Shown here: positions 1 to 64,000 of the stretch, piece after piece
Layout: each line of letters begins with the position of its first letter
Position numbering within the stretch: position 1 is the stretch's first letter
Source: Alphaproteobacteria bacterium
Lineage (GTDB): Bacteria; Pseudomonadota; Alphaproteobacteria; Rs-D84
Reading direction: 5' to 3'
Assembly (NCBI GenBank): GCA_017427405.1
Contig: JAFRSV010000004.1
Coordinates: 41,876 to 105,875, forward strand
DNA: 64,000 bases
The notes under the pieces: generated by a model
Databases searched by the model: none
What the model was told of the DNA's origin: nothing
The model's input: only the letters and a program-made list of their open reading frames with translations
Translations under genes and position numbers: made by a program

Positions 1-12
1 TAAACCTATAAA

Positions 13-38
13 ATGCCCGCATATTGCGGGCATTTTTA
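13..38. terminator. Rho-independent terminator of an upstream gene
   Basis: An 8-bp GC-rich inverted repeat (ATGCCCGC / GCGGGCAT) with a 5-nt loop is followed by a T run. It closes whatever transcription unit lies left of the window. Confidence 0.7.
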
Positions 39-50
39 ATTATAAAAAGT

Positions 51-88
51 TTTCAGTCAGATATGATCAGTCTGACTGAAATTTTTTT
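51..88. terminator. Second hairpin with T run before the capsid gene
   Basis: A perfect 11-bp inverted repeat (TTTCAGTCAGA / TCTGACTGAAA) around a 9-nt loop is followed by seven Ts. It could be a terminator on the + strand, or a dyad operator ahead of the capsid gene. Only the palindrome itself is certain. Confidence 0.5.
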
Positions 89-214
89 ACTTGGATAATC
101 CGGTATTCCGGACCCGTTTAATTTTGTTCTTTGGCGCATACGTGCATAACCAGAAAACAATTTTTGGTTCGGTGATTTTTTCACCATGTATAACGTTTAA
201 CAAAAGGAATAATA

Positions 215-1033
215 ATGTCTGTTTCCATAGATCAAGTATTTGTGAAACAATTCGAAGCCGATGTCCATTTGGCATATCAACAGATGGGCACCAAATTGCG
301 TTCGACCGTGCGCAGCAAATCCGGTGTTGTTGGTAAATCTACAACATTCCAAAAAATCGGTAAAGGCACCGCCAGTACGAAATCACGTCATGGTATTGTG
401 CCGGTTATGAACCTTAACCATGAACCGGTTGAATGCGTGTTGCAAGATTACTATGCGGGTGATTGGGTTGATGCGTTGGATGAATTAAAGGTCAATATCG
501 ACGAACGTCGCGTTGTTGCATCCGCCGGTGCATACGCATTGGGGCGCAAAACCGATGAACTTATTATCAACGCGATGACCGCAACCACGCAAAACGCCGG
601 TGATTATTCGACCGGTTTGACCAAAGCAATTGTTTTGGATGCGTTGGAAATCTTGAACGAAAATGATGTCCCAGACGATGGACGTCGTTTTGCGGTTGTT
701 GGCGTAAAGCAATGGAATGAATTGCTTGGCATCGATGAATTTTCATCTGCGGAATATGTTGGTTCTGATTTACCATTCATTGATGGCGGAGAAGTTAAAA
801 GATGGCTTGGTATCACATGGTTGATGCACAATGGTTTGCCGTTGTCATCGTCGACACATCGCGATTGCTTTATTTATCATGCGGCCAGTGTTGGTCATGC
901 ATGTGGTCAAGAAGTTAAGACTGATATTTCGTGGCACGGCGAACGTGCGGCGCACTTTATTAGCAACAGCATGTCCCAAGGCGCGGTGTTGATTGATAAC
1001 AGTGGAATTGTCCGTCTTAAATGCGGTGAATAG
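215..1033 (+). CDS. Podovirus-like major capsid protein
   Basis: This 272-residue protein resembles the major capsid proteins of small podovirus-like prophages of Alphaproteobacteria. It has the N-terminal VHLAYQQMGTKLRSTVR stretch, a KGTASTKSRHG block, the LQDYYAGDWVDALDELK segment and AGAYALGRKTDELIINA. The product would form the icosahedral shell. The start is set by AAAGGA about 7 nt upstream. The gene is intact and of usual length. It begins a cluster whose order (capsid, small protein, tail tube A, tail tube B, terminase, portal) is a circular permutation of the usual T7-like late order. No scaffold or protease gene is beside it. Confidence 0.8.
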   Translation: MSVSIDQVFVKQFEADVHLAYQQMGTKLRSTVRSKSGVVGKSTTFQKIGKGTASTKSRHGIVPVMNLNHEPVECVLQDYYAGDWVDALDELKVNIDERRVVASAGAYALGRKTDELIINAMTATTQNAGDYSTGLTKAIVLDALEILNENDVPDDGRRFAVVGVKQWNELLGIDEFSSAEYVGSDLPFIDGGEVKRWLGITWLMHNGLPLSSSTHRDCFIYHAASVGHACGQEVKTDISWHGERAAHFISNSMSQGAVLIDNSGIVRLKCGE

Positions 1034-1057
1034 CAATAAAAACCTAAGGGGAAAACA

Positions 1058-1291
1058 ATGGCTTTTCAAAATAAAAATTTGTCGGTAATTGCATATGCAA
1101 ACGGTTTTACATTGTGGCACTATGTTGAAAATGTGACATTGGCAACCATCACGGCAAGCGGTTATTTCAATGCGGTCGGAACATTGATGAACAATGGCGA
1201 CATTGTTATTATCAACGCATCCGATAAAACTTCGATAAAGAAAATCGCCGTTAGTGATGCCGGTGTGGTGACAACCGCCGTGTTGGATTAG
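1058..1291 (+). CDS. Small phage protein following capsid, possible decoration protein
   Basis: This 77-residue protein, with a start preceded by AGGGG, lies 24 bp after the capsid gene. It opens with NKNLSVIAYANGFTLWHY. As I recall, that pattern also appears in small proteins placed directly after the capsid gene in related alphaproteobacterial phages. The composition is beta-strand-like with no membrane segment. A capsid-decoration or head-fibre role is inferred from position only. A GGGCCGA/TCGGCCC terminator follows, so capsid and this gene probably form one transcript. Confidence 0.6.
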   Translation: MAFQNKNLSVIAYANGFTLWHYVENVTLATITASGYFNAVGTLMNNGDIVIINASDKTSIKKIAVSDAGVVTTAVLD

Positions 1292-1317
1292 TGTTGATTA
1301 TTAAAGTATAAACAAAC

Positions 1318-1348
1318 GGGCCGAATTTTTTCGGCCCATTTAATTTTT
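1318..1348 (+). terminator. Terminator after capsid unit
   Basis: GGGCCGA and TCGGCCC form a 7-bp stem followed by a T-rich tract. It separates the capsid pair from the tail genes. Confidence 0.75.
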
Positions 1349-1367
1349 TTTGAAACAGGGGGAAATA

Positions 1368-1886
1368 ATGCTAACGAAAATAGATTTATGTTCTATGGCA
1401 TTGTTGAAATTGGGTGAAAATCCGATTCAATCTTTGTCAGATGATACCGCCGCGGCCAAACTTGGACGAACACTTGTTGATTTTGTCATAGATACATTAT
1501 TGGCGATGCATCCGTGGCGTTTTGCATGTCGTACTTATAATTTGTCGCGCAATGAAAACGGCGAATTTATTGTACCATCAGATGTGTTAAGAATTTTAAA
1601 AACCAATGGCAAACTAATGGAAAATAAAATTGTGTCAAATACGGATAGTTTAACCATAACCGCCATTGTCCGCACATCACCGAATGATTTCCCAAGTTAT
1701 TTTGCATCACTTGTTGCAACAAAACTTGCGGTTGAATTTTGCATGCCACTTACTTCTGACCAGACGGTATTCAGGACATTGGTCGCACTTTATGAAAACG
1801 AATTGCAGACCGCAAAATTCATAGACAGCACAACATCGATAAATGCCGGTATAGAAAATTTTTCATTGATAGATAGTCGTTTTTAA
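1368..1886 (+). CDS. Tail tubular protein A-like (gp11-type adaptor)
   Basis: This 172-residue protein resembles the T7 gp11/tail tubular protein A family, which forms the ring between portal and nozzle in short-tailed phages. The family signature LCSMALLKLGE is near the N-terminus, with HPWRFA around residue 50. I chose the ATG at 1368 rather than an upstream TTG because AGGGGGAA lies 6-9 nt before it. It is followed 18 bp later by the tail tubular protein B-like gene, the usual partner. Base composition is visibly AT-richer than the capsid gene and the right-hand arm of the cluster. Confidence 0.7.
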   Translation: MLTKIDLCSMALLKLGENPIQSLSDDTAAAKLGRTLVDFVIDTLLAMHPWRFACRTYNLSRNENGEFIVPSDVLRILKTNGKLMENKIVSNTDSLTITAIVRTSPNDFPSYFASLVATKLAVEFCMPLTSDQTVFRTLVALYENELQTAKFIDSTTSINAGIENFSLIDSRF

Positions 1887-1904
1887 TAAACAAAAGGGGA
1901 AAAT

Positions 1905-3611
1905 ATGGGAAATTTTATAAGGACACAAAAATCTTTTGCAAACGGTGAAATTTCAACGAACTTTTTTGAAAACGATGATATCCAAGGCGTTGCATATATG
2001 GAAAATTTTGACGTATGTGCCGGTGGCGGACTTAGGCGCAGGCCCGGATTAAAAAAATCAGTAAAGTTGATTGGAAATGCACGGCTTGTTTCATTTTCGG
2101 CATCCGAAACCGAAGAATATATTTTGGCGATGATGAATGGTCGCATAAGAATTTACGCAAACGATTCATTTGTTCAAGATGTTTTGACACCATGGACAAT
2201 TGCCGACATACCAAATGTTCAATATGCACAACGTTTCGGTACGATGATATTTGTGCACCCGGATTACGCACCAATTGTTTTTTATAATGATAACGGCGTT
2301 TTCAAAATAAAAAATTTCGCTTTTTCAAAATCATTGGATACCAAAAATATCGAAATTCCGTTTATGCGGTTTGAAGATTCAGAAAATGTCACGATAACCA
2401 TCACGAATTCGGGTGACACCATACACTTTATTGCAAGCGAGGATTTTTGGACCCAAAACAATGTTGGTGGGCATTTGTTTGCAGTAGGTAAAACTTGGCT
2501 GGTGACTTCTTATGTAAGTGCCACAGATATAATCGTTGTGTGCAATGGAACATATACAATGCCAAACGCCCCCGTATCAGATTGGCAAGAAGCGGCATTT
2601 AGTCCGCGTCGCGGTTGGCCATCGGCGATAACATTTCACCAAGATAGGTTGGTTTTTGGTGGTGCAAAATCATGGCCCGGTGGAATTTGGATGTCGCATG
2701 TTGGTCAACACGGAAATTTTGATATCGGAACAGGCTTGGATGACGAGGCGATATTTTTGACATTACTTTCCGACCGCAGACAGCACATTTGCACATTGAT
2801 TAGCAGCGATAATTTACAAATATTTACATCCGAAGGCGAATGGGCGATTTCAAATAAACCACTTACCCCGGAATCAGTAAATATAAAAATGCACACATCA
2901 ATTGGCAGTGTTGCGGATAAATATCTTGCCCCACAACAAATGGAAGGTAAAACAGTATTTGTTTCAAAAAACAAACGCGATATCAGACAACTTTGCCTTG
3001 ATGATTTGGGCGAAAATTATAACGCAAATAATTTATGTGCTTTATCTGAACACCTTATAACGGATCCGATAGATATCGCATACGACAAAAACATGAAAAA
3101 ACTTTTTGTTGTAATGTCCGATGGAAATATGGCGGTATTAGATTATGACACATCACTTGGAATATCGGCATGGGGGCGCTATACAACAGACGGACAATTT
3201 ATGTCGGTGACGGTATCAGGCGAAAAAACATTTGTCGTTGTAAAACGTGGCGATAATTTTTACATTGAATATTTTTCTGATTCAGAATTTGTTGATAACG
3301 AAAATTATGAATACAGCGCCAATGTACATGGCCTGCCACTTTTGACATCGGGTCACAACGCCAAATACATAAGAATAACAAAAATAATGGTTCGGGTTTA
3401 TGACACAAAAACATTGTTCATAAATGGTGAACGCGCAATTTTACCAAATGATGTTTATGACACGGATTCGTCGGGATTCAGTGGTGATGTGTCAATAAAT
3501 GTTTTGGGAACATCATCAGATTTGGTTGATGCCCCGTGGAAAATTTCTACGACGGACAGTCTGCCATTAAAAATTCTGTCTGTGACCATATACGGCCGGT
3601 ATCAAATTTAA
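1905..3611 (+). CDS. Tail tubular protein B-like nozzle protein
   Basis: This 568-residue protein is of the T7 gp12/tail tubular protein B type, which builds the tail nozzle. The family hallmark is the opening FANGEIS followed by a GGLRRRPGLK motif near residue 45, then WPSAITFHQDRLVFGGAKSWPGGIWMS around residues 230-260, all visible here. It is shorter than T7 gp12 (about 790 residues) but normal for small podovirus relatives. The start is preceded by AAAGGGG. It is AT-rich and intact, and was probably co-transcribed with the preceding gp11-like gene. Confidence 0.75.
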   Translation: MGNFIRTQKSFANGEISTNFFENDDIQGVAYMENFDVCAGGGLRRRPGLKKSVKLIGNARLVSFSASETEEYILAMMNGRIRIYANDSFVQDVLTPWTIADIPNVQYAQRFGTMIFVHPDYAPIVFYNDNGVFKIKNFAFSKSLDTKNIEIPFMRFEDSENVTITITNSGDTIHFIASEDFWTQNNVGGHLFAVGKTWLVTSYVSATDIIVVCNGTYTMPNAPVSDWQEAAFSPRRGWPSAITFHQDRLVFGGAKSWPGGIWMSHVGQHGNFDIGTGLDDEAIFLTLLSDRRQHICTLISSDNLQIFTSEGEWAISNKPLTPESVNIKMHTSIGSVADKYLAPQQMEGKTVFVSKNKRDIRQLCLDDLGENYNANNLCALSEHLITDPIDIAYDKNMKKLFVVMSDGNMAVLDYDTSLGISAWGRYTTDGQFMSVTVSGEKTFVVVKRGDNFYIEYFSDSEFVDNENYEYSANVHGLPLLTSGHNAKYIRITKIMVRVYDTKTLFINGERAILPNDVYDTDSSGFSGDVSINVLGTSSDLVDAPWKISTTDSLPLKILSVTIYGRYQI

Positions 3612-3633
3612 AAATAAACAAAGGGGATATAAA

Positions 3634-3978
3634 ATGGGACAAATTATTTCAGATGTGACAGATATTTTGAATTACAAAGAAAATAAAAACACAAACGAAA
3701 AAAATAAAAATAAAATTTTAGCAGAAATCGCATCGGACGAAGCGGAAAAACAGAACATAGTAAAAAAAGTTCTTGCTACCCAGCGCGCCCGAAATGGCGC
3801 AAACGGTATGTCAAATAATGGTATAACCGAAAAGAATGTTTTGACCAGATTACAACAAGAGATTGAAAGGCCATACGATAATAAAAAGAAATCAAACATG
3901 ATTAAATTGGGAAATATCACGACAAAAAAGAAAAATATGCTTACCTCTATCTTGGAACACCTTGATAAATTGATTTAA
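3634..3978 (+). CDS. Hypothetical lysine-rich phage protein
   Basis: This 114-residue, highly charged Lys/Asn/Glu-rich protein has predicted helices (EIASDEAEKQNIVKKV and a Leu/Ile heptad near the C-terminus) and no membrane segment. It has an AAAGGGG ribosome site and sits 22 bp after the nozzle gene and 5 bp before the terminase fragment. In T7-like late regions this position holds internal virion or small terminase proteins. Either is possible, but no motif decides it. Confidence 0.55.
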   Translation: MGQIISDVTDILNYKENKNTNEKNKNKILAEIASDEAEKQNIVKKVLATQRARNGANGMSNNGITEKNVLTRLQQEIERPYDNKKKSNMIKLGNITTKKKNMLTSILEHLDKLI

Positions 3979-3983
3979 GAAAT

Positions 3984-4577
3984 ATGAATCGATATAATGA
4001 ATTTTTGGATTCTTGGAACCAAATTTTAGGGTATAAAACACCGGCGCATCATAGGGAAATGATGAATTTTTTAACCGACGTCACATATGGCGATTCGCGT
4101 CGGGGGTTGCTTATGGCGTTTCGGCATTCCGGAAAATCAACAATCGTCGGAATTTTCGCAAGTTGTGTATTATATCTGCATCCGGAAACACGCATTTTGA
4201 TTTTATCCGCGGAAACGCACCTTGCAACACGAATGGTTATGCATATCAGACATGTTTTGGAAAATCATCCGTGGTGTGCGGACATGATACCAAAAAATAA
4301 ACGCGAATGGGCGGAAAACAAAATAACAATCAACCGACCAATCGGAATACGCGAACCATCGGTTGTATGCCAAGGTGTTTATGGCAACATAACCGGTATG
4401 CGTGCGGATTTAATAATATGCGATGATATAGAGGTTCCAAATACATGTAACACGGTAAAAAAACGCGCATGTTTACGCGAAAGACTGCGTGAATTAGATT
4501 TTATTCTATCGCCAAATGGGACAATGATTTATATTGGAACACCACACACAATGGATACCATATATCGAACATCCTAG
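3984..4577 (+). CDS. Large terminase, N-terminal ATPase half (split gene)
   Basis: This 197-residue protein carries the packaging ATPase of a phage large terminase. It has Walker A FRHSGKST (residues 46-53), Walker B LIICDDIE (143-150) and motif III YIGTPH (183-188). Normal large terminases continue into an RNase H-like nuclease. Here the reading frame stops at TIYRTS, exactly where a family member would go on to the FL-x-GY segment. That missing part is found 3.3 kb away (7888-8736) in the same orientation. The stop codon overlaps the stop of the oppositely oriented neighbour within a CCTAGG palindrome. The ATPase motifs are all intact, so this is either a recently split gene or a functional two-piece terminase. 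Confidence 0.8.
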   Translation: MNRYNEFLDSWNQILGYKTPAHHREMMNFLTDVTYGDSRRGLLMAFRHSGKSTIVGIFASCVLYLHPETRILILSAETHLATRMVMHIRHVLENHPWCADMIPKNKREWAENKITINRPIGIREPSVVCQGVYGNITGMRADLIICDDIEVPNTCNTVKKRACLRERLRELDFILSPNGTMIYIGTPHTMDTIYRTS

Positions 4578-5227
4578 GCCACATCATGCGACGGCATAGA
4601 ACTAAGCAGACCATGTAAGCGATGCAAAAGTTCTTTGCCTTCATCACCAAACATTGGTAAATATGTTTCGTATTCCGGCATGTCGACCTGCAGGTCGGCA
4701 CGCACCCGGTCCGTCACATTGTGTCCAAGAATTTCGTTCGCATTGTCCCACATACGATAAGCCGTGGCAACACGAACGATATCATCAAACTTTCGTAATG
4801 CTTCGGGATTGTTGAACAGGGCATTTTTTGAACGCGCCACCCAATCGTCACCGAATTTTTTGATTATTGGATTTGCCATGAATCGATTTATGCCATCAAG
4901 ACTTGGGTTAAATGAATCAATTGCCAAAATCAATTGTTGCAGTTCGTCATTCGCCATGTCTGATGCGACCGCGGATTCCACCATCATGCCACCATATGGC
5001 AACAATTCGCGTGCAACAGAATCCATCGGGGTCATGCCGTCGCGCAAATTTTTAATATGTTGAATCAACATTTTCCCGGTGGGCAAATCTTGCAATTCAT
5101 GCAAGATTTCATCGGTTGCTTCGTCAACAAAAACACGATTCACCGCGCCCCAACCGCCAACAATAACATGTGCCTGGCGATAAAGGTTTAAAAGTTTTTG
5201 CGCAATAACACTTGCCCTTGCTTTCAT
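4574..5227 (-). CDS. Unknown protein in the cassette that splits the terminase
   Basis: I do not recognise this 217-residue, largely helical protein. It has no signal peptide, membrane segment or clear motif. It reads away from dnaB and the repressor in the same direction, with a GGGGGAAT ribosome site, so it is probably the last gene of a dnaB-repressor-unknown operon. Its TAG stop overlaps the terminase stop by a 4-bp CTAG, so its 3' end lies at the left junction of the cassette. The C-terminus could have been cut there. It may be a phage early protein or a host gene. Confidence 0.6.
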   Translation of the reverse strand: MKARASVIAQKLLNLYRQAHVIVGGWGAVNRVFVDEATDEILHELQDLPTGKMLIQHIKNLRDGMTPMDSVARELLPYGGMMVESAVASDMANDELQQLILAIDSFNPSLDGINRFMANPIIKKFGDDWVARSKNALFNNPEALRKFDDIVRVATAYRMWDNANEILGHNVTDRVRADLQVDMPEYETYLPMFGDEGKELLHRLHGLLSSMPSHDVA

Positions 5228-5252
5228 CCCGATTATTCCCCCATGCTGTGTT

Positions 5253-6263
5253 TTATTCGGCCAAAATCATTATAACCTTGTGCATTGTCGGCGCAGAAAT
5301 CTTTTCATCGGGCGAAACCATTTGACCGTAAATTTTGCCCTTGGAATCTTTACGCACAACGGCGATATTAGCGGTTGTTTTTTCTTCGGTTTTTAATGAA
5401 CTAAATTCGGTATCAATAAAAACAGCCAAATCCCCAGGCACAACATTCGCCTTGGTATCCGCAAAAACATAAGATTTTTCCGGTATAAAACCGCCCGAAC
5501 GTTTAGAGTTAGGAATAATCGCATATACATTACGACGACCTTCAAGATTTGCCGGTGCCGCAATCATTTTCGATTCAGACCGTACGAAACTTATGACCTT
5601 GCCATCAGAATGTCCAAACACGGGAATCAATTTCTTGCGGGCATTATCATACAGTTTTGCCCCGTACAAATGTCCATGCGTTTCATCAAAATCGTCCGAT
5701 GAATCGCCCGGTACCAAAACGGCCTTTACGCGTTCTTTGGCCTTGTTCATTTGTTTGGTTAGTTCGCCAGATTTATAAAGTTCGGCAATTTTATCAAACA
5801 AACTTTCGACCGAATGCGCAAACGATTTCGCCAACGGTTCGATTTCGTTTTTATAAACCTCGCGCTGGCCAACCTCTATCTTATGATAAACCGAAAGTGT
5901 CATACCCGCGTCCTTGGCGGCCTGGGCAATGGTTTTGCCAGATTGCTGACGTATCCGGCGTAGCCCAGTACCAAATACTTTAAGACCACCGTCTTCGTTA
6001 TCATTCATACGACGGGTGATTTCATTTTGCCATTTTGATGCAACCTCGTCAGTGTCCTTGATGAAAATGTCTGATAACTTGCACCCCAAGATATTGCAGA
6101 TATTCAACAACTGCTTTTGATTCAAACGTCGCACACCCTTTTCAATCTTGGAAACGGCGGATAGTGATAAATTTGAACGCCGCGCCAGTTCGGTCATCTT
6201 CATGCCCGCGGCAAGTCGTATGTTTCGGATATTGTTTGGAAAAATGATTTCTTCTTGGGCCAT
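5253..6263 (-). CDS. Double HTH (XRE) regulator with S24-like C-terminal domain
   Basis: This 336-residue regulator has two XRE-type helix-turn-helix domains (about residues 7-62 and 95-150). The first carries LARRSNLSLSAVSKIEKG and the second AAKDAGMTLSVYHKIEVG. The last ~130 residues are beta-rich and contain a PGDLAVF segment like the S24/LexA-CI C-terminal fold, but I cannot identify a confident Ser/Lys catalytic dyad. The start at 6263 is chosen over an in-frame ATG 30 bp upstream because AAGGAG lies 8 nt before it. Two tandem HTH domains are unusual. A CI-like repressor of the adjoining phage genes or a regulator of dnaB are both possible. Confidence 0.7.
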   Translation of the reverse strand: MAQEEIIFPNNIRNIRLAAGMKMTELARRSNLSLSAVSKIEKGVRRLNQKQLLNICNILGCKLSDIFIKDTDEVASKWQNEITRRMNDNEDGGLKVFGTGLRRIRQQSGKTIAQAAKDAGMTLSVYHKIEVGQREVYKNEIEPLAKSFAHSVESLFDKIAELYKSGELTKQMNKAKERVKAVLVPGDSSDDFDETHGHLYGAKLYDNARKKLIPVFGHSDGKVISFVRSESKMIAAPANLEGRRNVYAIIPNSKRSGGFIPEKSYVFADTKANVVPGDLAVFIDTEFSSLKTEEKTTANIAVVRKDSKGKIYGQMVSPDEKISAPTMHKVIMILAE

Positions 6264-6347
6264 ATTGAAAACTCCTTGGGTAAATCTTGACAAAATAATA
6301 AGTGATTTTCTGACCTATGGCAAGGAAAAAGTGAACACTAAACACTA

Positions 6348-7898
6348 CTATTCGAATTCATCTGGAATTTCATCAATATCAATTGCCATTGGTGCATCAA
6401 CAGGTTCGGGAACATTTGGGGAATCAGGGGCAAATTCTACACTGCGTCCCGCCATTTCACCAAGGTTATCGAACAAACTATATTCTGCCAAGAATGCGAC
6501 CGTCACCGTATCCGTTCGGCCGTGACGATTCTTGCCAATGATAATGTCCGCCTTGCCTTTGGCCTTTTCAAGTCGGTTTTGCCACGAATCGACGGATTTT
6601 TCACTTGGCGTATTCGAAAGCCGGCGCGATGGGTCACGATTTTGCAGATAGTATTCTTCACGATATGTGAACATAACAATGTCGGCATCTTGTTCAATTG
6701 AACCCGATTCACGTAAATCGGCAAGTTGTGGACGTTTATCATCGCGGTTTTCCACACTGCGCGACAATTGCGACAGGGCGATAACCGGAACACTAAATTC
6801 CTTGGCCATCATTTTAAGGCCACGCGTAATTTCAGATAATTCTTGCACACGGTTGTCATTGCGTTTTCCGCCAGGCAAAGTCAGCAATTGCAAATAATCG
6901 ATAACAATAAGCGCGATACCATTATATTTCCGCGCAAGACGCCGCACCCGCGTGCGAATCATCGGCAAAGACATGCCCGGCGTGTCGTCAATAAACAACG
7001 GAATTCGCCCGATTGCATCAGAAAACTGCGCCATTTTAAGGAAATCTTCATCCGTTAATGAACCTTCGCGCATCGCCGACGATGGAATTCGCGCCTGGGA
7101 CGATAAAACGCGCGCCGCCAATTCAGATGCGCCCATTTCAAGACTAAAAAATGCGACCGCGCCCTTATATTGTTCGTTCGCGCGACCGGAATAAATCGCA
7201 TTTGCGGCATTGAACGCGATATTCATGGCAAGCGTGGTTTTACCCATACCCGGACGACCCGCGATAATAAGTAAATTTGATTTATGCAAACCACTTATTG
7301 CGCGGTCCAAATCGGTAAGTCCCGTGGTAAGTCCCGAAAGTTTTCCGTCCGCCTTGTATGCGATTTCCGCCTCAGCCAGGGCGTCTTTTAACGCGTTCGC
7401 AATCGGCACGACATCGCGTGACGCATCGCCGGTCATTGCCAAATTGAACAATTTTTGTTCGGCGGATTCAATTTGTGACGACACCGGGTTATCAAGGTCT
7501 TCGACAAACGCGGCATCGGTGACCGATTGCCCAAAATCAATAAGTTCGCGCCGCACCGCATTTTCATGAACGATTCGACCGTATTGTTCGACATTTACAA
7601 CGGTTGCGCCGGCACTTGCCAACTGGGTCAAATACTCAACACCACCAACCGATTCCAATGTTCCTTGCTGGTCCAAATAGTTTTTTGCGGTGATTATATC
7701 AAACGGTATTCCGGCGGCAAATTGGCGCAGGGCAAGTTTATAAATTTCTTGGTGCGCGGGGTGCGAAAAATCTTCCGGTCGCAAAAATTCGGAAATTTTT
7801 TCAAGTGCCCGATTTTTCATTAAAACCGCGGCAAGAACGGCCTGTTCGGCCTCTAAATTCGTTGGCAAAGTTTTGGGAGTAAAGTCCATGTCAAACAT
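6348..7898 (-). CDS. dnaB: Replicative DNA helicase DnaB
   Basis: This full-length DnaB (516 residues) unwinds DNA at the replication fork. It has the N-terminal primase-interaction domain opening with PTNLEAEQAVLAAVL, Walker A GRPGMGKTT near residue 218, Walker B VIDYLQLL, and the SQLSRSVE and RESGSIEQDAD helicase motifs. It looks like an ordinary chromosomal DnaB rather than a reduced phage helicase. The start codon (7898, or 7889 for a 513-residue form) lies at the right junction of the cassette, overlapping the start of the terminase C-terminal half on the other strand. No Shine-Dalgarno is visible. A TATACT box 2-3 bp upstream would give a near-leaderless transcript from the second ATG. 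Any promoter must lie inside terminase sequence. Confidence 0.92.
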   Translation of the reverse strand: MFDMDFTPKTLPTNLEAEQAVLAAVLMKNRALEKISEFLRPEDFSHPAHQEIYKLALRQFAAGIPFDIITAKNYLDQQGTLESVGGVEYLTQLASAGATVVNVEQYGRIVHENAVRRELIDFGQSVTDAAFVEDLDNPVSSQIESAEQKLFNLAMTGDASRDVVPIANALKDALAEAEIAYKADGKLSGLTTGLTDLDRAISGLHKSNLLIIAGRPGMGKTTLAMNIAFNAANAIYSGRANEQYKGAVAFFSLEMGASELAARVLSSQARIPSSAMREGSLTDEDFLKMAQFSDAIGRIPLFIDDTPGMSLPMIRTRVRRLARKYNGIALIVIDYLQLLTLPGGKRNDNRVQELSEITRGLKMMAKEFSVPVIALSQLSRSVENRDDKRPQLADLRESGSIEQDADIVMFTYREEYYLQNRDPSRRLSNTPSEKSVDSWQNRLEKAKGKADIIIGKNRHGRTDTVTVAFLAEYSLFDNLGEMAGRSVEFAPDSPNVPEPVDAPMAIDIDEIPDEFE

Positions 7899-8736
7899 AG
7901 TATACGAAAAAAATGTTTTTTCAACGCCTTTTTTATCGGGTTATTCGGAACTAAGAATTCCAATAATTGACAGTGACGGAAACCCGGCGTGGCCGGCGGT
8001 TTTTCCAATTGAAAAAATTGACAAGATTCGTGAAACTGTGGGCGAACGACATTTTTCGGCGCAAATGATGTTGCAATATATCGCGCCCGATAAAATTCGC
8101 CTTGACCCGGGGGGGATAAAATTATATGACGCGGAATTTGATCCGCACGGGTGCCGAATTGACGAAACGCCGATAACCGGTGCGACAATATATTGGGACC
8201 CGTCGGGCGGGCGGCGAAATTCGGATAACAGTGTTTGCGTGATTATTTATCGTGACGACCGAACGCATCGCGCGTTTATTCACGATATGATTTATTTGGT
8301 TGTCCCGGACGAAGTTGAATACCCACTTGCATACCAATGTGAAAAGGTTCTGTCGTTTGTGCGCGCACACCGGCAAAGGACACTTGCACTTGAAACAAAC
8401 GGAATCGGTGCGGCATTGCCGGAAATTATGCGTGAAACAATTGCACGCGCGGGCTATGAAATACAAATCCGCCCGATAAGCAACAGCCGCCGCAAAGAAG
8501 ACCGAATCTTGGACGCGATTGAACCGTTGCTTACGACCGGGCGACTTTACGCGCACCGGCGCATAACACAAACCCCATTTATATCGGAAATGTTGGCATG
8601 GACACCAATTGGTGGCGGCGAACATGACGACGGATTGGACGCGGTTGCGGGGGCAATTTTATGTTCGCCCATACCAACACGCCCCATTGGAACAAACGTT
8701 CGCCCCTTTATCGCGAACACAGAATTCAAACTTTAA
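7888..8736 (+). CDS. Large terminase, C-terminal nuclease half (split gene)
   Basis: This 282-residue protein continues the terminase interrupted at 4577. It has the FLSGYSELRIPI linker, GERHFSAQMMLQ, then an RNase H-like nuclease with candidate metal ligands in YWDPSGG (about residue 109), LALETNG (about 173) and HDDGLDAVAGA (about 251). The frame is open throughout. ATG 7888 has GGGAG 8 nt upstream and is preferred to a TTG at 7873. That ribosome site is the reverse complement of dnaB codons 4-8, so the two divergent genes share it. GC content is visibly higher than in the N-terminal half. Translation from its own start would give a free-standing packaging nuclease. Confidence 0.8.
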   Translation: MSNIVYEKNVFSTPFLSGYSELRIPIIDSDGNPAWPAVFPIEKIDKIRETVGERHFSAQMMLQYIAPDKIRLDPGGIKLYDAEFDPHGCRIDETPITGATIYWDPSGGRRNSDNSVCVIIYRDDRTHRAFIHDMIYLVVPDEVEYPLAYQCEKVLSFVRAHRQRTLALETNGIGAALPEIMRETIARAGYEIQIRPISNSRRKEDRILDAIEPLLTTGRLYAHRRITQTPFISEMLAWTPIGGGEHDDGLDAVAGAILCSPIPTRPIGTNVRPFIANTEFKL

Positions 8737-8751
8737 CCAAAAGGAAACAAA

Positions 8752-9978
8752 ATGAAATATGACTTACAACAAATGTATTCACGTGCGCTTTCACTGCGCG
8801 AACCATGGATTAAACGCTGGGCCGATGCGCGCCGTTACACAATGCCAACAACCGACGAAGAAATTGCGACACTGTTCGATGGAACGGCGGCGGACGCGGC
8901 TGATAATTTGGCGGCGTGTATGTATTCATTACTAACCCCGCCGGAATCGTTGTGGTTAAACCTTATTCCGGAATCCGAAGATTCCCCAGATGCGGCAACG
9001 GCGACAATGGCATTGCGTTCGAACCTAAACGAATCAAATTTTTATACAACGGTGCACCAATGCTATCTTGATTTGGTGACGCTTGGAACGGCATGCCTGT
9101 TTATGTCTGAATCGCCAATTGGTGCGGCAAGTGCGTTTAACTTTACCGCGATTCCGATGACGGATATTGCGATTTTGCCGAACGCGGTGTTCCACACGGC
9201 AACCATGACCGCCCAAGATGTCGCGCGTCGTTATCCCGAATGGACACCGCCGCACGCAATCCTTGACGCGATGAAGCAAAATCCGGAATATCAATTGCGC
9301 CTGGTCCAGGCATTGGTTGACACGGAATTTACCGCATGGATAGATGTCGGTGGCAATCTTGAAAACAACATTGTGTCGCGTGGCACATTTGAAACGAACC
9401 CATACATCATATTCCGCTGGGCCGTGTCCAGTGGTGAACTGTACGGTCGTGGGCCGGTGCTGCGGGCGCTACCTGATATCAAAACTGCGAACAAGGTCGT
9501 CGAACTTGTCCTAAAAAATGCAACCATCGCGGTCAGTGGTATATGGCAGGCCGACGATGACGGCGTCATAAACCTTGGCAACATAAACCTTACCCCCGGT
9601 GCGATAATTCCCAAAGCGGTGGGCAGTACCGGCCTTACACCACTTGCAACGGGTGCAAATTTCGATGTGTCGCAAATAATTTTAAAAGACCTGCGCGAAC
9701 GCATCCGCCACACAATGCTTGCGGACAGAATCGGCACACTTTCGGACAAAGAAATGACCGCAACGGAAATACTTGCGCGGAATGCGGACATGTTGCGTAT
9801 ATTGGGCGCGACATATGGACGATTGCTGCACGAATTTATCCGCCCGCTTTGCGACCGCGGATTGCAAATCCTTGCGCGGCGCGGGGTAATCGACAAAATA
9901 TCACTGCACAGTGACGCGGAATTAAAATACATCGCCCCGATTGCACAAGTGGTCGCGGAAAACGGAACATTGATATAA
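8752..9978 (+). CDS. Portal (head-tail connector) protein, C-terminally short
   Basis: This 408-residue protein is of the T7 gp8-like connector family, which forms the dodecameric DNA gate. It has the N-terminal REPWIKRWADARRYTMPT, the LTPPESLWLNL stretch, IIFRWAVSSGELYGRGPVL (around residue 220), and a DRIGTLSDKEMTATEILAR segment. Family members are usually about 500-550 residues. This one ends soon after the block that aligns with SPLA-Q in relatives, so the C-terminal crown region of roughly 100 residues is missing. The start has AAAGGAAA. It lies 15 bp after the terminase half. Confidence 0.8.
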   Translation: MKYDLQQMYSRALSLREPWIKRWADARRYTMPTTDEEIATLFDGTAADAADNLAACMYSLLTPPESLWLNLIPESEDSPDAATATMALRSNLNESNFYTTVHQCYLDLVTLGTACLFMSESPIGAASAFNFTAIPMTDIAILPNAVFHTATMTAQDVARRYPEWTPPHAILDAMKQNPEYQLRLVQALVDTEFTAWIDVGGNLENNIVSRGTFETNPYIIFRWAVSSGELYGRGPVLRALPDIKTANKVVELVLKNATIAVSGIWQADDDGVINLGNINLTPGAIIPKAVGSTGLTPLATGANFDVSQIILKDLRERIRHTMLADRIGTLSDKEMTATEILARNADMLRILGATYGRLLHEFIRPLCDRGLQILARRGVIDKISLHSDAELKYIAPIAQVVAENGTLI

Positions 9979-9988
9979 GGGGGCGCGT

Positions 9989-10195
9989 ATGGAAAAAATT
10001 GCACACGAATACGCCCGCACATTTGCGGGCGCATCGGGGCGGGCGGTAATTGAACACCTGCGCCGGATAACAATCGAAAGGGTGCTGGGGCCACATGCAA
10101 CGGACGGCGAATTGCGCGCACTGGAAGGTGCGCGCGCAATCGTGCATCAAATCGAAACTTTAATTGAACGGGGGCGCGACAATGCCAAAATCTAA
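9989..10195 (+). CDS. Bbp19-like small phage protein
   Basis: This 68-residue protein matches the pattern of the short Bbp19-like proteins that follow the portal in podovirus-like prophages. It has an N-terminal YARTFAGASGRAVIEHLRR helix, a central loop, then ALEGARAIVHQIETLIERG. The role is unknown in the family. AAGGGGG precedes the start, and the gene overlaps the next one by 14 bp, which suggests translational coupling. Confidence 0.55.
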   Translation: MEKIAHEYARTFAGASGRAVIEHLRRITIERVLGPHATDGELRALEGARAIVHQIETLIERGRDNAKI

Positions 10196-10439
10196 TGGAT
10201 TCGCAAACATCATCGATACATTACGCAGTGGTTGGTTCCTTATCGCGTTTATTGCGGGCATGATATATTGGGTCGCACGCCAAGATAATGCACTGGTCGA
10301 ACTTGACCGATTGACGACACGCATAACAACACTTGAAAACCGCACGACAATCCTGGAAACCGGAATAGGGCAATTGCAACTAAAAATCGACGGCATCAAA
10401 GAAGACCTGACCCTTATTAAAACTGCAGTGATAAAATAG
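10182..10439 (+). CDS. Membrane-anchored coiled-coil protein, holin/lysis-associated type
   Basis: This 85-residue protein has one transmembrane helix (about residues 16-33, WFLIAFIAGMIYWV) followed by a heptad-patterned coiled coil (RLTTRITTLENRTTILETGI). This layout is common for XhlA/holin-associated or phage spanin-like proteins. It starts inside the end of the preceding gene with a GGGGGCG ribosome site and is the last gene of the phage-like cluster. No endolysin adjoins it. Confidence 0.5.
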   Translation: MPKSNGFANIIDTLRSGWFLIAFIAGMIYWVARQDNALVELDRLTTRITTLENRTTILETGIGQLQLKIDGIKEDLTLIKTAVIK

Positions 10440-10560
10440 TGTTAGTGGTAAGTGTAAGTGGTTAGTGTTAGTGTGTCCTGGAATAACAAAAAACGGGCGC
10501 AATCGCGCCCGCACTAACCACTATCCACTTACACTAAAAAAATCGCCAGATGGCGATTTT
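10437..10560. repeat. AGTG-type intergenic repeat flanking a terminator
   Basis: On the left, GTG triplets recur every 6 or 7 bp (six times, from 10439). On the right (10512-10535) the complement recurs (ACTAACCACT...CACTTACACT). The blocks can pair into a long imperfect hairpin enclosing a GGGCGC/GCGCCC stem. A true terminator (AAAATCGCCA/TGGCGATTTT) follows at 10538-10560. Related blocks occur at eight or more sites in the window. Confidence 0.6.
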
Positions 10561-10566
10561 TTACCC

Positions 10567-10596
10567 TTGACCCGATTCAGTGATTTTTGATATAAT
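10567..10596 (+). promoter_or_regulatory. Promoter of structured-leader locus A
   Basis: TTGACC, an 18-bp spacer and TATAAT. The stretch around the -10 box (TTTTTGATA-AATAAACT) is almost identical to the promoter at 63239-63268 that drives the paralogous locus. Confidence 0.75.
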
Positions 10597-10603
10597 AAAC
10601 TTG

Positions 10604-10847
10604 AATCAGATGGGAATCTGGTTCGGGGCTGTAGCAGGCCTTTTCACGTTCGGTGCAAGGCATCGTAATCCATTGTGATTTTCCACATGTTTTGCACCGT
10701 TTTAGATTTACCCCGATTGTTGGGGTGCCGTTGGTTATAATGCCTTTGGCAAAAGGCCACGGAATCAGTAACGTGAATGATTTGCTAACACCCCGACACG
10801 TCCCATTTGGCGACGTTTTTTTTGTAACAACAAACAGGGAGAACACA
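10604..10847 (+). ncRNA. Conserved structured 5' leader, copy A
   Basis: This ~245-nt leader shares its architecture with 63275-63542. It has a first hairpin (10607-10620), an outer helix pairing GGGG..TAGC (10625-10635) with GCTA..CCCC (10784-10794), a possible pseudoknot (GCCTT 10638 with AAGGC 10657; CGGTGC 10651 with GCACCG 10694), and a CCCC..GGGG hairpin (10711-10725). An identical 20-nt core, GGTGCAAGGCATCGTAATCC, is at 10652. Stems are kept with different sequences between the copies. It ends just before the ribosome site of the secreted protein, so a riboswitch or other cis-regulator is inferred. Confidence 0.6.
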
Positions 10848-11840
10848 ATGAAAAAAATAAATTTATTTAGCCGTAATACAAATTCACCGTCATACCGGCG
10901 CATGCCGGTATCCAGTGGTATTGTGGAGAATCGTCACACCGCGGAAGCGCGGTGCCCAGGCATCGCGATAGCGATGACTTGCCCCGCAGGGGATTTTTCA
11001 TCGCAAGGCGATGAAAAACATAATGTCTGCGACGCAAGTTTTTGCATTCGCAAAAACTGGGTCCCGGCCTTCGCCGGGATGACGATAATTGCGATTGCGG
11101 CATTATTTGCAACGCCGTCATTTGCAACGCCAACCGAATTGGACAAGAAAACCGTGGCATCCAAGGCCTATGTCGATACAAAGCAGGATTTAATTGACTC
11201 TGGTAATGTGTTGCTTGATAATTTTGATGACAATGATGTTTACCTCCCAGGCCTTGTCGCATATGATTCAACCACACAAACATTAAAGGGTAATAAAGTT
11301 GGTATTTTGGATTTGGAAACCTTGAATAACACAGAAACTATGCTTGAGAATTTTGGCACTAGAGATGATTTAGTTCCAACTATTGCGGCTGTGCAGGCAG
11401 GATTCGATGAAATTTGGGGAGCTATACCCGATGGTTGGACTGGTCTCGACTGGGACAGCACACTGCCATCGGCTATAAATGCGTATAGTACAACATTCGA
11501 CAGCACGTCCACACATGTTAATGGGAATTGGCCACGATACAGTCAAGGTTATCTTGTAAGGGCACAGACGTTTGCAAATTCCCTTGCCCTGAAACAAAAT
11601 AAAATCCCGGCGGGGACGGCGGGCAATGTTGTCACATACAGTGGCACCGCCGGAACAGTGGGGTCTGTGGCCACCGCAAATGCACCAACATATAATGAAA
11701 CAACCGGTGTACTGGAAAACGGAACAAACATCGCAACCATCGCCGCCGTTGACACGCGTCAGAAAAAAATGACCTGTGCCGGGTGGGACAGTGAAACACA
11801 CACCGATGAACATTGTTGGCTTTGGAGTATAGAAGAATAA
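10848..11840 (+). CDS. Secreted repeat-type surface protein with in-frame palindromic insertion
   Basis: This 330-residue protein is a paralogue of the gene at 63543. After a signal-peptide core (IIAIAALFATPSFA) comes the shared KKTVASKAYVDTKQD motif, low-complexity Thr/Asn/Gly-rich repeats (QNKIPAGTAGNVVTY) and a conserved end (TCAG..CWLWSIEE). Between the first 13 residues and the hydrophobic core lies about 65 residues encoded by an inserted palindromic element (10888-11084). The signal peptide is therefore split unless a downstream start is used. The start has AGGGAGAA. The layout resembles tail-fibre or adhesin-like surface proteins. The role is unknown. Confidence 0.65.
   Translation: MKKINLFSRNTNSPSYRRMPVSSGIVENRHTAEARCPGIAIAMTCPAGDFSSQGDEKHNVCDASFCIRKNWVPAFAGMTIIAIAALFATPSFATPTELDKKTVASKAYVDTKQDLIDSGNVLLDNFDDNDVYLPGLVAYDSTTQTLKGNKVGILDLETLNNTETMLENFGTRDDLVPTIAAVQAGFDEIWGAIPDGWTGLDWDSTLPSAINAYSTTFDSTSTHVNGNWPRYSQGYLVRAQTFANSLALKQNKIPAGTAGNVVTYSGTAGTVGSVATANAPTYNETTGVLENGTNIATIAAVDTRQKKMTCAGWDSETHTDEHCWLWSIEE
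10888..11084. mobile_element. Palindromic REP-like element inserted in frame
   Basis: This ~197-bp element has imperfect terminal inverted repeats: CGTCATACCGGCGCATGCCG at the left and the complement of CGTCATCCCGGCGAAGGCCG at the right. Each end is itself a hairpin. The element is open in the frame of the host gene and encodes the recognisable WVPAFAGMT tail of a repeat found in many bacterial genomes. It behaves like a Rickettsia palindromic element, adding peptide without breaking the gene. Confidence 0.7.
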
Positions 11841-11865
11841 TTTCGCAATTACGGATTGATTCCAG

Positions 11866-11899
11866 AAGACGACTAACCACTAACACTTACCACTAACAA
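11866..11899. repeat. ACTAACCACT-type intergenic repeat
   Basis: Repeated ACTAACCACTAACACTTACC units lie between the secreted protein and yraN. They belong to the same family as the blocks at 10437 and 56887. Confidence 0.5.
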
Positions 11900-12241
11900 C
11901 TAAAACGCATTTTTCGTCCAATCGATATGGCGGCCGTGGACAATTATAACGTCGAACCGCGCGTCACCGCGCCATCGCCGTTGCAGTAAATATGTTTCCG
12001 CCGCCAATCGCAGCCGCCTTTGTTGTGCGGGCGTAATCGCGCCCCACGCGGTCATTACATCTTTGCGTTTTTTTACTTCAACAAAAATAATAAGTTTCCC
12101 GCGTTTTGCGATTATATCAATTTCTGCGCGCCCCGTGTTTCGCCCGGTTGTATAACGCCGATGCAAAATCCTAAACCCATGCAACATCAAAAAAGCGCAC
12201 GCAAAAAATTCTGAAAAAATTCCGGTTTTATAAGAATCCAT
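11900..12241 (-). CDS. yraN: YraN/UPF0102 family nuclease-like protein
   Basis: This 113-residue protein of the UPF0102 family has a PD-(D/E)xK nuclease fold. It shows GRAEIDIIAKRGKLIIFVEVKKRK (the ID...VEVK catalytic pattern, residues 38-60) and the conserved C-terminal FDVIIV. Length is typical. It is the last gene of the minus-strand group 14577-11900, starting 3 bp after the preceding stop. The biological role is unsettled in the family; a link to DNA uptake or recombination has been proposed. Confidence 0.85.
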   Translation of the reverse strand: MDSYKTGIFSEFFACAFLMLHGFRILHRRYTTGRNTGRAEIDIIAKRGKLIIFVEVKKRKDVMTAWGAITPAQQRRLRLAAETYLLQRRWRGDARFDVIIVHGRHIDWTKNAF

Positions 12242-12244
12242 ATC

Positions 12245-13042
12245 TTAAAACGCATACGGTTTCGCGGCAAAGTTATCTTGGGAATGTTGCGCGTTAAGGG
12301 CACCGTCTTCCGTATGTTTGCCACAATCAATCAATTCCAATTCGCCCGAATACGCCGTCATCATCGGGTCAAAAGAATTATCCGAACTTGCCCAACGCGA
12401 ATTACCGGCGTTCGGCGCGCCATATTTATCAACAACATTTTGCCACCAATACATTGTTTTCTTGTCGCGTTGATTTTCGAATTTTTCCGCGTCGCCCTCT
12501 ATTTCATCTGTGTCATTTCGATATACGATTTTCCACACGACATTATCGGTTGCGTTGCTTGTGAAAAACACATCAATCGTTTCGCCCGTGACATCCCGCA
12601 CCAGGTGCAATTCCGACGCATACAAAACCCCACGATTCCGCGCAAGTGAATTTATACATTTTTCCAACGCCGCCGGCGCATAGATTTTCTGTTGCCGGCA
12701 TTCGTAATCAAGATTATATTTCCAATCCGGGTGTATCGAATACACAACACTATTTTTCGGCCGTTCGGTATAAAGCCCATCGACGGCGGCGATAAATTTA
12801 ACCTCGTCAAAATCCATGCCCAACATTATCCCCGCAATATCAAAGTCCGCAACCGGCAACACCGTCGCACCGGCATTCAGTGACATCGTATCCAAACTGC
12901 ATTCAATATCGCCCGTGTCCGGCGTTTCGATATAGTAATCATCAAAATTGATATTTTCATCGGCCAACACATCATCAAATTCGTCCGCGCGCGCGCAGAT
13001 TGAAAGCAAACATACAAAAATTCCAACAATAATTTTTTTCAA
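12245..13042 (-). CDS. Secreted protein of unknown function
   Basis: This 265-residue protein has a clear signal peptide (MKKIIVGIFVCLLSICARA). It is followed by an acidic stretch and a domain with four or more cysteines (IECS, YECRQ, EKCINS, LIDCG), suggesting periplasmic disulfides. I do not recognise the family. It sits between the second VirB8-like gene (2 bp away) and yraN, probably in one operon, so a role beside the type IV secretion-like proteins is possible but unproven. Confidence 0.65.
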   Translation of the reverse strand: MKKIIVGIFVCLLSICARADEFDDVLADENINFDDYYIETPDTGDIECSLDTMSLNAGATVLPVADFDIAGIMLGMDFDEVKFIAAVDGLYTERPKNSVVYSIHPDWKYNLDYECRQQKIYAPAALEKCINSLARNRGVLYASELHLVRDVTGETIDVFFTSNATDNVVWKIVYRNDTDEIEGDAEKFENQRDKKTMYWWQNVVDKYGAPNAGNSRWASSDNSFDPMMTAYSGELELIDCGKHTEDGALNAQHSQDNFAAKPYAF

Positions 13043-13044
13043 CT

Positions 13045-13704
13045 TTATTTCTCTTCGACCAAGACCCGTTGCACATTGAACACAAACACCAACGCCGGGT
13101 CAATACCATTTTTTAATGCCGCCTGAACATCTTCGATTGGTTGTTTGATATCCCCGATACTATTCACCCAATCATCATCGCCCAAATCAAGATATATTGT
13201 TCCGCGCGTTATCTTTGGACTTTCCGACATGTCATTTGGTTTATACCATGTTTTAAGTTCATAATCAACCCGCCAATAATTACTTGACGCCGGGCGATAG
13301 ATTTCATTAAACACCGTCACCGTCCGCCGCGCACCATTGGCAACCAAACCTTCTATTTCCGGCAATTCATTTTGCCGCCAATAATCAAACGCCGCCGTCC
13401 CCGACATCCGCGCCAGTGTTGACCGCCGTGTTGTCCGTCGCGCAATGTTTTCTTCGTCCGGCACGGCATAAAAGTATTCCGTCACATATTTTTGAACAAG
13501 CCAATCGCGTAACTTGCGTTTTCCAACCTCGGCCCAGGAATGTGGCATGCCGGGCAAATCGTTAGATTGAACACTGGTGCGTAAAAAACGCGGTTCAACG
13601 GCAAACCGTTCGGACGTATCATAAATCGACGCGGCAATACAAATCGCGCCAAAGACCATAATCATGGTCGCAAATCCGAACAAAAATCCAAAAAGTTTCT
13701 TCAT
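13045..13704 (-). CDS. VirB8-like inner-membrane protein 2
   Basis: This 219-residue protein has one N-terminal transmembrane helix (FGFLFGFATMIMVFGAICIAA) and a periplasmic domain of NTF2-like, VirB8-type appearance. The central strand has YWRVDYELKTWY, and the end has the ALVFVFNVQRVLV beta strand. VirB8 proteins nucleate type IV secretion channels in the inner membrane. The ATG overlaps the upstream stop (TAATG), so translation is coupled to the first VirB8-like protein. Two consecutive VirB8-like genes are unusual and suggest a hetero-oligomer. Sequence support is moderate. Confidence 0.5.
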   Translation of the reverse strand: MKKLFGFLFGFATMIMVFGAICIAASIYDTSERFAVEPRFLRTSVQSNDLPGMPHSWAEVGKRKLRDWLVQKYVTEYFYAVPDEENIARRTTRRSTLARMSGTAAFDYWRQNELPEIEGLVANGARRTVTVFNEIYRPASSNYWRVDYELKTWYKPNDMSESPKITRGTIYLDLGDDDWVNSIGDIKQPIEDVQAALKNGIDPALVFVFNVQRVLVEEK

Positions 13705-14402
13705 TACTGTTCCCTGAACGCGTTAAATTCCGTCACATAAAACCCAAGTGTTTGCGGATATCGTTCCACATCGCGCGCAATTTTGACATACGCAATCACA
13801 TCAAAATCGCCGTTCAAATTCGACCGCACCGACGTCCGCACGACCCAGGTTCCGCCATCTTTGGTTATTTCACCACTGGGCATAACACTAATTTTTTTCG
13901 TATCAACATACCAACGTTGCCCCACGCTTTCATACGAACGATACATCGGCAAAACCTTTTCGGTAAAGGAACGAAACATATTGTCGCCCGCCATACAATA
14001 AAGGTCGCAACCGGCATCCGATTCAAAAGTGTTGCTTATGCGGTCGGCACAATCGGCACCCCGATTACACGTCGCCCAATTCTTGGAATTCAGTGTCGGG
14101 TTATCGGAAATAGTGAACCATTTTTTCGTAAAAATCCCGGCCAATGCACGCTGGGCTGAATCATAATACGGCACAACTATATTCGGCCGAACCTGGCCCA
14201 CCAATTGCCAATTCCCGCGCATGCCGTCAACGTAAATCACATACGGACTAACGGTGCGGCTGTTTTGCAACCATGGTATCGCAACACAGCATGCGATGGT
14301 CAAAAAGAACGCGACCATCACCCACACACCAAACGTGCGGGAAATCGCAATCCGTTTCCCTGCGGGAAATGCGGGCGTATCAAAATCTTCTGGGTAATCC
14401 AA
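13704..14402 (-). CDS. VirB8-like inner-membrane protein 1
   Basis: This 232-residue protein has a cytoplasmic tail, one transmembrane helix (VWVMVAFFLTIACCVAIPWL, about residues 27-46), and a periplasmic domain. That domain begins with SPYVIYVDGMRGNW, recalling VirB8 (PYVIRVD), and ends with DVIAYVKIARD..QTLGFYVTEF. The likely start is TTG 14402, preceded by AGGGGGG at about 5 nt. Extra cysteine pairs in the middle suggest disulfides. It follows a VirB7-like lipoprotein, a typical order in type IV secretion operons. Confidence 0.55.
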   Translation of the reverse strand: MDYPEDFDTPAFPAGKRIAISRTFGVWVMVAFFLTIACCVAIPWLQNSRTVSPYVIYVDGMRGNWQLVGQVRPNIVVPYYDSAQRALAGIFTKKWFTISDNPTLNSKNWATCNRGADCADRISNTFESDAGCDLYCMAGDNMFRSFTEKVLPMYRSYESVGQRWYVDTKKISVMPSGEITKDGGTWVVRTSVRSNLNGDFDVIAYVKIARDVERYPQTLGFYVTEFNAFREQ

Positions 14403-14430
14403 AATTCCCCCCTACGCGGTGCCGCGCCGA

Positions 14431-14577
14431 CTATGCGCGATAAACCATAATGCATGCGCACGGACTAAGTTTCAATTCGTTTGTGTCATAACCAATTCCA
14501 ACCGGTTCGCGGTCATAAATCTGGCCACAGCCGGCAAGCGTCAGTCCCAAAAACATGGCAAGTATAAACTTTTTCAT
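14431..14577 (-). CDS. Small VirB7-like lipoprotein
   Basis: This 48-residue lipoprotein, MKKFILAMFLGLTLAGC followed by about 30 residues, has a textbook lipobox (LAGC) and two further cysteines near the C-terminus (PCAC). AAAGGGGGAAAG precedes the ATG. It heads the VirB8-like group, where VirB7 lipoproteins that stabilise the outer-membrane core complex usually lie. Confidence 0.6.
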   Translation of the reverse strand: MKKFILAMFLGLTLAGCGQIYDREPVGIGYDTNELKLSPCACIMVYRA

Positions 14578-14655
14578 CACTTTCCCCCTTTGTTTTTTTG
14601 ATTATAAAAAAATCTTCCGCCCCCGGTCAAGTATAAATGCGACAGGTTAAAACAC

Positions 14656-14683
14656 TTGAAATTTGGAAAAAACGTCCTATAAT
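14656..14683 (+). promoter_or_regulatory. Promoter of the T-box leader
   Basis: TTGAAA, a 16-bp spacer and a perfect TATAAT. Transcription would start near 14690, giving a ~277-nt leader before the synthetase gene. Confidence 0.75.
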
Positions 14684-14689
14684 GAAAAA

Positions 14690-14966
14690 CGAAAGCCGAT
14701 AATCCACTAACAATGGGGAGGCGGAAGAAGAACGGCGGCAAAATACTTGCGCTTATTAGAACTTCCCGGGATTGCCCGTCACAGCAAACGACTCTTTAAT
14801 GGTATGGCGAACCCAGCGAGAGTTAAAAAGGCAACATTGGCGACAGTGTTGTAAAACAAGGTGGCACCGCGTTGGTGTTGTGTATTCTGAAATACGATAT
14901 GCACGATATTTAACGTCCTTGTGTTCTTATTATAAACAGTAATAACGAAACATAAAGGAGGTTAAA
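14690..14966 (+). promoter_or_regulatory. T-box riboswitch leader
   Basis: The T-box core AAGGTGGCACCGCG is at 14858-14871. It follows a stem III hairpin (CAACATT 14832-14838 / AGTGTTG 14845-14851) and a stem II-like helix (ACTCT/AGAGT). The alternative terminator pairs ACAAGG (14856-14861) with CCTTGT (14917-14922) before a U-rich stretch. The variable base of TGGN is C, so it would pair a G73 tRNA such as tRNA-Asn or tRNA-Asp. AAC triplets at 14709, 14731 and 14760 are specifier candidates; I cannot fix stem I. T-boxes sense uncharged tRNA and are mostly found in Firmicutes. Confidence 0.75.
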
Positions 14967-16283
14967 ATGTCAATGATAAGAACGCATATCGCCGAAATTC
15001 CACAAAAGATTGGCGAAACCATAACTGTCAAAGGTCACGCGCAAACAATTCGTGAACAATCAAGTGTTGCGTTTATTGTCCTGCGTGAAATAACCGGAAC
15101 CGTTCAATGTGTTGTTGAACGTGGCACGCCGGCTTTCGAGACGGTAAAACAAATCACAACGGAATCTGTTATTTCTGTGACGGGAACTGTTGTAAAAACA
15201 TCCAGTACGGAATCGGGATTCGAAATCCATGTTTCTGAATTGGAGATAATATCACTGGCCGAAGCAACGCCGATACCGGTGACCCCAAAAGGCAGTGCCG
15301 AAGTCACACCAGAAAAATCGCAAGATTGGCGTTTTTTATCGCTGCGCGCGCCGCGCAGTGCGACAATTATGCGCGCGTTTTCTGCGATGACGGCGGGTTA
15401 TCATGAATATCTGGAAAAGCAAGGATTTATCGAAATCCAAACACCAAAAATCATGGCGACACCATCGGAATCACGTGCCGAATTATTCAAACTTGAATAC
15501 TTTGGTCAGACGGCATACCTTGCGCAATCGCCACAGTTATTCAAACAAATGGCGATTGCAAGTGGACTTGAACGCGTGTTCGAAGTCGCGCCGGCATTTC
15601 GTGCGGATAAATCTTTCACAACGCGCCATGCGACCGAATTCACATCGTACGATGGTGAAATGGCGTATATTGAAAGTTTTGAAGAAGTGATGACGGAATT
15701 GGAACAAACAATACGCTATATGTTAACATCGATAAAAAAGACATGTGGCAAGGAAATCGAAAAGTATTTCGGTATCACAGAGTTCCAATTAAAGAAACCA
15801 ATACCACGTATAACCATGGCGCGTGCCAAAGAAATTTTGCGTAAAATGGGTTGCGCATCCGAACAACCAGACATCACAACCGCAGAAGAAAAGGCACTTG
15901 GCGAATACATCAAAGAACATTTTGGTTCGGATTTTGTCTATGTCACCGAATGGCCATGGGAATCGCGCCCGTTCTATCACAAAAAGGGCGTTGATGAACA
16001 TGGTGAACCGATATCGGTTTCGGCCGACTTGTTATACAAAGGCGTCGAAATAGTGACATGCGCCCAACGTGAAGAATCCTATAGCAAATTGTGTGAACAA
16101 TTGCGCGACAAAGGGTTACACCAAGAAGGTCTGCAATGGTATCTGGAATGTTTCCGCTATGGTATGCCGCCACATGGTGGTTGGGGATTTGGTGGTGCGC
16201 GGTTTATAAAACAATTGTTAGAATTACCAACAATCAGGGAAGCGATGTTTTTATTTCGTGGTCCATCACGTTTGATGCCGTAA
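14967..16283 (+). CDS. Archaeal-type aspartyl-tRNA synthetase (AspS2-like), possibly non-discriminating
   Basis: This 438-residue class IIb synthetase is of the archaeal/eukaryotic AspRS type. It has an N-terminal OB-fold anticodon-binding domain (to about residue 110), motif 2 ERVFEVAPAFRADKSFTTRHATEFTSYD, and motif 3 GWGFGGARFIKQLLEL. It lacks the large GAD insertion of bacterial AspRS. The position of the discriminating Trp of archaeal AspRS (VAGWVW) is VKGHAQ here, which suggests charging of both tRNA-Asp and tRNA-Asn; this is inference. A strong AAGGAGG site precedes the ATG. The T-box leader and lineage suggest transfer from Firmicutes, where AspS2 genes with Asn T-boxes are known. AsnRS is the main alternative. 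Confidence 0.75.
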   Translation: MSMIRTHIAEIPQKIGETITVKGHAQTIREQSSVAFIVLREITGTVQCVVERGTPAFETVKQITTESVISVTGTVVKTSSTESGFEIHVSELEIISLAEATPIPVTPKGSAEVTPEKSQDWRFLSLRAPRSATIMRAFSAMTAGYHEYLEKQGFIEIQTPKIMATPSESRAELFKLEYFGQTAYLAQSPQLFKQMAIASGLERVFEVAPAFRADKSFTTRHATEFTSYDGEMAYIESFEEVMTELEQTIRYMLTSIKKTCGKEIEKYFGITEFQLKKPIPRITMARAKEILRKMGCASEQPDITTAEEKALGEYIKEHFGSDFVYVTEWPWESRPFYHKKGVDEHGEPISVSADLLYKGVEIVTCAQREESYSKLCEQLRDKGLHQEGLQWYLECFRYGMPPHGGWGFGGARFIKQLLELPTIREAMFLFRGPSRLMP

Positions 16284-16290
16284 AACGAAA

Positions 16291-16315
16291 GCCCGCAAAC
16301 ATGCGGGCTTTTTTT
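16291..16315. terminator. Bidirectional terminator between the synthetase and bamA
   Basis: GCCCGC/GCGGGC stem with a T run, between two convergent genes. Confidence 0.8.
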
Positions 16316-16323
16316 GTACATAA

Positions 16324-18582
16324 TTAAAACTGGGTTTCAAACGAAAGCAAGAAGCGGCGTTCACGGTCATGCGGGCCGGTTTTTAGTGGCCAACCCCAAC
16401 TGAAATTCATCGGCCCCATCGGCGTGTTCCAATATACACCAAACCCCGCGGATGTACGCCACCCACTTTCGATATAGTTCGGTTGCCCAAGGTAAGTATC
16501 TTCGCGTGCGGGCGGTTTACCGAGTATACCGTAATCCATAAACACAAAACCCTTTATCTGGTATTCGTCGGGAATAAATATCGGGAAATTTAGTTGCGTT
16601 GAACCGTTCGCCTTCCACATACCGCCCAATGAATATGACGGGTATGCCCAATTACGACTGCCCACGCCGGCGACATCAAACCCGCGCAGTGATTCGCCAC
16701 CCAAAAAGTACCGATACACACGCGGAACATAATCGCCACCAATCGTCTGAATATAACCAAACTCCAACGAAGAACGCAATTGCCACCGGTCGTCCCAAAA
16801 ATTCACCATTCCAATCACATCGGCGTTATAGCGGAAGAATTCTTCCGTTCCGCCAAAGCCGGTATATGCCACGCCGATATTTCCAACGATGCCGGTGTGT
16901 GTGTTCTGTTCAAAATTCGTATTCAAATTATGATACTTGAAATACGTCCCCAGTGTATATAGCGTTGCATCGCGCCAGCCACCTTCTTGCAAATCATAGT
17001 TTTGATCGAACGCGGCCGAAAGGCGTAAAATCTGGGTCCAATGGTCGGTCAGTTGCCACCCAAGCCGCCCCGCCACCGTAAGTGAATCGCGGTCGTATCC
17101 AAAACCACCAAGTTTTTTATAGTTATACATTGTGTACGACACATCAAATCCGGCCGACAGCGCACGCCCAAACAGGAACGGTTCAGTGAAACTGAACAAC
17201 GCCTGCTTTTGATACTGGGCAAGTGACCCACGCAACTGCACCGTTTGACCGCGGCCCATAAAGTTATTTTCCGTAATCCCCGCATCAACCATAAATCCGT
17301 TTATATTCGACCAGCCAAACCCGCCGGAAAGTTCGCCCGTCGGTTGTTCTTCAACCTTGATATCCAAATTCATCATATTCGCGTCGGGAATCCTACTCGG
17401 CACCATTTGGACATCTTTGAAATAACGCGTACGCATCAAACGTTGCCGACCCTGTTCAATCGTTTGCAGTGAAAACGGGTCGCCCGCGCGCATCGGAATC
17501 AATTGATTTATCACGGAATCGAACGTCCGCACATTGCCAAGTATATTGATAGAATTCAAATAAATCCGATTTGTTTTTTGTATTTTGAACTTCAAATCAA
17601 TCGTGCGCGTGTCGTCATTTTTCTGCGGAATCGGGTCAACACTTATAAACGCGTATCCATAGTCCGCAACCGCACCACGAAGCGCGGAAATTGTCGCTTC
17701 AACCTCGTCAACATTATATGTGTCGCCGGTGGAAATTTTCATAACATCGAATAACTCTTTGTCCGCAACATCTGAAAAAGGATTATCCAATTCAACCTTG
17801 CCAATCTTGTACTTTTCGCCTTCGTCCACATTAAAGACAACCGAATAAAATTGCCGATCGGGCGTAAATGTTCCTTTGGCACTTTTAACCTGAAAATCAA
17901 CATAGCCGTTACGCAAATAAAACTGGCGCAGCATTTGTTGGTCGTATTGAATTCGGTCTTCATCATAGACATCAAATTGCGACATAAACCGCCACCACGC
18001 ATGCTCGCGCGAAAGAATTTCCCCGCGCAGTGTCCGGTCACTAAACCGTTCGTTGCCTTCGAATTCAATTGTATCAATATATGTCGGATGACCTTCGGTA
18101 ATTTCATAGACAACGTTCACGCGATTATCATCAAGCAAGATTTTTTGTGGCTCAATTTTCGTGCCGAAAAAACCCTTGCGCTGGTAAACCGTAAGGATGC
18201 GACCAACATCCGCACCAACGACCGATTCATCAAACGCCGCGCGTTCGGCAAGTTTAATTTCCTTTTTCAAATCGTCGGTTGAAACATCATCGTTCCCTTC
18301 GACCGTGACCATATTCACAATTGGGGCCTCGGTCACGCGGATTTGAAGCACATCGCCGACATTTTGCACGGATACCCTGGAAAAATATCCACTTTCTTGC
18401 AATTTTTTCGCAATTTGGTTTGCGCGTTCCACCCCCACATTTTCGCCGCGTTTAACATCCGCCAGAATTCGAACAGATTCCGCATCCATACGTTTATTGC
18501 CAATAACATCGATGCGCGAAATACCGGCATGCGCCGCGCCCATTACAAACAAACCCAAACAAAAAACAATCTTTTTCATCAT
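16324..18582 (-). CDS. bamA: Outer-membrane protein assembly factor BamA
   Basis: This 752-residue Omp85 protein inserts beta-barrel proteins into the outer membrane. It has a signal peptide (KKIVFCLGLFVMGAAHA), five POTRA repeats to about residue 400 (the first contains GNKRMDAESVRILADVKRGE), and a 16-strand barrel with the conserved SLRGF motif in loop 6. It ends in aromatic F as barrels do. Its start overlaps the rseP stop by 4 bp. The usual downstream skp/lpxD/fabZ/lpxA genes are absent here. Confidence 0.95.
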   Translation of the reverse strand: MMKKIVFCLGLFVMGAAHAGISRIDVIGNKRMDAESVRILADVKRGENVGVERANQIAKKLQESGYFSRVSVQNVGDVLQIRVTEAPIVNMVTVEGNDDVSTDDLKKEIKLAERAAFDESVVGADVGRILTVYQRKGFFGTKIEPQKILLDDNRVNVVYEITEGHPTYIDTIEFEGNERFSDRTLRGEILSREHAWWRFMSQFDVYDEDRIQYDQQMLRQFYLRNGYVDFQVKSAKGTFTPDRQFYSVVFNVDEGEKYKIGKVELDNPFSDVADKELFDVMKISTGDTYNVDEVEATISALRGAVADYGYAFISVDPIPQKNDDTRTIDLKFKIQKTNRIYLNSINILGNVRTFDSVINQLIPMRAGDPFSLQTIEQGRQRLMRTRYFKDVQMVPSRIPDANMMNLDIKVEEQPTGELSGGFGWSNINGFMVDAGITENNFMGRGQTVQLRGSLAQYQKQALFSFTEPFLFGRALSAGFDVSYTMYNYKKLGGFGYDRDSLTVAGRLGWQLTDHWTQILRLSAAFDQNYDLQEGGWRDATLYTLGTYFKYHNLNTNFEQNTHTGIVGNIGVAYTGFGGTEEFFRYNADVIGMVNFWDDRWQLRSSLEFGYIQTIGGDYVPRVYRYFLGGESLRGFDVAGVGSRNWAYPSYSLGGMWKANGSTQLNFPIFIPDEYQIKGFVFMDYGILGKPPAREDTYLGQPNYIESGWRTSAGFGVYWNTPMGPMNFSWGWPLKTGPHDRERRFLLSFETQF

Positions 18583-19634
18583 AATCCGAACACCCGCGCT
18601 ATATCATTCCACATGGTCAGCATGAATACAAAACCCAAAAAAATCCAACCGCACACGATTACGATTTCCATACCCTTGCCACCTAATTTTCTGCGTGTCA
18701 CCGCTTCAATAAGTAATATCAGCAAATAACCGCCGTCCAACACCGGTAACGGAAGCAGGTTTATCACACCCAAATTCACCGACAACAACGCAATAATGGA
18801 CAGCAAAGCAAAGAATCCCGCCGCCAATGCCTGGCCTGATACCTGGGCAATGGTGATAAATGAACCCAATTGTTTTGAAGACCTATCGCCGGTTATGATT
18901 TGCTTTAACACAACAACCAATGTCCGCGATTGATAATATGTTTCACGCGCGCCGGCATATAACGCCCCAAAGAAACCCTTTTTACGAAGTTCGGTTTTTG
19001 ACCCGTCCGCAACCAGTCCCCACCGCGCCGCCGGCGACAACTTTACATTTACGATTTCACCGCCACGCATAATCACAACATCCGCATCATGCGTGCCGGC
19101 CAATTCCTTGGCAATGACCAATTCGCCCCAGTTTGTAATTTCCGCATCATCAATTTTGCGGATTACGTCGCCCGGTTTAACACCGGCATTAAATGCGACA
19201 CTTTCCTGAATGACTTGACCAACCACGGGCAATTGCACATTGCGCGGTTTGAACATAAATATCGCCGAATAAATCGCCCATGCCAAAACAAAATTCATAA
19301 ACACGCCCGCACCGATAATAATCATTTGCTTCCATGCCGGCGCCGACAGGTAATGCCCAACCTTTTTTGCCTTTGGCAAATCATTATATTTTTTGCGATT
19401 GAACATGTCTTCTTGACCATAAATGGAAACATATCCACCAAGGGGCAAACACGCAATTTTCCACACGGTGCCACGTTTGTCGTGCCATTTTATAATCGCA
19501 GGTCCAAACCCAATAGAAAACGCATCAACGCGCACGCCCGCCCACCGCGCCGCTAAAAAATGCCCAAGTTCGTGAATAAACACCACAACCCCAAGGACAA
19601 TCAGTAATGCAATAATCGTTGTTATCGTATGCAT
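18579..19634 (-). CDS. rseP: RseP/RasP site-2 metalloprotease
   Basis: This 351-residue intramembrane zinc protease cleaves anti-sigma factors and remnant signal peptides. It has HELGH in the first transmembrane helix (about residue 20), a single PDZ domain (GVKPGDVIRKIDDAEI, about 135-150) and the LPVLDGG motif near residue 290. E. coli RseP has two PDZ domains; one is typical of alphaproteobacterial forms. The start is placed at 19634, which has AGGGGGAA upstream, not at an in-frame ATG 57 bp earlier that lies inside cdsA. Confidence 0.93.
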   Translation of the reverse strand: MHTITTIIALLIVLGVVVFIHELGHFLAARWAGVRVDAFSIGFGPAIIKWHDKRGTVWKIACLPLGGYVSIYGQEDMFNRKKYNDLPKAKKVGHYLSAPAWKQMIIIGAGVFMNFVLAWAIYSAIFMFKPRNVQLPVVGQVIQESVAFNAGVKPGDVIRKIDDAEITNWGELVIAKELAGTHDADVVIMRGGEIVNVKLSPAARWGLVADGSKTELRKKGFFGALYAGARETYYQSRTLVVVLKQIITGDRSSKQLGSFITIAQVSGQALAAGFFALLSIIALLSVNLGVINLLPLPVLDGGYLLILLIEAVTRRKLGGKGMEIVIVCGWIFLGFVFMLTMWNDIARVFGL

Positions 19635-19648
19635 TTTCTTTTTTCCCC

Positions 19649-20299
19649 CTACGCAAGTATCATCCAAATCAGTGGCAACACATAAATCCAACCATCCATG
19701 CGGTCGATAATTCCACCATGCGCGCCAAGGACATGACTAAAATCTTTTATCTTTAACCGGCGTTTAACAAAACTTGCGGTCAAATCACCATATTGTGACA
19801 GCAATGAAACACTTATACCAATCCAAAGCAACTGTGGCGCGAATGCACGAAGTGTTAAATACCCATACAGAACCGCAACCACCGTCCCGCCGATAACACC
19901 GAAAATCTGCCCGGCCCACGTTTTATGTTCCGAAATGCGTTCCCAAAGTTTATCGCCACCGATTATGCGCCCAAACAGCCACGCGCAAACATCCGCCGCA
20001 CATATCACACACAGCACAAACAGCAATAACATCGGCCGATGTCCCAAAACCAAAAGCGACGCAAAATCAATCCCTAACATGCCAATGAACAATCCAAACA
20101 GACCAAGATTTTTTACATTGAACATAACCGCACGTGGCGCGTTCCAAAGGCAATATGCAAATTCGCCAATCATTGCCAAACCCACGATGATACAAAGCCA
20201 ATAAATACCGTGGATTCCCAAAAATTCCAACCATGCGGCGGCGCCAATTACTAATGCCAAACCGGTCGCGACCAAAACCCTGTTCATTGTATCCGACAT
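19649..20299 (-). CDS. cdsA: Phosphatidate cytidylyltransferase
   Basis: This 216-residue integral membrane enzyme makes CDP-diacylglycerol for phospholipid synthesis. About six membrane helices are visible. The family signature is in the last third: GDLTASFVKRRLKIKDF, then LGAHGGIIDRMDGW with the catalytic Asp residues. It is shorter than the E. coli enzyme (285) but complete at the signature end. It lies between uppS (3 bp) and rseP (14 bp). The dxr gene, often found here in alphaproteobacteria, is missing. Confidence 0.92.
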   Translation of the reverse strand: MSDTMNRVLVATGLALVIGAAAWLEFLGIHGIYWLCIIVGLAMIGEFAYCLWNAPRAVMFNVKNLGLFGLFIGMLGIDFASLLVLGHRPMLLLFVLCVICAADVCAWLFGRIIGGDKLWERISEHKTWAGQIFGVIGGTVVAVLYGYLTLRAFAPQLLWIGISVSLLSQYGDLTASFVKRRLKIKDFSHVLGAHGGIIDRMDGWIYVLPLIWMILA

Positions 20300-20302
20300 T
20301 TT

Positions 20303-21061
20303 TTATTTATCCTTTTTCCCAGAATAATTTGCTTTCTTGCCACCACCAAACCGACGATTGCGTTTCGCATATTCATCCAAAACAAATTGCCAAAGTTTTT
20401 CGGACTTTACCAAATCCGGCCAATGTTGTGGCACGAACAGTAATTCCGCATACGCCAATTTCCAAAGCAAGAAATTCGAAATCCTAAATTCATTACTTGT
20501 TCGCACCATTAAATCAATAGGTAACAAATCCCCCGTATCCATGAATGTTTCAAATGTTTCACGTGTGACCGGCGCGCCCGCATCAATCGCGGCATTTACG
20601 GCGTTCACAATTTCATCTTGCCCGCCATAGTTCAGTGCGAACACAACCGTGCCATCGGTGTTTTCTGCGGATTTTTCTTCCAATTCGTCGCACATTTTTG
20701 CCAATTTTTTGGGAAGTCTATCGCGCGTCCCAATCACCCGATAGCGCAGATTTTTTTCCAATGCGTGTTTCAAATTCTTTTCCAATTCGGTATAAAACAG
20801 GTCCATAAGGAAATTCACTTCTTCTTCGGACCGGTTCCAATTTTCGGTTGAAAATATAAAGAACGTCACCGTTGTCACACCGCGCGCGATGAACCAATCG
20901 ACCAAGGTTTCAAAATTTGCAATCCCCGCCCGATGCCCCATCAGGGGCGGCAGACCGCGTGCCTCGGCCCAGCGGCGATTCCCATCGCAAATAAATGCAA
21001 CATGCTTTGGAATTTTTACCGGCTGTGCGGTTTTCTCTCTCTTTTTAAACATTTTGAACAT
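20303..21061 (-). CDS. uppS: Undecaprenyl diphosphate synthase
   Basis: This 252-residue cis-prenyltransferase makes the C55 lipid carrier precursor for peptidoglycan and other envelope glycans. The catalytic DGNRRWA motif is at about residue 29. It also has GHRAG, FSTENWNR, and RTSNEFRISNFLLWKLAYAEL near residue 205. There is a basic C-terminal tail. It is transcribed with frr upstream and cdsA downstream. Confidence 0.95.
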   Translation of the reverse strand: MFKMFKKREKTAQPVKIPKHVAFICDGNRRWAEARGLPPLMGHRAGIANFETLVDWFIARGVTTVTFFIFSTENWNRSEEEVNFLMDLFYTELEKNLKHALEKNLRYRVIGTRDRLPKKLAKMCDELEEKSAENTDGTVVFALNYGGQDEIVNAVNAAIDAGAPVTRETFETFMDTGDLLPIDLMVRTSNEFRISNFLLWKLAYAELLFVPQHWPDLVKSEKLWQFVLDEYAKRNRRFGGGKKANYSGKKDK

Positions 21062-21081
21062 TTTTTTCGCTTTTGGTTTTG

Positions 21082-21642
21082 TTATACCGACATAATATCT
21101 GCTTCTTTCTGCTTTGCAATCGCGTCAACTTCGGCCCCGCGTGCATCAAACACCTTTTGCAGGTCGGATTCATATTTCCGTTGGTCATCTTCGGAAATTT
21201 CCTTGTCGGTGACGGCGCGTTTGATTTTGCCCATTGCATCTTGGCGGATATTACGCATAGAAATTTTTGCCTCTTCGGCATATTTGCCCGCGACTTTGGT
21301 AAGTTCCCGGCGCCGTTCTTCGGTAAGTGGCGGCATATTCAATCTGATAACGCCACCTGCACTCATCGGGTTCAGTCCCAATCCCGAATCACGAATCGCC
21401 TTTTCAACGGCACCGACATTTCCAATATCCCAAACGGTGACGGAAAGTGTTTGATTATCAGGGGTTGATACGGTCGCCAATTGATTCAATGGCATATCGG
21501 AACCATACGTTTGCACCCGCACCCCATCAAGTAAATGCACCGACGCACGCCCCGTGCGGAGTCCCGCATATTCCCCGCGTAAAACATCCAATGTCTGCGC
21601 GGTTTTTTGTTCAACTTCTGATTTCAAAGATTGATAGTCCAT
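21082..21642 (-). CDS. frr: Ribosome recycling factor
   Basis: This 186-residue RRF splits post-termination ribosomes with EF-G. It has the full family length, the LRTGRASVHLLDGVRVQTYGSDMPLNQLA segment (residues 29-57), and NMPPLTEERRRELTK. AAGGAG precedes the ATG. It is the first gene of the frr-uppS-cdsA-rseP-bamA run. Confidence 0.96.
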   Translation of the reverse strand: MDYQSLKSEVEQKTAQTLDVLRGEYAGLRTGRASVHLLDGVRVQTYGSDMPLNQLATVSTPDNQTLSVTVWDIGNVGAVEKAIRDSGLGLNPMSAGGVIRLNMPPLTEERRRELTKVAGKYAEEAKISMRNIRQDAMGKIKRAVTDKEISEDDQRKYESDLQKVFDARGAEVDAIAKQKEADIMSV

Positions 21643-21685
21643 GTATATATCTCCTTGCTTGTTGGGTACAGGTTAGCAAATCCAT

Positions 21686-21714
21686 TTGACATTTGGCAAG
21701 AAGAAATATAAAAT
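21686..21714 (+). promoter_or_regulatory. tRNA-Ala promoter
   Basis: TTGACA, a 17-bp spacer and TAAAAT, 14 bp before the tRNA 5' end. Confidence 0.75.
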
Positions 21715-21727
21715 ACCTGTTCGATAT

Positions 21728-21803
21728 GGGGTTGTAGCTCAGTTGGTAGAGCACTTGCATGGCATGCAAGGGGTCGTCGGTTCGAGTCCGATCAGCTCCA
21801 CCA
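21728..21803 (+). tRNA. tRNA-Ala (anticodon GGC)
   Basis: A 76-nt cloverleaf with encoded CCA. The acceptor stem GGGGTTG/CAGCTCC contains the G3:U70 pair that identifies alanine tRNA. Anticodon stem CTTGC/GCAAG encloses loop ATGGCAT (anticodon GGC), and the T arm has GGTTCGAGTCC. Confidence 0.95.
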
Positions 21804-21905
21804 TCCGTCTTTGCTGGCGCAAAGCCGCGATTAGCGGATTGGGGCCAAGCAAAACGGAATGCCACGGTCACGGCGGCGCGATGCGGCGACGGAACGGGAT
21901 AAAAG

Positions 21906-22145
21906 ATGTTTTATGTTTATATTTTGCAATCATTATCAAATCCAAAAAACTTCTATATCGGTTTTACCCACAATTTAAAAGGCAGATTAGCCGACCACAA
22001 TGCGGGTAAATCGTTACACACCAAAAAATTTATACCATGGAAGTTAAAAAATTATTTTGCCTTTGAAGAAGAATATAAAGCCAGAGATTTTGAAACTTAT
22101 TTAAAGACGCATGCCGGGCGTAAGTTTTGTAAAAATCATTTATAG
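21906..22145 (+). CDS. GIY-YIG domain protein
   Basis: This 79-residue single-domain GIY-YIG nuclease family protein has FYVYILQSLSNPKNFYIGFTHN (the YVY..YIG core, residues 2-23), the following L..R..DH, and K..W.L....F......ARDFETYLKT with the catalytic Glu. Such stand-alone proteins (UPF0213-like) are common and mostly of unknown role. It lies 103 bp after tRNA-Ala with a weak GGGATAAAAG site. Confidence 0.8.
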   Translation: MFYVYILQSLSNPKNFYIGFTHNLKGRLADHNAGKSLHTKKFIPWKLKNYFAFEEEYKARDFETYLKTHAGRKFCKNHL

Positions 22146-22249
22146 TACCTTTTTTGTACATGTTTTGAAAACCTGTCGGCATAGGCGGACAAAAATTGCA
22201 GAAATTTTTTTAATTTGCCTTTCGTCGCGTTCCGTTCTATAATCCCCGT

Positions 22250-22813
22250 ATGCTTTACATTATGCGACATGGACAAACGGATGCAAACCTTGGTGGACAA
22301 ATTCAGGGGCGGCGGGATATACCATTAAATGATACAGGCCGAACCCAGGCGACCGCTGCGGTGGAAAAAATTGTTTCGCTTGGAATAAAACGCATTGTTT
22401 CATCGGACCTTTCACGCGCGGCGGAAACGGCCGGAATTATTGCAAGTCAACTTAATATAACCGTTGAATACGACCCGCGCCTACGTGAATACAATTTTGG
22501 TGATTTGGGCAAAATGCAACCGGGGCAAATTGGTTTGGACATAATAGGGGTATTATTATCAACACCACAAAAAATCAATGCCGAACCAATTCCTGATATG
22601 TTTGCACGCGTGGCTGGGTTTCTGAACGAAATCGACAAAAACCAAAACACATTGGTTGTGTCGCATGGCGGAACAATGCGGGTAATGATGTATTATTTTC
22701 AATTTGGAAAAGATATAAACCCTGTTGAATTTGTGAAATTTGCCCGTGGTCAACATATTGGCAATGCGCAAATTTTTGCTTTTCAAAACAAAAAATTTGA
22801 ACTTGTTCGATAA
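22250..22813 (+). CDS. Histidine phosphatase family protein
   Basis: This 187-residue phosphoglycerate-mutase-like phosphatase has the catalytic MRHGQTDAN motif at residues 5-13, the SSDLSRAAETAG block near residue 50, and the second histidine in VVSHGGTMRV (about 140). The substrate cannot be read from sequence; CobC/PhoE-type enzymes look alike. A TATAAT box (22238-22243) ends 6 nt before the ATG and there is no ribosome site, so the mRNA is probably leaderless. Confidence 0.8.
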   Translation: MLYIMRHGQTDANLGGQIQGRRDIPLNDTGRTQATAAVEKIVSLGIKRIVSSDLSRAAETAGIIASQLNITVEYDPRLREYNFGDLGKMQPGQIGLDIIGVLLSTPQKINAEPIPDMFARVAGFLNEIDKNQNTLVVSHGGTMRVMMYYFQFGKDINPVEFVKFARGQHIGNAQIFAFQNKKFELVR

Positions 22814-22815
22814 TT

Positions 22816-23739
22816 TTACGCGACCAAATATAAAACATACCCCGCATACGCAATCAGAAATAAAACGCCACCGACACGCGAAAGACGTGACCGGCGCGCC
22901 ACAAAAATCATTAGCATTGCGACCGCCAACAACGCCACCAACCCGTCCATCACAAACGCGTGTTCAAAGGGCAGGGGGCTTATCGTCGCCGTCGCGCCCA
23001 GGACGAACAAAATGTTGAAAATGTTCGACCCAACGATGTTCCCAACCGCCATATCATATTCGCGCTTTATCGCCGCGGCAATACATACCACCAATTCGGG
23101 CAAACTGGTCCCCAGCGCCACAAGTGTAAGCCCAATCACGCGTTCCGAAACGCCAATGCGCGCCGCAATATCCGTTGCGGAATCTACGATTAAATTGCTG
23201 CCTATGATTAGTGCAGCAATTCCGGCGACAATCATAACAACTGTTTCAACCATTGGAATTTTTTTGTAATCTTCCATTGGTTCGTTTGATTTTTTTGCGA
23301 TAATGACGGTGTAAATTATAAACGCAACAAACAGTGCTAAAAACACCGCCGCCGCCCCGCGCGATACCTCACCAAACCACAGACCCAATAAACAGAGCAT
23401 CAGTGTTATAATCCCCACAAACGGCAATTCATAGAATTTGGTATTTTTGCGAATTGGCAATGCCCCAATAACCGCCGTTAGCCCCAAGATAAGGAAAATG
23501 TTTGTTATATTGCTGCCAATAATATTCCCAATTGAAACACCGTCCGACCCAGCAATTGCGGCGGTAATACTAATTGCGGCCTCTGGCGCACTGGTGCCAA
23601 TGGCGACAAGTGTTGTTCCAATTATAATCGGCGGAATTTTAAAACGTCGTGCAACATCCGCCGCGCCGTCAACAAAAGTATCTGCCCCGCGCACCAGCAA
23701 TACAAAACCAACAATCAATAAAACAAGTGATACCAACAT
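22816..23739 (-). CDS. Calcium/sodium antiporter (CaCA family, YrbG-like)
   Basis: This 307-residue antiporter has about ten membrane helices and two inverted alpha repeats: GTSAPE with GNIIGSNITN (first half) and GTSLPE with GNIVGSNIFN (second half). These hold the ion-binding acidic and Asn residues. It probably extrudes Ca2+ in exchange for Na+ or H+. The -10-like TAATAT lies 7 nt before the ATG, which again suggests a leaderless transcript. It converges with the phosphatase, with 2 bp between stop codons. Confidence 0.88.
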   Translation of the reverse strand: MLVSLVLLIVGFVLLVRGADTFVDGAADVARRFKIPPIIIGTTLVAIGTSAPEAAISITAAIAGSDGVSIGNIIGSNITNIFLILGLTAVIGALPIRKNTKFYELPFVGIITLMLCLLGLWFGEVSRGAAAVFLALFVAFIIYTVIIAKKSNEPMEDYKKIPMVETVVMIVAGIAALIIGSNLIVDSATDIAARIGVSERVIGLTLVALGTSLPELVVCIAAAIKREYDMAVGNIVGSNIFNILFVLGATATISPLPFEHAFVMDGLVALLAVAMLMIFVARRSRLSRVGGVLFLIAYAGYVLYLVA

Positions 23740-23821
23740 ATCAAATATATTATCATAAAAAAACTTTTCTTATAACAACTTTTGTGATAGAATACAAAAA
23801 AACAAAAGGGAGAATAATATC

Positions 23822-26800
23822 ATGCCGACAAACACAAAAGTAGATAAAAAAGAAACTCAAAAAATGTATGACAAAGATGTTGCACGCTTTGCAAAGCGAA
23901 TTGCCATGGCATACAACAGTGATAAAATTCGTTTGGTCACTTCGCGTAATGTGCGTCGTGCGGTACTTTTGCATGATATTGATGCGATAAATGATGTTAT
24001 TCGGGATATTCCAAATATGCCGGACGGTTTTCGGTCGGATTTTTGTGATGCCTTTATTGGTGAAGATATGTCTGGGCTGGACCTGGCTACGCCCGCAATT
24101 TTGGGCTATGCGTATCGCGCCATATCTGCACGCGTACAAAACGGTGATAAAAGCCAGCAGGACCGTCTTGATAAACTTGCGGCACGCATCGACGATTTAT
24201 CAACGGATTTCGCAAATTCCGGTGGTATGATTGTACGCCAACATGAATGGCCGTTGATAAATATGTCAAATATCGCCAATGAAAATGAAGATTTTGCTAT
24301 TATGCTTGATGCGCGCATGGCGGATGTAGACGATGAGAAAAAAAATGAAATAAGGGCGAATAGCGATTATGCAAAAAAGATCGCCCAAGATTACGATAAA
24401 GCGTGGAATTTAGATAAACTAAGACCAGAAGATGCTGATAAATTGGCAGACCGTTGTGATGAAATTTACGATGTGCTGTACAGTGTGAAAATTCGAAATT
24501 CTGTCATGCAGAAGTTTGCCAAAGTCAAATTACTGGATTCCAAAGATCGTGTTATACGGCAATTTACATCTGGAAAACGTGGTGATAGAGAGAAATATGA
24601 AAACTATCAGCCAGGTTTTGATATCTTGGAAGGCAGTCGCTTTGAGTCTATAGTTGAACTTGTAGAACATGATATCGCAAAAAGGTATATTGCTGATGTT
24701 AATGCCAAGATTGATAAAGATGTGATTGAAGATGAATTTAATGAAACGCTTTTAACCAAATTGTACGAAATTTATGCCGCGGATCAGGTTTCTCGTGGTG
24801 CAACCGAAACCCCAGAGCAATTTGCCGACCAAGAATTCCTTAAAAGTTTTGAAAAAATGCTTGAACCTGATGGGGATGGTGTCGTAATTTCTGATAACGG
24901 ATATAATGTCGCAATTGAAACGCAAACTGATGCGACCATTGGTTGGGTTGCACGTATAAGGAATAAAGTTGGTGGCAATGGCAAAAAACTTGAGAAACTT
25001 TGGAAAAAGATAAACCGTTCGCTTGAATATGTTGATGATATGGCGGATGTTCGTATGTCCCGCGCGGCGGTGGAACGTCGTAAAAAACGTCGTAATTTTG
25101 CCGGACGTGTCTTAGTTGGATTCAGCAGTTCGTTTATCGCAAGTGCGCTTATCACTGTAATTGCGACCGCGACGGCGGCAAAGATGGGGCTGACACTTGC
25201 ATCGGGACTCGCGTTGGTTGGCGGTGGCGCGGCGCTTGGTATTATGGGATTCCAAATTGCTCGTTGGATACGAAATCAGAAAAAGAATAATTTACCGGTC
25301 AGTTGGGAAGAATTCAAAAAAGATAAACAATTGTTGCGTTCGCTTGGAACCAGTGGCCTTGCCATAGCTGCTATGGTCCTTGGTGTATTTGGGTTGGCTG
25401 ATGCAGCAATGGGTGTTGGTATCGGTGCGGCGACACTTGGGGCATATAGTAATGGACGCAGAATGTTCCAATCTGCGCAAGATTCCGGGATGTCGCAACG
25501 TCAAAAGATTGCATGGACAATTGCAAGCGTTGCGTCGGTCATTTTGGGTGCACTTGGCGGAAAAAGTTTTGCACAATATGGCATAGGCAAGTATAACCAA
25601 TGGAATCCAGATAATACTTGGTTTAATAATAAAACCGCGGTTCCGGGTGAACCGAAAAAGATTTCGGATGAAATCACACACGAAAAAACGATTATGCACT
25701 ATTCTGACGATATGTTGCAAAATTCAAAAAATATTGTCGAAGGTTGGTATGCACACGATTATCCAAATCACCCGGAAATTTTGCAACAAGATATTGATGC
25801 CGTAAATCAATATAACATTGACAATGATGCAAACCTTGATCCGTATCGTATATTGCGTGCAATAAAAATGTCGCAACCGTCGCGTTTGACCTATACCCCT
25901 GGGTGGGCCGAAGCGAACGGGGTTCCCCAAGAATTGATAGATTTGGCATCGCATGCGGTTGACGGCGAAACATATAATTCCATGGGTATAAGGGCGGCAA
26001 GTTATTTGGATACGCACTATCTTGGCAATCAGGGCGAAGTGGGCCCGGTCGGGAATTTTACAAACAGAACCTATTCGCCGATTACAGAGTTGCCGACCGA
26101 AACCACCGAAACCGTCATTGACCAGCCGGCGCGTTATGAACAAACCACATATGATGCTAAACCCGAACCTGTTGATGTCAGGGCGGGGTATGGTGCCTTT
26201 GGAAATTATCCACGACGTGACCGCATAGGTGAATTGCATAAACGTATTGGTTCATTCCTTGACCGTATTCGCAGCAAGCATCACAATGAACCCGTGACAG
26301 AAGAAGTTCCGCCGGTTATTGACAACGAGGAAGAAAAAATACCAACATTCACATTGGATGAACCCCAGGAACAACAATTACCACCGGTCATCTTGGATGA
26401 ACGGGACGAAGAATTGCGTGCCACAGGGGAAAATACCAATTCGCCGGCGCGCCGAAAGGAATATGTGCCACCAGTGGTCAATTTATCACAACCGCAACAG
26501 GTGCCCGATTTGCGCTTAAAAGATATGCCGGTTGCGTTGCCGGATCCCGAAAGCCGGAAATATGAACCATATTATGATTTCACATTGACCGAGGCCCAGG
26601 CCGAACGTTTGAATGACTTGCATAAACAACTTGCAACTGTTCGTGCAAAAATAAAGAGCATTAAAGGACGCATACTTACGCGAGAGAAGGCTGAACTTCT
26701 GGAACATGCAAGGCGCCTTACCGATGAAATAAATTCGTTTACGGCGGAACTTGGAAATCCGACAACGTTTATGCTTGAACAGGCGTTGACCGAAATAGAA

Positions 26801-27934
26801 CGTTGCAAAAAGTTAAAGGATTCGATTGATCAATATAACCGTCATATGGCTAAGGAACCGCCTAAGGACATTAAGTCATGGCGCAACCTAAAATGGGAAG
26901 AAGAACTGTCAAAATTAGCTGATAAAATCGAGGCCCTTGGTGGTTGGAATTCTTTGGATGAATCAAAACTTCGTTTCGCCACACCAAAACCTGGGCGTTT
27001 GGAACAAAAACGTGCAGAAATTGCGCAACGCGAGGCAGATAGACAACAACAACCCCAAAGGGTTTTCGAAATGCCAATGCGCGAACAACAACCGGAAGAA
27101 CGGCGGACGTTGGAACCCGAACAGCAAGAACGTGATGCCGATATCTTGGCAAAACGGTTTGAATTTAACCATCAAAAACCGGATTTTGAAAATCAGTATC
27201 CGCGCGACAAACACCTTGACTTAAGAAATCATACCATGGCGCAACCCGTGTTAAAATCTGCTATGCGGCAACATTTGATTTCTTATCCGTTAATGGAAAT
27301 ACGTGGTGTGCCGGTTAAATTACTTGATTTGGATGGTCATACCAATCCAATTACAAATAATGACGGACGCACAATGGTGGTGGTCGATATTGATGGATTA
27401 AGGATTCCATTTTACCTGGCCAATGGTAATGAACCATCTGGACTTGAAATACCTGGAAAATGGTATCCAATGTTTTCAATGGTGCGTGATGGTCAGTGGC
27501 TTTTTGGTCAGGTGGATGAATATATAAACGATAAATCCGAAGGAATGGCGGTTATTAAGGGAATTGCTGCGATATTAAACGCACGGATTGGTGATATAAG
27601 AAATCATGTCTATAAAATACCCCACGTAAGCACAAGTCGTATTTATAATTTGGTTGGTCATACACCAAATAATCTAACCAAATATATGATTTGGGCCCTT
27701 AGTCCAAATGACAAAGCATTAAATGCATATGTGCCATGGTTAAAGTGGTATTTGAATAATGTCCAGGCCCCCAATTATGATGAACGTGCGGCAAAAAGGC
27801 AACTGCGCCAAGCCAAACGCGAAGGAAGAAAAGAATGGCTCCAAGAAAAATTTGGTTTGGGATCTGGCGGTTTATACAATCGTGTGCGCGAACGTTTCTC
27901 TAGATGGAACGATGATTCAAATGAATACGAATAA
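23822..27934 (+). CDS. Giant (1370-residue) membrane protein of unknown function
   Basis: I do not recognise this protein. Residues 1-420 are charged and helical. At about 430-580 there are several hydrophobic segments (SSFIASALITVIATATAA; LALVGGGAALGIMGF; GLAIAAMVLGVFGLADAAMGVG; IASVASVILGALGG). A long Pro/Glu/Gln-rich, partly coiled-coil region follows (about 760-1120). The end is a folded domain with LLDLDGHTNPITNNDGRTMVVVDIDG near 1165-1190. There is no signal peptide. AAAAGGGAGAA precedes the start and a strong terminator follows, so it is monocistronic. Size and layout recall secreted effectors or large structural proteins of host-associated bacteria. That is inference. Confidence 0.7.
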   Translation: MPTNTKVDKKETQKMYDKDVARFAKRIAMAYNSDKIRLVTSRNVRRAVLLHDIDAINDVIRDIPNMPDGFRSDFCDAFIGEDMSGLDLATPAILGYAYRAISARVQNGDKSQQDRLDKLAARIDDLSTDFANSGGMIVRQHEWPLINMSNIANENEDFAIMLDARMADVDDEKKNEIRANSDYAKKIAQDYDKAWNLDKLRPEDADKLADRCDEIYDVLYSVKIRNSVMQKFAKVKLLDSKDRVIRQFTSGKRGDREKYENYQPGFDILEGSRFESIVELVEHDIAKRYIADVNAKIDKDVIEDEFNETLLTKLYEIYAADQVSRGATETPEQFADQEFLKSFEKMLEPDGDGVVISDNGYNVAIETQTDATIGWVARIRNKVGGNGKKLEKLWKKINRSLEYVDDMADVRMSRAAVERRKKRRNFAGRVLVGFSSSFIASALITVIATATAAKMGLTLASGLALVGGGAALGIMGFQIARWIRNQKKNNLPVSWEEFKKDKQLLRSLGTSGLAIAAMVLGVFGLADAAMGVGIGAATLGAYSNGRRMFQSAQDSGMSQRQKIAWTIASVASVILGALGGKSFAQYGIGKYNQWNPDNTWFNNKTAVPGEPKKISDEITHEKTIMHYSDDMLQNSKNIVEGWYAHDYPNHPEILQQDIDAVNQYNIDNDANLDPYRILRAIKMSQPSRLTYTPGWAEANGVPQELIDLASHAVDGETYNSMGIRAASYLDTHYLGNQGEVGPVGNFTNRTYSPITELPTETTETVIDQPARYEQTTYDAKPEPVDVRAGYGAFGNYPRRDRIGELHKRIGSFLDRIRSKHHNEPVTEEVPPVIDNEEEKIPTFTLDEPQEQQLPPVILDERDEELRATGENTNSPARRKEYVPPVVNLSQPQQVPDLRLKDMPVALPDPESRKYEPYYDFTLTEAQAERLNDLHKQLATVRAKIKSIKGRILTREKAELLEHARRLTDEINSFTAELGNPTTFMLEQALTEIERCKKLKDSIDQYNRHMAKEPPKDIKSWRNLKWEEELSKLADKIEALGGWNSLDESKLRFATPKPGRLEQKRAEIAQREADRQQQPQRVFEMPMREQQPEERRTLEPEQQERDADILAKRFEFNHQKPDFENQYPRDKHLDLRNHTMAQPVLKSAMRQHLISYPLMEIRGVPVKLLDLDGHTNPITNNDGRTMVVVDIDGLRIPFYLANGNEPSGLEIPGKWYPMFSMVRDGQWLFGQVDEYINDKSEGMAVIKGIAAILNARIGDIRNHVYKIPHVSTSRIYNLVGHTPNNLTKYMIWALSPNDKALNAYVPWLKWYLNNVQAPNYDERAAKRQLRQAKREGRKEWLQEKFGLGSGGLYNRVRERFSRWNDDSNEYE

Positions 27935-27967
27935 AAACATGGGGCATCGCCCCATGTTTTTTTTTGC
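27934..27967 (+). terminator. Terminator of the giant gene
   Basis: AAAACATGGGGC/GCCCCATGTTTT, a 12-bp stem with a T run. Confidence 0.85.
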
Positions 27968-27969
27968 AA

Positions 27970-28040
27970 ATACCCCACTAACCACTAATCACTTACACTT
28001 GTCGCGGCATGACCTTATCGCGGTCGTGACGGACTAACAC
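27970..28040. repeat. ACTAACCACT repeat joined to a GTCGCGGCATGACC palindrome
   Basis: ACTAACCACTAATCACTTAC units lead into GTCGCGGCATGACC..GCGGTCGTGACGGAC, then ACTAACAC. The same composite occurs at 34480-34540. Confidence 0.55.
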
Positions 28041-28085
28041 TTTTATGTTTATTATCGCAAAAATTTATGATATAATATGAATGTT

Positions 28086-29039
28086 ATGAGAAGTAGGATT
28101 TTATCTTTTGTCGCTGTTTTATGCGGTCTTTACGCGGGTTCGGCGCTTGCGAATTGGCAATATACCGGTGGATATTTGTATGACACGGGCTATGGTGATA
28201 ATGGTTCGCGCGCCACGATATCTTTACGTGGTGGTGCATCATTTGCATTTTCCAAAATAAAGAACGAGGTTGGGTCGATAATATATTCATACTGTGTTGA
28301 TCCCGAAACGGGTGCCGTGTTCCCAACCGATGCCACAGGCAGTTGTAATTCATACACCGGGGCGGAATACGCCGGCACAGGGTCACTTGGGGCATTGAGT
28401 GCGGAAAATTTGCAAGAAATTGGTTTTTCGGCGGGTGCAAGTATCGGTTGGGTTTTGCCGAATACACCACAGTGGCGACTTGAATTGGGCTGGGACCACT
28501 TTGCCAAGGTTGATTATAATCATTCCCCGTTATTTTCTGGTGATATGTCGCTTTCAGAAGGTTATTCCGTGCATGTCGACAGTGGCAGCATCCAATCCAC
28601 AATGGCAACAGATATAATCAGTTTTATGGCATTTTATGATTTCTTTGACGGAATCCAAAAACCGATTCGGACGATGATTCCGTATATTGGTTTGGGCTTT
28701 GGCTACGCCGATACGCAAACAGTTATGAATTTGGCGGACCCATGGGGCGATTTATCCGAAGTCGAAGATTTAACCAATTTTGGAACCATGAATGGAAACG
28801 GGGTTTTACAATTTAATCGTTCAACAACAAATACAACAAATGTCGCGGGTCTTGCGGCACTTGGAATTTCGTTTGGAATCGATGAAAATATATTTATCGA
28901 TTTCGGGTTACGTGCGGCGTATTTACCGCGTGTAAAATATACACTTGTAAATTCTGATGATACGCGTCGCATGGATTGGCTCAGTGCGAAAAATTTGATA
29001 TACGCAAATGTCATGTTGGGACTGCGTGTTGAATTTTAG
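28086..29039 (+). CDS. Outer-membrane beta-barrel protein
   Basis: A protein of about 317 residues with a signal peptide (ILSFVAVLCGLYAGSALA). It is followed by alternating amphipathic strands, glycine/aromatic-rich turns and a terminal phenylalanine (GLRVEF), typical of porin-like barrels of Rickettsiales-type surface antigens. TATAAT at 28071-28076 directly abuts an in-frame ATG at 28077. Transcription starting ~7-10 nt later would make ATG 28086 the start of a leaderless mRNA. It converges with comM (4-bp overlap). Confidence 0.75.
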   Translation: MRSRILSFVAVLCGLYAGSALANWQYTGGYLYDTGYGDNGSRATISLRGGASFAFSKIKNEVGSIIYSYCVDPETGAVFPTDATGSCNSYTGAEYAGTGSLGALSAENLQEIGFSAGASIGWVLPNTPQWRLELGWDHFAKVDYNHSPLFSGDMSLSEGYSVHVDSGSIQSTMATDIISFMAFYDFFDGIQKPIRTMIPYIGLGFGYADTQTVMNLADPWGDLSEVEDLTNFGTMNGNGVLQFNRSTTNTTNVAGLAALGISFGIDENIFIDFGLRAAYLPRVKYTLVNSDDTRRMDWLSAKNLIYANVMLGLRVEF

Positions 29040-30562
29040 TTTTTAAGTTTTACACCATATTTTCCGCGGTTTATTGGACGATAAGAAATCGCTTCGACTA
29101 AATCATCCATCGTGATATCGTTGCCCCCGCGCAGGTCCGCGATTGTTCGTGCAATTCGCTTTATACGATTATATCCACGTGCCGACATTCCCATCTTTTC
29201 CGCCGCATTATTTAGGAATGTCGTAAGTTCATCGCCCAGGACGACATATTTTTCCAAATCCGCCCCGTCCAGCAATGCGTTCACATACCCTTGACGGGAA
29301 ATTTGCCGTTCGCGTGCGGCAACCACGCGGGCGCGTATTGTTTTACTGGATTCCGATGGCGCGCTATTTTTCATTTCCCACGGGTTCACCGGGTCAACAT
29401 CAACATGCAAATCAATACGGTCAAGCAGTGGCCCCGAAATTTTATTCTGGTACGCTTCGGCACATCGTGGCGCGCGGGAACATGAAAGGGCGGCGTTTCC
29501 CAAATGTCCGCATGGACACGGATTCATTGCGGCGATAAGTTGAAACCGTGCGGGATATGTCGCGTTCCGCTTTGCACGCGAAATCATAATTTCCCCCGAT
29601 TCCATCGGTTGCCGCAAAATTTCCAGTGTCGCGCGATTAAATTCCGGCAATTCATCCAAAAACAAAACGCCATTATGCGCAAGTGATATTTCGCCCGGCC
29701 GCGCATCCGAACCACCGCCCGCAAGTGAAACCGGACTTGAAGTATGGTGCACACTGCGGAACGGGCGACGCGCCACCAATGTTTTGTTATCCAATTTTCC
29801 GGCGATGGAATAAATTATCGATGTTTCCAAAACTTCATCCGCGGTCATTTCCGGCATAATCGTGGCCAATCGTGATGCAAGCATTGTTTTCCCCGACCCC
29901 GGTGGCCCAACCATCAACATTGCATGCCCGCCCGCCGCCGCAATTTCAATGGCGCGTTTTGCCGCCGCCTGGCCATGCACTTCGGCCATGTCGGCGGTCG
30001 TGTTTGCGTTTTCCGTATGCGCCACCGGCAAATCCGGCAACAACAGTGGATTTTTTCCATTAAAATGGTTGATAAGTTCCAAAACATGAAACGGTGCAAG
30101 GATATCCAAATCACCGGCCCATCGCGCTTCGGCCCCTTGGTCACCGGGACATATTATACCAAATCCGTTTTTCTTGGCCCATACGGCCGCCGCCAAAACA
30201 CCGTTTGTCTTTACAACCGTGCCGTTCAGGCCGACTTCGCCAATAATAATGTATTTTGATAATTTGTCTTGGGGCAAAATGTCGAACGCGCAAAGTATTC
30301 CACACAATATCGGCAAATCAAAATGCGCGCCACTTTTTTCAACATCCGCCGGCGAAAGGTTCACCGTCAACCGCTTTGGTGGTAATTGCAGGCCCAACGC
30401 CGAAAGAACATTTACAATGCGTTCCGCAGATTCTTTGACCGCGCGGTCGGCAAGCCCGATAATCTTAAAATCAGGTTTCCCCAGTCCCGCGGAAATTTGC
30501 ACCTGGACATCAATTTTTGTCGCGTCCATTCCGTTAAAGATAATAGAAGCCAAAGAAATCAT
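29036..30562 (-). CDS. comM: ComM/YifB Mg-chelatase-like AAA+ ATPase
   Basis: This 508-residue protein belongs to the YifB/ComM family, a hexameric branch-migration helicase that promotes integration of transformed DNA. It has an N-terminal Lon-protease-like domain (LSPADVEKSGAHFDLPI), AAA+ Walker A GPPGSGKT (about residue 215), Walker B VLFLDELPEF, a zinc-binding CPCG...C segment and a C-terminal lid. TTGAAT-16-TATAAT ends 9 nt before the ATG, with no ribosome site, so a leaderless start is likely. Confidence 0.92.
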   Translation of the reverse strand: MISLASIIFNGMDATKIDVQVQISAGLGKPDFKIIGLADRAVKESAERIVNVLSALGLQLPPKRLTVNLSPADVEKSGAHFDLPILCGILCAFDILPQDKLSKYIIIGEVGLNGTVVKTNGVLAAAVWAKKNGFGIICPGDQGAEARWAGDLDILAPFHVLELINHFNGKNPLLLPDLPVAHTENANTTADMAEVHGQAAAKRAIEIAAAGGHAMLMVGPPGSGKTMLASRLATIMPEMTADEVLETSIIYSIAGKLDNKTLVARRPFRSVHHTSSPVSLAGGGSDARPGEISLAHNGVLFLDELPEFNRATLEILRQPMESGEIMISRAKRNATYPARFQLIAAMNPCPCGHLGNAALSCSRAPRCAEAYQNKISGPLLDRIDLHVDVDPVNPWEMKNSAPSESSKTIRARVVAARERQISRQGYVNALLDGADLEKYVVLGDELTTFLNNAAEKMGMSARGYNRIKRIARTIADLRGGNDITMDDLVEAISYRPINRGKYGVKLKN

Positions 30563-30571
30563 GGTTTTTGT

Positions 30572-30599
30572 ATTATATACTTGCCATAATTGAATTCAA
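30572..30599 (-). promoter_or_regulatory. comM promoter, leaderless type
   Basis: On the minus strand: TTGAAT, a 16-bp spacer, TATAAT, then 9 nt to the ATG at 30562. Confidence 0.65.
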
Positions 30600-30643
30600 G
30601 TCCTAAAATGCAAAACACAAAATTGACAAAGAAAGGAAAGAAA

Positions 30644-31522
30644 ATGTTAAAAAAGCCCAAAAATCGCCTGCGTGAATGGTTTGATACACTGTTTTACGGA
30701 ATCCTTATCGCCGTCGTTTTCCGCAGTTTGTTTCTTGAACCGTTTAATATCCCGTCGGGGTCTATGATACCGACGCTGCATATCGGTGACCATATTTTCA
30801 TCACCAAATGGTCATATGGTTATTCGCGGTATTCATTCCCGTTTGGGTCATGGCACCTGTGGAATGGGCGCATATTCAAAAGTATGCCAAAGGTTGGCGA
30901 TGTTATCGTATTCCGTAATCCAAAAAATGAATCACTGGATTATGTCAAACGCCTGATTGGCTTGCCGGGTGATACAATTCAAATGCGCGAAGGGCGCCTG
31001 TATATCAATGGCGAAATGGTTGAACGGCGCGACCCACGGCCCTATGTCGTTGCGGTTTTGCCACGGTCGCTGCGCAGTACCGGTTATTACTATGAAAATA
31101 TGCAGGTTCGCGGGAATAAAATTTACGTTGACGGTGCGCCGGCGGACTTTAATTACACAATCGAATATAAAAGTGACCATATTTGCCGCACCACACCCGG
31201 TCTTTGCGGTGTTTTCCCCGCAACGGAGTATACCGAGGTTTTACCGAACGGCATCGAACACAGTATAATTGAATATGGCGATAACGGCCCGATGGATAAT
31301 ACGATGGAATACCTGGTGCCGGAAAATCATTTGTTCTTTATGGGCGACAATCGCGACAACAGCAACGACAGCCGCGCGGATGTTGGATTCGTTCCGGTTG
31401 ATAATGTCTTGGGGCGCGTGTGGTTTGTGTGGTATTCGCACAATTACGCATCGCCAATGGTTGCATTTTGGAATTGGAATGCTAAAATGCGCTGGAACAG
31501 ATTTGGCAAAGGTATAAATTAA
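30644..31522 (+). CDS. lepB: Signal peptidase I
   Basis: This 292-residue LepB cleaves signal peptides of exported proteins. One transmembrane helix (LFYGILIAVVFRSLF) precedes box B PSGSMIPTL with the catalytic Ser. Box D DYVKRLIGLPGD contains the Lys, and box E GDNRDNSNDSR follows. The start at 30644 is chosen because AAAGGAAAG lies just upstream; earlier in-frame ATG/TTG codons lack one. rnc begins 1 nt after its stop. Confidence 0.93.
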   Translation: MLKKPKNRLREWFDTLFYGILIAVVFRSLFLEPFNIPSGSMIPTLHIGDHIFITKWSYGYSRYSFPFGSWHLWNGRIFKSMPKVGDVIVFRNPKNESLDYVKRLIGLPGDTIQMREGRLYINGEMVERRDPRPYVVAVLPRSLRSTGYYYENMQVRGNKIYVDGAPADFNYTIEYKSDHICRTTPGLCGVFPATEYTEVLPNGIEHSIIEYGDNGPMDNTMEYLVPENHLFFMGDNRDNSNDSRADVGFVPVDNVLGRVWFVWYSHNYASPMVAFWNWNAKMRWNRFGKGIN

Positions 31523-31523
31523 A

Positions 31524-32168
31524 ATGAAGCTTTATTATAAATTCAAAGATAAATCGTTGTTGGAACTTGCGCTGACGCAACGCGGCGTGAACAGTCATCA
31601 TAACAATGAACGCCTTGAATTCGTGGGCGACCGTGTCTTGGGGCTAAGTGTTGCGGCCATGCTTTACGCGATGTACCCGAACGAAAACGAAGGCGAACTT
31701 GCGCGCCGTTTTGCATCGCTGGTGTCAACCGAAACATTGGCGGATGTCGCGCGTTCGTTCGATTTGCATAAAGAGGTTCGACACAGTCATATGACCGCCG
31801 GGCGCACACGGCATATGCTTGCCAACGCGATGGAGGCGGTAATCGGTGCAATCTTCTTTGATGGTGGTTTTGATAACGCGCAGCGCTTTGTGTGTGGCAT
31901 TTGGCACGATTTGGCGGCGGCGGAACTGCGCCCACCAAAAGACCCCAAAACAATGCTCCAAGAATTTGTGCAAAAACATGCGGACGGTGCGTTGCCGGTC
32001 TATGCCGATGCGGAAAAAACCGGCGAAGACCATAGTCCCGTATTCACCGTGACGGTCACCGCCATGGGCGAAAGTGCAAGTGGTGACGGCCCTTCGAAAA
32101 AATCCGCCGGCTCCGCCGCCGCCGCTGAATTACTGAAAATACTTGCAACCAAGAAAATTGATGGTTAA
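31524..32168 (+). CDS. rnc: Ribonuclease III
   Basis: This 214-residue double-strand RNase processes rRNA and structured transcripts. The signature NNERLEFVGDRVLGL is at residues 28-42, and the second catalytic patch NAMEAVIGAIFFDGG is around residue 100. The C-terminal dsRNA-binding domain has PVYADAEKTGEDHSPVFTV. It is co-transcribed with lepB as in many proteobacteria, but era, the usual next gene, is 8 kb away. Confidence 0.95.
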   Translation: MKLYYKFKDKSLLELALTQRGVNSHHNNERLEFVGDRVLGLSVAAMLYAMYPNENEGELARRFASLVSTETLADVARSFDLHKEVRHSHMTAGRTRHMLANAMEAVIGAIFFDGGFDNAQRFVCGIWHDLAAAELRPPKDPKTMLQEFVQKHADGALPVYADAEKTGEDHSPVFTVTVTAMGESASGDGPSKKSAGSAAAAELLKILATKKIDG

Positions 32169-32195
32169 AATGTGGTAAAAATAAAAGGATAAAAA

Positions 32196-32567
32196 ATGTT
32201 TTCAATTTTACTGGTATTACTGATAATCGTTGCGGTATTCATGACCGGAATTATTTTGCTGCAAAAGTCCGAAGGCAGTGGCATGTCCGGTTCGTCCGCG
32301 GCATCTATGTTCGGCGGTGCACTGACCGGTGCGGCGGCGGGAAATTTCCTAACGAAACTAACCACATGGCTTGCGATAATCTTTTTTGTTTTGTGTGCGG
32401 CATTGGCGATTGTGTCGTCAAAAACCGCGGGTAACGCGCAAAGCGAACTTCGCACTGAACTTGCGGCGGATGAATTGGCAAACGAACCAACCCCCACACC
32501 CGACGCGACCGGTGACACAACGCCCGCCGAACCGGTGACAACAACCGATGCCCCGGCACAGAATTAA
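32196..32567 (+). CDS. secG: Preprotein translocase subunit SecG
   Basis: This 123-residue SecYEG subunit has two membrane helices (ILLVLLIIVAVFMTGIILLQ and WLAIIFFVLCAALAIV). The conserved LLQKSEG and the Gly-rich FGGALTGAAAGNFLTK linker lie between them. A long Thr/Pro/Ala-rich C-terminal tail is typical of alphaproteobacterial SecG. AAAAGGA precedes the ATG. Confidence 0.92.
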   Translation: MFSILLVLLIIVAVFMTGIILLQKSEGSGMSGSSAASMFGGALTGAAAGNFLTKLTTWLAIIFFVLCAALAIVSSKTAGNAQSELRTELAADELANEPTPTPDATGDTTPAEPVTTTDAPAQN

Positions 32568-32588
32568 AGAGTAAAAAGGTTAAAAATC

Positions 32589-32610
32589 AACGCCCCGTTC
32601 GGGGCGTTTT
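32589..32610. terminator. Terminator between secG and trpS
   Basis: CGCCCC/GGGGCG hairpin with a T-rich tail between convergent genes. Confidence 0.75.
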
Positions 32611-33609
32611 CTATTTCAGGCCCAACGCAACCCTTGCCCGGTTTAGGGTTTCCGCCGCAACGATGCGCGCGCGTTCCGCGCCCCGTGTCAAAATCGCATC
32701 CAATACATCCGGATTCTTGAACCGCTGATATTTTGTTTGAATGTTTCCAATTAAACCGCAAACCGCATCCGCAACTTCGCGCTTGAAATCGCCGTACCCA
32801 TGACCCGCAAAACGTTTTTCTATTGCTTCAATGCTTTCGCCGGTTGTCGCGGCCAGTATGCTTATCAAATTTGAAATGCCGGGTTTCGCACTTTCATCAA
32901 ACCGTATCACAGATTCATTGTCCGTGACCGCTGACATTATCTTTTTGCGAACCAATTTCAAATCATCCATCAAAAAGATTGTTCCCGGGTTTGGACCATC
33001 GGATTTGTTCATTTTTTCGGTCGGGTTTTGCAGATTTAAAATCTTGTTCCCAACAGGCGCGATATAGACATCGGGTTCATTAAACGTATCGCCATAGCGT
33101 TTATTAAACCGACCGGCCAAATCGCGGGTTAATTCCACATGCTGTTGCTGGTCCAATCCAACCGGAACCACATCTGTATTATACAACAATATATCGGCGG
33201 ACATCAACGGCGGATACACAAACAGCCCTGTATCAATCCCATTTTTGCCCACATTTTGTGATTTCAGTTTGAACTGGGTCATACGCGACAATTCACCCAT
33301 ATGCGTTTGAAATGTCATTATAAAACCCATAATACCATGTTCCAATACATCACTTTGCCGGAACATTATTGTTTGCTCTGGGTCAACACCGCATGCAAGA
33401 TACATCGCCATACAATCATTGATTGCCGTTTTCAATTCCGCTGGGTCGCGGGGGCTGGTTATCGCGTGCAGGTCCGCAACAAAGATATAACTTTTGTATT
33501 GGTTTTGACGCATTACAAAATTCTTAATTGCCCCCAAATAGTTGCCAAGTGTCAGGTTCCCACTGGGCCGCACACCAGTTAACATAACCTTTTGTTCATT
33601 GTTTTTCAT
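32611..33609 (-). CDS. trpS: Tryptophanyl-tRNA synthetase
   Basis: This 332-residue class I synthetase has GVRPSGNLTLGNYLGAI (HIGH-like region, residues 12-28), the DLHAITSPRDP block, GLDQQQHVELTRDLA, and KMNKSDGPN, where the usual KMSKS reads KMNKS. AAGGATTTTTATT precedes the ATG. A leaderless-type promoter 130 bp upstream and a short leader peptide with two Trp codons suggest control by tryptophan supply. Confidence 0.95.
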   Translation of the reverse strand: MKNNEQKVMLTGVRPSGNLTLGNYLGAIKNFVMRQNQYKSYIFVADLHAITSPRDPAELKTAINDCMAMYLACGVDPEQTIMFRQSDVLEHGIMGFIMTFQTHMGELSRMTQFKLKSQNVGKNGIDTGLFVYPPLMSADILLYNTDVVPVGLDQQQHVELTRDLAGRFNKRYGDTFNEPDVYIAPVGNKILNLQNPTEKMNKSDGPNPGTIFLMDDLKLVRKKIMSAVTDNESVIRFDESAKPGISNLISILAATTGESIEAIEKRFAGHGYGDFKREVADAVCGLIGNIQTKYQRFKNPDVLDAILTRGAERARIVAAETLNRARVALGLK

Positions 33610-33686
33610 AATAAAAATCCTTTGTTTATGATTAAACTAAAATTGTATTGAATAAATATGATAGGTATAGAAAGTACTGGCTGTGA

Positions 33687-33731
33687 CTACAGCCACCAAA
33701 CGAAAGAACAAAATGCAACTTGCGTACTCAT
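33687..33731 (-). CDS. trpS leader peptide with tandem Trp codons
   Basis: The 14-codon reading frame MSTQVAFCSFVWWL ends in TGG TGG CTG TAG. It lies between the promoter and trpS on the same strand. The Trp codons run into a hairpin (TGGCTGT/ACAGCCA, 33680-33697), and GAGTAC just after the start can alternatively pair with GTACTT downstream. The ATG is 7 nt after TATAAT, so it is leaderless like other genes here. This is the layout of a ribosome-mediated attenuator, although I see no clear intrinsic terminator before trpS. Confidence 0.6.
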   Translation of the reverse strand: MSTQVAFCSFVWWL

Positions 33732-33738
33732 GCCACTA

Positions 33739-33767
33739 ATTATAATACATTTTATTTGAAAAGTCAA
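33739..33767 (-). promoter_or_regulatory. trpS promoter
   Basis: On the minus strand: TTGACT, a 17-bp spacer and a perfect TATAAT, about 130 bp before trpS and 7 nt before the leader peptide ATG. Confidence 0.8.
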
Positions 33768-33782
33768 TATGTAGAAAAGATT

Positions 33783-34280
33783 GGCGCACCCATTCATTCC
33801 CCTTGATAAACAATAAATAAAATTAAAAAATTTATTTGCATAAATTTTTAAAATTTTACTAATTGTTCATCTGCGTATTGTGTGCTGCGCCGATACAAGG
33901 CTCGAACTGCGCGCAAATATGCGCTTGTTCTTGCCAACTATCGTGTCGAACCCTCTGTTCGGGTTCGCATCCCCGGTGGGGCGACGATAAAAATAAAACA
34001 CGGTGTTAAACCGTGTTTTATTTTTATTCTGGCGCACCCATTCATTCCCCTTGATAAACAATAAAAAACAAGCACCCAAAAGGATTCGCTCACTCGGCAC
34101 ATAAATATGTGCCGGTTGCGCGCAACCCGTGACGATTTCGCTGCACTTCGTTTGCAAAATCTACTTGGTTTCGAACCCTTCGTTGCTTCGCAACTCTACC
34201 GGGTTCGCATCCCCGGTGGGGCGACGATAAAAATAAAACACGGTGTTAAACCGTGTTTTATTTTTATTCTGGCGCACCCA
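33783..34280. repeat. Tandem repeats with fossil tRNA-Arg 3' ends
   Basis: The 80 bp at 33961-34040 recur identically at 34201-34280 and end in the last bases of tRNA-Arg (GGCGCACCCA). A second repeat, GGCGCACCCATTCATTCCCC and its continuation, occurs at 33783 and 34031. A further degenerate tRNA end (GCACCCAAAAGGATTCG) is at 34072. So three or four partial tRNA-Arg 3' ends lie in units of about 240 bp behind the intact gene. Confidence 0.75.
34229..34265 (-). terminator. tRNA-Arg terminator (duplicated at 33989-34025)
   Basis: AAAAATAAAACACGG / CCGTGTTTTATTTTT forms a 15-bp stem ending in T-rich sequence on either strand, directly behind the tRNA. An identical copy lies 240 bp further. Confidence 0.75.
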
Positions 34281-34346
34281 GAAGGATTCGAACCCTCAGT
34301 CTTCTGATCCGTAGTCAGACGCTTTATCCAGTTGAGCTATGGGTGC
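34270..34346 (-). tRNA. tRNA-Arg (anticodon ACG)
   Basis: A 77-nt tRNA with encoded CCA. Acceptor GCACCCA/TGGGTGC, anticodon stem TCTGA/TCAGA with loop CTACGGA (anticodon ACG), and T arm AGGGTTCGAATCCTT. Confidence 0.95.
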
Positions 34347-34392
34347 AACGCGTACTATTTTATACCAAAATATTCCGATTGCAAGAAAAAAG

Positions 34393-34545
34393 ATTTCATT
34401 AGTGGTTAGTGTAAGTGATTAGTGGCCAGTAGCGTCCGGAATTAGGTCGTAATCGCGCGATTATTCCAGAGAATACTAACCACTAACACCCGTCGCGGCA
34501 TGACCGCGCCGCGGTCGTGACGGACTAATCACTACATACTTTCTA
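34393..34545. repeat. Paired AGTG/CACT repeat with GTCGCGGCATGACC palindrome
   Basis: TTAGTGGTTAGTGTAAGTGA on the left and ACTAACCACTAACACC on the right can pair across ~60 bp. The GTCGCGGCATGACC..GGTCGTGACGGAC palindrome follows. The composite matches 27970-28040. Confidence 0.55.
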
Positions 34546-35458
34546 ACCGCCGGATTCGTTCCTTAATCGGTGGGTGGGTTGCCATAATTTCGCTAAAAAA
34601 CGCGCGCGCCCGCGTTGGGTTCGCAATGCATATTGCCGCCATCGTCTTGCGCCCATCAAGGTTTTTAACAACCGAATTTTCCGAAATTTTACGCAGTGCC
34701 GCCGCGAGTGCCCGCGGATTCCGTGTTATATACGCACCCGTCGCATCCGCCGCATATTCACGCCGCCGCGAAATCGCCATATGCAAAATCGGTGAAATCA
34801 GAACATTGAAAAGTGTGAACGCCAACCACACCATCATTATCACCGCCGCGCCATTGTTTTTATCATCACCATCCGAACGTGTATACATCATATTCCGCGC
34901 CAGCATATCTGCAATAAAGACCGTGACGCCAATGCCAGTTATGATAAACATACTAAGTCGTATGTCGCGGTTACCAATATGCGCCATTTCATGGGCAATT
35001 ACACCCTCCAGTTCTGGTTGGTCCAATTTTTCAATAATTCCACGGGTGAGTGCCACCGTCGCATCACGCGGCCCGCGCCCCGTTGCGAACGCGTTAAGGC
35101 CACCGTCTTCGATAACATAAACCCGTGGCGTTGGCAATCCGGCGGCGATTGCGACATTTTCCACCGATTTGTAAATATACCGGTATTCCGGGTCGGTGTC
35201 GTTTATCTGCTTTGCGCCCGCCATAGAAAGCATCATAGAATCACCAAACGCCCATGATATTAGCATCCAAATAACACACACCACCACGGTCGGCACCGCC
35301 ACCATAGTGGTTGTATTGATTGTATCATTTAACGGTTGCACACACCAAACACACAAAAATACCAATGCAATAAAAATAACCGGAAACAGCACCACCAACA
35401 CCGCGGTCTTTATGTTGTTTGCACGTATATGGTCATAAACAGTTTTGATTCTTTTCAT
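34532..35458 (-). CDS. htpX: HtpX-like M48 membrane metalloprotease
   Basis: This 308-residue inner-membrane zinc protease takes part in membrane protein quality control. Two N-terminal helices precede the catalytic HEMAHIGNRD (about residue 160), followed by further helices and the RRREYAADATGAYIT zinc-ligand Glu segment. TATGAT lies 6 nt before the ATG, with TTGAAT 18 bp further up, so the mRNA is probably leaderless. LemA, often adjacent, is encoded 23 kb away. Confidence 0.9.
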   Translation of the reverse strand: MKRIKTVYDHIRANNIKTAVLVVLFPVIFIALVFLCVWCVQPLNDTINTTTMVAVPTVVVCVIWMLISWAFGDSMMLSMAGAKQINDTDPEYRYIYKSVENVAIAAGLPTPRVYVIEDGGLNAFATGRGPRDATVALTRGIIEKLDQPELEGVIAHEMAHIGNRDIRLSMFIITGIGVTVFIADMLARNMMYTRSDGDDKNNGAAVIMMVWLAFTLFNVLISPILHMAISRRREYAADATGAYITRNPRALAAALRKISENSVVKNLDGRKTMAAICIANPTRARAFFSEIMATHPPIKERIRRLESM

Positions 35459-35556
35459 ACCCCAATCATACCGAAACTATGTGGCGCAATTCAACAAAAA
35501 TCTCACTCTCCACTTACACTTGCACTAATCACTAAATATGATAAAATACATACATA

Positions 35557-36402
35557 ATGTGGGGCGGGGCGATTATTTCTTTTGCGATGGCGATGTTTAC
35601 ACACACGGCGGTTTTCGCCGGGTTCATTGCGCCAATGGAATTTCCAAAGGTCGCGGCCGATTTGTCTTTTGTTGACCGTATGGCACTAAACGCCGCCGGA
35701 TATGAACCATACGAAAGTGAATACGATGAAAACGGCAAATGTATTTCTGGGTGCGCGTATGCGCTGCCAAATATCGAAGATGAAATTGCCGCAATGGAAC
35801 GTCGCAATGCGATGGCCCGCCAAGATTTGGTGGACGATTACGGATACACCGAAACCGAAGACGGCGATTTAATCCCGCCGGCCGAAGATGTGCCGTGGGA
35901 CGATGGCCAGGGGGACCTTGATACGCCATTTCCAATCGAACACAAACAATGTGCAATTCAAAACCAAAAGTTCAAAAATACCAATGTGCCGTACGGGTCA
36001 CCACTTGGGTATATAACGTGCATAACATCTGACTATGGCGTGCAAAGAAAATTATCTTGGTACAACAAAACAAAGATTCATTATGGTATTGATTTGGCCG
36101 CAAACACGGGAACACCGATATACGCGCCGGCAAACGGGGTTGTTGAAACAGTATTTAATATGAACAGAACCTGTGGCAACGGAATTATCATAAAACACCC
36201 AAGTGGTTACGCAACACAATACTGTCACCTAAGCCGGGTGTCTGTGTCGCGTGGTGAATCGGTCGCATCGGGTTGCCTTATTGGATACACGGGCAACACC
36301 GGCCTTTCAACCGGACCGCACCTGCATTATGCGGTAAAGAAAGATGGATATGCCATAAATCCAAAAAACTTTATCGAACCCGGACACAGGATGTGTCGCT
36401 AG
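35557..36402 (+). CDS. Secreted M23-family peptidase
   Basis: This 281-residue protein has a signal peptide (IISFAMAMFTHTAVFA), a ~150-residue acidic N-terminal region, and a LytM/M23 domain with YGIDLAANTGTPIYAPANG (H..D zinc ligands, HYGID) and TGPHLHYAV (HxH). This suggests a DD-endopeptidase or amidase activator acting on peptidoglycan. Four extra cysteines could form disulfides. TAAAAT lies 9 nt before the ATG. Confidence 0.88.
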   Translation: MWGGAIISFAMAMFTHTAVFAGFIAPMEFPKVAADLSFVDRMALNAAGYEPYESEYDENGKCISGCAYALPNIEDEIAAMERRNAMARQDLVDDYGYTETEDGDLIPPAEDVPWDDGQGDLDTPFPIEHKQCAIQNQKFKNTNVPYGSPLGYITCITSDYGVQRKLSWYNKTKIHYGIDLAANTGTPIYAPANGVVETVFNMNRTCGNGIIIKHPSGYATQYCHLSRVSVSRGESVASGCLIGYTGNTGLSTGPHLHYAVKKDGYAINPKNFIEPGHRMCR

Positions 36403-36770
36403 TCACTGTTCAATTTGCGGAATTTTACGGCGAAACTGCCGTTATTTATCGGTGTGCATGAAACGATATATGGCGAAAGCAAACTTTCGCGCACCCATTC
36501 TTGGAATTTGATTTTCAGTATCCCACTTGCCCCCGTTATGATTTTTGCATTTTTTACCCCCGATAACGCAAGTTCCATTATTTCATTCCACGATTGTTCG
36601 ATTGTCTTCATATGCAAATCAAGTGTCGCGTGTTCGGGAACATGCACGGGCGCGGGAATCCGCGTCGACAGGTGTAATTCGGTTCTAACGCGCCGGCGCG
36701 TCACGGAATCGTCCGGCGAAAAATCCGCACCAATCATTTCGGCAATATCTTGGTCTGTAAGTTTACGCAT
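36399..36770 (-). CDS. Smr domain protein
   Basis: This 123-residue protein has a Smr (small MutS-related) domain: LDLHMKTIEQSW (the LDLHG motif with Met for Gly) and KIITGASGILKIKFQEWV, where the usual TGKG reads TGAS. Smr domains nick branched DNA or cleave RNA; the altered motif may weaken activity. It follows bamD by 3 bp and overlaps the M23 gene's stop by 4 bp. Confidence 0.75.
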   Translation of the reverse strand: MRKLTDQDIAEMIGADFSPDDSVTRRRVRTELHLSTRIPAPVHVPEHATLDLHMKTIEQSWNEIMELALSGVKNAKIITGASGILKIKFQEWVRESLLSPYIVSCTPINNGSFAVKFRKLNSD

Positions 36771-36773
36771 CGA

Positions 36774-37502
36774 TTATTTGTCTTTCAATTTTTTTGCCCA
36801 TTTACCGTCCGGAAAGTTTAGTTTTAACATTTCGGCAAAACCGTCCGCCTGTTCGGATAAACCAATTGCGGTATATGCCTCGGTAAGTCTATACATCGCC
36901 TCTTCGGGCATGACGGTTTCGGGCGCATCGGTTATAACCGATTGGAACTTTGTAATCGCACTTGCCCAGTTTTCTTTACGCATATCGTTGCGCGCGGAAT
37001 ACATAACCTTGCCCGCGATATAGTTTTTTAGGATATTGATTTTATTCTTGGCATTTTCGGCATACGGCGACCGTGGAAACCGGTCAACGATTTGCTGAAA
37101 TTGTTGCAAAGCATAGACCGACATTCCCGGTTCGCGGCGAACATCACTAACCTGGCGATAATAGCACATTCCGCGCAGGTATAATACATACGGCACATCC
37201 CGATGCCCGGGGTGAAATCGCATAAACCGGTCGGCGGTAAGGATTGCACCCGGAAAATCGCCGTCCAAGTATTGTGAATATGCCGCCATAATCAACGCAT
37301 CCGCCGACCATTCACTTGCCGGGTATTGCGTTTCAACCATTTGGAACTTTTCGGCCGCATCGTCATAGTTTTCTTTTTCAAATTCGCCATACGCATCGTC
37401 ATAGAGTTCCGTAATCGATTTATTCGTTATGATTTTATCGGTATCGCCACTGCATCCGGCAACGGCAAGACCAAGCAAAAGCGGTAAAAATAATTTTTTC
37501 AT
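36774..37502 (-). CDS. bamD: Outer-membrane assembly lipoprotein BamD
   Basis: This 242-residue lipoprotein (lipobox LAVAGC) of the BAM complex has five tetratricopeptide-like repeats. The first is ELYDDAYGEFEKENYDDAAEKFQMVETQYP. The family pattern AYSQYLDGDFPGAILTADRFMRFHPGH is also visible. It partners the BamA encoded at 16324-18582. Confidence 0.92.
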   Translation of the reverse strand: MKKLFLPLLLGLAVAGCSGDTDKIITNKSITELYDDAYGEFEKENYDDAAEKFQMVETQYPASEWSADALIMAAYSQYLDGDFPGAILTADRFMRFHPGHRDVPYVLYLRGMCYYRQVSDVRREPGMSVYALQQFQQIVDRFPRSPYAENAKNKINILKNYIAGKVMYSARNDMRKENWASAITKFQSVITDAPETVMPEEAMYRLTEAYTAIGLSEQADGFAEMLKLNFPDGKWAKKLKDK

Positions 37503-37519
37503 TTCTTTTTATTCCTGTC

Positions 37520-37549
37520 TTGATTTTGTTTGTTCGCATTTAGTATAAT
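37520..37549 (+). promoter_or_regulatory. murJ promoter, leaderless type
   Basis: TTGATT, an 18-bp spacer and TATAAT, ending 7 nt before the murJ ATG. No ribosome site is present. Confidence 0.7.
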
Positions 37550-37556
37550 CCAAACT

Positions 37557-39020
37557 ATGAAACTTGGCAAACATATTTTCGGCGTTGGTGCCATGACGGG
37601 AATAAGTCGCATATTCGGATTCATTCGTGATATGCTAATTGCGCGCGTGCTGGGCGCGGGGCGGCTTTCGGATATTTTTTTGGCGGCATTCAAATTGCCG
37701 AATTTGTTTCGTGATTTGCTTGGCGAAGGGGCATTGTCGGCGATATTTATCCCAATGTATGCGGATTCACGGCATGATGAATCGTTTGCAAAAAATGTGT
37801 TTTCGTGGCTTTTTGTTATATTGCTTGGAATAACACTGGTCTTTGAAATCTTTATGCCACTTGTGGTGTGGGGTTTGGCGCCGGGGTTTGCGGATGTGCC
37901 GGGTAAAATGGAAATGACCGTTGTTATATCGCGGATAATGTTTTTCTATGTTATTTTCATTTGCGCGGCGGCGTTTTTGTCGGCGGTACTAAACGCGTTT
38001 TCGCGGTTTATGCTTGCGGCGTTTATGCCGGTGTTGTTGAATATAATGCTTATCGGTGCGTTGCTGTTTTCAATGCACATTGGCGCATCGGATACGGTCT
38101 TGTATATAATGGCGGGCACGGTCGTTTTGTCTGGGATAATTCAATGTTTGGTACTGCTGTGGCGAATACACAGAAAACATTTCGGCTTGCGCCTTGTGGT
38201 GCCGCGATGGACGCCGGCGATTAAGACAATGTTCAAACGTTTCGGCGTAAGTTTGATTGGCAACGGTTTTTATCAAATCACAATAATTCTTGGGACATTG
38301 GTGGCAAGTTTTGAAAGTGGCGCGGTGTCGTGGCTTTATTATTCCGACCGAATTGTTCAGTTGCCATTTGCAATGATTGGACTTGCGGTTGGAACGGTTT
38401 TAATGTCGTCGATATCAAACGCAATTGCCGAAAAAAATATGCGCAGTGTCCATATCCAACAAAATTCTTCGATGCGCCAATCAATGATGCTGATTATGCC
38501 ATGTGTGGCGGGATTGTTCGTGTTGGCGGAACCGATAATAAAATATCTTTTTGAATACGGCGCATGGACGGCGCATTCCACGCATGCCGTCGCAATCGCA
38601 ATTATGATTCAGGTTTTTGTTTTGCCCGCAATGCTGATAAGTCAGATTTACAGTAAAACCCTTTATGCGTCCCAGGATGTAAAAACCCCGGTTAAAACAA
38701 GCATTGTATCACTGGGGGTTGCGTCGGTGATATATTTGGGACTTTTTTGGTTCGTTGGATATTTGGCGATTCCGATTGGCGTGGTGGTAAGTGGTTATGT
38801 GAAAAATTACCTGCTGGGGCGCGCGTGTCGTCGGCGTGGACTTGCCAAAATTGATGGCCGAACGATTCGTGCGATTGTTGTGTTTGGTGTAATTGCGGCG
38901 GCACTTGGGGTTGGACTTTGGTTTGTTCCGGTGACAAGTATTTTTGCACTTGGACTTGCGATTGCGGGTTATGGAATTATCTATATGCCAATTGCATTTT
39001 TAATAAATCGTAAAATATAA
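37557..39020 (+). CDS. murJ: Lipid II flippase MurJ
   Basis: This ~487-residue MOP-superfamily flippase has about 14 membrane helices. The N-terminal signature TGISRIFGFIRDMLIARVLGAG is followed by LPNLFRDLLGEGALSAIFIP (residues 38-57). It moves lipid II across the inner membrane for peptidoglycan synthesis. The start is ATG 37557, based on the preceding promoter spacing, rather than an upstream in-frame TTG. Confidence 0.93.
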   Translation: MKLGKHIFGVGAMTGISRIFGFIRDMLIARVLGAGRLSDIFLAAFKLPNLFRDLLGEGALSAIFIPMYADSRHDESFAKNVFSWLFVILLGITLVFEIFMPLVVWGLAPGFADVPGKMEMTVVISRIMFFYVIFICAAAFLSAVLNAFSRFMLAAFMPVLLNIMLIGALLFSMHIGASDTVLYIMAGTVVLSGIIQCLVLLWRIHRKHFGLRLVVPRWTPAIKTMFKRFGVSLIGNGFYQITIILGTLVASFESGAVSWLYYSDRIVQLPFAMIGLAVGTVLMSSISNAIAEKNMRSVHIQQNSSMRQSMMLIMPCVAGLFVLAEPIIKYLFEYGAWTAHSTHAVAIAIMIQVFVLPAMLISQIYSKTLYASQDVKTPVKTSIVSLGVASVIYLGLFWFVGYLAIPIGVVVSGYVKNYLLGRACRRRGLAKIDGRTIRAIVVFGVIAAALGVGLWFVPVTSIFALGLAIAGYGIIYMPIAFLINRKI

Positions 39021-39088
39021 AAATAAAAAGTTGAAACCACCTTTTTTATATGGTATAATATGCACATAAAGAATGTAAGGAGTAATCA

Positions 39089-40003
39089 ATGAAAAAATTG
39101 GTATCTTTGGCGGTGTTGACCGCGTTGGTCGCGGGTTGCGCCGATTTGTCACAGACGGGCGGTTCGGATTATGGTTCCGACGGTATCGGTGAAGAAACCC
39201 TTGCCACAGAGGCAAAAACCACACCGGCACCGGTAAATGACGATTCGTATCTGCTTGCGGCGGCACCACGTTATTATGTTGGAAATGCGTACAAGGTCGA
39301 AGATACTCAATACATCCCGGCCGAAGATTGGACATATAACCAGGTTGGCATGGCGGGCATAATTCCAACTGAATTAAATGGCACAAAAACAAGCAACGGC
39401 GAAACATACAACATGAATCAAATGTTGGGAACAAGCAAAACTTTGCCACTGCCCACGATTGCCAAGGTCACAAATTTGGAAAACGGCGAATCGGTTGTTG
39501 TTCGTATAAACAATCGTGGTCCATTTGTAAATACACGTATTATCGATTTGTCTGCGGCCGCCGCGGAAAAAATTGGCATAACCAATCAATCCAAGGTCCA
39601 GGTCCAGATTATGCCTGAACAAACAATGTTGGTTAAAACCGCAACGGTTGGCAAAACCGCGATGGTGCCGGCCACAGAAACGGTTGCAAAGCAACAGGTT
39701 GTTGCGGAACCCGTTAAAACATCTGAACCCGCGCCCGCGTCCGCGCCGGCACCGGTTGCGTCCGGCGACTACAGTGTCCAAGTCGCGGCGTTCTATGCCG
39801 AAGATAGTGCGAATACATTATTGCAAAAAATGCGCAACTATGGTGATGCGATTATCGTAAAGGAAGGCGATATGTACAAGGTTCGTATTGTAAATCTTGA
39901 TGCCGCCGGTGCGCGTCGCGTGATTGATGCACTGCGCAATGGCGAAGGCATGGCGCCGGGTCTGTTAAAGAACGGTCGTTGGATAAATGCCGATAGCATT
40001 TAA
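39089..40003 (+). CDS. rlpA: RlpA-like septal lipoprotein with SPOR domain
   Basis: This 304-residue lipoprotein (lipobox LVAGC) has a double-psi beta-barrel RlpA domain (GTKTSNGETYNMNQMLGTSKTLPLP, then VRINNRGPFVNTRIIDLS, residues 95-155), an Ala/Pro/Lys linker, and a C-terminal SPOR domain (GDYSVQVAAFYAEDSANTLL) that binds denuded septal glycan. RlpA proteins are lytic transglycosylases in some species. AAGGAG precedes the start and a TATAAT lies upstream at 39055-39060. Confidence 0.88.
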   Translation: MKKLVSLAVLTALVAGCADLSQTGGSDYGSDGIGEETLATEAKTTPAPVNDDSYLLAAAPRYYVGNAYKVEDTQYIPAEDWTYNQVGMAGIIPTELNGTKTSNGETYNMNQMLGTSKTLPLPTIAKVTNLENGESVVVRINNRGPFVNTRIIDLSAAAAEKIGITNQSKVQVQIMPEQTMLVKTATVGKTAMVPATETVAKQQVVAEPVKTSEPAPASAPAPVASGDYSVQVAAFYAEDSANTLLQKMRNYGDAIIVKEGDMYKVRIVNLDAAGARRVIDALRNGEGMAPGLLKNGRWINADSI

Positions 40004-40026
40004 AAAGTTCTCATGTGTGTACCTCC

Positions 40027-40057
40027 AAATCCCCGTTTTACAACGGGGATTTTTTTG
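40027..40057 (+). terminator. rlpA terminator
   Basis: CCCCGTT/AACGGGG hairpin followed by eight Ts. Confidence 0.85.
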
Positions 40058-40092
40058 TTCACTTTTGAAATATGTGTGCTATTGTTTATGGT

Positions 40093-40986
40093 ATGAACAA
40101 GACATATTCTGGATTTATCGCGATTGTGGGACCGACAAACGCCGGCAAAAGCACCTTGTTGAATCAAATCATGGGACGCAAGGTTTCGATTGTTTCGCAT
40201 AAGGTTCAAACCACGCGAACGAACCTGCGTGCCGTGAAAATGGTTGGTTCGCGCCAATTGATTTTTGTTGATACGCCCGGGATTTTTCGCCCCGCCCGTC
40301 GCCTTGACCGCGCAATGGTTTCGGCGGCGATGACGGCGCTTTCCGATGCGGATGCGGTTTTATTGATTATCGACGCGACCAAGGGGATTACCGATACGGT
40401 GCGCGAAATCATCGGAAAAATCCGCGAACATAAAAATCTGTTTGTTGCACTAAATAAAACCGATGCGGTAAAGAAAAGTGAACTTTTGCCGATTGCCGCG
40501 GAATTAAACGAAATGGCGGATTTTCGTGAAATCTTTATGATTTCGGCAATGAAAAATGACGGCGTTGCGGAAATGTTGGCATCAATGGCGGCGGTTATGC
40601 CGGCATCGCCATATTTGTTTGATGCGGCGGATGCAACCGATGTTCCGGATAACCTGTACCTTGCGGAACTAACGCGGGAAAAGGTTTATCGTTATATTCA
40701 CCAAGAATTGCCATATCACATAAATGTCGTGACGGAACATGTTGATGTCGATACCGATGGGGTGCTTGATATTTATCAGAAAGTTGTTGTGCAAAGTGAC
40801 GCGCATAAAAAGATTGTGATTGGTCGCGGGGGAACGCAACTTAAAAAAATTGGAACGGCGGCGCGGCATGATATCCAAGATCAATGGGGCGTGAACGCGC
40901 GCCTGCATTTGTTCGTGCGTGTTGAACCGGATTGGGAAAACACCGCCGAAAATTACACTGACCAAGGTTTAGAGTTTAAGAGATAA
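40093..40986 (+). CDS. era: GTPase Era
   Basis: This ~297-residue GTPase is needed for 30S subunit maturation. It has G1 GPTNAGKST, G3 DTPGIF, and G4 NKTDAVKKS. The C-terminal KH domain has KKIVIGRGGTQLKKIGTAARHDIQ, which binds the 16S 3' end. ATG 40093 fits the family start; it lacks a ribosome site and is close behind a TATTGT box. The in-frame ATG at 40072 would add seven atypical residues. Confidence 0.94.
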   Translation: MNKTYSGFIAIVGPTNAGKSTLLNQIMGRKVSIVSHKVQTTRTNLRAVKMVGSRQLIFVDTPGIFRPARRLDRAMVSAAMTALSDADAVLLIIDATKGITDTVREIIGKIREHKNLFVALNKTDAVKKSELLPIAAELNEMADFREIFMISAMKNDGVAEMLASMAAVMPASPYLFDAADATDVPDNLYLAELTREKVYRYIHQELPYHINVVTEHVDVDTDGVLDIYQKVVVQSDAHKKIVIGRGGTQLKKIGTAARHDIQDQWGVNARLHLFVRVEPDWENTAENYTDQGLEFKR

Positions 40987-41109
40987 AAGGACATAAAATG
41001 AAAATTTGTATGTGAGAACGAGTGTAAACGAAGTTCGAACAACTACAAATTTGCGCGCAAGGCGCAAGCCGAGCGAAAAAATATAAACAAATAACAAAGG
41101 AATCAAAAT

Positions 41110-41511
41110 ATGAAAGTTAATCAAAATCTAAAAATCAATCCGAAATATAAAATATTGGCATTTTTGCTTTTGCTTGGGTTGGCTGGGTGCCGAAAGCACA
41201 AAAATGTAATCGTCGATATCGGAACAATTGATAACGAACCAGTATTGGTATTACGAGATGTTGAAACCGACATTGAAAGAATTTATAAAGCCATCGATGA
41301 TGACTATAAGTACAGTGCTTTGGGTGATATTGTGACAGTTCGTGTTGGGTTCGGTTGGTTGAATGAAAGAAGTTATAAGAACCGTAGAGTATTCAATTCT
41401 AATGAGGTTTGGTATGTAAATGATAGTATTCGTCCACGCAAGAAATTCGAAGAAGCAAACAAGGAAGATGCAAATTTTAATAGTTTGAGACAAAGAATAC
41501 AAGGTCGATAA
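41110..41511 (+). CDS. Small lipoprotein of unknown function
   Basis: This 133-residue protein has a lipoprotein signal (LAFLLLLGLAGC) followed by a charged domain with VIVDIGTIDNEPVLVLRDVE. There is no recognised family. AAAGGA precedes the ATG. Upstream, AAATTTGTA and TACAAATTT (41002-41050) form an inverted repeat around a five-codon frame. The gene is AT-rich and may be recently acquired. Confidence 0.65.
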   Translation: MKVNQNLKINPKYKILAFLLLLGLAGCRKHKNVIVDIGTIDNEPVLVLRDVETDIERIYKAIDDDYKYSALGDIVTVRVGFGWLNERSYKNRRVFNSNEVWYVNDSIRPRKKFEEANKEDANFNSLRQRIQGR

Positions 41512-41521
41512 TTACAAATAA

Positions 41522-43402
41522 ATGCTGCACACATCGGATTTTGATTTTGAATTGCCACCGGAACTAATCGCATCGCACCCATTGGAACGGCGCGATGCAT
41601 CGCGTATGTTGGTGGTGCAAAGTTCCCCTCCGTTGGAGGGGTGCCCGCAGGGCGGGGTGGTCAGAGACACCGTAAATTACCGCACATTACCGTTTAATTC
41701 AAACCTAAAACAACGCGCCCGTGAATTACGGCATGCGGGCAGTTTGCCAGAGGCGTTACTCTGGAACGAAATAAAAAATAAAAAATTAAACGGTCTTGAC
41801 TTTGATAGGCAAAAAATAATTGGAAATTACATAGTTGATTTTTTCTGCGCATCAAGGTTTTTGGTAATCGAAATAGATGACAAAACGCACGACTTTAAAA
41901 TCGAATATGACAAAGCGCGTGATGAATATTTGAAATCATTGCACCTTAACGTGATACATGTTTCTGCTGCGGACGTGTTGAAAAATCCACATGGTATTTT
42001 TCTCTGGCTCTCTAACCACCCCGGCACTTCGTGCCACCCCTCCACAGGAGGGGAACTTACCCTTTCTGACAAACATATTCGTGATTTTTTGGATTACTTG
42101 CGCCCCGGCGATGTTGTTGTGTTCAACAATTCGCGGGTAATTCCGGCGCGCTTTGATGCGGACGGTCACGAAATCACATTGCATACCGCGGTTGATGATA
42201 AAAATTGGTGGGGCCTGTGTAAAAAGTTTAACAAAATAAACATTGGCGACACACTTACCATGACGGACGGCACAACAATAACCGTTATGGATAAAGACGA
42301 CGAAAGCGGTCTGTTGTTGCGATTCAATTGTGATAATGTTTTTGATGTGCTGAACCGTGTTGGTAAAATGCCATTGCCACCGTATATGAAACGCGACGCC
42401 GAAATCGCCGACCAAACACGCTATCAAACGGTCTATGCGGACCCACTTGGGTCAATGGCGGCACCGACGGCGGGTTTGCACTTTACCGATGAATTGATGG
42501 CGGAAATTGAAAAGCGAGGCGCAAAAATAGTAAAAATCACATTGCATGTTGGCGCGGGAACATGGATGCCGGTTAAAACTGAAAACCTTTCCGAACATAA
42601 AATGCACAGTGAATGGTGCCAAATCACACCTGCCCAGGCGGAAATTATAAACGCCGCGACGCGTGTAATCGCCGTCGGCACAACTTCGCTTCGCACATTG
42701 GAATCCGCCGCGTCAAGTTCCCCTCCTTTGGAGGGGTGGCGGGTAGCACCCGCCGGGGTGGTTAGAGACACCGCAAACTATCGCACATTACCATTTAACC
42801 CAAAATTAAAAGAGCGTGCACGCGAATTGCGTCATGCTGGCAGTTTGCCCGAGGCATTATTGTGGAACGAAATCAAAAATAAAAAATTAAATGGTCTGGA
42901 TTTTGATAGACAGAAAATAATTGGAAATTACATTGTTGATTTCTTTTGTGCGTCAAAATTTTTAGTTATCGAGGTTGACGATAAAACCCATGACACAAAA
43001 GTTGATTATGATAGGCAGCGTGATGAATATCTAAAATCTTTAAATCTTGCAGTGATACATATCCAGGCCAAAGATGTCTTGCAAGACCCTCACGGTGTTT
43101 TTAACTGGCTGTCTAACCACCCCGGCACTTCGTGCCACCCCTCCAACGGAGGGGAACGTGCGCGTGTTGCACCGTTTTGTGGTACGACGGATATTTTTAT
43201 CACACCGGGATATAAATTCCGTGCGGTTGACGTGTTGCTGACGAATTTCCACCTGCCGAAATCAACACTCTTTATGTTGGTGTCGGCGTTTAGTGGCCTG
43301 GCCGAAATGAAGGCCGCATACGCCCACGCCGTCGCCGAAAAATATAGGTTTTTCAGTTATGGCGATTGTTGTTTGCTGTTTAGAAAGGATTCAGAATGGT
43401 AG
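41522..43402 (+). CDS. queA: QueA with two in-frame DUF559-element insertions
   Basis: QueA (S-adenosylmethionine:tRNA ribosyltransferase-isomerase) makes epoxyqueuosine in tRNA. The normal enzyme is about 340 residues; this frame has 626. Family sequence is intact at residues 1-33 (SDFDFELPPELIASHPLERRD), about 180-398 (YLRPGDVVVFNNSRVIPARF; GSMAAPTAGLHFT; ITLHVGAGTW; VGTTSLRTLE) and about 547-626 (TDIFITPGYKF; LLTNFHLPKSTL; AYRFFSYGD-like end). Residues 34-179 and 399-546 are two mobile DUF559 elements. No frameshift or stop interrupts the frame. tgt, which inserts preQ1 in the same pathway, lies 0.5 kb downstream. Confidence 0.88.
   Translation: MLHTSDFDFELPPELIASHPLERRDASRMLVVQSSPPLEGCPQGGVVRDTVNYRTLPFNSNLKQRARELRHAGSLPEALLWNEIKNKKLNGLDFDRQKIIGNYIVDFFCASRFLVIEIDDKTHDFKIEYDKARDEYLKSLHLNVIHVSAADVLKNPHGIFLWLSNHPGTSCHPSTGGELTLSDKHIRDFLDYLRPGDVVVFNNSRVIPARFDADGHEITLHTAVDDKNWWGLCKKFNKINIGDTLTMTDGTTITVMDKDDESGLLLRFNCDNVFDVLNRVGKMPLPPYMKRDAEIADQTRYQTVYADPLGSMAAPTAGLHFTDELMAEIEKRGAKIVKITLHVGAGTWMPVKTENLSEHKMHSEWCQITPAQAEIINAATRVIAVGTTSLRTLESAASSSPPLEGWRVAPAGVVRDTANYRTLPFNPKLKERARELRHAGSLPEALLWNEIKNKKLNGLDFDRQKIIGNYIVDFFCASKFLVIEVDDKTHDTKVDYDRQRDEYLKSLNLAVIHIQAKDVLQDPHGVFNWLSNHPGTSCHPSNGGERARVAPFCGTTDIFITPGYKFRAVDVLLTNFHLPKSTLFMLVSAFSGLAEMKAAYAHAVAEKYRFFSYGDCCLLFRKDSEW
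41621..42056 (+). mobile_element. DUF559 element 1 inside queA
   Basis: This 436-bp element is bounded by near-perfect ~40-bp inverted repeats that each fold on themselves (AGTTCCCCTCC..GGAGGGG at the left, the complement at the right). It encodes a DUF559 domain in the queA frame: LRHAGSLPEALLWNEIKNKK, then IGNYIVDFFCASRFLVIEID with the D..E..D nuclease-like residues. DUF559 is related to Vsr-type endonucleases. The insertion lies in the loop after LVVQ, where QueA proteins vary in length. Confidence 0.85.
42716..43157 (+). mobile_element. DUF559 element 2 inside queA
   Basis: This 442-bp element has the same ends and the same DUF559 domain as element 1 (high identity; 6 bp, i.e. two codons, longer). 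It inserted between LESAASS and GERARVAP, another variable loop. It has the longer left end containing GGCGGGTAGCACCCGCCGGG, which also occurs alone at 63580. Confidence 0.85.
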
Positions 43403-43860
43403 AAAATAAAAAGTATCAAATTGACCTTAGAAAAGGTCGTGTAAATTGTCCAAATATAGAACAACGTATTGGGGATTTACTGGCTAAATATGCATACAAT
43501 TTCGCAGTTGATTATGGATTTGAATTGTATGAATCTGATGTTCAATGGATAGAAAATAATATCTCAAAAAATTCACAAAACAACATTCGTGATATATTCT
43601 GGCAAGTTGATGATGCATATACAAATGGAAAAAAACATAGTAAATTTTTGTTGGATTATCTGGCCACATTTTTTGAACAATTCATCGATACACCTGATAT
43701 TCCGGCCAATGTGAATCGACTTTTAATTTATATCGTTGGGAAACATTTTGCACATTACAAAATTAAAATAAATTCTGCGCCTTATCAACATTTTTCACAG
43801 AAAAGTGGATACGAAAAACTCGCGGGGGGTAAAAATAAGTATAATCAATGTGCCATATAA
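43396..43860 (+). CDS. Hypothetical AT-rich protein
   Basis: This 154-residue, mostly helical soluble protein is of no recognised family. Its start overlaps the queA stop by 7 bp (translational coupling) and it lies 34 bp before tgt. Codon use is AT-richer than in queA and tgt, which suggests acquisition. Confidence 0.6.
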   Translation: MVENKKYQIDLRKGRVNCPNIEQRIGDLLAKYAYNFAVDYGFELYESDVQWIENNISKNSQNNIRDIFWQVDDAYTNGKKHSKFLLDYLATFFEQFIDTPDIPANVNRLLIYIVGKHFAHYKIKINSAPYQHFSQKSGYEKLAGGKNKYNQCAI

Positions 43861-43894
43861 AATATAATGTTGCCAGATAAAAGGAAAAAACAAA

Positions 43895-45001
43895 ATGTCA
43901 CTGAAATTTAATCTTATCACAACGGATGGAAATGCGCGGCGGGGCGCGGTGGAAACCGCACACGGAACATTTCAAACGCCCGCGTTTATGGCGGTGGGTA
44001 CGGCGGCAACGGTCAAGGCGTTGACGATGGACCAGGTTCGTGCGACCGGAACAGAAGTGATTTTGGGCAACACATATCATCTGATGATGCGGCCCGGCGG
44101 TGACTTGGTGGAAAAGATGGGTGGCCTGCACAAATTCAGTGGTTGGCACGGGCCGATTTTGACCGACAGTGGCGGTTTTCAGGTTATGTCGCTTTCGAAC
44201 CTGGTAAAGATGAAAGAAGAGGGCGTAGAGTTCACTTCGCACATTGACGGCGGGATAAAACACTTTTTGCGCCCCGAAGATTCCGTGCATATTCAACACC
44301 AACTGGATTCAAATATCACAATGGTTTTGGACGAATGCCTGCATTTACCGACAACGCGCGAACGCGCGGAAAAAAATGTTGATATGGTGACGCGTTGGGC
44401 GGCGCGCAGCAAAAACGCGTTTGTCGACCGCCTGGGCTATGGTATTTTCGGCATTGTCCAAGGGGCCGATTTCCCCGACCTGCGTGAAAAGTCCGCACGG
44501 GAACTGACCGCTATTGGGTTTGACGGGTATGCAATCGGTGGACTTGCGGTTGGGGAACCGCAAAGCGTTATGTTCGATATGATTGGCGTGGTTGCACCAA
44601 TGTTGCCAACGGACAAACCACGATATTTAATGGGCGTTGGAACACCACTGGATATTTTGGGTGCGGTGGAACGCGGTGTTGATATGTTCGATTGTGTTAT
44701 GCCAACGCGCGCGGGCCGCACCGCGATGGCGTTTACGCGCCATGGCACAATGAATATGCGCAACGCGAAATACCGCGACGATAACGCACCATTGGACGAC
44801 AAATGTGGTTGTCCGGCGTGTAAACTTTCGCGCGCGTATTTGCACCACTTGATAAAGTGCAACGAAATTTTGGGTGCCACATTGTTGACTGGGCACAACC
44901 TTTGGTTCTATCAAGACCTGATGCAGGGCATCCGCGAAAGCATAGAGCAGGGGCGTTTTGCCGAATTCAAGGCAGAGTTTATAAAGAATTATATGGGTTA
45001 G
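43895..45001 (+). CDS. tgt: tRNA-guanine transglycosylase
   Basis: This 368-residue enzyme exchanges guanine-34 for preQ1 in Asp/Asn/His/Tyr tRNAs. It has TPAFMAVGTAATVKALT, the catalytic TDSGGFQVMSL (about residue 90), GGLAVGEP, a second catalytic Asp in RGVDMFDCVMPTR, and zinc ligands CGCPACKLS..H. AAAAGGAAA precedes the ATG. It works directly upstream of QueA. Confidence 0.96.
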   Translation: MSLKFNLITTDGNARRGAVETAHGTFQTPAFMAVGTAATVKALTMDQVRATGTEVILGNTYHLMMRPGGDLVEKMGGLHKFSGWHGPILTDSGGFQVMSLSNLVKMKEEGVEFTSHIDGGIKHFLRPEDSVHIQHQLDSNITMVLDECLHLPTTRERAEKNVDMVTRWAARSKNAFVDRLGYGIFGIVQGADFPDLREKSARELTAIGFDGYAIGGLAVGEPQSVMFDMIGVVAPMLPTDKPRYLMGVGTPLDILGAVERGVDMFDCVMPTRAGRTAMAFTRHGTMNMRNAKYRDDNAPLDDKCGCPACKLSRAYLHHLIKCNEILGATLLTGHNLWFYQDLMQGIRESIEQGRFAEFKAEFIKNYMG

Positions 45002-45007
45002 TTCTCC

Positions 45008-45078
45008 TCCTGTGGAGGAGTACGGCGAAGCCAGGCCTGTCGCGCCGTAGCCTTGGCATAGGCGGAAGGTGGCCTTTT
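45008..45078. repeat. Palindromic intergenic element
   Basis: CTCCTCCTGTGGAGGAG folds into a 7-bp hairpin. It is followed by TACGGCGAAGCC and CGTAGCCTTGGCATAGGCGG, which contain further short inverted repeats. It resembles the widespread short palindromic repeats of bacterial genomes and is not identical to the queA elements. Confidence 0.5.
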
Positions 45079-45152
45079 TGAAAAAATAATTTATATTGCA
45101 ATAAAATTTGTTTCTTTGTTAAAATAAAAATAATTAAAACAAAGGAGCAAAC

Positions 45153-46127
45153 ATGCCAAAGAAAAAAGAAATCGAAGTAATCGACCGCGGTGGTGCAAAA
45201 ACCGTCGCCAAGAAAACGTCCGTCGTGACGCACGCGCGGCGCATATTTTTAATCGTGTCTGTTTTGTGGATTGCGTTCGTTGTGTGGTTTCCGTTGCATG
45301 TCAAAAATAAATATTCTGATTCGATAAAGCAATCGACCGTTGTTGCAATTTTTTATGACTTGCAACGCAATGTCGCGGAACAATATGAAAGAATGCTGAA
45401 CGGAATTAAAAATGCAATAAACCTTGAAAAGCCCGTCGCGTTTGCGATTGACAAGGTTAAAATGGTTGAAACCCAGGTAAACAAAGTGACCGATACAACC
45501 GCAAAAGCAAAAGAACAAACCGCCAAGGTCAAAGAACAAACATCTGGGGTTCGTGGACTTACCGGACTTGCCAATAAATTTGGCGTAAAAACAGATGCGA
45601 TTGATAATGTGCTGGATACCGCGGATGGGGCGGTGGACAAGGCGAACGCCGCGGTGGATAAAGTGGATAACGTCGCGAAAATGGTGAACGAAAAATTGGA
45701 CGGCGTTGAAAAAGAATTGACGCGTGTCACACAGATAGAGGTTGATAAAGTAATCGATGCCGCAATCAAAAGCCAAATGGATTCGGCGGTTGCAATGCTG
45801 TTCACGAAATATGATATTAAACATGTGTATCCGTGGGAACCATCGTCTTGGCCGACCGCGCGCAAGATTTATCGCGAACTGGTAAATTCTAATTTGGACT
45901 TTGTTCAAACGATTATCAAAACCGTGAATAAGTATTTCGGCTATGTGATTTGGGGTTTTGTAATCGCGGCTTGGTTGCTGGGGCTCTATATCTGGACAAT
46001 GATTCGCGGAAAATACAAGGCAACAATTGCACCGTTTATCGTATGCCCGCGTTGTGGCCACGCATTTGCGGACCGGCGCACAGCGATGAGTTTCTTGAAA
46101 TTATTGCAGCCGTGGAAATGGTTTTAA
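45153..46127 (+). CDS. Membrane protein with long coiled coil
   Basis: This 324-residue protein has one transmembrane helix (IFLIVSVLWIAFVVWFPL, about residues 31-48), a ~160-residue helical region rich in Val/Asp/Lys/Thr repeats (periplasmic coiled coil), a second helix (YVIWGFVIAAWLLGLYIWTM) and a single CPRCGHAF zinc-ribbon-like pair at the C-terminus. No family was recognised. AAAGGAG precedes the start and a terminator follows at 46143. A structural envelope role is possible. Confidence 0.65.
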   Translation: MPKKKEIEVIDRGGAKTVAKKTSVVTHARRIFLIVSVLWIAFVVWFPLHVKNKYSDSIKQSTVVAIFYDLQRNVAEQYERMLNGIKNAINLEKPVAFAIDKVKMVETQVNKVTDTTAKAKEQTAKVKEQTSGVRGLTGLANKFGVKTDAIDNVLDTADGAVDKANAAVDKVDNVAKMVNEKLDGVEKELTRVTQIEVDKVIDAAIKSQMDSAVAMLFTKYDIKHVYPWEPSSWPTARKIYRELVNSNLDFVQTIIKTVNKYFGYVIWGFVIAAWLLGLYIWTMIRGKYKATIAPFIVCPRCGHAFADRRTAMSFLKLLQPWKWF

Positions 46128-46142
46128 GGTCATTTGTCAACA

Positions 46143-46163
46143 CCGCCCCATCCGGGGCGGTTT
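46143..46163 (+). terminator. Terminator
   Basis: CCGCCCC/GGGGCGG hairpin, directly after the coiled-coil gene. Only a short T run follows. Confidence 0.65.
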
Positions 46164-46223
46164 CGGTATTGTTTGACCAAAAATGCATTTTTTGGTAAAG
46201 TATATATAGAAAAAGGATTATAT

Positions 46224-47663
46224 ATGCAAAAACATTTGAATTCAAAAAACAAAATTAAAAAAATTTTATTTGGTATCGCAACACTTGGATTGTTGACATT
46301 TGTCGGAACCAAGACCGTAAAAAATATTAATAACAGCAATCGCGACAATGAAGAAGAAAAAGAAGAAGTGAACAAAAAACCACAAAAACCAACGGATTTC
46401 ACTTCGTTGGCGATGGCGCATTATTATCCTGAACTGTTTATCGCAATCGAAGAATTGGAAACGTATCGCGCAACCCCAAAAAAGCACACCAAAGAAAAAC
46501 GCTATACATATTGGAACGGTTTAACATGGGTCTACACTGTGGCTAAAAACGGCAAAATTGTCCAGCACCCTTGTGTCGGAAAATGGAAAGATATGGCGGC
46601 TGGTTTCAGTCGTGAACAATGTGAAGAACAATTTCGTTTGCACTTGCAATTTGAAACATTTAAATCGCTTAAATCGGCAATCAATGGTAAAAGCAACATA
46701 AATCATCAACAGATAATGGGGTTATTAATGTTGGGCTATCAATTGCCCGGGAAAATGGCCCCGATTGCAAACCATTTGAATAACGCAACGAATACGCAAC
46801 AAAAAATGGATGCGTTCAAATACAGTTTGCCTGACAATCCTTTATGGCGCGAAGGAACACTTAAACGTCGTTGGTGGTGCGGGGCATATGCCACAGGATT
46901 GATAACGGTTGATGATTTGCTGGGTTTGAAAAAAGATTCCTTTTCAAAAATATCTTTGGACAAAGTTGCAACCGGAATTAAAAGAAATTCAAAAGGCGAA
47001 GTGTTATCAATTGAACATTTCAAATTTGATACGGCAACGGTGCAATACGCATTGAATACTGCGCGTACAAAAGGAGATAAACCAATCGTAAGGGACGTGT
47101 TAAATCAAACCGCCGGTGGTCGTGCGGTGATAAAGGCCATTGAATCTGGGACACAGATTGATTTTATTATCGCAAAATCAAATTTTGATCAAACAGATTA
47201 TGCCAAAGCGGTAACATCTTTCAGGTCCGGCGATTACGAATCCGCGGCGGCGGGGTTTAAGAAACTGTTAGAAACAAATCCGAATGATGCATTGCTTTGG
47301 AATGATTTGGCCGCGTCGTATAACGAACTTGGTAAATATGATTTGGCACTTGAATGCACCGGCAAAATTTTCAAAGAAATTGGGGATAGGTCACAATATG
47401 CGGCCGCGTACTATAATGCCGGCGTCGCACGCGAAAATTTGGGACAATATTTATCAGCACTGACGAATTATCAATACGCGAAAAAGAACGGGAACAAATC
47501 GCCGGATGTTGATGCGGGTATTGCCCGTGTGCAGAAAATAATGGCGAAATCCGCCAAAAAACAGGCATATAATAGCGGAACACAAAAGGTCGTTGGTCGC
47601 ACGCGGCAGGCGATGGATGCAAAAAATATGCAAATTCATAATTCACGTAAATACCGTGCCTAA
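46224..47663 (+). CDS. Lysozyme-like (GH24-type) protein fused to TPR repeats
   Basis: This ~479-residue protein has an N-terminal membrane anchor (KKILFGIATLGLLTFVGTK). A region at about 50-250 resembles T4-type lysozymes: AIEELETYR..YTYWNGLTWVYT around the catalytic Glu, a GLLMLGYQLPGKM helix, and the GTLKRRWWCGAYATG equivalent of GL..RR..E. C-terminal tetratricopeptide repeats follow (FRSGDYESAAAGFKKLLETNPNDALLW). ATG 46224 has AAAGGA upstream. It could be a peptidoglycan hydrolase of the cell or a captured phage lysin. The assignment is moderate. Confidence 0.5.
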   Translation: MQKHLNSKNKIKKILFGIATLGLLTFVGTKTVKNINNSNRDNEEEKEEVNKKPQKPTDFTSLAMAHYYPELFIAIEELETYRATPKKHTKEKRYTYWNGLTWVYTVAKNGKIVQHPCVGKWKDMAAGFSREQCEEQFRLHLQFETFKSLKSAINGKSNINHQQIMGLLMLGYQLPGKMAPIANHLNNATNTQQKMDAFKYSLPDNPLWREGTLKRRWWCGAYATGLITVDDLLGLKKDSFSKISLDKVATGIKRNSKGEVLSIEHFKFDTATVQYALNTARTKGDKPIVRDVLNQTAGGRAVIKAIESGTQIDFIIAKSNFDQTDYAKAVTSFRSGDYESAAAGFKKLLETNPNDALLWNDLAASYNELGKYDLALECTGKIFKEIGDRSQYAAAYYNAGVARENLGQYLSALTNYQYAKKNGNKSPDVDAGIARVQKIMAKSAKKQAYNSGTQKVVGRTRQAMDAKNMQIHNSRKYRA

Positions 47664-47690
47664 AGGGGACGGATTTGTGAAAAAACACCG

Positions 47691-47726
47691 CTCCGCATGG
47701 GGCAGGGTTATGCGGAACATTTTTTT
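47691..47726 (+). terminator. Terminator
   Basis: CTCCGCAT..ATGCGGAA stem with a T run, between the lysozyme-like gene and tRNA-Gly. Confidence 0.75.
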
Positions 47727-47768
47727 CTTGCAAACTGGATTTTTATATGTAAAAATATCCGACGACTT

Positions 47769-47845
47769 GCGGGCGTAGCTCAGTTGGCTAGAGCGCAACC
47801 TTGCCAAGGTTGAGGTCGAGGGTTCGAGCCCCTTTGCCCGCACCA
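47769..47845 (+). tRNA. tRNA-Gly (anticodon GCC)
   Basis: A 77-nt tRNA with encoded CCA. Acceptor GCGGGCG/TGCCCGC, anticodon stem CAACC/GGTTG with loop TTGCCAA, and T arm GGGTTCGAGCCC. Confidence 0.95.
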
Positions 47846-47876
47846 GAATTTTTAAAAACCACCATTTGGTGGTTTT

Positions 47877-48941
47877 TTATTTTGTTGCACCAAGATATTT
47901 TTCAATATTCTTTGTAAATTGTTCAAGCATGCCATCGGTGATAGAGCAATAGGGTTCATTGCAAAAATAATGGCAATCAATCGGTGGAAATTCGCCGGAT
48001 TCATAGGTATATTTTGTACCTTTTTTTGAATACTCTTTTATCCAATATGTAAATGTTTTTGAATATCTTGGCATACGTCCCAATTTATTTAACAAATATG
48101 AAAACCGTTGAATATCTGCGATTTTTTGCTTTTCCATTCTTTTATCATAATCAACGATGTTTGATAATGTATTTTCATGTCGATTATAAAAATAAATAAC
48201 ATCTTTGACCGTTGCCACATGTTCGGCATATAACACCGCCAGCATACAAAATAACATATCTTCATCAAGTTTCATATTCGTCATAAAACGCAAATTATGT
48301 TTATCCAACATTTCACGACGATATAGCGCAAAATTGGCGTTTTCGCGTCTATCGGCCTGGCGAAGTAAAATATCTTTATTATTGGGTGCGGAATCATATA
48401 CAAAATCATTTTCATAAACATTACGACGCATATACATTTCATCCCGGTTCACCGTGATTTTTCCACCAAGAACTACATCCGCATTTGTGTCACACGTGGC
48501 ACGCAACATATTCACAAAATATCCATCATCAAAATGCGCATCTGTCATCAAAGGCAACACATTATGCGCCGTTGTTATTTTCATATTGCCGATATTTGAA
48601 ATGCTGCTTGGTGATATAAAGTATTTATCAAAGGCATCAATATTCAATCCCACCATATCATCCGCATCAACAAAGGTTATATATTTGCCACACGATGCGG
48701 TGATTCCGTTATTACGCGCAACGGAAACACCAGCGTTTTTCTGATGTATAACACGAATGTTTTTATATACATTTGCGGCCGCATCCAAAATTTTTGGTGT
48801 GTCATCTGTTGAACCATCATCAACAATAATAATTTCATGCTGGGCCGCATCCCGTTGCCGCATAATACTGTCCACACAGCGGACAATATAATCTTGTCCG
48901 TTATAAACCGGGATGATAATAGAAAGTTCTTTGTTATTCAT
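47877..48941 (-). CDS. Family 2 glycosyltransferase
   Basis: This ~354-residue GT-A enzyme has IIIPVYNGQDYIVRCVDSIM, then EIIIVDDGSTDDTP, KNAGVSVARNNGI, and YITFVDADDMV (the DxD metal site). It probably adds a sugar to a surface polysaccharide. TTGACA-16-TATGCT (48949-48976) lies 7 nt before ATG 48941, so a leaderless start here is preferred to the in-frame ATG at 48992. Confidence 0.85.
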   Translation of the reverse strand: MNNKELSIIIPVYNGQDYIVRCVDSIMRQRDAAQHEIIIVDDGSTDDTPKILDAAANVYKNIRVIHQKNAGVSVARNNGITASCGKYITFVDADDMVGLNIDAFDKYFISPSSISNIGNMKITTAHNVLPLMTDAHFDDGYFVNMLRATCDTNADVVLGGKITVNRDEMYMRRNVYENDFVYDSAPNNKDILLRQADRRENANFALYRREMLDKHNLRFMTNMKLDEDMLFCMLAVLYAEHVATVKDVIYFYNRHENTLSNIVDYDKRMEKQKIADIQRFSYLLNKLGRMPRYSKTFTYWIKEYSKKGTKYTYESGEFPPIDCHYFCNEPYCSITDGMLEQFTKNIEKYLGATK

Positions 48942-48994
48942 GCTGACAAGCATAGGACAGAAAACACAAATGTCAAGTTGTTTGTTTGTCAATA

Positions 48995-49036
48995 AAACAG
49001 CTCACTAACCACTAATCAGTTGCACTAACACTTAAA
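48995..49036. repeat. ACTAACCACT repeat
   Basis: CACTAACCACTAATCAGTTG and CACTAACACTTAAACACC between two minus-strand genes; the same family as 10437. Confidence 0.5.
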
Positions 49037-49039
49037 CAC

Positions 49040-51115
49040 CTATGCCAATGCGCCGACGGACATCGTAATACGGCGAATTCCACTGCTGATGGATTTTTCC
49101 TTGTTTATTTTTGCGCGCAAAATTTCGCCGGTATGATTTACATGTGTTCCACCGCACAGTTCGCATGATACATCGCCCGCGGTTATCACGCGCACGACAT
49201 CGCCATACTTTTCGCCAAACAGTGCCATCGCCCCGCGCTTTTTTGCCGCGTCAATTGGCATTTCTTCATGTGTGACGGGCATATCCGCCGCAATCCATTT
49301 ATTCACCAAATTTTCAACCGCGTTTTTTTCTTCCGCCGTCATCGCGCGCCCAAATGAAAAATCAAATCGCACAGAATCCGGCGCAACCCGTGACCCACGT
49401 TGTTCCACATCGGTATTTAAAACGCGTCGCAATGCGGCTTGGAGTAAATGTGTCGCGGTATGCGCGCGCGCCGTCTGCGCCCGAACATCCGCGTTTATAA
49501 CCGTTGTCACCGTGTCACCCACAGAAATTTTCCCAACGACCGTTCCGCGATGCAAAACGACATTATTCGCACGCGCGGCATCCGTTACATCCAAAACGAC
49601 ATTGTCGCCAATTTTTAATTTGCCACTGTCGCCGACTTGACCGCCCTGGGTGCCATAGAAATTTGTTTTATCCAACGCAACCTCTACCACGTCACCATCG
49701 GTTGCACTGTCCACAAAATCTTCCCCGCGCAGTATCGCCAAAACGCGCGATTGCATATCGGCAATTGGCGCATACTTTGTCGTGTCGTTCGTCGCCGTCA
49801 CATCGCCGCGTGATTCCCAGAGCAATTTTGTCCCGCGTGTGTCGGCGCGACTGCGTTCTTTTTGCGCCGCCATTTCGGATTCAAACCCGGCGACATCAAC
49901 ATCAATGCCACGTTCGCGCAAAATCATTTGTGTTAAATCAAGTGGGAATCCGTATGTGTCAAATAACTTAAACGCGACCGCGCCCGGCAATGTTTTCCCG
50001 GAAAGTTTCGGCAATTCATTGTCCAACAACTTCATGCCATTATTCAACATATCTGCAAAGGCGTTTTCTTCGTTTGTTATAATTTCAACAACATGCGCCT
50101 GGTTTTTTATAAGTTCTGGATATGCACCGCCCATCTGTTCCACCAACGCCGGATAAAGTTTCGATAGTAACGCGCCCGAATGCCCAAGTAATTGACCGTG
50201 CCGCATCGCACGACGCAAGATACGACGAATCACATAACCACGGTCGGTGTTTGACGGTATAACCCCGTCGGCGATTGCAAAACCAACCGAACGCAGGTGG
50301 TCAGTAATAACCTTGAAACTGGTTTTATTTTCATTTGTTTCGGCAACGCCGGTCACATCGCTTACCGCGCGTTTAAGGTTCCGGAATAAATCGGTGTCAT
50401 AGTTATCAAATTTCCCCTGAAGCATTGCCGCCCATCGTTCCAGTCCCGCGCCCGTATCAACATTTTGCTTTGGCAGTTTTGTTAAATTCCCATTTGCATC
50501 GCGGTCGTATTGCATAAACACATCATTCCAAATTTCAACAAAACGCCCGCCGTCTTCGTCCGGTGTCCCGGGCAATCCACCCGGAATATCCGCCCCAAAG
50601 TCATAGAAAATTTCACTGCACGGGCCACACGGACCGGTATCGCCCGCCGACCACCAGTTATCTTTATCCAAACGGATTGCGTCTTTGCCCGCGACCTTTT
50701 TCCAAATTTCCGTTGCTTCGTCATCGGAAATATGTGTCGTCACGACAAGGCGCGCCGGGTCAATTCCAATAACACGCGTTAGCAAATCCCAAGACATTTC
50801 GATTGCACCGTCCTTGAAATAATCGCCAAACGACCAATTCCCCATCATTTCAAAGAAAGTATGATGCCGCCCGTCAAAACCGACATCTTCCAAATCATTA
50901 TGTTTGCCCCCCGCACGAATACACTTTTGCACATCGGCCACACGTGGTGCCGGCGCGGGTTCAAGCCCCTGTAATATCCCCTTCCACGGAACCATGCCCG
51001 CCACAGTGAATAACAGTGTCGGGTCATTCGGTATAAGTGACGCAGACGGCACAATTTTATGCCCGTGCGATTCAAAATAATCCAAGAAAACTTTTCTAAT
51101 TTCATCATATGTCAT
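49040..51115 (-). CDS. alaS: Alanyl-tRNA synthetase lacking the C-Ala domain
   Basis: This 691-residue class II AlaRS has SLIPNDPTLLFTVAGMVPWK at the N-terminus, HHTFFEMMGNWSFGDYF (motif 2 region), DTGAGLERW, and the editing domain with HTATHLLQAALR (HxxxH) and CELCGGTHV. It ends right after the editing domain (SSGIRRITMSVGALA). The usual enzyme is about 870 residues and carries a C-terminal C-Ala/oligomerisation domain. No remnant of it is seen downstream. AAAAGGAAAA precedes the ATG. Confidence 0.93.
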   Translation of the reverse strand: MTYDEIRKVFLDYFESHGHKIVPSASLIPNDPTLLFTVAGMVPWKGILQGLEPAPAPRVADVQKCIRAGGKHNDLEDVGFDGRHHTFFEMMGNWSFGDYFKDGAIEMSWDLLTRVIGIDPARLVVTTHISDDEATEIWKKVAGKDAIRLDKDNWWSAGDTGPCGPCSEIFYDFGADIPGGLPGTPDEDGGRFVEIWNDVFMQYDRDANGNLTKLPKQNVDTGAGLERWAAMLQGKFDNYDTDLFRNLKRAVSDVTGVAETNENKTSFKVITDHLRSVGFAIADGVIPSNTDRGYVIRRILRRAMRHGQLLGHSGALLSKLYPALVEQMGGAYPELIKNQAHVVEIITNEENAFADMLNNGMKLLDNELPKLSGKTLPGAVAFKLFDTYGFPLDLTQMILRERGIDVDVAGFESEMAAQKERSRADTRGTKLLWESRGDVTATNDTTKYAPIADMQSRVLAILRGEDFVDSATDGDVVEVALDKTNFYGTQGGQVGDSGKLKIGDNVVLDVTDAARANNVVLHRGTVVGKISVGDTVTTVINADVRAQTARAHTATHLLQAALRRVLNTDVEQRGSRVAPDSVRFDFSFGRAMTAEEKNAVENLVNKWIAADMPVTHEEMPIDAAKKRGAMALFGEKYGDVVRVITAGDVSCELCGGTHVNHTGEILRAKINKEKSISSGIRRITMSVGALA

Positions 51116-51261
51116 GGCAATTTTCCTTTTTTTATTATGGCAAATTATAAAACATTATTGTGCATCCGCAACCATATTTTGTGCAATTGTATAAATACCC
51201 TGAATTTTCTTGTTTTTTGTATATTTTATGTTAGTATCCGGCTAACAAAGAGGTGTTGATT

Positions 51262-52188
51262 ATGTCCACAAAGTTAACAAAAGACGAAATGAGAGAAATG
51301 GTGGAAAACCTTTTGAGGGGGCTTCCGTTTATGACACAAGAATACAAAATAAAAGTAGAGAAATTAAAACAACAAATACTGCCGGCCCCAAACGAAGAAT
51401 CAGCAGATTTACAACCATTAGGTACGCACAAAGTTTTTTCAAGTGTGTTAAACGATGTGAAATTGAATATACCGGCCATGTTGGTGGGACCCGCGGGTGG
51501 CGGAAAATCAATATTGCTGTACCAAGTCGCGGAAAAATTAAAGTTACAATATTATCCAATGTCTGTAAATGGTCAAACAGCCGAATATCATATCATTGGA
51601 TATAAAAATGCAAATGGCGATTATATTGGAACGGCTTTCCGTGATGCGTATGAAAAAGGCGGATTATTTTCATTTGAAGAAATTGACGCGGGAAATCCAA
51701 ATGTTTTGACCGTTATCAATAATGCGCTTAGTCAGGATTTTTATTTGTTTCCTGATAAACTTGTTCAAAAAAACAAAAATTTCAGATTATGTGCTTCGGC
51801 GAACACATATGGATACGGTGCAACCCGACAATACGTTGGACGCAATCCGTTGGATGCCGCAACATTGGATAGGTTCGGTATGACTTATGTAGATTATGAC
51901 GAAGAGTTAGAAAAACAAATTGGCCCGGTACTGGAATGGACACTTTTTGTTCAGGCCTTGCGAAGAGTTGTGTCTTGTTGGGATGATCATGTACCACCAA
52001 TTGTAATAAGTACCCGTGCGGTCGTCCTAGGGGGGCGTGATGTGCAATCAGGAACAAATTGGGACAATGCTTTGCACAAATTTGTTTGGCGCGGTGTTGC
52101 TTTAAAACCAGAGGTTATAGGCGCCATGAAACAAGAAGCATTCAAATCGTTTATTAAAAACTATTTTGCATATAAACGGACAAAATAA
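51262..52188 (+). CDS. MoxR/CobS-like AAA+ ATPase
   Basis: This 308-residue AAA+ protein has Walker A GPAGGGKSILL (about residue 77), a YHIIGYKNANGDYIGTAFRDAYEKGG insertion, Walker B LFSFEEIDAGNPNVL, sensor FRLCASANTYGYG, and arginine-finger region LDAATLDRFG. Such CobS/MoxR-like ATPases are often phage or mobile genes paired with a second protein. AAAGAGGT precedes the ATG. It is AT-rich and lies 2 bp before the next gene. Confidence 0.8.
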   Translation: MSTKLTKDEMREMVENLLRGLPFMTQEYKIKVEKLKQQILPAPNEESADLQPLGTHKVFSSVLNDVKLNIPAMLVGPAGGGKSILLYQVAEKLKLQYYPMSVNGQTAEYHIIGYKNANGDYIGTAFRDAYEKGGLFSFEEIDAGNPNVLTVINNALSQDFYLFPDKLVQKNKNFRLCASANTYGYGATRQYVGRNPLDAATLDRFGMTYVDYDEELEKQIGPVLEWTLFVQALRRVVSCWDDHVPPIVISTRAVVLGGRDVQSGTNWDNALHKFVWRGVALKPEVIGAMKQEAFKSFIKNYFAYKRTK

Positions 52189-52190
52189 AT

Positions 52191-53093
52191 ATGAAAGTAT
52201 TCGAAAGGTATTTTTTGTGGGATGAATTTTTAGAATATGTTGATTGGCAACCTTCAAATTCCCAAGAAAGTAGCCACGGAGCGGAGTTTTCACCGCATGA
52301 TTTGCCTCTTTCTTTTGATTTAGAATATAAAAAACAACGCTGGTATGGAACGTTTTCATTTGAAGAAGCGATGCTTTTGGGATGTAATGGATGGCCAGAA
52401 ATGGCGAAAGAAGTGAAAGAAGTGGTTGTAAATCCTTGGGATACCATTATTGATATTCGTCCATGGAATCCGATACATTCAATTGCGGGTTCCGGCATAG
52501 ATATAAACGGTTATATCGTTGGTGTCCCAGAATGTATGTTTCGACAAAATGATTCTGTTACCAAGGCTGTGGATATTGTTATAAATGTGGGGCATCAATA
52601 CAAAATTAGACCGTCTGAGATCGTGAAAAACGGCAAAGAGATAGTCAATATAGTAAATGCATTTGAAACAAATAATATACGGACGCGATTGGTTGTTATG
52701 GTGGCTGTATCAGATGATGACAGTGATGTATTTCGGACTTTTGTTGTTTGTAAAAACCTTTATGATAATTTTGATTTAAAACGGGTTATGTTTGCGATTG
52801 CACACCCCAGTTTTTTACGCAGATTATGGTTTTCTATGGCAGAACGGGAACCAAAGGAAATTCGTAGTAAATTTGGTTTTGAATTAGGTTGGGGCTATGG
52901 GAAATGTGTACACGATTTTGAATATAAAAATGATAAAAATATACTGTACCTCGTTGTGAAAAAAGATCCTTCAACGATCAAGAACAAGATATTCGATATT
53001 GCGAAATCAAATTTTTTTGCATATTCTGAATTTAACCAGAATTTGCAAGACCTGACACAACAGCGTATCATAAAAATAGATAAATCGTATTAG
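52191..53093 (+). CDS. DUF7192-like partner of the AAA+ ATPase
   Basis: This 300-residue protein has RWYGTFSFEEAMLLGCNGWPE (residues 43-63), recalling the short N-terminal motif of DUF7192 proteins encoded beside AAA+ ATPases in phages. The remainder looks alpha/beta (VDIVINVGHQYKI; LVVMVAVSDDDS), perhaps a VWA-related fold. The family call is from memory and uncertain. The AT-rich two-gene unit looks transferred. Confidence 0.45.
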   Translation: MKVFERYFLWDEFLEYVDWQPSNSQESSHGAEFSPHDLPLSFDLEYKKQRWYGTFSFEEAMLLGCNGWPEMAKEVKEVVVNPWDTIIDIRPWNPIHSIAGSGIDINGYIVGVPECMFRQNDSVTKAVDIVINVGHQYKIRPSEIVKNGKEIVNIVNAFETNNIRTRLVVMVAVSDDDSDVFRTFVVCKNLYDNFDLKRVMFAIAHPSFLRRLWFSMAEREPKEIRSKFGFELGWGYGKCVHDFEYKNDKNILYLVVKKDPSTIKNKIFDIAKSNFFAYSEFNQNLQDLTQQRIIKIDKSY

Positions 53094-53102
53094 GTATTAT
53101 TT

Positions 53103-53894
53103 TTATATTTGCACCGCGGCGCGTTCAAACATTTCGGTAAATTTTTTGATAACATTTGAATTAAAAGTTTTTGCAGATGTCACCGGCACCGCGCGCAATC
53201 CATACTTTTGCGGGGCATGCCCAAGTTTTATGGAAACATAATTTGTTTGATTCATATAAATCGCGGACATTTCCGGGTGGCGGTGCCGCATAAAGGTTTT
53301 TAACCCCACCCACATTATTGCGCCCACCGGCACACGATATTTGAAACCGTGCGCAATTTTTTTTATTTCTGGTAATATCGTGCGCATAAAGTGTGCAAAT
53401 TCAATTGCCGCATCCCGTCGAACAAGTGTCCCGGCGATGTCAAAATGTGCGCCCGTCTTGCCATATTCCGAACCGGCCGTCCATTTTGGGCTAATTTTGA
53501 AAATGTCTGTTATGTTATCCGAAATTGTTGTCGCGTTTTGAACAACCGCAAAGGTGGATTCCGAAACATTTGGCACGGTTGCATCAATCAGTGCATCGTC
53601 ATCATCGACAAACAAAATCCAATTGCCCGGAATTTTTTCACTATCAATATATTCCAAAGTTGCGATTTTTGATTCAAATTCCCCAAGATTATTTTTTTCA
53701 TTTATAATATGCAACGCGCCACGCCACCCGGTCCCACGCACAAAATCACGCAAAAGTTCAAGCCCGTTGTTATCGTTGTGTATAACCAGTGTCGCATCGC
53801 GCGCGCACCGCCGCACCGCCGGTATTGACAGGCGCAACGCATCAATATCGTATGTGGTTATCGCGATAACAAGGTCTGATTTCCGTGCAAACAT
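53103..53894 (-). CDS. GT-A glycosyltransferase-like protein
   Basis: This 263-residue protein begins LVIAITTYDIDALRLSIPAV and contains GNWILFVDDDDALID, the nucleotide-sugar/metal site of family 2-like enzymes. The C-terminal half contains GLKTFMRHRHPEMSAIYMNQ. It may act on surface glycans with the enzyme at 47877. No operon partner is visible. Confidence 0.65.
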   Translation of the reverse strand: MFARKSDLVIAITTYDIDALRLSIPAVRRCARDATLVIHNDNNGLELLRDFVRGTGWRGALHIINEKNNLGEFESKIATLEYIDSEKIPGNWILFVDDDDALIDATVPNVSESTFAVVQNATTISDNITDIFKISPKWTAGSEYGKTGAHFDIAGTLVRRDAAIEFAHFMRTILPEIKKIAHGFKYRVPVGAIMWVGLKTFMRHRHPEMSAIYMNQTNYVSIKLGHAPQKYGLRAVPVTSAKTFNSNVIKKFTEMFERAAVQI

Positions 53895-53977
53895 AATTAA
53901 ATCTTAAATAAAACTTTCAAAAATTGCAATTGGTTAGTTTTTTGTGGTATAATATAACAACAAAGGAAAAATCCCAC

Positions 53978-54457
53978 ATGAAAAAGTCGATGATTTCGGT
54001 AATAACTTTTTTGACCATCATTGTTTTGATGGCGGCGTTTGATTTTTCACTGGGGCCCGGTACGGTGATAAATGTTCCGGCGGATATGCGGGGTGTGGCT
54101 TTATTTATATGTCCCGCCGAAAGCAGTTTATGGGACGCACTTGCCGCCGGGTTCGGACATTTTTATAAATATATAACAATCGGATTTTTCTTTGCGGCGA
54201 TTATATTAGTGTTTGTTTGGGGGTGGGCGTTGTATCAAAATTTATTAAAAGATTCATTCAAAAAAGACGATTTTTCCAAACCGTGGGGATTTACCAAGTT
54301 GCTTTTTTGGGCGGGCGTCATAATGATTCTTGTGTTTAATACGCCAAACAAGTATCGCATGGTTGATGTTACGAACAAACCGGGAAACTGGGTGTTGTGC
54401 GAAAATTCATCGGATGGTGCAATTGCGGTAAACAGCAATTTAGTTCACGCAAGATAA
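53978..54457 (+). CDS. Small inner-membrane protein
   Basis: This ~159-residue protein has three hydrophobic helices (ISVITFLTIIVLMAAF; YITIGFFFAAIILVFVWGW; LLFWAGVIMILVF), the first possibly a signal. Three membrane helices with a short periplasmic loop holding a cysteine are reminiscent of VirB2/TraA-region proteins, but I cannot assign it. TATAAT lies at 53949-53954 and AAAGGAAA 12 nt before the ATG. Confidence 0.6.
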   Translation: MKKSMISVITFLTIIVLMAAFDFSLGPGTVINVPADMRGVALFICPAESSLWDALAAGFGHFYKYITIGFFFAAIILVFVWGWALYQNLLKDSFKKDDFSKPWGFTKLLFWAGVIMILVFNTPNKYRMVDVTNKPGNWVLCENSSDGAIAVNSNLVHAR

Positions 54458-54486
54458 CAAAAAATCAGGCTTTTTATAAATACATC

Positions 54487-54515
54487 TTGACTTACCCCGC
54501 GGAATTCTTTACGAT
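54487..54515 (+). promoter_or_regulatory. Probable HU gene promoter
   Basis: TTGACT, a 17-bp spacer and TACGAT, giving a leader of about 140 nt. The 204-bp gap here has no reading frame, only short inverted repeats such as GGGCAATGCCC and TGGGCATTGCC. Confidence 0.55.
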
Positions 54516-54661
54516 TCGGTCAGGCGTTTCGGGCAATGCCCTTGAAAATTGCTTGGTTGCGTTTTGGTGTTTTTTGTAATCGGCGCAAACACAATGATTT
54601 TCATGGGCATTGCCAACGAAGCGTTGGACACCTTAAATAAATTTATGAAAGGAGAAAACAA

Positions 54662-54934
54662 ATGAACAAACAACAATTAATCGAAGCAATGGCAAACGAA
54701 GTTGACATCACCAAAGCAACCGCGGCGGCATGTCTTGATGCGTTTATCAACACCGTCACAAAAGTTCTGAAAAAGAAGGGTGACGTTCGCTTGGTCGGTT
54801 TTGGAACATTCACAACCGCAAAGCGCAAGGCTACAACCGGCCGCAATCCGCAAACGGGTGCTGCTATTAAAATTCCGGCCTCTACTCAGCCGAAATTTAA
54901 ACCTGGCAAGGCTTTGAAAGATGCTTTGAATTAA
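54662..54934 (+). CDS. hup: DNA-binding protein HU
   Basis: This 90-residue HU/IHF family protein opens with MNKQQLIEAMANEVDITKATA, followed by VRLVGFGTFTTAKRKATTGRNPQTG (the DNA-bending arm with RNPQTG) and IPASTQPKFKPGKALKDALN. It compacts and bends DNA. AAAGGAG precedes the ATG and a strong terminator follows. Confidence 0.96.
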   Translation: MNKQQLIEAMANEVDITKATAAACLDAFINTVTKVLKKKGDVRLVGFGTFTTAKRKATTGRNPQTGAAIKIPASTQPKFKPGKALKDALN

Positions 54935-54953
54935 ACAATTGTTTGATTTATCG

Positions 54954-54980
54954 CACACCCCGCATTGCGGGGTGTTTTTT
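54954..54980 (+). terminator. HU gene terminator
   Basis: ACACCCCGC/GCGGGGTGT hairpin with a T run. Confidence 0.85.
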
Positions 54981-55060
54981 ATATTTGCTATTTTTTCTTG
55001 TATTCTCCATAAAAAAACTGTAATATCCCTGCATAAATTTTTAACAAAGGATTTTATAAT

Positions 55061-56890
55061 ATGGTTAAATTACACGAATATATTGAACCCGAAACAGACC
55101 TTGAAACGGATGCCGATACGGATGAAGATTTATCCGTTCATGTTTCAAACGAAAAATCGAATAAAAAGAAAAAAAACGCAACATCGAATTCAAACGATGA
55201 AAAGGTTTATTTTATGGCGCTTGGCGGATTGGAACACGTCGGGCAAAATATGTACCTTTATAAATACAAGGGCAAGTTCATTGTTGTTGATTGTGGTATG
55301 GGTTTCTTAGAGGAAGAAATCGGTGCCGGCGACGTGCAATACTGTGATACGAAATGGCTTGAAAAGCACAAGAAAGATGTTGTTGCGTTTGTTATCACCC
55401 ATGGACACGAAGACCATATTGGGGCATTAAAATACATTTGGCCAAAGTTCCGCAAACCGATTTATTGCACACGTTTTCCGGCGGAAATTTTGCGTGAAAC
55501 TTTTCGTGGCATTGAATTGGATTTTGATCCAAAGCGCGATATTGTTGAATTTGATGCGGCGGGCGCAACATTAAAACTTGACCCGTTTGAAATTGAAACT
55601 TTCCACGTAAGTCATTCTGTGCCAGAGGCGCAAATGTTAATTATCAAAACCGGCGCGGGCAAGATTTTGCATACCGGCGATTGGACGTTTAACGATGATA
55701 ACCCGATTGAACCGGGAACGGATTATGCGCGCCTGCGTGAAATTGGTTCGGACCCAAAACTTATCGCGTGCGCGTGCGATTCGACATCTGTATCGCGTCA
55801 AAATCCCCAAACAACGGAAATTCAGGTTCGCGACACATTGACACAGATTATGCGTGACGCGCCGGGGCGTGTTATTGTCACAGGCTATTCACGCAGTATT
55901 GCGCGATTAAAAATGTTTGCAGAGGCCGCACGTGCCACCGGGCGCATGGCCGCGATTAAGGAACGCAGTAATCCAAACCCCGTGCCATACGTTGGGTTAC
56001 CGGAATTCCGTGAAATGGGAATCGAATTCAAATACTTGGCGGAAAATGATATTTACCAATTTTCGGAAATCAAAGATTTGCCGGCGGAAAAGCAGGCGAT
56101 ATTTTTAACGGGATCCCAGGGCGAAAAATACGCAATGCTTACACGCCTTTGCCGGGGCCAGGTAAAAGAAATGAAACTTATGCCGACCGACACGGTGGTA
56201 TTCAGTGCGATTATTATTCCCGGCCGCGAACAAGATGTTTCGTTCCTTTATAACAAACTTGCAAAAATGGGAATACACACACACACGATTTATGACACCG
56301 ACCATGTACATGCCAGTGGTCACGCCGGCCGGCCGGAACTTGAACGATTCTATGACATGGTCCATCCCCAGGTTTCAATCCCGATGCACGGCGATTATAT
56401 AAATGAAATGCTGAACGGGAAAATGGCAATGGAACGCGGCGGCGCAAAGCATATGATGTTGGTGCGCAATGGTGAAATGATTGCACTGGGTGATGGTGCG
56501 GAACCATACGTTTGCGAAACAATCGAAACCGGTTACGTTGTGATGGAAGGCGAAACCGAACGCAGTGCCAATGACCCCGTATACAAAAACCGCAAAAAAA
56601 TTGCATCAAATGGCGCGATATTCGTTACATTGCCGGTGGACAAACGCGGATACCTGAAAGGCACGTCGGATGTTTCCAGTGCGGGTATTTTTGAATCTGA
56701 TGCAACCGGATTTATGAAACGTCAAATTCAAATCGAAATTACCAAGGCGATTGATGAATTGTCCAAGGCCGAACGCAAGTCCCAGGATAATTTAACCCGT
56801 GCGGTTCAAATGGCTGCGAACAAGGTTGTGCGCGCATCACTGGGTGCGGATAAAAAACCACAATACAGTGTGCATTTTGTGCAGAAATAG
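55061..56890 (+). CDS. rnj: Ribonuclease J
   Basis: This 609-residue metallo-beta-lactamase/beta-CASP RNase processes and degrades mRNA. It has ALGGLEHVGQNMYLY, the zinc motif THGHEDHIGAL, TGDWTFNDDNP, the beta-CASP region TGYSRSIARLKMF, and FLTGSQGEKYAMLTR. An acidic then lysine-rich extension of about 48 residues precedes the usual start; a later start is possible, but AAAGGATTTTATAAT before 55061 fits. RNase J is typical of alphaproteobacteria. Confidence 0.94.
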   Translation: MVKLHEYIEPETDLETDADTDEDLSVHVSNEKSNKKKKNATSNSNDEKVYFMALGGLEHVGQNMYLYKYKGKFIVVDCGMGFLEEEIGAGDVQYCDTKWLEKHKKDVVAFVITHGHEDHIGALKYIWPKFRKPIYCTRFPAEILRETFRGIELDFDPKRDIVEFDAAGATLKLDPFEIETFHVSHSVPEAQMLIIKTGAGKILHTGDWTFNDDNPIEPGTDYARLREIGSDPKLIACACDSTSVSRQNPQTTEIQVRDTLTQIMRDAPGRVIVTGYSRSIARLKMFAEAARATGRMAAIKERSNPNPVPYVGLPEFREMGIEFKYLAENDIYQFSEIKDLPAEKQAIFLTGSQGEKYAMLTRLCRGQVKEMKLMPTDTVVFSAIIIPGREQDVSFLYNKLAKMGIHTHTIYDTDHVHASGHAGRPELERFYDMVHPQVSIPMHGDYINEMLNGKMAMERGGAKHMMLVRNGEMIALGDGAEPYVCETIETGYVVMEGETERSANDPVYKNRKKIASNGAIFVTLPVDKRGYLKGTSDVSSAGIFESDATGFMKRQIQIEITKAIDELSKAERKSQDNLTRAVQMAANKVVRASLGADKKPQYSVHFVQK

Positions 56891-57000
56891 TGGAAAGTGT
56901 AAGTGACAAGTGATGAGTGTTAGTAAACAACCAAAACCGCCGGATTTCCGGCGGTTTACTAACACTAACTACCAGTCACTTACACTAATCACTTTTTCCT
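56887..57000. repeat. Paired AGTG/CACT repeat enclosing a terminator hairpin
   Basis: The left block has GTG every 6-7 bp five times. The right block ACTAACACTAACTACCAGTC is its approximate complement. AAACCGCCGGA/TCCGGCGGTTT lies between them. The architecture matches 10437-10540. Confidence 0.65.
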
Positions 57001-57055
57001 GGACATTAGAATTTAATTTCTATACAATGAATGCGCAAAACAAAAAGGAAGGAAA

Positions 57056-57481
57056 ATGCAAAAAAAATCATCTGTTAAAAAGGTCACAAAACGTACAACA
57101 AAACGCCCGGTTATGACCGAAGTCCCGGCACCAGAAATGCACGAATGCCAATGTGGCGCATCTTGTGGATGTGGGTGTGGTTGTCATTGCGGTAAATTCA
57201 AAAAGTTTATCGTACTTTTGATTGTTTTCGCCCTGGGGTTTGCGGTGGCGAAAATTACATGTTGCCGCGGTCACCGTATGCCAAAAATGCAACCAAAGTT
57301 TGAAAATGGTTGTTTGGTTATGGATTCCGTGAAATGTCCAAAAATGCAGTCCGAATTGGTTTTTGCCGATACAGATATGAATGGTTGTATTACACGTACG
57401 GAATTTGATTCGATGAAAAAATCAATGCATAAAAAAATGCGCGAACATCGCATTAACCGCGAAGAACGCGATGATGATTAA
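57056..57481 (+). CDS. Cys-rich membrane protein with an EF-hand
   Basis: This 141-residue protein has a basic N-terminus, a dense cysteine cluster (CQCGASCGCGCGCHCG, residues 33-48), one transmembrane helix (FIVLLIVFALGFAVAKI), two further cysteines directly after it, and a single canonical EF-hand loop DTDMNGCITRTE near residue 103. The cluster looks metal-binding and the EF-hand suggests Ca2+ sensing. I know no family with this combination. AAGGAAGGAAA precedes the start. Confidence 0.65.
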   Translation: MQKKSSVKKVTKRTTKRPVMTEVPAPEMHECQCGASCGCGCGCHCGKFKKFIVLLIVFALGFAVAKITCCRGHRMPKMQPKFENGCLVMDSVKCPKMQSELVFADTDMNGCITRTEFDSMKKSMHKKMREHRINREERDDD

Positions 57482-57547
57482 TCTGAATTTATTTGAAAAT
57501 TGCACCGCCCAAGTGGGCGGTGTTTCAAATTTGTTGAAATGACCGTT

Positions 57548-58177
57548 TCATCGTCCTGTTTCGTTTTTTAAATAAACATTTTGTGTGACACTTTTATGTT
57601 CATCTATTTTTGGAAAGCCAGTGGTTAATTGCAGTAATTTATTGATGTCGATACCTTCTGGGCCAATACAATTTTTTAGTACATATAAAATATTTTCATT
57701 TGGTTCGTGCGACCGTTTATGCCATTCGATACATTCGACACCAGCGCGATAGTATTTGTTGGGCCCCGCAATGCACATATTTATTAGTTCTGTGATATTT
57801 TGTCCAATCATTCCGGGGCTTTGGCAAAGGTCATCTTTTTTGCGTTTCCCGATTAATTCCTTTGCATACCTTTTCATATCATAATCAAACGCGGCTTTGT
57901 CAATCGCAATTTGTTCAGGTTCAAAACCAAACTGTGATGCCGCCCCACCGAGTTCGTTAAAAAATTCGCGAACATTTAATATATTCATCGTTGCCGTTGA
58001 ATTATCAATAAGATTTATAATTTCTTGGCCGCCCATTCCATGTTGCCAAAGTGCAATTGAATAATCTATAACGTTTTTTGGAACGTCACATTCCATCGCA
58101 ATCATGTTCGCCAAATTCTCTGGCATTCCGGCATCGGTTAAAATCTTGCGCGCAATTCGCCCATCAATCAATTGCAT
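57548..58177 (-). CDS. Hypothetical protein
   Basis: This 209-residue protein has no signal peptide or membrane segment. It opens MQLIDGRIARKILTDAGMPE and contains GQNITELINMCIAGPNKYYRAG. Predicted mostly helical. No family recognised. It follows lemA by 8 bp and is probably co-transcribed with it. Confidence 0.6.
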   Translation of the reverse strand: MQLIDGRIARKILTDAGMPENLANMIAMECDVPKNVIDYSIALWQHGMGGQEIINLIDNSTATMNILNVREFFNELGGAASQFGFEPEQIAIDKAAFDYDMKRYAKELIGKRKKDDLCQSPGMIGQNITELINMCIAGPNKYYRAGVECIEWHKRSHEPNENILYVLKNCIGPEGIDINKLLQLTTGFPKIDEHKSVTQNVYLKNETGR

Positions 58178-58185
58178 GGACCACC

Positions 58186-58731
58186 CTATTTGAAACTAAC
58201 GCGCGGATTTGCACGTTCGGATTCATCAATTTCAAATAACTTTTCGTGCGAAAAACCAAACATACGCGCGACGATATTGCTTGGGAATTGATCGATTTGT
58301 GTATTTAGCCCCATAACCACGGTATTATAAAACTGACGTGCAGATTGAATCTTTGTTTCCGTGTCGGTCAATTCGCGTTGCAATTCAAGGAAATTTTCGT
58401 TCGCTTTTAAGGCGGGATATGACTCGCCCAACGCGAACAGTTTATTTAACGCACCAGACAATCCGGTTTCCGTACTTGATTTTCCATCAACCCCACGTGC
58501 GGCCATCGCCGCGTTGCGTGCAGTGATAACCGCAGAAAGCGTGTCTTTTTCATGTGCCGCCGCCCCGCGCACGGTTTCAACCAAATTTGGAATTAAATCA
58601 TACCGCCGTTTAAGTTGCGTATCAATCGTTGACCATGCCTCACGTACCTGATTTCGCCGTGCGGCAAGTCCATTATAAACCGCAATAAAATATAAAACCA
58701 AAACCGCAACAATACCAATCGCCGTCCACAT
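58186..58731 (-). CDS. lemA: LemA family protein
   Basis: This 181-residue protein has an N-terminal transmembrane helix (IGIVAVLVLYFIAVYNGL) and the LemA core: NQVREAWSTIDTQLKRRYDLIPNLVETV, NFLELQRELTDTE..I..ARQFYN, and IDQFPSNIVARMFGF. Function is unclear; it is often linked to HtpX, present here at 34532. Confidence 0.92.
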   Translation of the reverse strand: MWTAIGIVAVLVLYFIAVYNGLAARRNQVREAWSTIDTQLKRRYDLIPNLVETVRGAAAHEKDTLSAVITARNAAMAARGVDGKSSTETGLSGALNKLFALGESYPALKANENFLELQRELTDTETKIQSARQFYNTVVMGLNTQIDQFPSNIVARMFGFSHEKLFEIDESERANPRVSFK

Positions 58732-58796
58732 ATAAAACTCCTTTTGCTAGCAGTGTAATTTTACATAAAAAACACGAAAAAATCAACCACGATAAA

Positions 58797-58867
58797 CAAA
58801 TCATCACTTTCAATAACCACTAAACACTGACACCAAAGAAAAACCCCGCGCGTGCGGGATTTTTCTT
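58797..58867. terminator. ACT-repeat and terminator between lemA and the cold-shock gene
   Basis: Degenerate CACTTTCAATAACCACTAAA repeat units are followed by CCCCGCGCGTGCGGG with flanking A and T tracts, a terminator for the minus-strand cold-shock gene. Confidence 0.6.
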
Positions 58868-59198
58868 ATTTTTTCCAGAAAGCAAATCCAGAATGTTTTT
58901 CTTCTTTTTTGCTTTCTTCGCGGGCGCGCCGTCTTTCGGCACGTCGTTCCTGAAACCGCTTTGCAGATTCTTCATCGCGTTGAACAAGTTTTAATGTTGT
59001 GACCGATAATTTGCCATTACGAACCTCTTCATCAAATTCGACGATATCGCCTTCGTTCAAATATCGCAAATCCGCATTTTTAAGTGAACTTGAATGAACA
59101 AATACATCATCCGTGTTGCCGTCCGCATTCGGTGTATCCGGCGCAATAAAGCCATAACACTTTTTGCCGTTGTACCATTTTACTTTACCTTGGCGCAT
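58866..59198 (-). CDS. Cold-shock domain protein with basic tail
   Basis: This 110-residue protein has a cold-shock OB fold: GKVKWYNGKKCYGFIAPD (RNP1-like KCYGFI), DVFVHSSSL (RNP2), and GDIVEFDEEVRNGKLSVTTLK. A ~40-residue Arg/Glu/Lys-rich helical tail follows. It is an RNA chaperone by family. AAAGGAAAAAAAG precedes the ATG. Confidence 0.9.
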   Translation of the reverse strand: MRQGKVKWYNGKKCYGFIAPDTPNADGNTDDVFVHSSSLKNADLRYLNEGDIVEFDEEVRNGKLSVTTLKLVQRDEESAKRFQERRAERRRAREESKKEEKHSGFAFWKK

Positions 59199-59322
59199 CT
59201 TTTTTTCCTTTGCTACCTTGTTGATGATTCAATCGTTCGATTAAATCTGTTTCAATCTTGTCACAACGAAAAAACAAAATCAAGAAAATAACGCACGTGC
59301 CAAAAAGGACATTTGTCCCCAT

Positions 59323-60729
59323 TTACATATTGCGTTCGGAATTATAATATCGCGAAACTTCATTCATAATAAAATTGAATAACCGCACCGCAAGTGTATC
59401 ACCCACAACACCGCATCCGGCGCGCGTATACGGCATTGCCGACACCAAAACAAAGCGCGCCATAAAACGGAAAATTGCAATTTCTTGGGCTTTATCCAAC
59501 TTTGATGAAGAATTTGTCACAACAAAAATCTCGTTTTTTACCGCGGCATCCAATTTGTTCATAATTTTTTCGACAACCGAACTTGGATAATAAAGCTTGC
59601 ATTCGCGTGGGAACCCTTCGAACAATGATATATCATTACCACGGCTGTATAAAATATTCCAACCAACGCGTTCAAGTAAATCGTCCAAACACCGACATAT
59701 CATTTTATTGTATTGTTCGATTCCGTTTTCCATCATTTCGGCGGCCTCGCTTTCAATGGTGGCATTTTCCATATCCGGATTTTCACGCAATGTGGCATAG
59801 TAATCATGTGTCCGCCGTTCAAATTCAAAGAATGTCCGAACCTGGCATATAATTTCCATCGGAATAACATTATCCGCCGTGCCGATATTCACAATAACCT
59901 TGGAATCACGATAGTTGCGCGGGTTCGTAATGTCATAAAATTTATCACGCACCGATATAATTCGTTCCGGAACCATATCGCACAGACGTTCGATAAAAGT
60001 TCGCGCCTGGGGTATCAAATCGAACAAACACTTTACGCGCCACACATCATTCAAATGCAGGTATGGTTTTTTTACTTTGTCTAATTCGCGAACAAGTTTC
60101 ACAACCAAACTATCTTCACTTTGTCCGATGATGGATAAAACTTCTTCGGCGGCATTGGTCACATAATGGGCCGCAAAATTTTTTCGAATTTGTTGTTCAA
60201 TTTTTTTAATCTGTTCATCGCGCCCCGTTTCGGTAAACACACGCGTGACCGCAGACACAACGTCCGATACAAAAAATTTATAGTATTTGCCGGTTACCTT
60301 TTCGATTGCACGTTCAACGTTTTTCTGCGCGGCGACAATTACCGTCACAATCGATGACACCGACAAATCAATCTTGTGCGATGCAGAGCACGTAAAGAAC
60401 TGATTCCGCATCGGGTCCGCATCCAACCGGTGGTTGACCAGATAAGAGCATAGTGGATTTATATCAGCAATCTTTATTGGTTTGTCCACCGACAAATCTG
60501 TTTCAGGGTCATATTCGGTCACCGCCGTTTTCGGTGCGCCAAAGCATTTGCCCAAAACATGAAACACATCGCGATAGCAATCCATCCCATCGGTGTAAAG
60601 CCGCCGTAAATAGTGTGCCGTTTCATCATCTATGCGTCCCGCATCGCGCGCCTTGTCAATAAACGCGATGTTGTGCCGATCACGGTCGGCGGTCAAAATA
60701 TCAACATCCAATGCGGTTGTTTTTACCAT
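59323..60729 (-). CDS. Divergent RelA/SpoT-fold protein (putative)
   Basis: This 468-residue protein has a central part (about residues 225-325) following the RelA/SpoT nucleotidyltransferase pattern. HLNDVWRVKCLFDL sits where RelA has D..G.R, then VRDKFYDITNPRNYRDSKVIV where RelA has DYI..PK.NGYRS.H, then PMEIICQVRTFFEFERRTHDYYA where RelA has VEIQIRT...E..H..Y. The long helical flanks are unrelated to known alarmone synthetases. It may be a degenerate synthetase or a toxin/effector. It lies 10 bp after lysS in the same direction. Confidence 0.45.
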   Translation of the reverse strand: MVKTTALDVDILTADRDRHNIAFIDKARDAGRIDDETAHYLRRLYTDGMDCYRDVFHVLGKCFGAPKTAVTEYDPETDLSVDKPIKIADINPLCSYLVNHRLDADPMRNQFFTCSASHKIDLSVSSIVTVIVAAQKNVERAIEKVTGKYYKFFVSDVVSAVTRVFTETGRDEQIKKIEQQIRKNFAAHYVTNAAEEVLSIIGQSEDSLVVKLVRELDKVKKPYLHLNDVWRVKCLFDLIPQARTFIERLCDMVPERIISVRDKFYDITNPRNYRDSKVIVNIGTADNVIPMEIICQVRTFFEFERRTHDYYATLRENPDMENATIESEAAEMMENGIEQYNKMICRCLDDLLERVGWNILYSRGNDISLFEGFPRECKLYYPSSVVEKIMNKLDAAVKNEIFVVTNSSSKLDKAQEIAIFRFMARFVLVSAMPYTRAGCGVVGDTLAVRLFNFIMNEVSRYYNSERNM

Positions 60730-60739
60730 ATCTTACCCA

Positions 60740-62206
60740 CTATTTCATTATCGGGAACAAAATAACATCGCGTGCGGTCGGTTGGTCAAACACAATCATG
60801 GCCAATCTGTCGATACCCATACCCACACCGGAAATCGGTGGGAATCCGTGTTCCATTGCACGCACAAAGTCGTTATCGGGGTTAAATGCTTCTTCTTCGC
60901 CGCCTTCGATACTTTTCGTCTGGTCTTCAAAGGCCTTGGCCTGTTGTATCGGATTTACCAATTCGGAATAGCCCTTGCACAGTTCGCCACCCGCCACCAA
61001 TAATTGATACATATCAAGTCGCCGGTCGTCATCATTATTATGTCGCGCAAGTGGCACCATATATGTTGGATAATTATAAAGGAACGTCGGTTGAACAATG
61101 CTGCCACGGATTTTCCGCTTGTACACATAGTCAACCAATGTCGCAAGTGATTTCAAATCTTCCAATTCGGACATCGGGAACATACCCATATCAACCAATT
61201 TTTGACGCAACACATCAACATCTTCAAAATCCAAAATGTTGCACCCGAACAGTTCGTTCATCTTTGCGGTATAATCCATCATGTCATACTTGCTAAAATC
61301 AAGTTTGGTCCCTTGGAATTCAATCTGTAATGTTCCGCGTGCGCGCATTATCAATTCTTGAACCATTTGCCATGTGAAATCAATGTTGCGCTTGTAATCC
61401 CAATACGCCGCATACCATTCAATCATAGTAAATTCTTGCAGGTGCATCGCATCCATACCTTCGTTGCGGAAATCCTTGGCCACTTCGTACACACGGTCAA
61501 ACCCCGCGCCAATCGCCATCTTTAGGAAAAGTTCCGGCGAAATACGCAATTGAAAGTCCGTGTTTAATGCATTGTGATGTGTGACGAACGGCCGTGCCGC
61601 CGCACCCGATGCGATATTTTGCATAATTGGTGTTTCAATTTCCAAGAATCCGTGATTATTCATAAATTCGCGCAAATGTTGCGTCATTTTGAATCGCCCA
61701 AGCAACGCGTTGCGCGATTCCGGATTTGAAACAATATCCAAATAGCGTTGACGATACCGCGTTTCCATATCGGTAAGCCCGTGAAACTTTTCCGGCAACG
61801 GCCGCAACGCCTTGGCAAGTATTTCGTAATTCGCAACGCGCACGGTCAATTCGCCGGCGGTTGTGTGATATAGTTTTCCGGTGATTCCAATAAAGTCGCC
61901 CAAATCAACATTGGCCTTCATGAATTTATAGTTTTCTTCGCCCAATTCTTCGCGTGACATAGAAAATTGAATTTCGCCATTTATATCATAAATGCGCCCG
62001 AACATCAGTTTCCCCATCCAACGCAACGCCGTGACGCGACCACAAAGCCGAACATCCGTATCGTCGGGTAATTCACGCGCATCGGCAATTGTGTGCGTGC
62101 GATCAAATTTATCCTTCCACACAACACCATCGCGTGCGCGAATGTTTTCCGCCTTTTGCAGGCGTGCGGTTAATTCGTTTGTGGACATTGTTTCATTTTC
62201 TGACAT
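60740..62206 (-). CDS. lysS: Lysyl-tRNA synthetase, class II
   Basis: This ~488-residue class II LysRS has an N-terminal OB fold (LCGRVTALRWMGKLMFGRIYD), motif 1 FLEIETPIMQ, motif 2 RVYEVAKDFRNEGMDAMHLQEFTMIEWY, and motif 3 GVGMGIDRLAMI. Start 62206 has AAAGGGAAA upstream and is preferred to an in-frame GTG/ATG further up. The extended insertion near residues 300-340 is unlike E. coli LysS, so the family assignment rests on the motifs. Confidence 0.9.
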   Translation of the reverse strand: MSENETMSTNELTARLQKAENIRARDGVVWKDKFDRTHTIADARELPDDTDVRLCGRVTALRWMGKLMFGRIYDINGEIQFSMSREELGEENYKFMKANVDLGDFIGITGKLYHTTAGELTVRVANYEILAKALRPLPEKFHGLTDMETRYRQRYLDIVSNPESRNALLGRFKMTQHLREFMNNHGFLEIETPIMQNIASGAAARPFVTHHNALNTDFQLRISPELFLKMAIGAGFDRVYEVAKDFRNEGMDAMHLQEFTMIEWYAAYWDYKRNIDFTWQMVQELIMRARGTLQIEFQGTKLDFSKYDMMDYTAKMNELFGCNILDFEDVDVLRQKLVDMGMFPMSELEDLKSLATLVDYVYKRKIRGSIVQPTFLYNYPTYMVPLARHNNDDDRRLDMYQLLVAGGELCKGYSELVNPIQQAKAFEDQTKSIEGGEEEAFNPDNDFVRAMEHGFPPISGVGMGIDRLAMIVFDQPTARDVILFPIMK

Positions 62207-62433
62207 AATGTTTCCCTTTTGGTTAAAAAAACGGGGCACCATAAAAGTGCGCCCGTAAATTACTTTATGGTCGCACCATTATAACAAAAATTTTTTGCAA
62301 ATCGTACGCATTTCGACTGGCATTATGCACGGTATTTTATCAAATGTAAAGTAATTTTTATTGCCCCAGAAAAAAATCATTGATTATGTAAAAATATGTC
62401 CTTATAATCCCCCGCAAACGAAAGGAAAAAGTG

Positions 62434-62619
62434 ATGATATATGAAATATCGCCAATAGAATGGAGTGAACCCGACAAAAAGTTCAAGATTACCGTAATAA
62501 CAGGACCAAATGACTATAACGTGCAAAACGTCCTTTCGCCGGTGCGGGCGGCGCTTGAAAATTATATAAAGGAAATCAAGAACTATGAATTGCAAAATAT
62601 GAAAGTGTGTTCACATTGA
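62434..62619 (+). CDS. Small conserved-looking hypothetical protein
   Basis: This 61-residue alpha/beta protein (MIYEISPIEWSEPDKKFKIT...) has no membrane segment. It is well supported by a promoter (TTGATT-17-TATAAT, 62380-62408) and an AAAGGAAAAAG ribosome site. Function unknown. Confidence 0.65.
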   Translation: MIYEISPIEWSEPDKKFKITVITGPNDYNVQNVLSPVRAALENYIKEIKNYELQNMKVCSH

Positions 62620-62659
62620 GTCACATTTTTAATATTGGTTGGGTACCGACACTTTTCTA

Positions 62660-62688
62660 TTGACTTTTCATATGAAAGTGCATAAAAT
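62660..62688 (+). promoter_or_regulatory. Promoter of tRNA-Ala (and rpsU)
   Basis: TTGACT, a 17-bp spacer and TAAAAT, 16 bp before the tRNA. No terminator separates the tRNA from rpsU, so both may be one transcript. Confidence 0.75.
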
Positions 62689-62704
62689 ATGCGCACCGAG
62701 TTCT

Positions 62705-62781
62705 GGGGTTGTAGCTCAGTTGATTAGAGCGCCTGATTTGCATTCAGGAGGTCGTGGGTTTGAGTCCCATCAGCTCCACCA
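62705..62781 (+). tRNA. tRNA-Ala (anticodon TGC)
   Basis: A 77-nt tRNA with encoded CCA. G3:U70 acceptor pair, anticodon stem CCTGA/TCAGG with loop TTTGCAT, and T arm GGGTTTGAGTCCC. Confidence 0.94.
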
Positions 62782-62955
62782 CCGATTTTTGTTATCGCGC
62801 GCACATCGGGCCCCGCGAAATTTGAAAAATTTTGTGGGTGATACGGGCGCACGATTAAAAAAATCGAGTGCCGCGGCGAAGTTTGCAACGCAAACGAAGA
62901 CGGGCATTACTTTAGATAACAAACCTAATATATCGCCAAAGGGGGTGAATAGTTT

Positions 62956-63162
62956 ATGGTAAAAGTTTTGGTTCGTGATAACAACGTCGAACAGGCTTTG
63001 CGTGTTGCGAAACGCAAATCGCAAAAAGAAGGACTGTATCGCGAAAGCAAGGAACGTCAACGTTACGAAAAGCCGACGACAAAGCGCAAACGTCTGCGCG
63101 AAGAGGCCGTCCGTAACGAAAAGAAACGGCAATCAAAACAACGCATGGTCTTTGGATTCTAA
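62956..63162 (+). CDS. rpsU: Ribosomal protein S21
   Basis: This 68-residue basic protein has [35 protein letters not shown], the S21 pattern of a 30S subunit protein needed for initiation on SD-containing mRNA. GGGGGTGAATAG precedes the ATG. It lies downstream of tRNA-Ala. Confidence 0.94.
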
Positions 63163-63185
63163 GTGTTGTTTAATTCCAAACTTAA

Positions 63186-63219
63186 AACCCGCCGAAAATC
63201 GACGGGTTCATTTTTTTTA
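63186..63219 (+). terminator. rpsU terminator
   Basis: AACCCG..CGA / TCG..CGGGTT imperfect stem followed by eight Ts. Confidence 0.75.
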
Positions 63220-63238
63220 GAAAAGATACATTTTCTAC

Positions 63239-63268
63239 TTGCTTTAAATATCCTATTTTTGATAGAAT
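63239..63268 (+). promoter_or_regulatory. Promoter of structured-leader locus B
   Basis: TTGCTT, an 18-bp spacer and TAGAAT, with the same flanking bases as the locus A promoter at 10567-10596. Confidence 0.7.
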
Positions 63269-63274
63269 AAACTC

Positions 63275-63542
63275 GGACAAGGTGGGAATCTTGTTCGGGG
63301 CATTAGCGTGCCTTTGTTAGAACCGGTGCAAGGCATCGTAATCCGTTCGTTTTTTTCGTTCGTGATTTCCCTATGCTTTTGCATCGTAAAAAAAACCCCG
63401 GATGGTTCGGGGCGCCGACGGTGATACAACAGGGTTCGCCCGAAAGCCGTTGGGATCATTGTTCTAACTGATACGCTAACACCCCGACCGCTTGGTTTTC
63501 ACCGCGGTATTTTATTATATAAAAAAGAAAAGGGAGAAAATC
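63275..63542 (+). ncRNA. Conserved structured 5' leader, copy B
   Basis: This is the second copy of the leader at 10604. It has a first hairpin (ACAAG/CTTGT), outer helix GGGG..TAGC (63297-63307) with GCTA..CCCC (63475-63485), pseudoknot strands GCCTT 63310/AAGGC 63330 and CGGTGC 63324/GCATCG 63381, and CCCC/GGGG hairpin 63396-63412. The 20-nt core GGTGCAAGGCATCGTAATCC is identical. It is longer than copy A by ~25 nt. The leader ends in AAAGGGAG. Confidence 0.6.
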
Positions 63543-64000
63543 ATGCGAATCGGATTTAGTCATTATAACGCGGAGACAAAGTTCCCCTCTAGAGAGGGGT
63601 GGCGGGTAGCACCCGCCGGGGTGTGGTTTGCCACCATTGTCGCGCTGTTTATCGCCATGCCGGCGTTCGCCGACCCAACGCCGTTGGACCGTAAGACTGT
63701 ATCGTCCAAGGCATACGTTGATACATCGGTTGAAACACGACAAAACAAAATCCCGGCCGCAAATCCGAATAATACAAATATCGGTGTTTCGGTTGTGATG
63801 TACACCGAAGACGGCGATGGTGAAATTGGCGAACGCGGAATATACGATAACCCCGCCAATTATACCGCGGGCACAGACGCAAATAAATTGGTGACCGCAT
63901 CGGCACTGAAAGGCAGTGTCACAAATTTACCCACAATGGAAACATCAAAATTGACCTGTGCGAACCAAAATGATGGTTGCACCCTGTGGACCATCGAAGA
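63543..64000 (+). CDS. Secreted surface protein, paralogue of 10848-11840 (end cut by window)
   Basis: At least 152 residues. The signal-peptide core (WFATIVALFIAMPAFA) is followed by LDRKTVSSKAYVDT, RQNKIPAANPNN, a GERGIYDNPANYTAGTDANKLVTASAL repeat-type segment, and the family end LTCANQ..CTLWTIEE. Only the stop codon seems to lie beyond the window. Between the first 12 residues and the hydrophobic core, a 44-bp palindrome related to the queA elements adds PSREGWRVAPAGV in frame. Confidence 0.7.
   Translation, partial: MRIGFSHYNAETKFPSREGWRVAPAGVWFATIVALFIAMPAFADPTPLDRKTVSSKAYVDTSVETRQNKIPAANPNNTNIGVSVVMYTEDGDGEIGERGIYDNPANYTAGTDANKLVTASALKGSVTNLPTMETSKLTCANQNDGCTLWTIE
63580..63623. mobile_element. 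Solo end of the queA-type element, in frame
   Basis: AGTTCCCCTCT..AGAGGGGTGGCGGG and CACCCGCCGGGGTG equal the left end of DUF559 element 2 in queA, without the nuclease domain. It is a 44-bp, self-complementary, MITE-like remnant that keeps the reading frame open. Confidence 0.7.

Follow-up and report, generated by a model that had tools for sequence, protein, structure and literature searches.

Mobile elements in conserved genes are usually expected to destroy them or to be spliced out. The queA gene of a gut alphaproteobacterium (genome of 1.06 Mb, 95% complete), located at 41522..43402 on the + strand of the window, which is the whole 64,000-nucleotide stretch of DNA analysed here, raises the question of how such a gene can hold two inserts and keep its frame open over 626 codons. 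In this frame, Queuosine_synth was matched in three stretches (375.6 bits) and DUF559 (PF04480) in two (180.7 bits) by Pfam, and the NCBIfam QueA model (PRK00147) scored 404.1 bits, above its cut-off of 324. Element 1 (41620..42058, + strand, 439 bp, AAGTTCCCC...GGGGAACTT) lies in QueA loop 1 between MLVVQ and LTLSDKHIRD, and element 2 (42715..43159, + strand, 445 bp, AAGTTCCCC...GGGGAACGT) lies in loop 2 between RTLESAA and RARVAPFC. They are separated by a QueA core (42059..42714, + strand) and followed by the C-terminal part of QueA (43160..43402, + strand), which ends with FFSYGDCCLLFRKDSEW. On the B. subtilis QueA structure (1yy3), the first insert maps between residues 36 and 40 and the second between 269 and 278. 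Downstream on the + strand, tgt (queuine tRNA-ribosyltransferase, 43895..45001) gave a full-length Pfam match and provides the gene context; a hairpin, GTTCTCCTCCTGTGGAGGAG, occupies 45001-45020 of the window, starting on the final base of the tgt ORF.

The two elements share a 300-nt block with 79% identity and are each bounded by terminal inverted repeats (IRs) of ~48 bp ending with CGGGGTGGTYAGA. The layout of the repeat is a CCCCTCC-NNN-GGAGGGG hairpin, a variable second hairpin, and then CGGGGTGGTYAGA. In element 1, whose arms are AAGTTCCCCTCC...GGAGGGGAACTT, the left repeat (41620..41668, + strand) reads as hairpin CCCCTCCGTTGGAGGGG, a second short hairpin and CGGGGTGGTCAGAGA; it precedes DUF559 domain 1 (41702..41998, + strand, contig coordinates 83577-83873, E 1.6e-26 against the genome) and the right repeat (42009..42058, + strand). 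Element 2 is built alike, from a left repeat (42715..42767), DUF559 domain 2 (42803..43105, E 6.4e-28 against the genome) and a right repeat (43110..43159), all on the + strand. The presence of two IR-bounded, in-frame DUF559 inserts in queA was thus confirmed. The initial annotation had proposed two related elements of 436 and 442 bp within 41621-43157, with repeats of ~40 bp, in two loops of an open 626-codon QueA frame whose translation includes the element ends; our borders differ by a few bases, our repeats are roughly 48 bp long, and the loops, the frame and the translated ends were all recovered.

It had also stated that the inserts are not inteins, and the searches agreed. Pfam matches in the frame up to E = 0.001 were Queuosine_synth, DUF559, MTES_1575 and EABR only, with neither an intein domain nor a Hint domain among them, and no Rfam family, including group I and group II intron covariance models, matched 40900-43900 up to E = 1. 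Across elements, the left IR is translated in three different frames, so that the insert ends vary by frame, and no stops occur in any occupied queA frame of the genus. Intein and intron were therefore rejected, and removal of the inserts by protein or RNA splicing or by ribosome bypassing, for which the bounding inverted repeats could conceivably pair in RNA, is very improbable.

A search of 142 genomes of the same genus ruled out that the element is confined to one genome. QueA was matched in 132 of the 142 genomes and DUF559 in 59, and DUF559 was found in frame in QueA in 25, with a total of 29 domains, of which 16 occupy site 1 and 13 occupy site 2; one of the 25, G146, has only the end of queA on its contig and gave no QueA match. 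At E below 1e-20, a threshold that leaves weaker matches (~1e-6, some in frames of 1417-1525 aa) outside, the genus holds 79 strong DUF559 matches. Every one of the 33 whose frame exceeds 211 aa belongs to QueA (29) or QueH (4); the frames of the other 46 measure 116-211 aa, and one of these contains a stop. The longest occupied queA frame spans 756 codons, or 718 counted from its start Met. Two loops take up all 29 QueA inserts, one downstream of MLVV or MLVI and the other downstream of LESA, and the positions within loop 1 vary by a few codons. A start codon of its own for DUF559 was considered and set aside: among 26 examined inserts, 18 have no Met between the host and the DUF559 core and 8 have one, in a count that ignores GTG and TTG as possible starts. 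By eye, no target-site duplication was evident at the QueA junctions and no shared motif was seen in the flanks of site 1 versus site 2. In the named-genome scan, which covered the best 80 of 502 confirmed relatives, the IR score was at least 15 in 15 of 21 QueA loci and none was found in 2 of 21.

Occupied QueA was found beside close relatives with empty sites, the comparison that the initial annotation had called for. QueA without DUF559 was seen in 108 of the 132 genomes with a QueA match (part of the 108 were translated). Intermediate states also occur, namely short IR-only inserts in the first loop (G155, G153 and G020), short inserts in a third loop after IPARF (G155 and G013), and probable scars and halves (G098, G118, G143, G145 and G122); G101 and G065 yielded only QueA fragments. 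In G060, two queA matches of full-length range were present on different contigs.

We then asked whether the host enzyme and the insert look functional. Among 20 occupied genomes, QueA had a dN/dS of 0.059 (188 usable pairs out of 190), compared with 0.064 among 34 empty genomes (444 out of 561), and this similarity argues that occupied QueA works, in line with the earlier claim that the host gene is not killed. For lineage A inserts (see below), the median dN/dS was 0.11, from 168 of 325 pairs, the rest being saturated or too close; the two inserts of the genome under study differ from each other with pS 0.80 and pN 0.10. The nuclease-like motif, which we take to be the one labelled EDxHD, was present in 68 of 69 DUF559 domains, the exception being G074 site 2 with R for H. 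Given the low dN/dS of host and insert and the kept motif, both appear functional. An uninterrupted second queA, which the initial annotation had named as a sign of a pseudogene, was not found in this 95% complete genome, where a single QueA match was obtained; the genome also has an insert-free QueH frame of 190 aa. Unchanged QueA dN/dS and open frames argue against a pseudogene, and the same architecture recurs in assemblies that, by their titles, come from many separate studies. Hence, even though the related QueA records are apparently uncultured or metagenome-assembled Alphaproteobacteria, several of them from ruminant guts, a pseudogene or assembly artefact is hardly credible.

The fold of the inserted domain was predicted with AlphaFold2 using QueA with its inserts and an 18-row alignment (mean pLDDT 58.6). 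The DUF559 parts had pLDDT of ~58-85 by blocks, and the QueA part was uneven, with residues 211-280 at 71-91 and both ends under 50. Foldseek with this model recovered QueA structures and matched the insert to 3hrl (E 6e-5, TM 0.75 of the target), which was also the sole solved match of the DUF559 profile by sequence up to E = 1. Weak matches were obtained to the domain of the homing endonuclease I-Bth0305I (E 0.019, TM 0.64) and to Vsr (E 0.15-0.19, TM 0.41-0.49). The model therefore predicts a fold of the Vsr-like PD-(D/E)XK or homing endonuclease type. The Caulobacter DUF559 protein VsrA is described as a Vsr-like PD-(D/E)XK protein (PMC12907096).

Two DUF559 lineages, A and B, occur in QueA of the genus, each at both sites. 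In a tree of 69 distinct domains, from which the G085 site 1 copy was dropped as identical to the G013 copy, one clade (99/99, 26 rows) comprised 25 QueA domains and 1 stand-alone domain. Lineage B (3 rows) came solely from QueA, a four-row clade came solely from QueH, and the remaining 36 rows were stand-alone. When occupancy was mapped by parsimony onto the QueA tree (54 genomes, 20 occupied), at least 9 state changes were required at site 1 and at least 10 at site 2; many forks of this tree are weakly supported, and it holds 54 of 67 fetched queA rows, as 13 were excluded where anchor patterns failed, including the occupied G018, G090, G145 and G159. When the closest DUF559 of other genomes was sought with 23 of the 29 QueA domains, it lay at the same site in 9 cases and at the other site in 14. 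At site 1, different sublineages are found in G143 and G000, whose host genes are separated by dS 0.29. Lineage B inserts at site 1 retain, by eye, the right end of lineage A, from which it seems that one element landed in or replaced the other.

Host and insert identities in QueA were weakly and positively correlated (r = 0.20 and 0.33), so that the pattern is in part one of vertical descent; at site 1, the inserts carried by G000 and G074 diverged like their hosts (224/240 versus 600/642 positions). The lineage B inserts of G013 and G085 were identical at 478 of 480 positions versus 102 of 120 just upstream, and at 239 of 240 positions in the DUF559 core versus 561 of 642 in the QueA core. 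The limits of the identical block lie near the IRs, and the two elements sit at the same position with unmoved flanks. Judged by these identities, this pair is the one clear case of recent transfer in QueA. Together with the turnover on the QueA tree, this move between species supports the earlier suggestion that the element spreads.

Low insert dN/dS might also mean that DUF559 was domesticated, that is, added to QueA and restriction-modification (R-M) enzymes for the benefit of the host and kept by selection, and the identified hosts (see below) are indeed mostly enzymes acting on DNA or tRNA. Yet the 108 genus genomes with DUF559-free QueA, the many state changes, the likely scars and half elements, the replacement by other sublineages and the IR ends kept in many copies fit this poorly, and we regard domestication as improbable.

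The repeats are not limited to queA. In the genome under study GTTCCCCTCC occurs 18 times, 4 of them inside queA, versus 0 for the reversed control, and so is not due to chance. Among the 14 matches outside queA, 7 have no spanning ORF of at least 100 aa and the other 7 are spanned by ORFs of 100-268 aa without a Pfam match; two of the 14 (L013 and L014) are the two ends of one copy. A MITE-like copy, L019, aligns to both ends of element 2. A half element with the hairpin and second hairpin but no DUF559 (63578..63623, + strand) is translated in frame close to the beginning of an ORF running off the window; it reads as KFPSREGWRVAPAGV, N-terminal to a hydrophobic, signal-like stretch. By eye, a TCTGGAA motif was noticed ~10 nt past the right end of seven short copies (L008, L009, L012, L013, L017, L018 and L019), possibly as part of the element or as a target preference.

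In the genus, the hairpin TTCCCCTCN{4,8}GAGGGGTG was found in 53 of 142 genomes, with reversed controls of 0 throughout. Outside the host gene, that is, after subtraction of hits in the host gene where it had been fetched, genomes with DUF559 in QueA had the hairpin in 22 of 25 cases (median 3; G009, G108 and G144 had none outside queA), those whose DUF559 is exclusively stand-alone in 12 of 23 (median 1), and those lacking a strong DUF559 match in 13 of 90. The rank test of the last group against occupied genomes gave p 2e-13, a value inflated by shared ancestry, since only 6 supported independent pairs were available and these gave no significance (median p 0.25). The QueH-insert genomes G124, G081, G141 and G068 had 42, 17, 2 and 0 hairpins. 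In a partial list compared by eye, hairpin loop types in queA agreed with the rest of the genome in G000, G018, G146 and G155, which have many copies, and disagreed in G085, G016, G153 and G159; given this mixed outcome, loop types were not relied on. A second hairpin family, CTCCCCN{2,6}GGGGAGNGG, was searched for in 8 genomes, 5 of them chosen for IR-flanked DUF559, with most hairpins counted on both strands. Counts were 87, 29 and 25 (controls 1, 1 and 0) in G235, G571 and G588, other Alphaproteobacteria with IR-flanked DUF559 in the same genomes, and 5, 3, 0, 0 and 0 in the remaining five. The hairpins in G235 are often paired, ~160-170 bp apart. In the genus, short DUF559-less copies thus co-occur with DUF559 elements.

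Such numbers leave room for a passenger role, in which the IR elements are moved by another enzyme and DUF559 is cargo. IR copies outnumber DUF559 copies in the genome under study and several others, and some genomes are rich in hairpins without a strong DUF559 match (15 in G020 and 13 in G011). That hairpin presence tracks DUF559 presence, that the nuclease-like motif is preserved by selection, and that outside the genus, too, other Alphaproteobacteria combine DUF559 with a repeated hairpin family of their own all speak against this, and a passenger role is unlikely.

DUF559 was also found inside proteins other than QueA. A different lineage is in frame in QueH (epoxyqueuosine reductase) in four genomes (L087, L088, L089 and L090; the QueH identity of L087, L088 and L090 was confirmed by Pfam). 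In sister genera, DUF559 is in frame in QueA (L237, L238 and L251), TsaB (L231 and L244, the latter with an NCBIfam score just under the cut-off), TruA (L250) and RecO (L248 and L257), and G194 by itself contributes four long-frame cases. The QueA cases there include a third DUF559 lineage, F-like by best match, at both QueA sites. In a POR_N protein (L249, also from a sister genus) DUF559 is placed N-terminally, and in the MurB case (L262) it is upstream; both are for that reason uncertain hosts. The IR score exceeded the maximum of 100 shuffles in TruA (62), POR_N, both RecO, both TsaB, QueA L237 and L238 and AsnB L259, marginally in HsdM L260, and not in QueA L251, QueH L087 or HsdR L261.

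Among the best 80 of 502 relatives, at least 34 non-QueA loci have DUF559 in frames of at least 300 aa: 18 HsdR, 5 N6/N4 methyltransferases, 5 type ISP enzymes, 2 HsdS, 1 Fic and 3 without an assigned host, of which 19 were scanned with Pfam and the others were assigned by local comparison. The IR score was at least 15 in 24 of the 34. Two of the type ISP loci, L183 and L187, look like one protein twice. In the HsdR set, the insert sits before the GDRKGGVVWHTQGSGKS segment and forms a gap against EcoR124 HsdR (query 259-484 against chain 267-300). Host and DUF559 identities were uncorrelated (r = -0.18) for 16 of the 18 listed HsdR proteins (120 pairs), and L207 and L165 are 56% identical in HsdR and 92% in DUF559. 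Several HsdR loci among L165-L215 have stacked copies of the IR peptide (NSPPLEGWSQTGVV...) ahead of DUF559. In a sample across phyla, DUF559 was matched at E up to 1e-15 in 108 of 398 genomes. Six of 12 long frames taken from among the matches listed were scanned with Pfam, giving HsdR (L261, with the insert elsewhere than in the named-genome HsdR set), HsdM (L260), AsnB (L259, with its amidotransferase domain split) and MurB (L262), and no host family for L258 and L268; the others (L263-L267 and L269) look by eye like chance frames around stand-alone DUF559. Recurrence within the genus, further host genes and the same architecture in R-M genes of other phyla go beyond the initial annotation, whose overall interpretation was supported.

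An origin from a phage or plasmid was also considered. Six relatives on viral contigs (38-63% identity), 36 plasmid records and 2 phages (all under 60%) were found, so that no near relative of this lineage turned up there, and this origin was set aside.

The range of hosts (QueA, QueH, TsaB, TruA, RecO, HsdR, HsdM, HsdS, ISP, N6/N4 methyltransferases, Fic and AsnB) bears on whether the element chooses its sites. It may insert anywhere, with the loops of QueA and R-M proteins being merely the places where an in-frame copy survives and is expressed and copies elsewhere decaying to short IR copies. Besides the varied hosts, the 14 outside GTTCCCCTCC matches, for which there is no indication of a known gene, and the shifts of a few codons and differing frames in loop 1 agree with such untargeted insertion. 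The use of both QueA sites by each of the two genus lineages and by the third lineage of sister genera, and the near-identical lineage B elements at the same position with unmoved flanks in G013 and G085, agree with it less well, and we rate it slightly below an even chance.

We consider it likely that the inserts represent a palindromic element that is mobile, codes for a nuclease, and persists by being translated within the host protein without splicing. As far as genome comparison can tell, such elements are gained, lost and replaced, host and insert are under purifying selection, one transfer took place in QueA, and host and insert are independent in HsdR. The element would consist of ~48 bp terminal inverted repeats, each with hairpins, around a Vsr-like DUF559 nuclease domain that in QueA mostly lacks an ATG of its own and is presumably read as part of the host protein. 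It would persist because, in frame and in surface loops, it leaves the host enzyme working and obtains transcription and translation of the nuclease from it. If the fused nuclease is active, a break made by it may be followed by repair or a transposition-like step that spreads the element, and the short DUF559-less copies may spread in trans through the same nuclease. QueA loops 1 and 2 could be target sites, beyond mere tolerance; most likely, selection keeps those copies that lie in sense orientation, in frame and in loops, where the host provides expression. Conceivably, low expression of such hosts limits harm. More tentatively, and with some doubt, DUF559 elements in general may be pan-bacterial, non-splicing, protein-embedded homing elements that prefer DNA- and tRNA-modifying enzymes and drive hairpin repeats in trans.

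Against the usual expectation, then, a nuclease-coding element here appears to remain in the protein, repeatedly, in a genome's only queA and in R-M enzymes. If this is true, it offers a candidate enzyme for palindromic in-frame elements, accounts for DUF559 domains scattered in unrelated proteins, and supplies a natural set of permissive insertion loops.

Among known systems, inteins with homing endonucleases are in-frame nuclease inserts in conserved enzymes, present or absent in close relatives, and their hallmarks are a Hint splicing domain and conserved end residues. The DUF559 insert resembles them in being nuclease-like, in frame, in a conserved enzyme and present or absent between close relatives, but it has no reported splicing domain and seems to stay in the protein. 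Like MITEs and REP/RAYT systems, the present short copies are many-copy IR hairpin elements that perhaps depend on the enzyme of a longer copy, and their relation to a longer coding element is seen in L019; the candidate enzyme, however, would be the DUF559 nuclease rather than a known transposase. In fold and sequence, the inserted domain is akin to Vsr-like proteins, I-Bth0305I, VsrA and 3hrl. VsrA is described with a gene of its own (PMC12907096), whereas DUF559 in queA lies inside a host enzyme, is bounded by IRs and shows no sign of splicing. Among the open PMC papers listed by the searches, titles and beginnings of abstracts yielded no description of this element. Rickettsia palindromic elements (RPEs), to which the initial annotation had likened the inserts, are described as palindromic elements of ~150 bp with a conserved peptide, located in frame inside genes and translatable with the host protein (PMC10969869). 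By that description, the likeness holds: the present element is palindromic and is translated in frame in unrelated hosts, QueA, TsaB, TruA and RecO, with IRs, and as the half element at 63578. It differs in being ~440 bp long, in encoding a nuclease-like domain and in having DUF559-less short forms alongside. As for homing, occupied and empty alleles at one site were seen, while spread beyond vertical descent was shown once in QueA and is suggested in HsdR by the independence of host and insert. By analogy, the queA element may work as an RPE would if combined with a homing endonuclease, which makes the spread of RPE-like elements a testable question.
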